Source: Oceanicaulis sp. BBD 1991-10 (lineage in GTDB: Bacteria; Pseudomonadota; Alphaproteobacteria; Caulobacterales; Maricaulaceae). From it: DNA of 34,231 nt. The notes beneath the pieces are model-generated. The model saw only the letters and a program-made list of their open reading frames with translations. It was not told the origin of the DNA and made no database searches. Each line of letters begins with the position of its first letter. Position 1 is the stretch's first letter. Where the stretch lies: NCBI GenBank assembly GCA_001657295.1, contig LYSW01000032.1:1-34231 (forward strand), given 5' to 3'. Shown here in pieces: positions 1 through 34,231 of this stretch. Position numbers and translations under genes: made by a program.

Positions 1-279
1 ATTGAGCCAGTCGAGAATCCAACGCGCCGGATCACCGTCAAATGGCGGGATCGTCCCGCGGATCGCGACCACCAGATTATTATCCGTCGTCCGCCCGACG
101 AAGGCGGCGTTGATTTTCTCCAGGCCTCGGATGACGCCGTAAGGCGGCGGGAAGGCGGGGTCAAAGCCCACCTTGTCATAATAGGGCAGGCTGGGATCGA
201 GCGCTCCGTCAGCCGTGAACTCATACGCCAGGATCGAGGCGTTGATCATCCGGCAGTCAAGATCCGTGAAATAGTCCAT
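1..279 (-). CDS. Class-3 lipase family protein, N-terminal part (runs off the window)
   Basis: Only the first 93 codons are present, read leftwards from ATG at 279 and leaving the window in frame at base 1. A good ribosome site (GGGAGGA) lies about 8 bases upstream of the ATG. The visible protein begins MDYFTDLDCRMINASILAYE and contains NNLVVAIRGTIPP followed by WILDWLN. The 'VAIRGT...DWLN' pattern is the strand before the catalytic region in Lipase_3 (triacylglycerol lipase-like) alpha/beta hydrolases. The GxSxG serine elbow would lie beyond the window edge, so catalytic competence cannot be judged. There is no obvious signal peptide in this part. The family call is an inference from the short conserved stretch. 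Confidence 0.6.
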   Translation of the reverse strand, partial: MDYFTDLDCRMINASILAYEFTADGALDPSLPYYDKVGFDPAFPPPYGVIRGLEKINAAFVGRTTDNNLVVAIRGTIPPFDGDPARWILDWLN

Positions 280-346
280 GACGTCGTCCTCCCATTGAAC
301 GACGCCAGACTAACAACCTCTCAGCGCAAATCGCACCCCAAAAACG

Positions 347-1301
347 CTACATCAGCCCGATTTCACGCAATCTTTCCTCCAAATAGGCATGCGCGGTCAT
401 CGGCGCAGGATAGCGGTTAGGATTGTCTGCGCTGACACAGCCCGGAAGCGTCTCGATCAGGAAATCAGGATTGAAATGCAGGAAGAAGGGGGTGGAGTAG
501 CGGGGAAAGGCCATACGCGCCTTCGAGGGATTGACCACGCGGTGGGTGGTCGACGGCAAGACATGGTTAGTCAGCCGCTGGAGCATGTCGCCGATATTGA
601 CCACCAGAGCGCCCTCGGGCGGCTGCACCGGCAGCCAGTCGCCGCTCTTGGTCTTCACCTGCAAGCCAGCCTCTTCCGCGCCCAGAAGCAGGGTGATCAC
701 ATTGATGTCTTCGTGGGCGCCGGCGCGCACGCCGTCCGGGTCGCCGTCGATCGGCGGGTAGTGCAGGAGGCGCAGAACGGAATTGCCCTGGTCCACGGTC
801 TTTCTTTTCAAACCAGCTTTCCTCAAGGCCAAGATCGCGGGCGATGGCGCGCAAAAGCACACCGCCCATCTCATCAAGCGCGTCAAAGAGCGCAGTGGTG
901 CTCTCGTCAAAGCGTTCAATCTCGGACACCGAGACATTGTCCGGCATCACGTCGCGATAGGGATGTCCCGCGGGCAGCGTCCGGCCGCGATGCCAGAATT
1001 CCTTTAGGTCCTTCGCCGCCATGCCTTTCGCGTTTTCGGTGCCGAAGGGCGTATAGCCGCGCTGACCGGCGCCTGCCGCGTCGTAATAGCTACGTTTGAC
1101 CGCATCGGGCAGCGCGAAGAAAGCCTTGGTGTCTTCCAGCGCGCGGTCGATCACGCCTTGGTCGACGGGATGGTCGCTGATCACCGCGAAGCCGGTGTCT
1201 TTGAAGGATCGCCCCAAATCGCGGGCGAAGCCGTCCGGGTCGTTAGCGGCGCGCGCGAAGGAAACCGGAGCGAGGAGGTCGAGGGTGCTTGCGTCTGTCA
1301 T
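347..1301 (-). pseudogene. 2-oxoglutarate/Fe(II)-dependent oxygenase (isopenicillin N synthase-like), frameshifted
   Basis: Two overlapping frames on the minus strand together give one protein of about 317 residues of the isopenicillin-N-synthase/2OG-Fe(II) oxygenase family. The first part (from ATG at 1301) carries the DIOX_N-type N-terminus ending GLEESWFEKK. The second part resumes with TVDQGNSVLRLLHYPP and holds the iron ligands (HED in AGAHEDINVITLLLG; the distal His in THRVVNP) and the 2-oxoglutarate-binding RYS. The frames join in the run at about 799-810 (TCTTTCTTTT on the plus strand, AAAAGAAAGA in the coding sense). Removing one base there restores a continuous family-like protein. 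Either the gene is inactivated by a one-base insertion or the base is a sequencing or assembly error in a short A/G-rich run. The original substrate cannot be told from the sequence. Confidence 0.8.
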
Positions 1302-1508
1302 GGGACGTGTTTAGCGCCGCCGCTTCGCTTCGTGAAGCGGGCAATGCCTGGTCCGATGGTCGAAGGCTTCAGGGCGCCGGCCGCCGTGTGACTCCGTGGT
1401 CTTCAGGCAACGCGTCCGGGAGCTTGGGGCGATGCGAGCCGTCTAAGGCTTTCTGAGCGGCGTGGATTCGTGCTTTGCTGGGGGGTGAGGCAGATCGGGG
1501 GGAAGGTC

Positions 1509-3020
1509 GTGTCGGCCCGGATCGAGCAGCCGCGCCAATTCAGTGTGCGTTACGGCGCGCGCCACCCATGGCTGGCGCCCAGGTTCAGGGCGGGCCTTTA
1601 TCTGATCTGGCGCGCCGCGGTGGCCGGCTTTCGGCCGGCCCTATTCCTCAGCCTTTGCGCGGCCGCTTTGTGGTTCTCCGCTCAGGCCTTTCAGGAATTG
1701 CCGCGCCCGGCGCCGCCGGCGCCAAGTCTGGAGGCGCAAGTGAGCGCCGCGCTTCACGATGCGGTCCCGGCCGGACGCGACCGGCACGCCTTCTGGGTTG
1801 CAGCGATCGAATCATCCCTGAATTCCCCGGCGCGCGGCGTGCCTGACATCGCCGGCGCTCACGCCTTCGCGGGCAGCTATGTGGCGATCAGGGGCAGGGA
1901 TGCGCTGGCGCTCGAGCTGCTGGCTGAAGGGCGCCGGACCGAGCGGGTTGAAGCGGCGCTTCGGGCGCTGCCGGCCTGGGAACGCGCGCACCGCATGGAG
2001 GCCGTCCTCGCTGAAGCATTGCAACGAGGGCGGGCCGCCGGGTTCGAGCCGCCCGAACTGGCCTTCGCTCCGCCTTTGCTGAGAGCGCGGCTTGAGCGGG
2101 CTCAGACTTTGTTCGGCCCGGCCCTGGCGGACGCGGAAACCTGGTTCATCGATCCGGGCAGTCGGGCGCTTTCGCTACAGGCGGCGTCCGGCCTTGGATC
2201 GACGGGCGACCGGCTGTACAGCGATATCAGAGGCGCGGTGGTCCAGGGCTGCGCTCTGGCGGGGATTCCCGGGCGCCGGATTGGTCAATGCCGCGTCGGA
2301 TTTCTACCCAAGCCTCCACCGGATGCAGTCCTCGCCGGGCTGAACCTGGCGGTCGCCGGCGCCGATTCTGAAAGAGAAGTGGGCGCGCGCATCGCCAAGG
2401 CGGCCTGGGCGGCTGATCGGCTTGATCCAGGTCTCGCGGCCCGGCTTGCTCTCGGGCCTGATCCGGTCCTCGGGCAAGAGGCTGTGCTCGCGGCCATCAT
2501 GCCTGCGCTGATCGAAGCCGGGACCGCCTGGACGCAACCTGCGCGCTATGGGGCGATGGTGCGCGAAGCGGCGATCGAGGCGGAGACGTCCGCAAGAATT
2601 GATGTGGCGGCCCGCGACCGGGTGTTCGACGCATTGACCGCGATCCGCCGGGAGGTCGGCGCTCTATCCGCCGTTCACCTTGCTGACGCGATCCGGTCGC
2701 CGGAGGACGCCGAACGCCTCGCGCATCTTGTTCAAGCCAGCGGCGGCCGTGTCGTCGCGCTCCATGCCTTGACCGGACCTGAACTCCTCGTGGCGATTGA
2801 TGCTCCGTTCCAGGGGGAGTCTTTAAACTGGAGCATTCTCGACTGGCCCCGGGGTCCGCAGCGCGATCTTGGGCTGGCCGTAACGGCGTGCTTGATGGCC
2901 ATCCTTGTTCTGGCCTTGACGCTTCACAGTGGGTTCCGGCGTCGGCGCGGCGGGGCGCCTGGCGCATTTGAGCGCCTGGACGCCGCCATGAGCCGGTTAA
3001 TTCTCGGTAGGAATCTCTAA
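1509..3020 (+). CDS. Unknown protein with two membrane spans and a large periplasmic domain
   Basis: I do not recognise a family. The frame opens at GTG 1470. The GTG at 1509 is preferred because a purine-rich GGGGGGAAGG stretch lies just upstream, giving 503 residues. A hydrophobic span near residues 42-58 (around ALFLSLCAAALWFSA) and another near residues 460-480 (VTACLMAILVLALTLH) bracket about 400 residues rich in Ala, Arg and Leu. The C-terminus is a short, basic, presumably cytoplasmic tail (GFRRRRGG...). This in-out-in layout resembles that of polysaccharide co-polymerases, but I see no sequence similarity to them. It lies upstream of the polysaccharide locus on the same strand as its co-polymerase gene, separated by a SEL1-like gene and the divergent export lipoprotein. 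A role in the envelope is a guess. Confidence 0.7.
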   Translation: MSARIEQPRQFSVRYGARHPWLAPRFRAGLYLIWRAAVAGFRPALFLSLCAAALWFSAQAFQELPRPAPPAPSLEAQVSAALHDAVPAGRDRHAFWVAAIESSLNSPARGVPDIAGAHAFAGSYVAIRGRDALALELLAEGRRTERVEAALRALPAWERAHRMEAVLAEALQRGRAAGFEPPELAFAPPLLRARLERAQTLFGPALADAETWFIDPGSRALSLQAASGLGSTGDRLYSDIRGAVVQGCALAGIPGRRIGQCRVGFLPKPPPDAVLAGLNLAVAGADSEREVGARIAKAAWAADRLDPGLAARLALGPDPVLGQEAVLAAIMPALIEAGTAWTQPARYGAMVREAAIEAETSARIDVAARDRVFDALTAIRREVGALSAVHLADAIRSPEDAERLAHLVQASGGRVVALHALTGPELLVAIDAPFQGESLNWSILDWPRGPQRDLGLAVTACLMAILVLALTLHSGFRRRRGGAPGAFERLDAAMSRLILGRNL

Positions 3021-3050
3021 CGGATTTAAAGGGTTAATCCGCGTTATTTC
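3021..3050 (+). terminator. Possible factor-independent terminator after the two-span membrane protein
   Basis: Directly after the stop codon, CGGATT (3021-3026) pairs with AATCCG (3036-3041), with a partly pairable TAAAGGGTT between them. The T-rich tract CGTTATTTCT follows. The stem is short and the T tract is interrupted, so this is only a moderate candidate. Confidence 0.35.
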
Positions 3051-3188
3051 TAATCGGCTTTAACCACGCGCTTACCCTCGCTTGTCATTCTTCGCTGGTA
3101 CGCAGGCCGAACCGAAAAGGCATGGCGTGCATGGTGGGATGCGGCGCGGACACGGGGAAGACCTCGGCCCGCCGGCAAAGCAGGGAAG

Positions 3189-3467
3189 ATGAAAATGGCT
3201 TTCACCGATGTGGAGACCGCCCAGGCGCATAACGCGATCAACACCGACCCGAGCGGTGAGGATTTGTGCAAGCTGGGTCTTTTGTATTCGACCGGCCAGT
3301 GCGGCGTTGTCGATTTCATCGAAGCGCATAAATGGTTCAATCTCGCCGCCCTTATGGGCTCCGAGGCGGCCAAGCATTATCGCAGCGAAGTTGCGGTCGA
3401 GATGGACGGGGACCAGATCGCCTCCGCTCTCAGCGCCGCGCGCGAATGGCTCGCCACGCGCCATTAG
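3189..3467 (+). CDS. Small SEL1-like repeat protein
   Basis: This is a 92-residue protein with one clear SEL1-type helical repeat: LGLLYSTGQCGV (about residues 29-40), then DFIEAHKWFNLAALMGSEAA, followed by a charged helix ending AREWLATRH. SEL1 repeats are TPR-like helix pairs that mediate protein-protein contacts. Such one-repeat proteins of about 90-130 residues are common stand-alone genes in alphaproteobacteria. ATG 3189 is used, with a GGGAAG stretch just ahead. ATG 3195, two codons in, would sit at better spacing and is equally possible. There is no signal peptide or membrane span. It is transcribed towards, and convergent with, the export lipoprotein gene. The partner is unknown. Confidence 0.8.
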   Translation: MKMAFTDVETAQAHNAINTDPSGEDLCKLGLLYSTGQCGVVDFIEAHKWFNLAALMGSEAAKHYRSEVAVEMDGDQIASALSAAREWLATRH

Positions 3468-3500
3468 ACGGCCCGGACATCACCGCGATCCGGCGCTCGC

Positions 3501-4268
3501 TCAGTCGTTCAATACATTGTCGGCGAGCGCAAAGGCGAAAGCCTGATCGATCGGGAGGATGTTGCGCACATAAAGCTCGATGAAATCGTTGATTTCAGCG
3601 ATGCCGGAGCGTGGCACGAAGACGATGTCGTGACGGGTGAGGGGGATCGTGTCCGCATTCGCGCGGCCGCGCAGCGCCTGCGAGAGATTGACTTCGCGCA
3701 TCATCACCCCGCCGTTCTCGGCGCGGCGCAGGACGACCACTGAACCGCGGCGGGCTCTAATGGTCGGGCCGCCCGCCAGCATGACGGCTTCAAGAACGCC
3801 GATCCGGGCGGACGGCAGGTCGAAGACGCCCGGCTGCGTGACTTCGCCGCCGACAAGAATGCGTTGCGAGCCGAAGCTCGCCGACCGCACTTCAATGATC
3901 GGATCTCTCAAGACCGACGCATAACGCGTCGCAAAGCTCCTGGCGGCTTCCGGAGCCGTCTGACCCGCCACCATCACACCGCCGGCGAGCGGCAGATTCA
4001 CGCGCCCGTCGGGACCGACCGGGTATTCTCCGGACAATTCCGTCGCCGTGTGAACCGTCACCTGCACCACATCGCCCGGAAATAGCCGGTACGCCGGAGC
4101 GCTGTCGCTCCAGGGCTGAAAGCGTGTCGGGTCGAAAGCGGCTGGATTGCGCGGCTCGGGTCCGACAATCGGGACATCGGACATGGGCGGCGCCGGCACG
4201 CCGCCGCATCCGGCCACCATCGCGCCGCCGAGGGCTGCTAGCAATGCGCGTCTGCTGATCGCCGCCAT
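3501..4268 (-). CDS. Polysaccharide export outer-membrane lipoprotein (Wza/HfsD-like)
   Basis: A 255-residue protein of the polysaccharide export (OPX, Poly_export plus SLBB) family, which forms the outer-membrane exit channel for an exopolysaccharide. The N-terminus MAAISRRALLAALGGAMVAGC is a twin-arginine-flanked lipoprotein signal with the lipidated Cys at about residue 21. Next comes the export domain (YRLFPGDVVQVTVHTATELS; VGPDGRVNLPLAGGV), then an SLBB-type segment (ILVGGEVTQPGVFDL; MLAGGPTIRARRGSVVVLRR). The C-terminus (FIELYVRNILPID) resembles the Wza transmembrane helix. The TTG at 4280 is in frame, but ATG 4268 has GAGGTG at good spacing. The gene is divergent from the co-polymerase gene, with 87 bases between the starts. 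Size and neighbours match Caulobacter HfsD, the holdfast exporter. The OPX call is firm; the holdfast assignment is an inference. Confidence 0.88.
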   Translation of the reverse strand: MAAISRRALLAALGGAMVAGCGGVPAPPMSDVPIVGPEPRNPAAFDPTRFQPWSDSAPAYRLFPGDVVQVTVHTATELSGEYPVGPDGRVNLPLAGGVMVAGQTAPEAARSFATRYASVLRDPIIEVRSASFGSQRILVGGEVTQPGVFDLPSARIGVLEAVMLAGGPTIRARRGSVVVLRRAENGGVMMREVNLSQALRGRANADTIPLTRHDIVFVPRSGIAEINDFIELYVRNILPIDQAFAFALADNVLND

Positions 4269-4355
4269 GGCGCACCTCAAAACTCTTCGATGAGGCTTAA
4301 TGAAGCCGGTGTCGGCTAAGGAAAAATTAAGCGCGTTCGGGCGCTATGGGCGTTG

Positions 4356-5891
4356 ATGCACGAAGAATCTCACTACGCCGCCGGTCGGACCTCCCGCGCA
4401 CCGTCGCGCGAGCTTGATCTGTTTGATCTGGCGGCTTTCGTGTGGACGCAGAAATTCCTCGCCATCGTGGTGGCGGTATTGGTCTTCATTCCGTTGGCGC
4501 TGCTGGCGTGGTCGTCGCTGACGCCGACCTATGAGGCGCAAAGCCGCTTGCTGCTGATTCTTGACGACAACGACCTGACGCCCGGTGCGGCCGGTTCCGG
4601 CGGGGCGTTCACGCTGGATCAAGTGATGGAATCCGAGGCGGAGATTCTCAATTCCGACGCCGTGCGGCGCCGCGCGCTGCAAGCGCGAAGCGCGCTGGTC
4701 AGCCCCGGCCAGCTGTCGGCTTTGCGTCAGGGCTTCTCCGTGTCGCGCGCTCCAAACGCTAGCGTCCTGGTCGCCTCGTTTGAAAACGCCGATCCGGACG
4801 TCGCCGCCAATACGCTGAATGCGGTGATCGACGCCTATCTGGAATACCGGCTCGAGCTGCTGGTCGGCGCGCCGGGTGAAGGCGTGGAAGAAAGGCTGCG
4901 CGCCGCCGAAGCCGAGGCTGCGCGTGCGGAAGGCGAGCTGCGCGTCTTTCTAAATGAGCATGATCTGGTGGATCTGGCGGGCGAACGCACCGCCTTGTTT
5001 GAGCGGATTGCAGATCTTCAAGCGCGCCAATTGTCCGCTGAAGCTGAAGCGAGCTCCTCTCAGCGTTTCGCTCAATCCCTGCAGCAGCGCCTCAACAATA
5101 TCCCAGAGAGCATTGAACTATATGTTGAAAATGCAGTAACGGGTGAGTTGCTTCAGCTGGAGGTCCGCCGTCAGGAACTGCTCGCCCGGTACCAGCCGGA
5201 CGCGCCTCCGGTCCTGGCGATCGATCGTGAAATCGCGGCTTTGTCGGCCTTCATTCAGGCCGGCGGGGCCGATGGCCGGGGGCAACGGCGCACCGGGGTC
5301 AATCCCGTCTGGCAAGCCCTGGAATCAGAACGCCTTCAGCAGGAGGCGTTTTCCGCCAGCCAGTCGCAGCTGGCGGCGGCCCTGGCCCGGCAGCTTTCCA
5401 GCGCACGTGACGCCGCCGACCGCCTGCGCGCGCTCGCGCCGGAGCATGACCGGTTGGCGCGCGCCGCCACGGCGCGCGCCGAGGCGGCGCAGCGTCTGTC
5501 GGTGCAAGCCGCCGACGCTTCGGCGCGGCGGAATGCGCCCGCCGGCGCGGCCGACGCCGTCCGGGTCGTCGAGCGCGCCAGCCCGCCTGCGGAAGCCAGC
5601 TCGCTGCGCGCGCCTGCGGTGCTGGCGGTCGCGGTCCTCGCCGGCGGGGGCGGGCTGCTCGTCGCCCTCATGCGTGGTTATTGGATGAGCCGCCGTGTCC
5701 GCACGGCGCCGCGCCCGGACCCGCAACCCGCGCCGCCCGGCGGCCGGACGGCGCAATCCCGAAGCCCCGTGGGGGCCAGCGCGCCGGCGCCGGCGGGCGG
5801 GTCTGGCGGGCGAAGCGCAGGCGCGGCGAAACGGGCCCCGGTCCGGGTCCTGGCGCGCGTAAGCGATTACGGCCCGTCAGCGGCTCGTTAA
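4356..5891 (+). CDS. Polysaccharide co-polymerase / chain-length determinant (Wzz/GumC, HfsA-like)
   Basis: A 511-residue inner-membrane protein of the Wzz/GumC family. The N-terminus (RELDLFDLAAFVWTQKFLA) leads into a first membrane span (IVVAVLVFIPLALLAWSSL) and the family's PTYEAQSRLLL strand. A long periplasmic coiled-coil region rich in Ala, Glu and Arg (about residues 160-400) follows. The second span (VLAVAVLAGGGGLLVALM) comes near residue 430. The cytoplasmic tail is rich in Pro, Gly and Arg and has no kinase domain; the ATPase function is split into the next gene. Such proteins link the inner-membrane polymerase to the OPX channel and set chain length. ATG 4356 is chosen; a TTG codon immediately precedes it and the ribosome site is weak. 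The order OPX / PCP / P-loop protein / Wzy matches the Caulobacter hfsD-A-B-C set. Confidence 0.85.
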   Translation: MHEESHYAAGRTSRAPSRELDLFDLAAFVWTQKFLAIVVAVLVFIPLALLAWSSLTPTYEAQSRLLLILDDNDLTPGAAGSGGAFTLDQVMESEAEILNSDAVRRRALQARSALVSPGQLSALRQGFSVSRAPNASVLVASFENADPDVAANTLNAVIDAYLEYRLELLVGAPGEGVEERLRAAEAEAARAEGELRVFLNEHDLVDLAGERTALFERIADLQARQLSAEAEASSSQRFAQSLQQRLNNIPESIELYVENAVTGELLQLEVRRQELLARYQPDAPPVLAIDREIAALSAFIQAGGADGRGQRRTGVNPVWQALESERLQQEAFSASQSQLAAALARQLSSARDAADRLRALAPEHDRLARAATARAEAAQRLSVQAADASARRNAPAGAADAVRVVERASPPAEASSLRAPAVLAVAVLAGGGGLLVALMRGYWMSRRVRTAPRPDPQPAPPGGRTAQSRSPVGASAPAPAGGSGGRSAGAAKRAPVRVLARVSDYGPSAAR

Positions 5892-5926
5892 CCAACCGCT
5901 CTTAACGTCTTCGCTGGATTGCAAAG

Positions 5927-6547
5927 GTGTCCCTGACGATGGGAATGGAGGCGGAGCTCGACGGGCTGGCGCGTCGGTTGTCGCCGCGCGACGGGCGCGC
6001 GCGCGCCATCTTGCTCGTTCCCGTGTCCAAAGGAGCGGGGGCCAGCGCGGTCGCTCATGGGCTCGCCGTCGCCTCCCACCGCGCCACCGGACGCCCGGTC
6101 TGGCTTTATGATCTTGATTTCTCGAGCAACCGCCAAGCCTCTCAGATGCGGCTTAACGGCGACGCCTTCGCCGGCGAGCTGGGGGGCTTGAGATTCTGGC
6201 GCGCCGATCCGGACGGCGCCGGACGGTTGGCGATGCGCCGCAGCGTCTCGGCGCCGATCTATGTCAGCCGCTTCGAACGCGCGTCAGGCTCGGTGAAACG
6301 CGTCGTATTCCATCCGTCCGCCGCCTATTGGCGGCAAGCGCGCCTGGCGTGCGGCCTTGTGATCGTCGACGCGCCGGCCGGCTCAGCCGGCGTGCTCAGC
6401 GTGGCGCCGGACATGGACGGGGTGATCCTGGTCGCGGATGCGGGCCGCGACGGCCGCGCCGCTGCAGAGGAGACGGCGGCGCGCATTGAACAGGCCGGGG
6501 GACGCGTCCTCGGCGTGGTGGTCAATCGGGCTCCGGCGGCCTCATGA
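5927..6547 (+). CDS. CpsD/HfsB-like P-loop protein with altered Walker A
   Basis: A 206-residue soluble protein resembling the cytoplasmic ATPase/BY-kinase partner of polysaccharide co-polymerases. It shows the fold's order: ILLVPVSKGAGASAVAHGLA (P-loop position, about residues 28-47), WLYDLDF (Walker A' position) and GLVIVDAPAGSAG (Walker B position). In the P-loop the usual GKS/GKT reads GAS (residues 38-40), so the phosphate-binding lysine is missing. There is no C-terminal tyrosine cluster as in Wzc or CpsD. It is therefore probably a structural or regulatory partner rather than an active kinase. The GTG start at 5927 is uncertain; ATG 5939 and ATG 5945 are in-frame alternatives. The gene lies 35 bases after the co-polymerase gene and overlaps the next gene by ATGA. 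HfsB is the closest named analogue by context. Confidence 0.75.
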   Translation: MSLTMGMEAELDGLARRLSPRDGRARAILLVPVSKGAGASAVAHGLAVASHRATGRPVWLYDLDFSSNRQASQMRLNGDAFAGELGGLRFWRADPDGAGRLAMRRSVSAPIYVSRFERASGSVKRVVFHPSAAYWRQARLACGLVIVDAPAGSAGVLSVAPDMDGVILVADAGRDGRAAAEETAARIEQAGGRVLGVVVNRAPAAS

Positions 6548-7806
6548 CCGAGGCGCTTGCGCTCGCGGAACGCTGGCGTGATCAAGCGCCGCGGCTGCGC
6601 TTCTGGCCGGCTCTTGAAGCGGGCGCGTCGCTCCTTGCGATGCTCCTGTTCTCGCAGGCCTTGCTCGGTCCCTTATTGACCGATCCCACCGATCCGGACG
6701 GCGCTGAGGCTTTGCGATTGATCTGGCCGCCTGTCTACCTGCTCACGCTCGGTCTGATCGCGCTCAACCCGGGACCCGTCGCGCGCGTCGCCCTGAAATC
6801 CTGGCCCTTGCTGCTTTTGGCCGGCCTGACGGTGATTTCGGCGGCCTGGTCGATCGATCCTGGCACGACGGCGCGCCGCGGCCTCGCCGTGGTCATGACG
6901 CTGGCCTTCGCGGTCTGGCTCGCGGCGCGCTATTGCTGGCGCGACCTGATCCGGCTCATCGCCGCGATGTTCGCCGTGCTCGCCTTGGGGAGCGCGCTCG
7001 CCGGCGCGCTATTTCCCGGTTTCGGCGTCATGCACGAGATTCATGTCGGCGCCTGGAAAGGGCTTTGGTGGGAGAAGAACACGTTGGGCGCGCTGATGGC
7101 CTGGGCCAGCTTGTCCTTCATCGCGGCCGGCGCCGCCGCGAGTCACCCGGTCGAAAAGCGCGTCTGGTTCGGCCTTGTGTTTCTGGGCGCTGTGCTCGTG
7201 CTGCTGTCGACGTCCCGCACGGCTTTGCTCGCGTTGACGATCTGCGTCGCGGGACCGGCCGCCATCGCGCTTACGCGCCGCGGCTTCGGCTTCGCGGCGC
7301 TGGCGATTTTCGGCGGCGTCTGCGGATTGGCCAGCCTGCTCGGCGTGCTTCTGGTCGGACCCGGCGTCATTCTTGAGGCGCTTGGGCGGGACGCCACCCT
7401 GACCGGGCGCACGGACATCTGGCGGGCGCTTGTCGAGGCCATCGCGGCCCGGCCCTGGACCGGCTATGGCTATGGCGTGTTCTGGTCGGTGGATGACGGC
7501 CCGGTCTTCTGGCTGCGCCAGGTCACGGCCTGGGAGGTGCCGACGGCGCACAACGCCTGGCTGGAGACGGCTTTGGCGATCGGCCTGCCCGGCGTCGCGC
7601 TCGCCGTCTATGTGGTCGGCGCCGGCGTGGTCCGTGCGCTCCTGCGCCTGTTTTCCGGACTCGAAACCTACTGGGCCTTGCCCTTCTTGGTCGCGTGGGC
7701 GGGTATCAGCCTGTCCGAAAGCAATCTTCTTGAACAAAACGGGCTGGTTTGGATGTTGCTTTGCGCAACGCTCGCCAAGCTCGCCGCAGGACGAACCGGC
7801 CGCTGA
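6544..7806 (+). CDS. O-antigen ligase / Wzy-type polymerase family membrane protein (HfsC-like)
   Basis: A 420-residue protein with about ten to eleven hydrophobic spans and the Wzy_C/O-antigen-ligase signature. The signature includes a periplasmic loop with GVMHEIHVGAWKGLWWEKNT, the stretch VLLSTSRTALLALTI, and a later loop containing TGYGYGVFWS and VPTAHNAWLETALAIGLPG. The conserved H-N-x-W-L-E segment and upstream Arg residues are typical of enzymes that polymerise or transfer undecaprenyl-linked glycans in the inner membrane. The start ATG 6544 overlaps the previous stop (ATGA), so the two are translationally coupled. As last gene of the export set it most likely polymerises the repeat unit, as HfsC is proposed to do for holdfast. 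The glycosyltransferases of the pathway are not in this window. Confidence 0.85.
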   Translation: MTEALALAERWRDQAPRLRFWPALEAGASLLAMLLFSQALLGPLLTDPTDPDGAEALRLIWPPVYLLTLGLIALNPGPVARVALKSWPLLLLAGLTVISAAWSIDPGTTARRGLAVVMTLAFAVWLAARYCWRDLIRLIAAMFAVLALGSALAGALFPGFGVMHEIHVGAWKGLWWEKNTLGALMAWASLSFIAAGAAASHPVEKRVWFGLVFLGAVLVLLSTSRTALLALTICVAGPAAIALTRRGFGFAALAIFGGVCGLASLLGVLLVGPGVILEALGRDATLTGRTDIWRALVEAIAARPWTGYGYGVFWSVDDGPVFWLRQVTAWEVPTAHNAWLETALAIGLPGVALAVYVVGAGVVRALLRLFSGLETYWALPFLVAWAGISLSESNLLEQNGLVWMLLCATLAKLAAGRTGR

Positions 7807-7814
7807 GCCGCGCG

Positions 7815-8735
7815 TTAATTCTGAAGCAATGCGCGAACCGCTTCGGCGACCTGATCGGGTTGTTCGACCTGCGCCATATGACCGGCGTCACCAAGCAGCA
7901 AAAGCTCGGCGTCGGGTATGGCGGCGGCGAATCGCGGACCGTGTTCGGCCGGGATCATGATGTCCGCAGCGCCCCAGATCACAAGCGTCTCCGCGTCGAT
8001 GCGGCGCAAATCAGGATTGGGGTCGGGCAGGGTGAACTGCTCAATGCGCTTGATGAGCGCGTCCCCCACGCCTTCGATCCGCATCAGCGCGCCGATGCGT
8101 TCCACATCCGCATCGGTCATGCGTGTCGGATCGGCGTAAAGGGTCGCGGTCGCGGCGCGCACGCCCGCCTCCGGCGCGGTCGCCAGGAAGAGGCGGATTT
8201 GCGCCGGCACCGGGGCCGGCTCGTCGCCGACGCCCAGATTGGGGTAGCCGCCGGGACTGATCAGGACGAGATGTGACACCCGGTCCGGATTCCGGGCGGC
8301 ATAGCGCCAGGCGATCAGACCGCCGAGCGAATTGCCGCCGATGGCGAAACGATCCGGTGCGATCTCATCGAGCAGGTCCGAGACCTGCGCGACCGTTTCC
8401 GGGACCGTATAGGCTTCGTCTGCGCGCGGGCCGGTCAGGGCGTGGCCCGGCAGATCAAAGCGGATGACGCGGTGATTGTCGTCGAGCCGCTGGGCCAACG
8501 CCTCAAAGCCTTCGAGCGAGTGAGAAAAGCCGTGGATCAGCACGATGGCCGGGGCGTTTGCCGGTCCGGATTCGCGAACTCGCCAGCTTTCGCCGTCGAT
8601 CTCGACCAGGCGGTCATCCTCACCCATCCAGGCGCGGCGGACATCGTCCAGGCTTGGCGGCTGCATCAGATAAGCGAGCACAGCCACCAGCAGCACGATG
8701 ATCAGGATCAGCGCGCCGAGAATACGAAGCAGCAT
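7815..8735 (-). CDS. Membrane-anchored alpha/beta hydrolase
   Basis: A 306-residue alpha/beta hydrolase. Residues 1-24 (LLRILGALILIIVLLVAVLAYL) form an uncleaved signal-anchor, so the catalytic domain is probably periplasmic. The oxyanion motif LIHGFSHS is at about residues 66-73. The nucleophile elbow GGNSLGG places the serine at about 136. An acid residue lies in VIWGAADIMIP, and the catalytic histidine is in GDAGHMAQVEQP (about 286). The stretch RFDLPGHALTG is typical of the epoxide-hydrolase/meta-cleavage hydrolase branch. The gene converges on the Wzy-type gene with an 8-base gap and lies just downstream of, and on the same strand as, the second hydrolase gene (20 bases), so it may be the last gene of the tetR-hydrolase operon. 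The substrate is unknown. Confidence 0.85.
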   Translation of the reverse strand: MLLRILGALILIIVLLVAVLAYLMQPPSLDDVRRAWMGEDDRLVEIDGESWRVRESGPANAPAIVLIHGFSHSLEGFEALAQRLDDNHRVIRFDLPGHALTGPRADEAYTVPETVAQVSDLLDEIAPDRFAIGGNSLGGLIAWRYAARNPDRVSHLVLISPGGYPNLGVGDEPAPVPAQIRLFLATAPEAGVRAATATLYADPTRMTDADVERIGALMRIEGVGDALIKRIEQFTLPDPNPDLRRIDAETLVIWGAADIMIPAEHGPRFAAAIPDAELLLLGDAGHMAQVEQPDQVAEAVRALLQN

Positions 8736-8755
8736 TGGCGAGTCCCCCGCTTTGG

Positions 8756-9622
8756 CTAGTCCACCTCGTCGAAGAAGGCGTCCAGGGCGGCTTCAGCGAC
8801 GGGTTCTGTCAGGAGCGGAGCGTGGCCGACGTCGGGGACCTGCGCAAGCGTCATGGTCGGGCTGCGCCGCTGCATTTCCTCGACCGTCTCCATGGCGAGA
8901 AGATCGGTCAGCGCGCCGCGCACGAGCAGGAGCGGGACCGGGGCGAGCGCGTCGAAGAGCGGCCATAGATCGGGCGGGGCGACATCGCCGCTTTGCACCG
9001 GCTTGGAGATCGCCGGATCATAATCCAGCTCAATCAGCCCGTCCTCACGCTGACGGCAGATTCGACGAGCGAACGCGATCCAGAAGGATGGATCGGTCTG
9101 GTTGGGAAAGGCGACGCGGTTGATGCCGCGAACGGCTTCGGCGGCGGCTTCCCAGCTGTCATACGGTCCGCCGCCGCCGACATAGCCCTGGATGCGCGTC
9201 AGGCCCTTCGGATCGATCACCGGACCGATATCATTCATCGCGGCGGCCTTGATGACGCCGGGATGGGCGGCGGCCATGATCATGGTCATCAATCCGCCCA
9301 TGGACGTGCCCAGCGCGACGATTTCGCGCCAGCCCACGCTCTCGAGCAATCCAGCCATGTCCTCGACATAGGTGGCGGGCGTGTAGTTTTCGGCGTCGGG
9401 GTCATAGTCCGACTTGCCCCGACCCCGGACATCGACCGCGATGACGGTGCGGCCGCGATCCGCAATCCGCGGGGCCACATCTTCAAAATCGCGCGAATTC
9501 CGTGTCAGCCCGTGCATGCACAGGACCGGGCGCCGGTCCCGGCCGCTGCGGGCCGGATAGCGGCGATAATAGGTCCTCACGCCGTCAGGGGCGGTGTGGA
9601 AGTGTTCGGAAAAAGCGGTCAT
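8756..9622 (-). CDS. Alpha/beta hydrolase coupled to the TetR regulator
   Basis: A 288-residue soluble alpha/beta hydrolase. It shows LCMHGLTRNSRDFE (oxyanion region, about 34-47), VDVRGRGKSDYD, and the nucleophile elbow ALGTSMGG with the serine at about 107. An acidic residue lies in LLLVRGALTDLL, and the catalytic histidine is in VPDVGHAPLL (about 267). ATG 9622 is used because its ATGA overlaps the stop of the tetR gene. The longer frame reading back to 9973 only shadows tetR. Coupling to the regulator, and the divergent receptor/carrier/acyl-CoA-ligase genes, suggest it hydrolyses an ester or lactone to an acid that the ligase then activates. That role is an inference; the substrate cannot be read from the sequence. 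Confidence 0.88.
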   Translation of the reverse strand: MTAFSEHFHTAPDGVRTYYRRYPARSGRDRRPVLCMHGLTRNSRDFEDVAPRIADRGRTVIAVDVRGRGKSDYDPDAENYTPATYVEDMAGLLESVGWREIVALGTSMGGLMTMIMAAAHPGVIKAAAMNDIGPVIDPKGLTRIQGYVGGGGPYDSWEAAAEAVRGINRVAFPNQTDPSFWIAFARRICRQREDGLIELDYDPAISKPVQSGDVAPPDLWPLFDALAPVPLLLVRGALTDLLAMETVEEMQRRSPTMTLAQVPDVGHAPLLTEPVAEAALDAFFDEVD

Positions 9623-10320
9623 TCCGCGGCCTCGGGATCCTGGGTGTCGGCGTTCGGGCGTTCGGCGGCGAGACGTCGAAAGCCCGCGCCGACAAAGAGC
9701 GGCAGGCGTTTGTGGACGGCTGCAAGATCGGTGGAGCGGCACAGCCCTTTGGAGAGCGCATCGACCCGGCCGGTTTCCGCGAAGGTCAGCACGAGCGCGC
9801 CCGACAGGAAATGATAGCTCCAGAAAAGCTCTTCCTCCGGCGCATCCGGCAGCGCGCGGCGCAGGGATTCCATGAAGCGCAGCACGATCGGGTCGAAATA
9901 TTTCGACATCACCGCGGCGCCCCATTCCGGCGAGTTGGTGATCTGACCGATAAGCGCGAAATAGCTTTTCCAACCAGGGCCGCCGTTTTCAGACCGATCC
10001 AGCAGCGGCTCGGTGAATGCGGCGATGATGTCTTCGACGCTGGGGCCTTCCGGCCCGGCTTCGCGTTCGCAGGCCTCAAGGCGTTCGATTCGAATTTGAT
10101 TGAGGCGTTCCGCCCGGCGGAGCAAGACGGCGTCGAACAGCTCGCGCTTGCCGCCGAAATAATAGGCGACGAGGGCCGGGTCGGCATCGGCTTCTCGGGC
10201 GATCGCCCGCACGGTGACGCCATAGAACCCTTTTTCGGCGAACAGCTTCTCGGCGGCGTCCAATAATGTCTGGCGCGTGCGTTCGCCGCGTCGGTTGGGG
10301 CGTAAATCCGCCGTCGCCAT
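9619..10320 (-). CDS. TetR-family transcriptional regulator
   Basis: A 233-residue TetR repressor. The N-terminal helix-turn-helix is standard: RGERTRQTLLDAAEKLFAEK, then GVTVRAIAREADADPALVAYYFGGKREL (about residues 10-60). The ligand-binding domain continues with a TetR_C-like segment (LTFAETGRVDAL). ATG 10320 is preferred over the longer frame to 10395 because GGGAGGAGGAG sits directly upstream. It is divergent from the TonB receptor gene across 195 bases that contain a palindrome inside a good promoter (see the 10424-10452 feature), and it is coupled by ATGA to the hydrolase gene. It most likely represses the receptor operon, and perhaps itself, until a ligand, perhaps an acyl-CoA or free acid from the pathway, binds. 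The ligand is a guess. Confidence 0.9.
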   Translation of the reverse strand: MATADLRPNRRGERTRQTLLDAAEKLFAEKGFYGVTVRAIAREADADPALVAYYFGGKRELFDAVLLRRAERLNQIRIERLEACEREAGPEGPSVEDIIAAFTEPLLDRSENGGPGWKSYFALIGQITNSPEWGAAVMSKYFDPIVLRFMESLRRALPDAPEEELFWSYHFLSGALVLTFAETGRVDALSKGLCRSTDLAAVHKRLPLFVGAGFRRLAAERPNADTQDPEAAE

Positions 10321-10423
10321 CTCCTCCTCCCAGCCCCGCGCGTCGCGGGCTTTTCTCGTCCTTGCTTGTGTGGCTTGTGTGCCGCGCAGGATCAATCTTC
10401 TTCGTCACAGAGTCTAATTCTGA

Positions 10424-10452
10424 TTGACTTTTCATTCAACGTTGAAATTAAT
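10424..10452 (+). promoter_or_regulatory. Receptor promoter with a TetR-type operator in its spacer
   Basis: TTGACT (10424-10429) and ATTAAT (10447-10452) form a sigma70-like promoter with a 17-base spacer, in front of the TonB receptor gene. The perfect 12-base palindrome TTCAACGTTGAA (10435-10446) fills the distal part of that spacer. A protein bound there would block RNA polymerase. The adjacent divergent tetR gene is the obvious candidate. The palindrome and hexamers are seen directly; their function is inferred. Confidence 0.6.
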
Positions 10453-10515
10453 TCCGCGCGAAACGTCCCGGCAGGTCAGAGGACGTAATCAGACGCACAG
10501 GGAGGGGACCACCCC

Positions 10516-12786
10516 ATGACGATCCGTCGCTCTATCGTGAACACGGCCGCGCTGCTCGCGACCGCCTCCGTCCTTCCGCTCACCGCTCCGGCGATGGCTC
10601 AGCAAACCGAAGCGTCCGACGGGGATACCCGCGACGTCATCACGGTCACGGCGCGCCGCCGCGAAGAAAGCCTTCAGGAAACCCCGGTCGCAGTGTCGGT
10701 GTTTTCCGGTGAACAGCTCGAAGAGCTCGGCGCGATCGACATCACCGCGCTGAACCAGACCACCCCGAACATCACGCTGGAGAACTCGCGGGCGACCAAC
10801 AACACGTTGACCGCCTTCATCCGCGGGGTGGGCCAGCAGGACCCGGTCGCCGGCTTTGAACAGGGCGTCGGCATTTATCTCGATGACGTCTATCTGAACC
10901 GTCCGCAGGCTGCGATCCTGGACATCTACGATGTCGAGCGCATCGAAATCCTGCGTGGCCCGCAAGGCACGCTGTACGGCCGCAACACGATCGGCGGCGC
11001 CGTGAAGTATGTCACGCGGCGCCTGGCCGACGAGCCCGAGCTCTCGGCGCGCGTTTCTGTCGGGAGCTATGACCAGCGCGACGCCATCATCACCGGCTCG
11101 ACTCCGGTGACTGATTCGATCCGGATCGGCGGATCCTTGGCGCGCCTGACCCGCGGCGGTTTCGGCGACAATCTGACGACCGGCGCGGATAATTACGACA
11201 AAGACGTCATCGCGGCGCGCGCGTCGGCGGAATTCGACATCACCCCGAATTTCCAGATCCGGATTTCGGGCGATTACATGGATGATGATTCCAGTCCGCG
11301 AAACGGCTATCGCCTGAACGCCAGCACCATTCCAGGCTTGAGCGCCAGCCCGCTGTCGGACCGCTTTGACACGGAGGGCGGCGTCGCCAACTTCGCGCCG
11401 TTCAGCGAAGCTGAGACGGTCGCTTCCGGCGTCAACATCTATGCCGACTGGCAGGTGAATGACCGGCTGTCCTTGCGCTCGGTGACGGCCTATCGGCAGG
11501 ACGAAACCGACAGCTTGATCGACTTCGACTCCACCGCGGCGGCGAATTTCGACGCCTGGGTGGTTTACGACAACGAGCAGTTCAGCCAGGAATTCCAGGC
11601 CAATTACGAAGGCGATCGCTGGAATCTGGTGGCGGGGTATTATTATCTCGACGCCAACGCCTTCAACGCGTTCGACGTCGCCATCTTCGGCGCATCAACG
11701 GCGTTCACCCTGGGGGATGTGGACACCGACACCTGGGCGGTGTTCGGCGAAGCGACCTTCGACATCACCGAGCGCCTCGCTCTGACGGTGGGCGGACGCT
11801 ATACGGAAGATGAGCGCGAGACGCGCGTGCGCCGCGAGACCTATCTGGGTCTGGGTTCGCCCTTCTTTGGCGTCGCCAATCCCAGCATCACCGTCCCGGT
11901 CATCGAGAATGGCGTGGAGTTCGTGCCGACCTTCTCCGCCTCCCGGACCGATGACGCCTTCACCCCGCGCGTGATCCTGGCTTATGACGTCAGCGACGAC
12001 CTCAACGTCTATGTCTCCTATTCGCAAGGCTTCAAGGGCGGCCTGTTCGATCCGCGCGGCGCCTATCAATTCTCCGAAATTCGCGATGGCGTGGATCCGG
12101 AATTCGTCGACTCCTACGAGTTCGGTCTGAAGGGCAGCTTCTTTGATGACCGCCTTCGCGCGAACACGGCCTTCTTCTTCGCCGATTACACCGATGTGCA
12201 GATCCCGGGCTCCGAGATCATCACGCTGCCCGGCGGCGGGACGACGTTCCAGGGGACGCTGACCAATGCGGGCGCCGCCGAGATCATGGGCTTCGAAATC
12301 GAGGCCACGGCCTTCCTGACCGATTCTCTGACGGCGAATTTCGCCCTGGGCTATGCCGACGCGGAGTACACCGAATTTGAGAGCGGCGGCGTCAATCTGG
12401 TGACCAATCCGGATGCGCGCGGCGTGCCGGATGTTCAAAACACGCCGGACTGGACCGGGAATGTGTCGCTGAACCACACCTCCGATCTGTCGCTCTTCGG
12501 AAACAGCGGCGCAATATCGTTCATCGGTTCGGCGGCCTATCGCGGCGACACCCAGCAGTTTGAGTTCGCCATCCCGGGTCTTGACCAGGAGGCTTACTGG
12601 CTGCTGGACGCGTCGGTGGTCTGGAACTCCGATGACGGGCGCGTCAGCGCCGCCTTGCACGGCCGCAACCTGGCCGATGAGGAATACATCACCTCCGGCT
12701 ATAATTTCGCCGTGATCGATGCCTCCGACACCGTGTTCTACGGCAATCCGCGCACCTTCACCGCCACGGTGACGCTGCGCTACTAG
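10516..12786 (+). CDS. TonB-dependent outer-membrane receptor (uptake locus)
   Basis: A 756-residue TonB-dependent receptor. Residues 1-28 form a signal peptide ending APAMAQQ. A TonB box-like DVITVTARRREE follows. The plug domain includes QETPVAVSVFSGEQL, IRGVGQQDPVAG, GVGIYLDDVYL and VERIEILRGPQGTLYGRNTIGGAV. The rest is beta-barrel, closing with FTATVTLRY and its terminal aromatic residue. It belongs to the large 'GLYLDDVY / RGPQGTLYGRN' class common in Caulobacterales and sphingomonads, which imports diverse hydrophobic or oligomeric compounds rather than only siderophores. A GGGAGGGG ribosome site precedes ATG 10516. A strong terminator follows the gene. Its pairing with TetR, MFS, acyl-CoA ligase and hydrolase suggests import of an organic ester or acid. 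The ligand is unknown. Confidence 0.93.
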   Translation: MTIRRSIVNTAALLATASVLPLTAPAMAQQTEASDGDTRDVITVTARRREESLQETPVAVSVFSGEQLEELGAIDITALNQTTPNITLENSRATNNTLTAFIRGVGQQDPVAGFEQGVGIYLDDVYLNRPQAAILDIYDVERIEILRGPQGTLYGRNTIGGAVKYVTRRLADEPELSARVSVGSYDQRDAIITGSTPVTDSIRIGGSLARLTRGGFGDNLTTGADNYDKDVIAARASAEFDITPNFQIRISGDYMDDDSSPRNGYRLNASTIPGLSASPLSDRFDTEGGVANFAPFSEAETVASGVNIYADWQVNDRLSLRSVTAYRQDETDSLIDFDSTAAANFDAWVVYDNEQFSQEFQANYEGDRWNLVAGYYYLDANAFNAFDVAIFGASTAFTLGDVDTDTWAVFGEATFDITERLALTVGGRYTEDERETRVRRETYLGLGSPFFGVANPSITVPVIENGVEFVPTFSASRTDDAFTPRVILAYDVSDDLNVYVSYSQGFKGGLFDPRGAYQFSEIRDGVDPEFVDSYEFGLKGSFFDDRLRANTAFFFADYTDVQIPGSEIITLPGGGTTFQGTLTNAGAAEIMGFEIEATAFLTDSLTANFALGYADAEYTEFESGGVNLVTNPDARGVPDVQNTPDWTGNVSLNHTSDLSLFGNSGAISFIGSAAYRGDTQQFEFAIPGLDQEAYWLLDASVVWNSDDGRVSAALHGRNLADEEYITSGYNFAVIDASDTVFYGNPRTFTATVTLRY

Positions 12787-12812
12787 GATCGCAGGCCTGG
12801 GGGCTTTGTGAC

Positions 12813-12862
12813 GCGCCGCCGGACACCTTCACCCCTTGAAGGTGCTCCGGCGGCGCTTTTCC
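12813..12862 (+). terminator. Strong factor-independent terminator after the TonB receptor
   Basis: GCGCCGCCGGA plus ACCTTCA (from 12813) pairs with TGAAGGT plus TCCGGCGGCGC (to 12856), with a small C/GC internal mismatch and a short CCCCT loop. TTTTCC follows. The stem is about 18 bp. It separates the receptor gene from the MFS gene, so the downstream pair is either expressed by partial read-through or has its own promoter. Confidence 0.85.
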
Positions 12863-12943
12863 TTTGCGCTCCCGGAGCGATCCGCGCCATCATGGGGCAA
12901 GGCGCAAAAAGCGCAGATAAATTAAGAGAATGCGGGGAGGATC

Positions 12944-14293
12944 ATGAGCGACACCACTGAAACGGGTGAAAAGCACCCGAGCGCGCTTTATCGCGCCTAT
13001 GTGCTGTTCCTGCTGATCGGCGTCTACATCTTCAACTTCGTTGACCGCCAGATCATCGGCATTCTCGCCGTGCCCATCCAGGAGGATCTGGGGCTCAACG
13101 ACACCCAGCTCAGCCTGATGGGCGGGTTGGCTTTCGCAATCTTCTATTCGACCCTGGGCGTGCCGATCGCCTGGCTGTCCGACCGCACCAATCGAACCTG
13201 GATCATCACCATCGCCTTGACCGTTTGGTCCGCCTTCACCGCGCTATGCGGTCTGGCGACCGGCTTCTGGCAGTTGTTTCTGGCGCGTGTCGGCGTGGGG
13301 GTCGGTGAAGCGGGCGGCGTGGCGCCGTCCTACTCAATCATCTCCGATTACTACCCGCCGGAGAAACGCGCCCGCGCCCTGGCGGTCTACTCCTTCGCGA
13401 TTCCGATCGGCTCGGCGCTGGGCATCGTGCTGGGCGGCGTTTTGACCAGCCTCCTGGACTGGAGATGGGCCTTCTTCATCGTCGGCATCGCCGGGGTTGT
13501 CTTCGCGCCGATCTTCAAGCTGTCCCTGCGGGAACCCAAGCGGGGCCGGTTCGATCCCCCGGGCGCCAACACCACGCCGGCCTCGATCGGCGACGTGTTC
13601 AAAAAGCTCACCTCGAAGGGCAGCTTCTGGTTCCTGTCTTTCGGCGCGGCCTTCTCTTCGATGATGGGCTATGGCCTCTTCTTCTGGATTCCGGCCTTTC
13701 TCGTGCGCAGCTTCGGTGCGGACTTGCCGGAATTCATGAGCTTCCTGCCGAGCTTCTTCATTCCCGAGGGCGTGTCTGAATCGCGCATGGTCCTGCTCAA
13801 TGCGGCGTATTTCTATGGTGTCGTCGTCCTGATCGGCGGGCTGATCGGAATCTGGCTGGGCGGTCAGCTGGGCGACGGCCTGGGCAAAGGCGATAAAGCC
13901 AATTACGCGCGCGTGCCGGCCATCGCTTTTGCGTGCGTGGTGCCCTTCTTCGCATTCGCCATCTGGTCAGGCGATCTGCTCATCACCTTCTTCGCCCTGC
14001 TGATCCCGACGGCTCTGGGCTTGGCCTGGATCGGTCCGGTGCTGTCCGCCTTCCAGCACATTGTTCCGCCGAATATGCGCGCGACCGCGTCCGCGATGTT
14101 CTTGCTGATCAATAATCTGATGGGCCTCGCCCTGGGCAATCTGTCGCTCGGGCTGCTGTCGGACGCCCTCCGACCGCAATTCGGCGATGACAGCCTTCGC
14201 TTTGCGCTTTTGGCGGGGACGATCTTCTACGTGATGGCGTCGACCTTGCTGTTCATCGCCGCGCCGAAGCTGCGTAAGGATTGGGAGCAATAG
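12944..14293 (+). CDS. MFS transporter (Spinster-like)
   Basis: A 449-residue major facilitator protein with twelve hydrophobic spans. The first spans read YVLFLLIGVYIFNFVDRQIIGILAVPIQEDLGL and are followed by the motif-A region PIAWLSDRTNR. VGVGEAGGVAPSYSIISDYYPPEKRARAL corresponds to spans 4-5. The 'NFVDRQIIGIL...EDLGLNDTQLSL' start is characteristic of the Spns/Spinster-like bacterial branch. GGGGAGGATC gives a good ribosome site for ATG 12944. It is followed at 12 bases by the acyl-CoA synthetase gene, forming a pair that probably carries a substrate across the inner membrane and activates it. Direction and substrate cannot be told from sequence. Confidence 0.9.
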   Translation: MSDTTETGEKHPSALYRAYVLFLLIGVYIFNFVDRQIIGILAVPIQEDLGLNDTQLSLMGGLAFAIFYSTLGVPIAWLSDRTNRTWIITIALTVWSAFTALCGLATGFWQLFLARVGVGVGEAGGVAPSYSIISDYYPPEKRARALAVYSFAIPIGSALGIVLGGVLTSLLDWRWAFFIVGIAGVVFAPIFKLSLREPKRGRFDPPGANTTPASIGDVFKKLTSKGSFWFLSFGAAFSSMMGYGLFFWIPAFLVRSFGADLPEFMSFLPSFFIPEGVSESRMVLLNAAYFYGVVVLIGGLIGIWLGGQLGDGLGKGDKANYARVPAIAFACVVPFFAFAIWSGDLLITFFALLIPTALGLAWIGPVLSAFQHIVPPNMRATASAMFLLINNLMGLALGNLSLGLLSDALRPQFGDDSLRFALLAGTIFYVMASTLLFIAAPKLRKDWEQ

Positions 14294-14305
14294 GGAGGCT
14301 GGACC

Positions 14306-16117
14306 ATGAGCGGCGGCTTCGCCCCGTTTCGTGACCTTGCCGATATCGAGGCGGTTGAAGCGACCCCGCTCGCCGACCGCCTCGACGCGCCTGACGTATT
14401 CGGCTGCTTGAAGGCGGCGGCGGACCGTTTCCGCGATCGCACGGCGATCATCGATCTTGCAGACCCGGCTGAGCCCTTGAAGCAGCGGCGTTGGACGTAT
14501 GCCGAAGCGTTTGAGCAGATGGTGCGGGCGGCCAATGCGCTTTGGACGGCGGGGCGGGGACAGCCGGTCGCTTATCTTCTGCCCAATCTGGCCGAGACCC
14601 ATTTCGTCCTTTGGGGCGCCGCCGCCGGCGCCGGGGCGGCCCCGGTCAATCCGCTCTTAAGCGCAGACGTGGTCTGCGAGATCCTCGAGGCGTCCGAGGC
14701 CGGCTGTCTTGTGACGACCGCGCCGGGAACGCCGTTATATGAGACCGCCAAGGCGGCGAGCGAAGCGCTTGGCGGCTTGCCCCTGCTCACGGTGGGCGAG
14801 GGCGGCTCATTGACCGCGGCCATGGCCGATGCGCCGGGCGACGCGCTCGTATTCGACCCCGGCGCCGACGCTTCGAAAATCGCCGCCTATTTCCATACCG
14901 GCGGCACGACCGGCGCGCCCAAGCTGGCCCAGCAGACCCGCGCCAATCAGGCGGCCATGGCCTGGACGCTGCGCTATGCGATCGATCTGGGCCCGGACGA
15001 CGTCGTCCTGACGGGCCTGCCCCTGTTTCACGCCAATGCGGCGATCCTGACCGGTCTGGCGCCGCTGACGGCCGGTTCGACCTTGCTTCTGGCCGGTCCG
15101 GACGGGTTTCGCGACAAGGCGCTGATGGCGGGTTTCTGGAGCCTGACGGAACACTTCGGTGTTACGGTGTTCTCCGGCGTGCCGACGATTTATTCCAGCT
15201 TGCTCGACAGGCCGATCGGAGATCATGACGTCTCTTCGCTGCGCTTCGGCGTGGTCGGCGCGGCGCCCATGCCCGTGAGTGTGATCGCGGCCTTCGAAGC
15301 GCGCACCGGCATCAAGATCCTTGAGCTCTACGGCATGACCGAGAGCACCTGCGTGTCCACTTGCAACCCCCGCGACGGCGAGCGCCTGGCCGGCTCGATC
15401 GGTCTGCGCATGCCCTATCATCAGGTCAAGATCGCGGTCGTCGACGAGGCCGGCCGCTTTGTCCGGGACGCGGGGGTGAATGAGGCCGGCGTCGTTTGCT
15501 TGAAGGGCGACACCGTGATTCCAGGCTATAAGCAGGCGGAGCGAAACGCCGGCGCGTTCTTTGACGGCGGCTGGCTAAACTCCGGCGATCTCGGGCGGAT
15601 TGATTCCAGGGGCTATGTCTGGCTCACCGGCCGGGCCAAGGATCTGATCATTCGAGGCGGGCATAATATCGATCCCGCGCTCATAGAGGATGCGCTTTGC
15701 CGTCATCCCGACGTGGAGCTGGCCGCCGCGATCGGGCAGCCGGACAGTTATGCCGGCGAGGTGCCGGTCGCTTATGTGACGCTGCGCGAGGGCGCTCGCG
15801 TCACCGATGCGGACCTGGAGCGATTTGCGCGTGAAACGGTCGCCGAACGGCCTGCGGCGCCCAAGGCCATCCGGATTCTTGACGCCATGCCGGTCACCGC
15901 AGTCGGAAAGATCTTCAAACCCAAGCTGAGAGAGGACGCCGCGGTCCATGCGGCGCACGCGGCGCTGTCCACTGCGGGCCTGAGCGGTTTGGCCGTGACC
16001 GCGCGCACCGACAAACAGCGCGGCCTGATCGTATCGGTGTCCGGTTTGACGCAACAAAACGCCCCGGCGGCGGCCGGGGCGCTGGAAGCCTTCAGTTTCG
16101 ATTGGGAAAAGGCTTAG
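14306..16117 (+). CDS. Acyl-CoA synthetase (AMP-forming)
   Basis: A 603-residue member of the ANL superfamily. It has the P-loop YFHTGGTTGAPK (about residues 195-206), LFHANAAI, VVGAAPMP, the A5 motif ELYGMTESTC, the A7 motif GWLNSGDLGRID, the A8 hinge GRAKDLIIRGGHNIDP, and the A10 lysine in AVGKIFKPKLR. All the residues expected for adenylation and thioesterification are present. The C-terminus extends about 60 residues beyond A10. GGGAGG precedes ATG 14306. The gene follows the MFS carrier and its stop overlaps the stop of the convergent DJ-1-like gene by four bases. It probably activates a carboxylic acid imported or released by the locus. Chain length or ring type is unknown. Confidence 0.9.
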   Translation: MSGGFAPFRDLADIEAVEATPLADRLDAPDVFGCLKAAADRFRDRTAIIDLADPAEPLKQRRWTYAEAFEQMVRAANALWTAGRGQPVAYLLPNLAETHFVLWGAAAGAGAAPVNPLLSADVVCEILEASEAGCLVTTAPGTPLYETAKAASEALGGLPLLTVGEGGSLTAAMADAPGDALVFDPGADASKIAAYFHTGGTTGAPKLAQQTRANQAAMAWTLRYAIDLGPDDVVLTGLPLFHANAAILTGLAPLTAGSTLLLAGPDGFRDKALMAGFWSLTEHFGVTVFSGVPTIYSSLLDRPIGDHDVSSLRFGVVGAAPMPVSVIAAFEARTGIKILELYGMTESTCVSTCNPRDGERLAGSIGLRMPYHQVKIAVVDEAGRFVRDAGVNEAGVVCLKGDTVIPGYKQAERNAGAFFDGGWLNSGDLGRIDSRGYVWLTGRAKDLIIRGGHNIDPALIEDALCRHPDVELAAAIGQPDSYAGEVPVAYVTLREGARVTDADLERFARETVAERPAAPKAIRILDAMPVTAVGKIFKPKLREDAAVHAAHAALSTAGLSGLAVTARTDKQRGLIVSVSGLTQQNAPAAAGALEAFSFDWEKA

Positions 16118-16656
16118 GCCGCTTCTTTGACAGGCGTCAGCGTTTGCACGAACAGCGCGCCGGCGTCGGCCCGGGCGGTCTCGCCGCCAGAGGCGAAGAG
16201 ATCACCCTTCAGCGCCAGCGCGGCGTCGCCGGTCACGCCGGTCTTTCCGGAGGCTTCCGCCAGCACGCTCACGGCGTCTCCGAGCGCGCAGATCGCCCGA
16301 CCGCTGGAAATGAATTCCTTGATCAGCAGCCTGGCGTCCTGATCCTGAAGGAGCAGATCGAGATGAGCGCCGCCGCTAGGCAGCAGCAGACCTGCAAATT
16401 GCTCAACGCTTTTCTCGCCGGGCGCCAGGTCGACCACGAAATTCATTTCTTCGCCGGTTTCGGAACGGCCGGACACAAGCGACTTGTTCGGGCTGACGAT
16501 CTGGGTGCGATATCCTGCCTGTTCGGCCGCGCCTGCGATGCTGGTCAGGTCGGGCGCCTGAAATCCGTCAGCGGCGAGAACGGCGATGTCGCCGGACTGG
16601 CCGAGTTGGGACAAATCAATGCGTTTGGGGCGATGGGACGAGTTCGGTCGAGCCAC
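16114..16656 (-). CDS. DJ-1/PfpI (class I glutamine amidotransferase-like) protein
   Basis: A 180-residue protein with the DJ-1/PfpI flavodoxin-like layout. It has a first strand (DIAVLAADGF), a central segment (VVDLAPGEKSVEQFAGLLLPSGG) and an elbow region (FISSGRAICALGDAVSVLAEA). In active PfpI/DJ-1 relatives the elbow reads AICHGP. Here the cysteine is kept but the next residue is Ala instead of His, so protease- or glyoxalase-type chemistry is doubtful. The region resembles the C-terminal domain of large catalases. GTG 16656 is the start, with GGAGGT at ideal spacing. It is convergent with the acyl-CoA synthetase gene and divergent from the his operon. The function is unknown. Confidence 0.75.
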   Translation of the reverse strand: MARPNSSHRPKRIDLSQLGQSGDIAVLAADGFQAPDLTSIAGAAEQAGYRTQIVSPNKSLVSGRSETGEEMNFVVDLAPGEKSVEQFAGLLLPSGGAHLDLLLQDQDARLLIKEFISSGRAICALGDAVSVLAEASGKTGVTGDAALALKGDLFASGGETARADAGALFVQTLTPVKEAA

Positions 16657-16855
16657 GGGACCTCCGGCTTCTGATGCGGTCGGCGCATCTCATTTCATAC
16701 ATTTAGCGAGGCTTCTACATCGGGTGCGCCGCATGCGCGGTCAATGTCGCCAGCTGTCATCCTTGTGCAGAGCCCGGATAAACCGCAGCGCATCAAATTG
16801 CGTAGACAGGCGGGTGCAACCTGGAACCGGAGCTGCGCCTCGATGAATTGTACCC

Positions 16856-16883
16856 TTGTGCCAGCACAATAACACGCTATAAC
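16856..16883 (+). promoter_or_regulatory. his operon promoter overlapped by a palindromic operator candidate
   Basis: TTGTGC (16856-16861) and TATAAC (16878-16883), 16 bases apart, make a reasonable sigma70 promoter. The perfect inverted repeat TTGTGC-CA-GCACAA (16856-16869) covers the -35 element exactly. Transcription would start about 15 bases before the regulator's ATG, leaving no room for a his leader peptide or attenuator. The TrpR-like protein encoded by the first gene is the natural candidate to bind here. The repeat is seen directly; promoter and operator functions are inferred. Confidence 0.6.
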
Positions 16884-16907
16884 GCGTCGCTGAATGAAAG
16901 GGCGATG

Positions 16908-17228
16908 ATGGCGGCGGAACTCAATTCCAATGAAGAGCAGGGCGATGCTGATGACATCGGCGTGCTTTGTGAAGCCTTGCTGAAGCTTGAAACCGCGGAT
17001 GAAGCAAGACGTTTCCTTCGCGATCTGGCGACCCCGGGCGAATTGCAGGCGCTGGCGGAGCGCTGGCGGGTCGCGCGCTTGCTTGACGAAGGTGAGAAAT
17101 CCTATCGGGAGATCAGCGCGGAGACCGGGGTCAGCACCACCACGGTCACACGGGTCGCACGCTTCCTTACGCAGGAAGACCATCAGGGTTACCGGCTGCT
17201 GCTGGATCGAATGGAGACAAAGCGGTGA
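16908..17228 (+). CDS. TrpR-like regulator (YerC/YecD family), probable his operon repressor
   Basis: A 106-residue all-helical protein of the Trp-repressor-like superfamily, YerC/YecD branch. It shows LCEALLKLETADEARRFLRDLATPGELQALAERWRVARLL followed by a helix-turn-helix, SYREISAETGVSTTTVTRVARFL (about residues 64-86). Relatives sit at the head of histidine operons in other bacteria and are described as his repressors (HisR). ATG 16908 (or 16905, the adjacent Met codon) is chosen because AAAGGG lies just upstream. The longer frame from 16848 would start inside the promoter. Its stop overlaps the hisG start (GTGA), so it is co-transcribed and coupled. Autoregulation through the palindrome at 16856-16869 is a likely inference. 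Confidence 0.85.
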   Translation: MAAELNSNEEQGDADDIGVLCEALLKLETADEARRFLRDLATPGELQALAERWRVARLLDEGEKSYREISAETGVSTTTVTRVARFLTQEDHQGYRLLLDRMETKR

Positions 17229-18112
17229 GTGTTGAACGACTGACCCTTGGAGTTCAGAAGAAAGGCCGGTTGGCTGACGGCGGCTTTGAGCTCCTGAAAC
17301 GTGCTGGCGTGAAGCTCGCCTATGGCCGGGACCAGCTCCTGCGCCGCGCTGAGAATCTGCCCCTCGATCTGATGTTGATCCGGGACGACGATATTCCAAG
17401 CTTCGTGGCGACGGGCGCGTGCGATTACGGCATTGTCGGCGAGAACGTGCTCCATGAGGCCAAGCATCGCTCCGCGCGGCTGTCGGGATTGGAGGTCGTG
17501 CTCAAGCTTGGCTTCGCGCGCTGCCGCTTAAAGCTCGCGGCGGCGAAAGACGGGAATATCCGCACGATCGACGATCTGAACGGCCGAACCGTCGCAACCA
17601 GCTATCCGGGGCTGACCCAGGCCTATCTGCGCGAGCGGGGCGTCGAGGCGGAGATGGTCGAGATGGGCGGGAGCGTGGAAGTCGCCCCTAAGGTCGGCGT
17701 CGCCGATGCGATTTGCGATTTGGTGTCGACTGGGGCGACCCTTGAAGCCAACGGCCTCTTCGCCTTCGAGACCGTCTTCGAGAGCGAAGCGGTGCTGATC
17801 CGGCGCTCGGAACGGGCGGAAGACCCGGTCGAGGATACCGCGCAATTGCTGGTGCAGCGTTTTGAAGGCGTGATCGCCTCGCGCCAAACCAAATACATCC
17901 TGCTCAATGCGCCGACCGACCGGATTGAGGAGGTCCGCGCGGTTCTGCCCGGCACCGATGCGCCGACGGTCGCGCCGGTGGTCGGCCGCGAAGACGTTGT
18001 GGCTGTTCACGCGGTGTGCACCGAGGAAGTCTTCTGGTCGACGCTGGAGCGGCTCAAAGCGGTCGGCGCCCGCTCGATTCTCGTGATGCCGATCGAAAAG
18101 ATGATGGCCTGA
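17225..18112 (+). CDS. hisG: ATP phosphoribosyltransferase, long form
   Basis: First enzyme of histidine synthesis, joining ATP and PRPP to give phosphoribosyl-ATP. At 295 residues it is the long, self-regulated form: an N-terminal catalytic half (LTLGVQKKGRLADGGFELL; LIRDDDIPSFVATGACDYGIVGENVL; GSVEVAPKVGVADAICDLVSTGATLEANGL with the PRPP loop) plus a C-terminal ACT-like histidine-sensing domain (EGVIASRQTKYILLNAPTD ... ILVMPIEKMM). HisZ is therefore not required. The C-terminal part closely resembles the E. coli enzyme, as I recall it. The GTG start at 17225 overlaps the regulator's stop, and ATG of hisD follows one base after the stop. Feedback inhibition by histidine is expected from the domain. 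Confidence 0.96.
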   Translation: MSVERLTLGVQKKGRLADGGFELLKRAGVKLAYGRDQLLRRAENLPLDLMLIRDDDIPSFVATGACDYGIVGENVLHEAKHRSARLSGLEVVLKLGFARCRLKLAAAKDGNIRTIDDLNGRTVATSYPGLTQAYLRERGVEAEMVEMGGSVEVAPKVGVADAICDLVSTGATLEANGLFAFETVFESEAVLIRRSERAEDPVEDTAQLLVQRFEGVIASRQTKYILLNAPTDRIEEVRAVLPGTDAPTVAPVVGREDVVAVHAVCTEEVFWSTLERLKAVGARSILVMPIEKMMA

Positions 18113-18113
18113 C

Positions 18114-19424
18114 ATGCTGACGCGAATGATCTGGTCCGACCTGGATGAGGATGCGCGTGGCGCGTTGTTCGCGCGCCCCTCCGCCTCGTCCGACGCCTTT
18201 GATGTCGCGCGCGAAGTGATCGACGCGGTCGCCGCCAATGGCGAAGCCGCGGTGCGTGATTACGCCCGGCGGTTCGACGGCTGGGCGCCGTCCGAGGGAT
18301 TTCGCGTGTCCGCTGACGCGCTGACCGAGGCTGAGCGCCGATTGTCGAATGAAGCCAGGGACGCGATCCTGCGCGCCGCCGACGCGGTGCGCCGCTTCCA
18401 CGCGGAACAGGGCTATCGTTCGGTCGAGGTGGAGACTTGGCCGGGGGCGAAGGCTCAGCGTCGCGTGACCCCGATTGAAGTGGCGGGGCTCTATGTTCCC
18501 GCCGGAACTGCGCCGCTGGTCTCAACTCTGGTGATGCTGGCCGTGCCCGCTCAGATCGCCGGCGCTCGCCGCATCGCGGTGATCGCGCCGCCGCGCCGGG
18601 GCGAGGGGATTGAGCCCACGCTCCTGGGCGCCGCGAGACTGCTGGGATTGGACGAAGTCTATGCGCTTGGCGGCGCTCACGGCGTCGCCGCCCTGGGTCT
18701 TGGCGTCGCAGGCCTTCCCAAGGCGGACAAGATATTCGGGCCCGGCAACGCCTATGTGGCGGCTGCGAAGGCCTTGCTGGCGCAAACTCCGGGCGGAGCG
18801 GCGACCGATCTTCCGGCCGGGCCCAGCGAAGTGATGGTGGTCGCCGATGAGACGGCCGATCCCGATCTTGTCGCGATCGATCTTCTCAGCCAGGCCGAAC
18901 ATGACAGGATGGCGCAAGTGGTGCTGGTCGTACGCTCTGACGAGTTCGTCACGCAGGTCGAGCGCTCGATCGATCGCTGGCTCGACAAGCTGCCGCGGGC
19001 CGAAACGGCGCGTGCGGCCTTGGCGAACTCGCGGGCGGTCATCGTCGCCGATGAATCCGAGGCGATCGAAGCAGCGGACGGCTACGCCTCCGAACACCTT
19101 ATCGTTCAGACCGCCGATCCGCGCGGATTTGCAGACCGGGTCCGGCATGCCGGCTCGATATTCCTCGGCCCCTGGACGCCGGAAGCGGCGGGAGACTATG
19201 CCGGCGGGCCCAATCACGCCCTGCCCACGGCGGGCGCGGCGCGCGCCTATGGCGGCGTCACCGTCGAGATGTTTCAGAAGACCACCACCTTGCTTGAGCT
19301 GGATCGCGAAGGGGCGGCGGCCATTGCTCCGGTCGTCGAAACCCTGGCGGCTCTGGAAGGGCTCGATGCGCATCGGCTCGCCATGGCGGTGCGGCGAGAA
19401 CGGGCCGAGGGGGCGGGATCATGA
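18114..19424 (+). CDS. hisD: Histidinol dehydrogenase
   Basis: A 436-residue zinc enzyme that oxidises L-histidinol to histidine in two NAD-dependent steps. Clear signatures are VAGLYVPAGTAPLVSTLVMLAVPAQIAG, ALGGAHGVAALGLG, KIFGPGNAYV, DLPAGPSEVMVVADETADP, the zinc/catalytic segment DLLSQAEHD, and the late AGDYAGGPNHALPTAGAARAYGG. Length and all main motifs are normal. ATG 18114 lies one base after the hisG stop. The gene ends in an ATGA overlap with the hisB-type fusion. In the operon order, hisC would be expected next, and it is missing as a separate gene. Confidence 0.97.
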   Translation: MLTRMIWSDLDEDARGALFARPSASSDAFDVAREVIDAVAANGEAAVRDYARRFDGWAPSEGFRVSADALTEAERRLSNEARDAILRAADAVRRFHAEQGYRSVEVETWPGAKAQRRVTPIEVAGLYVPAGTAPLVSTLVMLAVPAQIAGARRIAVIAPPRRGEGIEPTLLGAARLLGLDEVYALGGAHGVAALGLGVAGLPKADKIFGPGNAYVAAAKALLAQTPGGAATDLPAGPSEVMVVADETADPDLVAIDLLSQAEHDRMAQVVLVVRSDEFVTQVERSIDRWLDKLPRAETARAALANSRAVIVADESEAIEAADGYASEHLIVQTADPRGFADRVRHAGSIFLGPWTPEAAGDYAGGPNHALPTAGAARAYGGVTVEMFQKTTTLLELDREGAAAIAPVVETLAALEGLDAHRLAMAVRRERAEGAGS

Positions 19425-20626
19425 GCCGCACATATCTGGACCTGTCCGGAAGCTCGGATCAGCGCACCGCGACAGCGCTGGTGGAGCGGCTCGCCAACCT
19501 GCTTAAGCTCGACCTGGGCGGCGTGGTCCTCGCATCTTCGCCGGCGGACGCCCTGCGGGCCTGCGCGGCGGCTGGCGTCGACATCGCCGATGATCGCACC
19601 CTGATGGGTGTTGTCGGGCTGGACGCCCCTATCGCGGCCGGCGCCGCGACGCTGCTTCGGGTCGGACCGGAGCAAGCGCCTCTAAGCGTCATCATCATCG
19701 CCAATCCGGCCAGCCGGGACAGCGTCCGAAAGGCGCTGTCGAGGCCGGCGGGCCTGCTTCTGGAGGCGGGGCTGGACGCATTACGGCCGGCGGCGCGGCT
19801 GAAGGCGCGCGCCGACCGGGACACGCGTGGCGACCTGCTTGACCGTGCGGCCGACCAGCTTGAGCGGGTCGCGGAGGTCCGGAGTGTGCAAGTGGGTCCG
19901 GAAGGCCTGGTTTTGGAGGTTGAGCCGGGCGCCGAGCTGGAGCTTGTCGATCAGGTCGGCTTGCAGGGGCGCACGGACACAGGGCGGGTAAGCTATGACG
20001 TCGCCGACGCCGCAACGGCCCGCGCCCTGGTCGATTGGCTCGGCGCCGCCGACAACGCTCGCACCGCCACGATCCGTCGCACCACTAAGGAGACGGATAT
20101 CGCTTTGAGTGTCGATCTCGACGGCGAGGGGGTCAGCGCGGACACCGGCGTGCACTTCTTCGATCATATGCTCGACCAGATCGGGCGCCATGGCGGAATC
20201 GGCCTTCGTGTCGTCTGCGAAGGCGATGTGGAGGTCGACGCCCACCACACTATCGAGGATGTTTGCCTGGCGCTCGGCGAAGCGCTGCGCGACGCGTTGG
20301 GCGACAAGCGCGGCATCGCCCGCTTCGGCTTTGAAACGCCGATGGATGAAACCCGGGCCAGCGTCTGGATTGATCTGTCGGGCCGGCCCTATGCGCGCTT
20401 CGACGGCGCGATACCGGGCGAGCGAGTCGGCGATTTTCCCGTTGAGATGTGCGCCCACGCCTTCCGCTCGCTGGCCGAATCCCTGCGCGCGGCGATCCAT
20501 GTGAAGGTCGACGGTGAAAACGCGCACCACATGGTGGAATCCTGCTTCAAGTCTTTTGGCCGGGCGCTGCGCATGGCGAAGACGATTGAGGGCGACGCCC
20601 TGCCGTCCACCAAGGGTGTCTTGTGA
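19421..20626 (+). CDS. hisB: Imidazoleglycerol-phosphate dehydratase fused to a degenerate HisC-like N-terminal domain
   Basis: A 401-residue protein. Residues about 214-401 are a complete imidazoleglycerol-phosphate dehydratase: DTGVHFFDHMLDQIGRHG, the metal motif DAHHTIEDVCLALG, PVEMCAHAFRSLAESLRA and the second metal motif AHHMVESCFKSFGRAL. Residues 1-212 are extra. They are not the HAD phosphatase found in enteric HisB, since no DxDxT motif is present. They read instead like a compressed aminotransferase: YLDLSGSSDQ, ALVERLANLLKLDLGGVVLA, VIIIANPASRDS (compare NPNNPTG), AGLLLEAGLDAL (compare the DEAY strand) and a C-terminal-domain-like stretch VRSVQVGPEGLVLEVEPGAEL. The SK lysine segment and about 140 residues are absent, so it cannot be an active PLP enzyme. 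The domain occupies the slot of hisC. The HisB call is firm; the HisC ancestry is an inference. Confidence 0.93.
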   Translation: MSRTYLDLSGSSDQRTATALVERLANLLKLDLGGVVLASSPADALRACAAAGVDIADDRTLMGVVGLDAPIAAGAATLLRVGPEQAPLSVIIIANPASRDSVRKALSRPAGLLLEAGLDALRPAARLKARADRDTRGDLLDRAADQLERVAEVRSVQVGPEGLVLEVEPGAELELVDQVGLQGRTDTGRVSYDVADAATARALVDWLGAADNARTATIRRTTKETDIALSVDLDGEGVSADTGVHFFDHMLDQIGRHGGIGLRVVCEGDVEVDAHHTIEDVCLALGEALRDALGDKRGIARFGFETPMDETRASVWIDLSGRPYARFDGAIPGERVGDFPVEMCAHAFRSLAESLRAAIHVKVDGENAHHMVESCFKSFGRALRMAKTIEGDALPSTKGVL

Positions 20627-20627
20627 C

Positions 20628-21227
20628 GTGACCGCCGCCATCATCGACACCTCGACAGCGAATATCGCCTCCGTGCGCTACGCGCTTGAACGCCTCGGCG
20701 CCGCTTACACGCTCGCCCGCACGCCGGCGCAGGCCGAAGCGTGCGACCGGCTCATCCTGCCCGGGGTCGGAGCGGCCGGACCGGCGATGGCGGCGCTGCG
20801 CGCCAATGGCTGGGCGACGGCTTTAAAACAGGAGGCGCGCCCGCTTCTGGGGGTCTGCCTTGGCATGCAGCTCCTGTTTGACTGGTCTGAGGAAAGCCAG
20901 TGCGAGCTTCTCGGATTGATTCCGGGCCGGGTGGAGCGTTTGGATCCGGGACGGGCCGGTCCCTGGCCTCACATGGGCTGGAATACGCTGAGCGGCTTCG
21001 CCGACACGGAACCGCTACTGGCCGGCGTCGAGGAGGGCGCACGCGTCTATTTCGTGCACGGCTTCTTCGTTCGACCCAGCCCGGCCACGATCGCACGAAC
21101 AGAGTATGGCGAAGCCGTCACCGCCATGGCGCGGGCCGGCGGCGTGGCGGGGTGTCAGTTTCACCCCGAGCGGTCCGGACCGGTCGGTGCGCGGATCTTG
21201 AAGAATTTCCTGGAGAGCGCTCCATGA
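20628..21227 (+). CDS. hisH: Imidazole glycerol phosphate synthase, glutaminase subunit
   Basis: A 199-residue class I glutamine amidotransferase that supplies ammonia to HisF. It has the N-terminal AAIIDTSTANIASVRYALERLG, LILPGVGAAGPAM, the nucleophile loop LLGVCLGMQLLF, the HMGWN motif, YFVHGFF, and the catalytic His-Glu in CQFHPERSG. GTG 20628 is chosen. It lies one base after the hisB stop, and the protein then begins at the family's usual N-terminus; an upstream ATG at 20514 would only translate hisB sequence out of frame. Its stop overlaps the hisA start (ATGA). Confidence 0.95.
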   Translation: MTAAIIDTSTANIASVRYALERLGAAYTLARTPAQAEACDRLILPGVGAAGPAMAALRANGWATALKQEARPLLGVCLGMQLLFDWSEESQCELLGLIPGRVERLDPGRAGPWPHMGWNTLSGFADTEPLLAGVEEGARVYFVHGFFVRPSPATIARTEYGEAVTAMARAGGVAGCQFHPERSGPVGARILKNFLESAP

Positions 21228-21946
21228 TCATCTATCCCGCCATCGACGTGCTCGATGGCCGCGTCGTCCGCCTGGCCAAGGGTGATTTTGACGCGGTGAC
21301 CGATTATGGCGGCGACCCGGTCGCCGCCGCTCAAGCCTGGCGCGCCGCCGGAGCGGAATGGCTGCACCTGGTCGACCTGTCCGGCGCCCGCGACGGCGCG
21401 CGGCGTCAACAATCCCTGGTCAGCGCCATCACCGCCACGGGCTTGAAGGTCCAGACCGGCGGAGGCGTGCGCAGCGAGGCGGATGTCGACGCGATCCTTG
21501 AAGCCGGCGCCCATCGCGTTGTGGTCGGCAGCCTCGCGGTCAGCGATCCTCACACGGTGATCGGCTGGATCGCCAAATTTGGCGCGGATCAGATTGCGGC
21601 CGCCTTCGACGTCCGCATCGAATCGGGCTCGGTCTATCCGACCCTGAAAGGCTGGACCGAGCGCGCGCCGCGCACGCTTGCGGAATTGCTGGCGGATTAT
21701 CGGCGGGCGGGGCTGGCCCATGCCCTGGTGACCGATGTGGAGCGTGACGGGATGCTGCAGGGACCCAATTTCGATCTCTACGCCGACCTCATTGCGGCGC
21801 GTCCGGACATGGCGTGGCAGGCCTCAGGCGGCGTGTCCAGTCTGGACGATGTCAAAGCGTTGAAAGCGGCGGGACTTGGCGGGGTCATCATCGGACGGGC
21901 CCTGTTTGAGGGCCGCCTTGATCTGACTGAGGCGCTGGCATGCTAG
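21224..21946 (+). CDS. hisA: Phosphoribosylformimino-5-aminoimidazole carboxamide ribotide isomerase
   Basis: A 240-residue (beta/alpha)8-barrel isomerase. It begins [22 protein letters not shown] (catalytic Asp in AIDVLDG), with [44 protein letters not shown], the second catalytic Asp region [14 protein letters not shown], and [11 protein letters not shown]. The phosphate-binding GGG and SGG loops are intact. ATG 21224 overlaps the hisH stop, and the last seven bases overlap the hisF start. The DYGxDP...LHLVDLSGA pattern is closer to enteric HisA than to the usual alphaproteobacterial type as I recall it. Confidence 0.95.
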
Positions 21947-22707
21947 CGCGCCGCATCATTCCCTGCCTGGATGTGCGCGACGGCCGGGTCGTGAAGGGCG
22001 TGCGATTCCGCAATCACGAGGATGTCGGCGACATTGTCGAACTGGCGGCGCGCTACAGCGCCGAAGGGGCGGACGAATTGGTCTTCTACGATATCTCCGC
22101 AAGCCCCGAGGCCCGCACGGTGGAGCCGGAATGGGTCGGGCGGGTGGCGCGGGAGATCGATATTCCGTTTTGCGTCGCCGGAGGCATTCGGTCGCTCGAC
22201 GACGCCCGTGCGCGCCTGTTCGCCGGCGCCGACAAGATTTCCGTGAACACGCCCGCGCTTGACGATCCCAGCCTTGTCGACGCGCTCGCGCGCGAATTCG
22301 GCAGCCAGTGCGTCGTCGTGGGAATCGACAGCCGCAGCGTTGACGGCGAATGGCTCTGTCACAAGAACACCGGCGATCCCGGCCGGATGTCCACGGAGCC
22401 CCGGCGCACGCTCGACTGGGCGGGCGAGGTCACCCGGCGCGGCGCCGGCGAGATCGTCTTGAACTGCATGGATCAGGACGGCGTGCGCGACGGCTATGAT
22501 GTCGAACAGCTTGCAGCGGTGAGGGCGGTGTGTCCGGCGCCGCTCATCGCGTCCGGCGGGGCGGGCGCGAAAGAGCATTTTCGAGACGTCTTCAACGCCG
22601 CCTGCGTTGACGGCGCATTGGCGGCGAGCGTGTTCCACAAACAGGTGATCGAGATCGGCGACCTGAAGCGCTGGCTCGACGAAGAAGGCGTGGAGGTCCG
22701 GCTGTGA
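21940..22707 (+). CDS. hisF: Imidazole glycerol phosphate synthase, cyclase subunit
   Basis: A 255-residue (beta/alpha)8 cyclase, partner of HisH. It begins [20 protein letters not shown] (catalytic Asp11) and continues [41 protein letters not shown] and [30 protein letters not shown] carries the second catalytic Asp, and [13 protein letters not shown] and [12 protein letters not shown] follow. The '[35 protein letters not shown]' stretch matches the enteric/Bacteroidetes form of HisF and not the 'VKGVNFVDLRDAGDPVE' form usual in alphaproteobacteria, which points to lateral origin. The start overlaps hisA by seven bases; the stop overlaps the next start as GTGA. Confidence 0.96.
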
Positions 22708-23312
22708 TCGATGTCAGCGCGATTGATTTTGAAAAGTCCGGCGGCCTGGTTCCAGCCATCGTCCAACATGCCGACACCGGCGAGGTGTTGATGCTGGGCT
22801 ATATGAACGCGGAAGCGGTTGAGGCGACGCTTAAGAAAAAGCGCGTAACTTTTTGGTCCAGGTCAAAAAAGAGACTTTGGAAAAAAGGTGAAACAAGCGG
22901 TGACGTGCTTCGCCTGACCTCGATTGTCAAGGATTGCGATAGCGACGCCTTGCTGGTGCAGGCCCGGCCCGCGGGACCGACCTGTCATTTGGGATTCAAA
23001 TCCTGTTTCGGCGACGCGCCTGGCCCGGAGCTCGCATTTTTGGGCGAGTTGCAGCGTATCGTGGACGAGCGGTCCAAGGATGCGCCGAAAGACAGCTATA
23101 CCGCCAAGCTTTTGAGCAAAGGCGTGCTTAAATGCGCCCAGAAAGTCGGTGAGGAAGGTGTTGAAACCGCACTCGCCGGCGCGGCGGAAAGCGATGACGC
23201 CCTTCTGGGCGAGGCGGCGGATCTGCTCTATCACCTCACCGTGCTTTTAAAAGCGCGCAATCTGTCGCTCAGCGACGCCGCCGCCGTCTTGCGCACCCGC
23301 CACAAGACCTAG
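22704..23312 (+). CDS. hisI: Bifunctional phosphoribosyl-AMP cyclohydrolase / phosphoribosyl-ATP pyrophosphatase
   Basis: A 202-residue HisIE fusion catalysing the second and third steps of histidine synthesis. The cyclohydrolase half (about 1-112) has [30 protein letters not shown], the metal/zinc residues of [11 protein letters not shown], and [12 protein letters not shown]. The pyrophosphatase half (about 114-202) has [10 protein letters not shown], the acidic motif [12 protein letters not shown] and [13 protein letters not shown]. Alphaproteobacteria usually carry separate hisI and hisE; the fusion is typical of enterics and Bacteroidetes. A local A-rich patch (about 22831-22897, roughly 36% G+C by hand count) encodes the [14 protein letters not shown] segment. 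The GTG start at 22704 overlaps the hisF stop. It is the last gene of the operon, ending nine bases from the convergent M14 gene. Confidence 0.95.
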
Positions 23313-23321
23313 GCGCAGCGT

Positions 23322-25925
23322 CTATTCCGCTTCGTAGGGACCGGAACCGGTGCGGCCCGGATTGCGGAAATCGTCTCCAAAGAAGATGGCGTTGGTCACC
23401 AGCCTTGCGGATCCACGATAATATCCGCGAAACGCCGGATTATCCGCGAACAGGATGACCGAGCCGCGCCCGCGCCGCTCTGCATGAACGACGCCCTGAC
23501 CTTCGAGCCGTTCGCGATTTTCGATCGAGGCGTAGCCCGACTGAATGGGATCGTCGCCGGCGAAGCGAACCGGCAGGGCGAAGGGATTTTCACCGACCGC
23601 GAAGGCCTGGTTTCCGATCTTGTGCACCGACAGCGAGCCGTCCCGGAAACCGAAGCCGATCGGATGGGTGATGTCGATCTCCGCCTCGAAGATGGCGCCT
23701 GAAATCCCAATCTCCGCGTCCCATGCATTGATCGTTTCATAGGCCTGCGGGTCAGGCAGGTCGCCATCCTCACCGTCGTCTTCAAGCCAGCTGGCGTTGG
23801 CGAGTTCGTTGGACACGGCCCACCGGGCGCCGCGACGGATACCGATCAACACGCCGCCGCCGCGGACCCAGCGGTTCAGGCTTTCGGAGAAGTCTTCATC
23901 AAGGCCTGAATAGCTGCCGTTGGGCAGAATGATGTGGGTGTAGCGGTCCAGCATGGCGCCGGAAAGTGAGCTGACATCGATCATGGAGACGGGCATGGCC
24001 TGCTCATGGTCGAGAAGGTGCCAGAGCTCGCCCGCGTCATTCATGGAGACGCCGCGCCCGGTCACCAGCAAGACTTCCGGCGTCTCGATATTGCTCAATG
24101 CAAAACCGCCCAGATCCGAGCCTTGGCTCGTAATGGCTGTGGTCGCCGCATGGACCATGACGCTGTCCTCGCGCGCGGCGCGCACCATCAGGGCGTGAAT
24201 ATCGTCGGCGGACAAGGATTGTCCCGCGATCGCAACCATGATCGCGCCGCGTCCCGGCGAGACCTCTCCTCGCGTCGTGGTCACCGTGGTTTCATCGGGA
24301 ATGACGCGGGCGCGCAGGCCGGCGTCGAGCAGGCGGTAAAGCGCTCGCGGCGCGTAATAGCTGTCCCACTCCATGACGTAGACATAGGGCGACCGGTCCG
24401 GATCGGGCGCTGCGCGCTCAAATCCGTCAAGCGCCTCCGCGGACACGTTCGAGCCGAACAGGCCGCTGCGGACGATCGAATAATCCAGGTCCCAGGCGAG
24501 CGGCTGGGTCCAGCCGGACACGTCGTAGAACTCGCTCTTGTCGGTGATGAGCTGGGCTTCGAACAGGCCCTGAACCACCCGGTAATGATCCTGATCGACC
24601 GGCACGTAAATCGAAGCGCCCGGCTCGTAATCGCGGCCGTCCGCGCGGACGGTCTGGCTGAGCGCCTGAACCTCGACGCGGTGCACGCCAAGCATGTCGA
24701 TGAAGTCAGCCAGGCGCGCCTGGTCAGGAGAGGTCACCAGATAGCCGGAAACGGGATCTGCGTCGGCGAGCCGCCGCGATTCATTGAAGAAATCGCGCAG
24801 ATGCGCCTGCAGATCGGTGCGGCGCTGGTGTCCGGCGCGGATCAGGGCCAGCGCGACGCGGGCTTGCTGGCCGACCTTGTCGTCATAGCGAAGGGTTCCG
24901 TATTCCGTTTCCTGAAGGATGCCGCGCACCGAGCTTTGCTCAAAGAGATAGGGCACCGATCCGACCAGGCCCGGATAGCTCGAGCCGTAGCCCAGATAGA
25001 AATCGTCGAAGACTTCCTCGGTGACGTAAAGCGCGCCTTCGCCGTCAAGCTGCTCGGCGAGCAGGGCGTTCATTTCCAGGTTCAGCTGAAGCGCGTCCTG
25101 GCTGAGCAAGGGATGCAGCCCGTCCACGGGACCCGGCGAGAAGAAATAAGTCGAGTTCCGGCCCATTTCGTGAAAATCGATGGCGAGTCCGGGCAGCCAG
25201 TCATGGGTGGCCTCGACGACGGCGCGCGCTTCAGGCTGATTGACCGGAATCCACTGCCGGTTCAGATCGAACCAATAATGATTGGTCCGGCCCCACGGCC
25301 ATTCATAAAAGTGTTCGCGATGCTGCGGATCGGCCACCGGCGTGCGCGCGTGGTGCATATTGGTCCACTCGGCGAAGCGGTTGGCTCCGTCCGGATTGAC
25401 CATGACGATCATGTGAATGACCGTCTCCTCCAACAAGGCTTCGATTTCTGCGCCCTGTCCGGCGGCCAGGTGATAGAGGATCAGCTTGGCGCCGTCATAG
25501 CTCGACGGTTCCGAGCCATGGACGCCGAAGGTCATTTGGACGATGGCGGGATGGCCGGCGGGCGCCGGATCCGACCCCGCCCGGGCAAGCGCGAGCTGGG
25601 CCTGGCGAATATCCTCCAGGCGCGCCTGGTTCTCCGGCGAGGTGATCGTGATCCGTTGGATCGGGCGGCCGAAATGACTGCGGCCGATGGTGGTCACGCT
25701 GACGCGATCGGACGCGGCGTCGACGGCGCGAACATATTCGCGGTGAAGCGCCGGCGTGAAAATGATTTCGCCGGCGCGATACCCGGTGACGGCTTCTGGG
25801 GTCGGAACGGCGCGATCATACTCGACGCCCTGGTCCAGCAGGACGTCGATCGGCTTTGGCTCATAGGCGTTCGCGGCCGCTGAGGCGATGAACAGGGCGA
25901 AGCCGGCGGCGAAGATGCGCAGCAT
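23322..25925 (-). CDS. Secreted M14-family zinc carboxypeptidase-like protein
   Basis: An 867-residue protein with a signal peptide (residues 1-20, ending AAANA) and an M14 metallopeptidase domain. Zinc ligands are in TFGVHGSEPSS (His136, Glu139) and AIDFHEMGRNSTYFF (His252). The substrate-binding DLNRQW (about 220-225) fits the family's N-R pair. The remaining C-terminal part (about residues 400-867) contains an ordered region with SLSGAMLDRYTHIILPNGSYSGL and RWVRGGGVLIGIRRGARW, which resembles the class I amidotransferase-like fold found after M14 domains in similar large proteins. ATG 25925 is used, as the residues before it are not family-like and the signal peptide starts there. It is divergent from a TonB receptor gene. 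It is likely periplasmic or exported, trimming peptides. Confidence 0.88.
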   Translation of the reverse strand: MLRIFAAGFALFIASAAANAYEPKPIDVLLDQGVEYDRAVPTPEAVTGYRAGEIIFTPALHREYVRAVDAASDRVSVTTIGRSHFGRPIQRITITSPENQARLEDIRQAQLALARAGSDPAPAGHPAIVQMTFGVHGSEPSSYDGAKLILYHLAAGQGAEIEALLEETVIHMIVMVNPDGANRFAEWTNMHHARTPVADPQHREHFYEWPWGRTNHYWFDLNRQWIPVNQPEARAVVEATHDWLPGLAIDFHEMGRNSTYFFSPGPVDGLHPLLSQDALQLNLEMNALLAEQLDGEGALYVTEEVFDDFYLGYGSSYPGLVGSVPYLFEQSSVRGILQETEYGTLRYDDKVGQQARVALALIRAGHQRRTDLQAHLRDFFNESRRLADADPVSGYLVTSPDQARLADFIDMLGVHRVEVQALSQTVRADGRDYEPGASIYVPVDQDHYRVVQGLFEAQLITDKSEFYDVSGWTQPLAWDLDYSIVRSGLFGSNVSAEALDGFERAAPDPDRSPYVYVMEWDSYYAPRALYRLLDAGLRARVIPDETTVTTTRGEVSPGRGAIMVAIAGQSLSADDIHALMVRAAREDSVMVHAATTAITSQGSDLGGFALSNIETPEVLLVTGRGVSMNDAGELWHLLDHEQAMPVSMIDVSSLSGAMLDRYTHIILPNGSYSGLDEDFSESLNRWVRGGGVLIGIRRGARWAVSNELANASWLEDDGEDGDLPDPQAYETINAWDAEIGISGAIFEAEIDITHPIGFGFRDGSLSVHKIGNQAFAVGENPFALPVRFAGDDPIQSGYASIENRERLEGQGVVHAERRGRGSVILFADNPAFRGYYRGSARLVTNAIFFGDDFRNPGRTGSGPYEAE

Positions 25926-26080
25926 GGTGTTGAAACTCCCCGGGATCCGTGTCGCGGGGAACGGTAAGCGGGAACGCCGGACCGTCAAGGCGAAGCGATG
26001 GCGCCTGCAGCCTTTTGTTCAGCGCACAATGGCCTAGGTATGCGGACAGGTTCACCCGCGTCGCTTTGGAGCCGCCTCTC

Positions 26081-28087
26081 ATGCGCATGATTTTCGCCAG
26101 CCTCGCCGTTATTCTGACCGCGCTTCCGGCACAGGCTCAGGAGACCGACGACGTCGTCATCGTGACCGCCTCACGCCTGGCCGAAGCGCGGAGCGAAAGC
26201 TCGACGCCGGTCTCGGTGCTCGGCGCTGCGGAGCTCGAACGTCTCGGCGCGCACCATGCCGCCGAAGCCCTCAACCGCGCGCCGGGCGTATTCGTGCACC
26301 GGGGCAATGGCGTCGAGCATCTCACCGCGGTGCGCTCGGCGGTTCTGACGGGCGGCGCCGGAGCGGGCAGCTTCCTATACCTCCAGGACGGCGTCGGCCT
26401 TCGCGCGCCCGGCTTCGCCAACATCAACGGCATGATGGAGGCGCCGGACGGCCTGGCCGGCCAGATCGAGGTGATCCGGGGGCCGGGCGGACCGGCCTAC
26501 GGCTCCAATGCGCTCCATGGCCTTATCAATGTGCTGACGCCCGATCCTTCCATCCCATCTGCGCTGCTGGAGGTCGAAGCGGGGGCCTATGGCCGTGGCC
26601 GGCTACGGACGAGCGCGTCAGGCGAGACAGGCTTTGGAGCCGCCTATGGCGGTCTGTCGGTGCGGCGCGAAGACGGTTGGCGCGACGACGCGAGCCTGCT
26701 GCAGATCGCAGCGCTTGCGCGCCTGGACGGCGAGGTCGGCGCGACCCGATGGTCGGCACGCGCCACACTGATCGATCTCGATCAGGAGACCGCCACCTTC
26801 GTACGCGGCTTTGAAGCCTATCGCGATGAAGCCGCCTCCCGGCGCAATGCCGATCCGGAAGCCTTCCGCAATGTCCGCGCCGCGCGCGCCAGCCTGCATT
26901 TGGAACACCCGTTCTCCGAGACGTTGACCCTTACAGGGGTTGGTTATGTGCGCAGCAATGTGATGGATTTTCGCCTGCACTTTTTGCCGTCGGAGGCTCT
27001 TGAGGAGACCGCGCACGACAGCGTCGGGCTTCAGTCGAGCCTGGTGTGGACGACGGATCGGACCCGAGCGGCGGTCGGGGTGGATGCGGACTTCACGGAC
27101 GGTGCGCTGTTCGAGTTTCAGGACCGCCCTACGGTCGGGCCTTTCGTCCAGGGTCTTCACTATGATTATCAGATCGACGCCAGCGTGCTGGCGGCGTTCG
27201 CGCAAGTCCGCCACGCGGTGACGGATGCGCTCAGCGTCGAAGCCGGCCTGCGCGCCGAGCGGACGGAGTATGAATACGACAACCGCGCGCCGGATGGCGC
27301 GATCGGGCGCTATCTGCGTCCGGCGGACCGCTCAGACGATTTCACGACGCTGGCGCCTAGCGCAGGTCTGACCTGGCGGGCGAGCGAACAGGTCCAGGTC
27401 TTCTCCCGAATCGCCCGGGGCGTGCGCGCGCCCCAGACCGCGGAGCTATATCGCCTGCAGCCCGGCCAGGTGATCGACGGGATCGAACCGGAAGAGCTCG
27501 ACAGCCTCGAGGCGGGCGTGCGTGTCCGGGGCCGACGCGGCCGGATCGAGCTCGCCGCCTTCGTCATGGACAAGCGCAATGTGTTTTTCCGCGATGCGGA
27601 CGGGGTGAATGTCACAGACGGCGAGACGCGCCATCACGGCGTGGAGTTGGAAGCGGTCTATGAGCTTGCGCCGACGCTTACGACGGCGGTCTCCGCAAGC
27701 TGGGCGGTGCATGAATACGCATTCGACAGGTCGGTCGGGAACGCCTCGGAGACCATTGTCGACGGCGCGCGCCTGGACACTGCGCCGGAATGGCTTTGGA
27801 ACGCCCGTCTGATCTGGTCGCCGAACGATCTCTGGCGGCTGGAGGGCGAATGGGTGCATGTGGGCGAATACTTCGCCAACGCCGCCAACTCCGCGCGCTA
27901 TGACGGGCACGACCTGCTCAATCTGCGCGCCCGTTACAGCTTCTCAGACCGGGTTGAGCTCTTCGGCGCGGTGCGTAACCTGCTTGATGAGCGTTATGCC
28001 GAGCGCGCCGACTTCGCATTTGGAAGCTATCGATACTTCCCCGGCGAGCCGCGCGGCCTTTCGATCGGCCTGCGCATTCGCAGATAG
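26081..28087 (+). CDS. TonB-dependent outer-membrane receptor (second)
   Basis: A 668-residue TonB-dependent receptor. The signal peptide (RMIFASLAVILTALPAQAQ) is followed by a TonB box-like DDVVIVTASR, the plug (STPVSVLGAAELERLG, ALNRAPGVFVHRG, FLYLQDGVGLR, IEVIRGPGGPAYGSNALHGLINVLTP) and a beta-barrel. The barrel ends VRNLLDERYAERADFAFGSYRYFPGEPRGLSIGLRI, the standard final strands. It is of the shorter colicin/ferric-siderophore-like (BtuB/CirA) class. ATG 26081 is chosen at the signal peptide; ATG 26087 is a close alternative. The serine hydrolase gene follows after 12 bases, and the M14 peptidase is divergent. The cargo could be a peptide-containing or esterified compound; this is inferred from the neighbours only. 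Confidence 0.92.
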   Translation: MRMIFASLAVILTALPAQAQETDDVVIVTASRLAEARSESSTPVSVLGAAELERLGAHHAAEALNRAPGVFVHRGNGVEHLTAVRSAVLTGGAGAGSFLYLQDGVGLRAPGFANINGMMEAPDGLAGQIEVIRGPGGPAYGSNALHGLINVLTPDPSIPSALLEVEAGAYGRGRLRTSASGETGFGAAYGGLSVRREDGWRDDASLLQIAALARLDGEVGATRWSARATLIDLDQETATFVRGFEAYRDEAASRRNADPEAFRNVRAARASLHLEHPFSETLTLTGVGYVRSNVMDFRLHFLPSEALEETAHDSVGLQSSLVWTTDRTRAAVGVDADFTDGALFEFQDRPTVGPFVQGLHYDYQIDASVLAAFAQVRHAVTDALSVEAGLRAERTEYEYDNRAPDGAIGRYLRPADRSDDFTTLAPSAGLTWRASEQVQVFSRIARGVRAPQTAELYRLQPGQVIDGIEPEELDSLEAGVRVRGRRGRIELAAFVMDKRNVFFRDADGVNVTDGETRHHGVELEAVYELAPTLTTAVSASWAVHEYAFDRSVGNASETIVDGARLDTAPEWLWNARLIWSPNDLWRLEGEWVHVGEYFANAANSARYDGHDLLNLRARYSFSDRVELFGAVRNLLDERYAERADFAFGSYRYFPGEPRGLSIGLRIRR

Positions 28088-28099
28088 GGGAGAACCCGG

Positions 28100-29293
28100 A
28101 TGAAACAGATCATCGCCGCCGTCCTTCTGCTCGCCAGCCCGGCCTTCGCGCAAGATTACGTGCCGCCGACCGGTGATGATGGCTGGGAGCGGCGCGACCC
28201 GGCCGAGCTAGGTCTTGATCCTGAAGCGGTCCGAGCCGCCACGCAGTTCGCCATCGCCAACGAAACCCGGCATCCGCCTGAATTGGAGGCGATCAGCCCG
28301 GCGCGCGACCTGCCGACGACGGTGCCGCTGACCTGGGCGTTCGAACCGTTTTCAAGCCCCGTCGGCCCCCTGCAGGCGCGCGGCGAACCCAGCGGCGTGA
28401 TCTTGAAAGACGGCTATATCGTTGCTGAGTGGGGTGAGCCGGCGCGGGTCGATATGACCTTCTCGATCACCAAGACCTTTTTAAGCCATGTCGTTGGCCT
28501 GGCCGTCGAGGACGGCCTGATCGAAAACGTCAATGACACGGTCGCTCCCTATGTCGCCGATGCGCGCTTCTCGACAGACCATAATGCGCCGATCACCTGG
28601 GATCAGTTGCTGCGGCAGACCAGCGGCTGGTGGGGCACGCTGTTTGGCAAGCCTGCCTGGGCTGATCGTCCGGCTCGTGATGATCCTGCACGCGATCTGG
28701 TGGCGGGACCGCCGACGCCTGGAGAGCACTGGGAATACAATGATGTACGCGTCAATGCGCTGGCGCTCGCGGCGCTTCACGTCTTCGAACGCCCGCTTCC
28801 CGACGTGTTGCGCGACCGCCTCATGGAGCCGATGGGCTCGACGAGCGACTGGGCGTGGCACGGATATGAAAACTCTCTCGTCCAGATCAATGGCGAGCCG
28901 ATGCGATCGGTCTCCGGCGGCGGGCATTGGGGCGGCGGGGTGTTTCTTTCGACATACGATCTGGCGCGCCTCGGTCTGCTTGGGTCCCGGTCCGGTGATT
29001 GGGGCGGCGAGCAGCTGCTCTCCGAGGCCTGGTTTGAAGCCTCGCTGACGCCGACTGAGACTGCGCCGTCCTACGGATACATGAATTTCTTCCTGAACCG
29101 GCCCGGCCTGGACGGGGCCGCGATTCAGGCGCCCAGCGCGCCGCCAACCGCCTTCGCCTATCTGGGCGCCGGCTCCAACATGGTCTTCATCAGCCCGGAG
29201 CATGATCTTGTCGCCGTGGTCCGCTGGATCGACCGGGGCCAGCGCAACGCCTTCATCGAGCAGCTCATGGCCGCGGTGGAGGCCGAGCCCTGA
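28100..29293 (+). CDS. Class-C beta-lactamase-type serine hydrolase, exported
   Basis: A 397-residue serine hydrolase of the beta-lactamase/transpeptidase-like family. The signal peptide MKQIIAAVLLLASPAFAQ is cleaved after about residue 18. The SxxK motif is SITK (Ser122, Lys125). The second motif position reads EYND (Tyr213-Asn214). GGGHWGGGVFLSTYDLARLG follows. The family's third motif (KTG/HxG) is not evident as such; the stretch YLGAGSNMVFISPEHDLVAV holds that strand. Such proteins are mostly esterases, amidases or D-aminopeptidases rather than antibiotic-resistance enzymes. GGGGAG precedes ATG 28100. It is 12 bases after the TonB receptor, so it probably processes the receptor's cargo in the periplasm. 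A small GCCCTG-AAAA-CAGGGC hairpin spans the stop codon. Confidence 0.87.
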   Translation: MKQIIAAVLLLASPAFAQDYVPPTGDDGWERRDPAELGLDPEAVRAATQFAIANETRHPPELEAISPARDLPTTVPLTWAFEPFSSPVGPLQARGEPSGVILKDGYIVAEWGEPARVDMTFSITKTFLSHVVGLAVEDGLIENVNDTVAPYVADARFSTDHNAPITWDQLLRQTSGWWGTLFGKPAWADRPARDDPARDLVAGPPTPGEHWEYNDVRVNALALAALHVFERPLPDVLRDRLMEPMGSTSDWAWHGYENSLVQINGEPMRSVSGGGHWGGGVFLSTYDLARLGLLGSRSGDWGGEQLLSEAWFEASLTPTETAPSYGYMNFFLNRPGLDGAAIQAPSAPPTAFAYLGAGSNMVFISPEHDLVAVVRWIDRGQRNAFIEQLMAAVEAEP

Positions 29294-29364
29294 AAACAGG
29301 GCGCCCATTGCCAATGATGGTCGGCGCAGGCTAGCTGATCGCCGGTTTGACCGGAGGATGGCCG

Positions 29365-30999
29365 ATGCCGGAACGCACTGGCGCCCAGCACCTGATCGAT
29401 GCGCTCGCCGCAAATGGCGTGACACGGATTTATGGCGTTCCTGGAGAGAGTTACCTCTCTGCTCTTGATGCTTTGGTTGAAGCGGAGATCGACTTCATTC
29501 AATGCCGTCATGAGGCCGGCGCCGCCAATATGGCGGAGGCCCATGGCAAGCTGACGGGCCGGCCCGGCGTCTGTTTCGTAACGCGCGGGCCAGGCGCCAC
29601 GCAGGCCGCCGTCGGCGTCCATACGGCGTTTCAAGATTCCACGCCGATGATCCTTCTGGTCGGTCAGGTGCGGCTGGAGGATGAAGGCCGCGAGGGCTTT
29701 CAGGAGCTCGACTATGCGCAGGCGTTCGCCGGGCTGGCCAAGGCGGCTTTTGAGATCCGCGACGCCGCGCGCATGCCGGAACAGATGATGCGGGCTTACG
29801 CCATCGCCATGAATGGCCGGCCGGGTCCGGTCGTCGTCGGCCTGCCTGAAGACATGTTGACGGCGAAAGCGAGCGCGTCCGCCGCCGCGGCGCTGGCGCC
29901 GGCGCGCAATGAGATATCCGAGGCGCTCGCCACGGAGATAGCAGCCCGCATTGATGCGGCGGACCGCCCGCTCTTGATGGTCGGCGGGCCAGGCTGGGAC
30001 GCGGCGTCGCGAGACGCGATCGCCAGCTTCGCCGAGATGACGGCCTGCCCGGTGGTCACGGCGTTTCGCGGCAAGTCGCTGATCGACAATACCCACGCCT
30101 GCTATGCCGGCGAGGCGGGCATCGGTGCGAACCCGGCCTTGATCGATGCGCTTCGCGAAAGCGATCTGATCTTGGCGATCGGTCCGCGCCTGGGCGAAAT
30201 GACGACCCAGTCCTACCGGTTGTTCGATGTGCCTGACGGCGTCGCGGACCGGCTGATCCATGTCCATCCCGGCGGCGAGGAGCTGGGCCGGGTGCACCGC
30301 CCGATGCTGGCTGCAGCGGCGCGGTCCGGCGCCGCCATGGCCGCCATCGCGGGCGCCGCGAGGCCCGAACGCGCCTTGGAACGCGCAGGCTGGGTGAGGG
30401 CGCGGCGCGCAGCCTATGTAAGGCCGGTTTCGGTGACGGGCGCGGTCAATCCCTCGAAAATCTGGGCCGATATGGCCGAGAAATATGCAGAGACGGCGAT
30501 CCTCACCAATGGCGCGGGCAATTTCGCCGCCTGGCTTCATCGCTTCTACCAGCATAGAGCATGGCCCAGCCAGTTGGCGCCGACGTCCGGCGCCATGGGC
30601 TACGGCCTGCCGGCGGCCATCGCGGCGAAGCTGGAACACCCGGAGCGTCCCGTGATTTGCGCTGCGGGAGACGGTGACTTCCTGATGGCGGCCCCCGAAC
30701 TCGCAACGGCGGTCCAGCACCGCGCCAATATCGTGGTCTGCGTCTTCGACAATGGCGCTTACGGCACCATCCGCATGCATCAGGAGATGCATTATCCCGG
30801 CCGTGTCAGCGGCACAGGCCTGGCCAATCCCGACTTCAAGGCGATGGCGGAAAGCTTTGGCGCCGCCGGCTTTTTCGCTGACACGACACAGGGCGCGATC
30901 GCAGCGATCGACGAAGCGCTTAAGGCCGGGCGGCCGGCCCTGGTGCACATTCAGCAGAGCCTGGCCGATATCGCGCCCGGCAAGACGCTGGCGCTTTGA
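29365..30999 (+). CDS. Thiamine-diphosphate-dependent enzyme (acetolactate-synthase-like)
   Basis: A 544-residue ThDP enzyme with all three domains. The N-terminal Pyr domain has the catalytic glutamate in CRHEAGAANMAEAHGKLTG, then VTRGPGATQAAVGVHTA and PMILLVGQV. The central domain has LLMVGGPGWD and VVTAFRGKSLIDN. The C-terminal PP domain has the ThDP motif AAGDGDFLMAAPELATAV...VCVFDNGAYG. It resembles acetolactate synthase large subunits, but it is shorter than typical AHAS and no small regulatory subunit gene is adjacent. It may therefore act on another 2-oxo acid (decarboxylase or carboligase). ATG 29365 has GGAGGA at good spacing; the frame extends back to TTG 29347. It follows the serine hydrolase by 71 bases and may or may not share its transcript. 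Confidence 0.88.
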   Translation: MPERTGAQHLIDALAANGVTRIYGVPGESYLSALDALVEAEIDFIQCRHEAGAANMAEAHGKLTGRPGVCFVTRGPGATQAAVGVHTAFQDSTPMILLVGQVRLEDEGREGFQELDYAQAFAGLAKAAFEIRDAARMPEQMMRAYAIAMNGRPGPVVVGLPEDMLTAKASASAAAALAPARNEISEALATEIAARIDAADRPLLMVGGPGWDAASRDAIASFAEMTACPVVTAFRGKSLIDNTHACYAGEAGIGANPALIDALRESDLILAIGPRLGEMTTQSYRLFDVPDGVADRLIHVHPGGEELGRVHRPMLAAAARSGAAMAAIAGAARPERALERAGWVRARRAAYVRPVSVTGAVNPSKIWADMAEKYAETAILTNGAGNFAAWLHRFYQHRAWPSQLAPTSGAMGYGLPAAIAAKLEHPERPVICAAGDGDFLMAAPELATAVQHRANIVVCVFDNGAYGTIRMHQEMHYPGRVSGTGLANPDFKAMAESFGAAGFFADTTQGAIAAIDEALKAGRPALVHIQQSLADIAPGKTLAL

Positions 31000-31157
31000 G
31001 CCGCCGGGCCGGCGCAGCGAGGCTTAGAGGCTCACGATAGCCAATCGAGTCCGCATTGGGTTCACGGCGAGGTCTCTGCGCGGCGGCCGTGGCCGGGGTT
31101 TCAGGATGTCGCGGTTCGCGCTATCTCCCGCTGAGATTTCAGCATGTGGAGCGGCCG

Positions 31158-32360
31158 ATGCCCCAGACCTTCTATGATCGCCTGAGCGAGACCCTTGAGG
31201 AGATCAAGGCGGACGGGCTCTACAAGCGCGAGCGCATCATCACCTCGCAGCAATTCTCCGAAATCGACGTCAGGCGCAACGGCGCTTCGAGCCATGTGCT
31301 GAACTTTTGCGCTAATAATTATATGGGCCTGGCCAACCGGACCGAGCTGATCGACGCGGCCAAGGTTGCGCTGGACCGTTACGGTTTCGGCGTGGCCTCG
31401 GTGCGCTTCATCTGCGGCGCGCAGGAGGTCCACCGCCAGCTGGAGCAGAAGCTCGCCCAATTCACCGGACAGGAAGACGCCATTCTTTACGCCGCCGCGT
31501 TCGACGCCAATGGCGGGGTGTTTGAACCGCTGCTGGGTCCGGAAGACGCCATCGTGTCTGACGCACTCAACCATGCCTCGATCATCGACGGCGTTCGCTT
31601 GTGCAAAGCCAAGCGCTATCGCTACGCCAATTCGGACATGAATGATCTTGAGGCCCAGCTCAAACAGGCCCGGGCCGACGGCGCGCGCACGATCCTGATC
31701 GTCACCGACGGCGTGTTTTCGATGGACGGCTATATCGCGGATTTGAAATCCATCTGTGATCTTGCGGACCGATATGACGCGCTGACCATGGTTGATGATT
31801 GCCACGCCCATGGCTTTATGGGCGCAAAAGGGCGCGGCACGCCGGAGCATTGCGGCGTGATGGGCCGGATCGACATCATCACCGGTACGCTGGGCAAGGC
31901 GTTGGGGGGCGCCATGGGCGGCTTCACCGCGGCCAAGCAGCCCGTGATCGACATGCTGCGCCAGCGCTCGCGCCCCTATCTCTTCTCCAACTCGCTGGCG
32001 CCCTCCATCGCGGGGGCGAGCCTGAAAGCGCTCGACATGATTGAAGACGGCGATGATTTGCGCGCGCGCCTGTTCGACAACGCCAGACGCTTCCGCGCCG
32101 GCATGACGCAAGCGGGCTTCGAATTGCTGCCCGGCGAACACCCGATCATTCCGGTCATGCTGGGCGATGCGGCGCTAAGCCAGAAGATGGCGGACTCGCT
32201 CATGGAGGAGGGGGTCTATGTGATCGGCTTCTTCTATCCGGTCGTGCCCAAAGGCAAAGCCCGGATCCGCACCCAGATGAGCGCCGCCCATACGCCGGAA
32301 ATGATTGACCGTGCGGTGGCTGCGTTCACGAAGGTGGGCAAGAAATTGGGCGTGGTTTAG
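31158..32360 (+). CDS. kbl: Glycine C-acetyltransferase (2-amino-3-ketobutyrate CoA ligase)
   Basis: A 400-residue PLP enzyme of the alpha-oxoamine synthase family that splits 2-amino-3-oxobutyrate with CoA into glycine and acetyl-CoA. It begins [28 protein letters not shown], as in known Kbl proteins. It contains [79 protein letters not shown], and the PLP-lysine motif [13 protein letters not shown] (about residue 245). ATG 31158 has GGAG at good spacing; the longer frame from 31056 is not family-like. With tdh downstream it forms the threonine-to-glycine catabolic pair, here interrupted by a small membrane-protein gene. The 158 bases upstream show no clear promoter. Confidence 0.95.
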
Positions 32361-32454
32361 CGGCCTGAGCAGGCGCTGAGCTTCGCAGAACCGCCTCGCG
32401 CTCGGCCCGATGGATGTGGTTAAATCCACCGCACCATACCGGGGGAGATCCGCC

Positions 32455-32952
32455 ATGACCGACGCCGCCTTTTCGCCCGCGTCTAAAGCTCGGCCCTCAG
32501 ACGAGCGATTGGCGTTTCTGAGTAATTTCCACGACATCGTCACGACCATCGGGGTTTTGGTCCTGTTCGCCGGTCTGGGTCTGGGCGCCGGGCAGGTCTT
32601 CAACCAGGTCGATCCGGACACGGGCAGCTTGGCATTCGACGCGCGTTGGATTGGCTTGGCGCTGGCGATCGCGGGCGTCGCCTGGCTGGCGTCCTCCGTC
32701 CTGGTCAGGCGCCAGCGACGCATCCTGCCGGGCATCGTTCTCAGCGTGGTCTTCATTTCGGCCCTAAGCGCCGTCCTGATTTATCTCCACACCCAGCTCA
32801 CTTTGCAGCTTAACGGCGGGCTGTCGCTTGAGGCGGCGTTCGGCTCGCTCAGCAGCATCCATGAGCCGTCCCGCGACGCCGCCAACTACGCGTGGGCCGA
32901 ATTGCCCTGGACCGTGCGGATCTTCCCGCCCGGCGCCGCCGCTGACGGCTAA
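32455..32952 (+). CDS. Small membrane protein between kbl and tdh, unknown function
   Basis: A 165-residue protein that I do not recognise. After a polar N-terminus there are about three to four hydrophobic spans: IGVLVLFAGLGLGAG, WIGLALAIAGVAWLASSVLV, and PGIVLSVVFISALSAVLIYLH. A basic RRQRR stretch between spans 2 and 3 suggests a cytoplasmic loop. The C-terminal 45 residues are polar. ATG 32455 has GGGGGAG upstream; an in-frame ATG at 32410 lacks one. It sits 94 bases after kbl and 71 before tdh, on the same strand, so it is likely co-expressed with threonine catabolism. A transport or sensing role is only a guess. Confidence 0.8.
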   Translation: MTDAAFSPASKARPSDERLAFLSNFHDIVTTIGVLVLFAGLGLGAGQVFNQVDPDTGSLAFDARWIGLALAIAGVAWLASSVLVRRQRRILPGIVLSVVFISALSAVLIYLHTQLTLQLNGGLSLEAAFGSLSSIHEPSRDAANYAWAELPWTVRIFPPGAAADG

Positions 32953-33023
32953 GCGGACTTTTCCCGGTTGACGCTTCGTGCTCAAAACCGGCGGAAAGAA
33001 AAAGACCGATTGGGAGTGCAATC

Positions 33024-34058
33024 ATGAAAGCGCTTGTCAAAGCCAAGGCGGAAGAAGGTCTTTGGATGCAGGAGGTCGACCGGCCGGAGATCGGCCCGGA
33101 CGACGTATTGATCCGCGTTCACATGACCGCCATCTGCGGCACCGATATTCACATCTACAATTGGGATGACTGGGCGCAGAAGAACGTGCCCACGCCCATG
33201 GTGGTCGGCCATGAGTTCGGCGGCGTCGTCGAGGCGGTCGGCGGAGAGGTCTCGCGCATCAAGCCGGGCATGCGGGTGTCCGGCGAGGGCCATGTCGTCG
33301 GCGAGAAATCCCGGGCGGTGAGGGCGGGGCGCTTTCACCTCGATCCCGACACCAAAGGTATCGGCGTGAACATGCCCGGCGCTTTTGCGGAATATCTTCG
33401 CATTCCCGCCTTTAATGTCGTGCCGCTGCCGGACGATGTCGCGATGGAGCAGGCGGCCTTTCTGGATCCGCTGGGCAACGCGGTGCACACCGCGACCGCG
33501 TTCGACTTGGTCGGTGAGGACGTGCTGATCACCGGCGCGGGTCCGATCGGCATCATGGCGGCGGCGGTGGCGCGCCATTGCGGCGCCCGCCATGTGGTCG
33601 TCACCGACATCAATCCGGACCGGCTCAAGCTGCTGGTTCAAGTCGCGCCGAACGCCATCCCGGTCAACACGCTGGAAGAAGACCTGCGCGACATCATGGG
33701 CCATCTGAAAATGACCGAGGGCTTCGATGTCGGACTGGAGATGAGCGGAGCGGAGCCCGCCTTCAATCAAATGGTCGAACATCTGGTGATGGGCGGCAAG
33801 ATCGCCATGCTCGGCCTGCCCGCCAGACCGTTCAATCTGGACATGGGCTCGCTGATCATGCGCGGGATCACCTTCAAGGGCATTTACGGCCGGGAGATGT
33901 TCGACACCTGGCACAAGATGCTGGCGATGCTTCAGTCGGGCCTGGATGTGTCTAAGCTGATCACGCATCGGCTTCCCGCGTCGGAATTCCAGACCGGGTT
34001 CGACGCCATGCGATCGGGCAAAGCCGGTAAGGTGATCTTGGATTGGCGCGACGCTTAG
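33024..34058 (+). CDS. tdh: L-threonine 3-dehydrogenase lacking the structural zinc cysteines
   Basis: A 344-residue medium-chain dehydrogenase oxidising threonine to 2-amino-3-oxobutyrate, the substrate of Kbl. It aligns without gaps over its first 110 residues to E. coli Tdh as I recall it. The catalytic zinc ligands are present (Cys38 in AICGTDIHIYN; His63-Glu64 in VVGHEFGG), as are FLDPLGNAVHTA, the NAD motif VLITGAGPIGIMAAAVA, GFDVGLEMSG, and GIYGREMFDTWHKML. The four structural-zinc cysteines at 93, 96, 99 and 107 are replaced by Gly, Ser, Val and Asp (GHVVGEKSRAVRAGRFHLD). The fold is probably stabilised another way. ATG 33024 has a purine-rich GGGAGTGCAATC ahead. The assignment to Tdh is strong from identity and the kbl neighbour. 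Confidence 0.93.
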   Translation: MKALVKAKAEEGLWMQEVDRPEIGPDDVLIRVHMTAICGTDIHIYNWDDWAQKNVPTPMVVGHEFGGVVEAVGGEVSRIKPGMRVSGEGHVVGEKSRAVRAGRFHLDPDTKGIGVNMPGAFAEYLRIPAFNVVPLPDDVAMEQAAFLDPLGNAVHTATAFDLVGEDVLITGAGPIGIMAAAVARHCGARHVVVTDINPDRLKLLVQVAPNAIPVNTLEEDLRDIMGHLKMTEGFDVGLEMSGAEPAFNQMVEHLVMGGKIAMLGLPARPFNLDMGSLIMRGITFKGIYGREMFDTWHKMLAMLQSGLDVSKLITHRLPASEFQTGFDAMRSGKAGKVILDWRDA

Positions 34059-34086
34059 GGCGGCGGAAATGCACGGTAGACGCGCA

Positions 34087-34231
34087 ATGACCCACGACAC
34101 GCTTCCGCTTGATTTCACCGAACTGCCCGAGGCTGAAATGCGCGCCAGGGTCCAGGCCTTCTTAGAAACGATGAAGGCCCGGCGCACGATCCGCGACTTC
34201 TCCGACCGCGACGTGCCGCGCGATCTGATCG
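34087..34231 (+). CDS. Nitroreductase family protein, N-terminal part (runs off the window)
   Basis: The first 48 codons are visible, ending at the window edge. The protein reads through FLETMKARRTIRDFSDRDVP, the typical 'RRTIRDFSDRPVP' start of FMN-dependent nitroreductases, in which these arginines and the serine contact FMN. An in-frame ATG at 34069 could be the start instead of 34087; neither has a strong ribosome site. It follows tdh by 28 bases (10 if ATG 34069 is the start) and may belong to the same transcript. The substrate is unknown. Confidence 0.75.
   Translation, partial: MTHDTLPLDFTELPEAEMRARVQAFLETMKARRTIRDFSDRDVPRDLI

Follow-up and report, generated by a model that had tools for sequence, protein, structure and literature searches.

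The his operon and the architecture of HisB

The window, i.e., the whole stretch of 34,231 nucleotides analyzed here (Oceanicaulis sp. BBD 1991-10), carries a histidine biosynthesis (his) operon on its forward strand. The operon genes and the subdivisions of HisB are as follows.

17225..18112, + strand: hisG, the first gene of the operon (HisG, 166.7 bits; HisG_C, 80.6 bits)
18114..19424, + strand: hisD (Pfam Histidinol_dh, 468.6 bits)
19421-20626, + strand: hisB (401 aa)
19421..20050, + strand: HisB N-terminal domain, residues 1-210; putative degenerate HisC remnant
19469..19564, + strand: HisC-matching block 1, approximately residues 17-48; second hhalign match, onto HisC columns 57-88 (profile of 13 intact fusion halves) or 59-90 (profile of 19)
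19565..19699, + strand: HisB residues 49-93 (approximately 45 residues); no confident alignment, opposite the middle of the HisC large domain
19700..20050, + strand: HisC-matching block 2, residues 94-210; 119 columns onto HisC columns 227-352
20051..20626, + strand: IGPD (HisB) catalytic domain and stop codon (PF00475, 193.5 bits; gathering cut-off, 27)
20628-21227, + strand: hisH
21224-21946, + strand: hisA
21940-22707, + strand: hisF
22704-23312, + strand: hisIE

The open reading frame (ORF) coordinates and family models agree with the gene order of the original prediction, hisG-hisD-[ ]-hisB-hisH-hisA-hisF-hisIE, and neither revealed a hisC between hisD and hisB in the window operon. The hisD and hisB genes overlap by four bases (ATGA, 19421-19424). 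The IGPD part of HisB begins at about residue 211-213, leaving residues 1-210 as an N-terminal extension, in line with the approximately 212 extra residues proposed initially. The bifunctional HisNB model NF003937 matches this protein only from profile position 164. A gene at 31293-32327 was considered as the missing HisC and rejected: it gave an aminotransferase-like match, but its sequence reads as a ketobutyrate-ligase-like protein. A threonine-dehydrogenase-like gene adjoins it.

Similarity of the N-terminal domain to HisC

Taken singly, the N-terminal domain was not recognized by any HisC model. Searches of the window HisB and of the domain alone against NCBIfam gave no hisC (TIGR01141) match at E values up to 10, and searches of the single domain against Pfam and, by phmmer, the PDB, as well as a PDB profile search with 19 N-terminal domains, returned only noise. 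The window sequence alone matches no HisC model, and its resemblance to HisC is therefore not by itself above chance; it rose above chance only after relatives were added. A first profile comparison of 19 domains with HisC was weak and aligned one block at a time. The subsequent short-domain profile contained 32 sequences, and the HisC profiles contained 13 or 19 HisC halves of intact fusions (see below). Against the 13 intact halves, the best local hhalign match scored 39.1 bits (columns 96-214 onto 227-352) and a second, collinear match scored 33.2 bits (columns 20-51 onto 57-88), with a global E value of 1.3e-6 (hhalign E values refer to single comparisons); the maximum of 300 column shuffles was 20.1 bits, and reversed profiles reached 15.5 and 17.7 bits. 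The 19 intact halves again gave two collinear blocks, of 41.6 and 35.3 bits, the best of 200 shuffles being 19.4 bits. Scores were 56.7 and 35.6 bits against 28 half-decayed ("pseudo") forms and 62.3 and 42.9 bits against these together with the 19 intact halves (global probability, 97.8%; E value, 3.9e-12); in both sets with pseudo forms the two matches overlap within the query, and the shuffle nulls cover the intact-only sets. Profiles of other his proteins scored 17.6 (HisG), 18.2 (HisD), 20.7 (HisH), 12.2 (HisF), and 13.6 bits (HisIE) against the short domains, and the best matches in this control comparison were to stand-alone HisC (31.1 bits) and gammaproteobacterial/Bacteroidota HisC (28.2 bits). 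Judged by these profiles, the proposed derivation of the 210 extra residues from HisC holds.

Block 1 corresponds to a helix followed by the strand and helix of the GADEAI region, and block 2 to the post-lysine strand, the long inter-domain helix (model residues 111-147), and the C-terminal small domain. Compared with HisC, the domain lacks the N-terminal arm as well as the middle of the large domain, up to and including the lysine loop; in the intact fusion, the part opposite HisB residues 49-93 holds NPNNPTG, DEAY, and the SKxxGLAG lysine. Two of the four motif placements in the original prediction, those of ALVERLANLLKLDLGGVVLA and GPEGLVLEVEP, were about right in the profile comparison. 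The other two were wrong: ANPASRDS, assigned to the NPNNPTG position, lies on the strand and helix past the lysine loop (its counterpart in the intact fusion is ADPRIITLMLKVL), and LLLEAGLDALRP, assigned to DEAY, lies where the long inter-domain helix begins with AxxALxP.

Predicted structure

AlphaFold2 was given the window domain and eight relatives (25-48% identical to it), with neither templates nor HisC sequences. The resulting model (pLDDT, 88.2; pTM, 0.65) comprises a 37-residue helix (111-147) followed by a strand-strand-helix-strand-strand-helix arrangement. A Foldseek search against the PDB, in which a non-aminotransferase fold was looked for, gave 25 matches at E values up to 0.001. 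The 50 matches listed were PLP enzymes with the aminotransferase fold, classed as fold-type I mostly by title, at low TM-scores by query (0.23-0.40) and rmsd values of 13-18 Å; they include HisC (3ly1, putative, and 7szp) and threonine-phosphate decarboxylase (1lc5 and 3fkd). Rv3778c and SapH are among a few matches that we take to be of fold-type I. Modeled alone, the C-terminal half (pLDDT, 87.7) gave no match with an E value under 0.001, and its list consisted of aminotransferases (TM-scores to query up to 0.60) and arginine-repressor domains, one of the latter ranking first. The full-domain model predicts an aminotransferase-like fold for the N-terminal domain, with low TM-scores.

States of the fused gene in relatives

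Using the N-terminal domain as a query, we obtained a match in 19 of 61 genomes (E value up to 0.001), in one place each and solely ahead of HisB. These 19 were all 15 genomes of the genus that were searched and one in each of four other genera of the family. The HisB query matched in 59 of the 61 genomes and in 121 of 137 of the family, and many of the frames were approximately 550 to 600 aa long. Four frames were scored with NCBIfam. Two of them (L065 and L068; ORFs of 545-555 aa) encode a full HisC fused in frame to HisB, the HisC parts scoring 311.8 and 306.8 bits against the hisC equivalog cut-off of 276.55; the HisC part of L063 scored 88.9 bits, far under this cut-off, and L077 is HisD joined directly to HisB. 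Relatives with the architecture of the window and full-length HisC-HisB intermediates, both of which the original prediction suggested looking for, are therefore present.

An order-wide search with the full fusion gave matches in 115 of 299 genomes (E value up to 1e-60), from which 40 further loci were taken. Reading of the sequences of these and the previously collected loci sorted 99 fused-type HisB proteins, which are chosen loci and no random draw, into 19 intact forms, 29 pseudo forms (longer, half-decayed, without the lysine), 32 short forms (shrunken remnants as in the window), and 19 "gone" forms (HisD-HisB or a cut piece of it, with HisD model-confirmed for L077 only). In a pattern search, SPxNPTG, DE[AS][YF], and SKxxGLAG each occurred in 19/19 intact forms. 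Among the 29 pseudo forms, DE[AS][YF] was found in two and the other two patterns in none; none of the three occurred in any of the 32 short forms, the window included, consistent with the predicted loss of the SKxxGLAG lysine region. When aligned to the intact set, all 28 aligned pseudo forms have L, I, A, Q, Y, P, or M at the lysine position and retain the Asp of DEAY; the remaining pseudo form, G216, was read apart from this alignment and has S at the lysine position. The short domains are 184-219 aa long, and those of the 31 relatives are 21-48% identical to that of the window. In the f1 g9 loci, G080, and part of f4 g31, no such domain is present and HisD is joined to HisB. From its sequence, the remnant presumably lacks catalysis and would not work as an aminotransferase.

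Stand-alone hisC genes

The genome of the window has a separate hisC scoring 309.3 bits (cut-off, 276.55). Where the fused HisC is short, pseudo, or gone, a stand-alone hisC over the cut-off was found in 77 of 79 genomes (26/26 and 51/53), compared with 8 of 30 genomes (4/13 and 4/17) where it is intact; the genomes are related, so that these counts are non-independent events, and 11 of the 30 intact genomes were called from a full-length match (E value up to 1e-60) with the lysine unread. The two exceptions among the 79 are G212 (275.6 bits, just under the cut-off) and G370 (65% complete).

In six of eight compared loci (the window's own genome, G014, G017, G020, G022, and G036), a methyltransferase and DUF2125 flank the stand-alone hisC; in two f2 genomes it lies outside this setting. 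The methyltransferase neighborhood was examined in 10 of the 19 intact-fusion genomes. Two of these (G019 and G034) retain hisC at the methyltransferase. No hisC was found there in G024, G025, G015, G031, G018, G029, G021, and G032, which have no second hisC; in all eight a chorismate-mutase-like gene adjoins the methyltransferase, and in the first four DUF2125 is near it. DUF2125 was found nearby in 12 of the 19 intact-fusion genomes overall. The redundancy of two HisC enzymes is resolved in opposite directions between lineages.

HisB phylogeny

The second of two HisB trees (110 rows and 187 columns; its bootstrap had not settled) omits seven ordinary alphaproteobacterial HisB rows of the first. 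The nearest outside relatives, used as the outgroup, are bifunctional HisNB proteins. Among the fusions, one clade (100/97) unites 31 short and 9 gone rows, and a single short form, G017, is placed outside it. An unordered count of the label "intact" on the tree gave five changes, at least four of them forced by well-supported branches. On the assumption that catalysis, once lost, does not return, the tree would imply no fewer than five inactivations (the 40-row clade, G017, G216, G345, and g21 with f4), three of which are single rows, with G017 and G216 flagged as long branches.

In a gammaproteobacterial metagenome-assembled genome (MAG; L130), hisC overlaps an unfused hisNB by 8 bases, and this layout of separate hisC and hisNB is likely ancestral. 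L130 has a long branch and groups beside 12 intact fusions (97/95 in the first tree and 98/81 in the second); because of this position, either the fusion occurred twice, or it was undone in L130, or L130 is misplaced. We infer that the operon came from gammaproteobacteria.

Selection and possible roles of the remnant

The N-terminal domain is under purifying selection. Its Nei-Gojobori omega was 0.05-0.47 in the 36 usable of 37 short pairs (the pairs share lineages; one short and one intact pair had saturated dS, and G021/G097 was left out) and 0.26-0.47 in three pairs of pseudo forms. HisB omega in the same 36 short pairs was 0.01-0.12, and the N-terminal values were roughly 3 to 13 times those of IGPD in most pairs. 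Neutral simulations that included the G+C bias were run 200 times for each of two kappa values, and in six of six pairs (five short and one pseudo) the observed omega fell under all 200 runs at both values; the domain is therefore kept as a protein. We looked for an internal start from which IGPD might be translated on its own and found none that is conserved, an ATG lying near the boundary in just 2 of the 32 short forms. As the remnant opens the HisB reading frame, which overlaps hisD by ATGA, it would be translated with HisB.

In the original prediction, a hisC fused to hisB, ceased to be catalytic, and survived as a domain; the profile-profile matches, the structure prediction, the intact and half-decayed relatives, and the HisB tree all support this account. 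We consider it probable that HisB residues 1-210 are a dead, shortened HisC that now serves as a folded structural appendage. Lineages of this order would have carried a his operon of the gamma type (hisG-hisD-hisC-hisNB...). Within it, once or possibly twice, an in-frame fusion would have joined hisC to the IGPD-coding part of hisB, and the HAD phosphatase part would have been lost. The cell would also have owned a stand-alone hisC, and one of the two HisC activities would then have been lost, in a direction that depended on the lineage. The lineage of the window presumably kept the stand-alone hisC; its fused HisC would have been reduced, through loss of the N-terminal arm, the middle of the large domain, and the PLP lysine, to approximately 185 to 220 residues that are still predicted to fold as the post-lysine strand, the long helix, and the small domain. 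The remnant would sit on each IGPD subunit as a folded N-terminal appendage, where bifunctional HisB carries HAD, and purifying selection would keep it for the folding and solubility of the fused chain. It may nevertheless be dispensable, because deletions elsewhere join HisD straight to HisB. The direction of transfer, the number of fusions, the absence of activity, and the purely structural role are points that we infer.

A selected new job for the remnant, such as docking HisD or the stand-alone HisC on the HisB oligomer or tuning assembly or feedback, is possible and, in our assessment, unlikely. Purifying selection was seen in pairs from four genera (g1, g7, g14, and g15), and the lowest omega values, 0.05-0.06, come from one subclade (G006/G007/G014) with dS near saturation; such values are lower than folding alone need give, and a specific role may underlie them. 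An LDLS-like N-terminal motif occurs in 25 of the 32 short forms, whose consensus also shares the long-helix stretch AGLxALxPAA, and a regulatory protein of HisG, HisZ, is described for the same pathway in excerpts of two papers (PMC10795190 and PMC9734150). Against such a job, the invariant or nearly invariant columns are G, P, A, L, and one Asp, with no polar cluster, identity to the window domain is only 21-48% in the 31 relatives, and the domain was lost outright, leaving HisD joined to HisB, in f1 g9, G080, and part of f4 g31. The broader proposal that, after several independent inactivations within this order, the remnant was often kept as a folded docking or assembly module holding HisD or the stand-alone HisC near the HisB oligomer, i.e., as a recurrent pseudoenzyme, is a tentative one that we regard as rather doubtful; if true, scaffolds would have arisen from a fused enzyme on more than one occasion.

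It is improbable that the remnant is a neutral passenger, persisting only since frameshifts or stops within it would kill HisB. Its in-frame position ahead of HisB, fast divergence, length range (184-219 aa), and full loss in other genera would fit a passenger, but omega is at most 0.47 in every usable pair and lies under all neutral simulations in the six pairs described above. Fusion of an unrelated domain that resembles HisC by chance is very improbable: the single sequence has no match and the C-terminal half has weak matches only, but the two collinear blocks each exceed all shuffles and controls, and graded intermediates occupy the same position. The N-terminal half of bifunctional HisB is usually a HAD histidinol-phosphatase. 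A decayed one would occupy the same place in the protein, and the nearest outside HisB relatives are bifunctional, but this origin was rejected as hardly credible given a noise-level score of 15.8 bits against 30 HAD halves of bifunctional HisB, the aminotransferase-like predicted fold, and the HisC found at that place in related intact forms.

Relation to known systems

The bifunctional HisNB of Enterobacteria (HAD phosphatase-IGPD) likewise carries an extra enzyme domain before IGPD, at the same operon place; its extra domain is HAD, whereas that of the window is HisC-derived, shortened, and apparently dead. We take HisZ to be a catalytically dead relative of histidyl-tRNA synthetase, and histidine synthesis would thus have retained a dead enzyme relative in this case as well. 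HisZ forms a subunit of its own and is known to act in regulation, whereas the HisB remnant is a fused domain for which any such role is putative. The MocR/GabR regulators have a fold-type I aminotransferase domain inside another protein and keep PLP binding, unlike the HisB remnant, which has no lysine region.

Known his fusions, as treated in excerpts of Fani et al. 2007 (hisNB, hisIE, HIS4, and HIS7; PMC1963479), likewise join enzymes of one pathway. The eight fused his genes given in those excerpts (hisA, B, D, E, F, H, I, and N) and the seven given in excerpts of PMC10138114 do not include hisC; no hisC fusion is named in the corresponding parts of PMC8305728, and those of PMC4921024 mention neither hisC nor hisB, their single histidine row being of the HisIE type. 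In the open literature that we searched, we found neither a HisC-HisB fusion nor the decay of one described. HIS4 joins hisIE and hisD, whereas the HisD-HisB joins in this order lost an intervening HisC.

Among gene fusions the his operon is a textbook example, and a single order shows side by side the intact fusion, a longer lysine-less form, a shrunken remnant, and a complete loss leaving HisD-HisB. Together with the opposite fates of the stand-alone hisC, these states constitute a natural experiment on the fate of a redundant enzyme, here one that a stop codon could not eliminate, given the essential enzyme encoded downstream in the same frame. They also carry a warning for annotation, in that approximately 200 residues of the window's HisB are recognized by no model in the family libraries searched.

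Graded decay and loss of the fused HisC domain

The HisC portion of the fused HisB at locus L207 (genome G216) is almost full-length, carrying the lysine loop RSLSSAYGLAG and the motif PADPTG where intact forms have SPxNPTG. In the HisB tree, L207 adjoins the intact relatives, and its fused HisC, as judged from its sequence, is a probable early stage of decay. In three other loci, namely, L032 (G007), L035 (G006), and L036 (G014), the N-domain omega is just 0.05 to 0.06, with dS near saturation, and is close to that of HisB, in contrast to other subclades.

Direct fusions of HisD to HisB, from which the intervening HisC is absent, were also observed (L077, 3459-5573; L101; L102-L107; and several of L211-L230). 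These fusions occur in genus g9 of family f1, in genome G080, and in part of genus g31 of family f4; on the HisB tree, this state entails six label changes, at least two of which are forced.

In two genomes of f4 g31, a stand-alone hisC (G215:C2:442394-443452 and G163:C17:59829-60881) shares the strand of hisB and is separated from it by approximately 2.7 kb, as if the gene had been re-inserted beside the operon. The intact-fusion genome G140 (contig C10) encodes an additional, distant HisB (40% identical; 199-aa frame) approximately 1 kb from a second hisC; this pair may represent either another his gene set or foreign DNA.

Gene preceding hisG

The window includes the following gene, whose end shares 4 bases with the hisG start:

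16908-17228, YerC/YecD-type TrpR-family gene, directly upstream of hisG (72.9 bits; cut-off, 42.2)

HisR is akin to YerC. The gene preceding hisG may encode a regulator of histidine genes that resembles HisR. The abstract of PMC9413887 names HisR.
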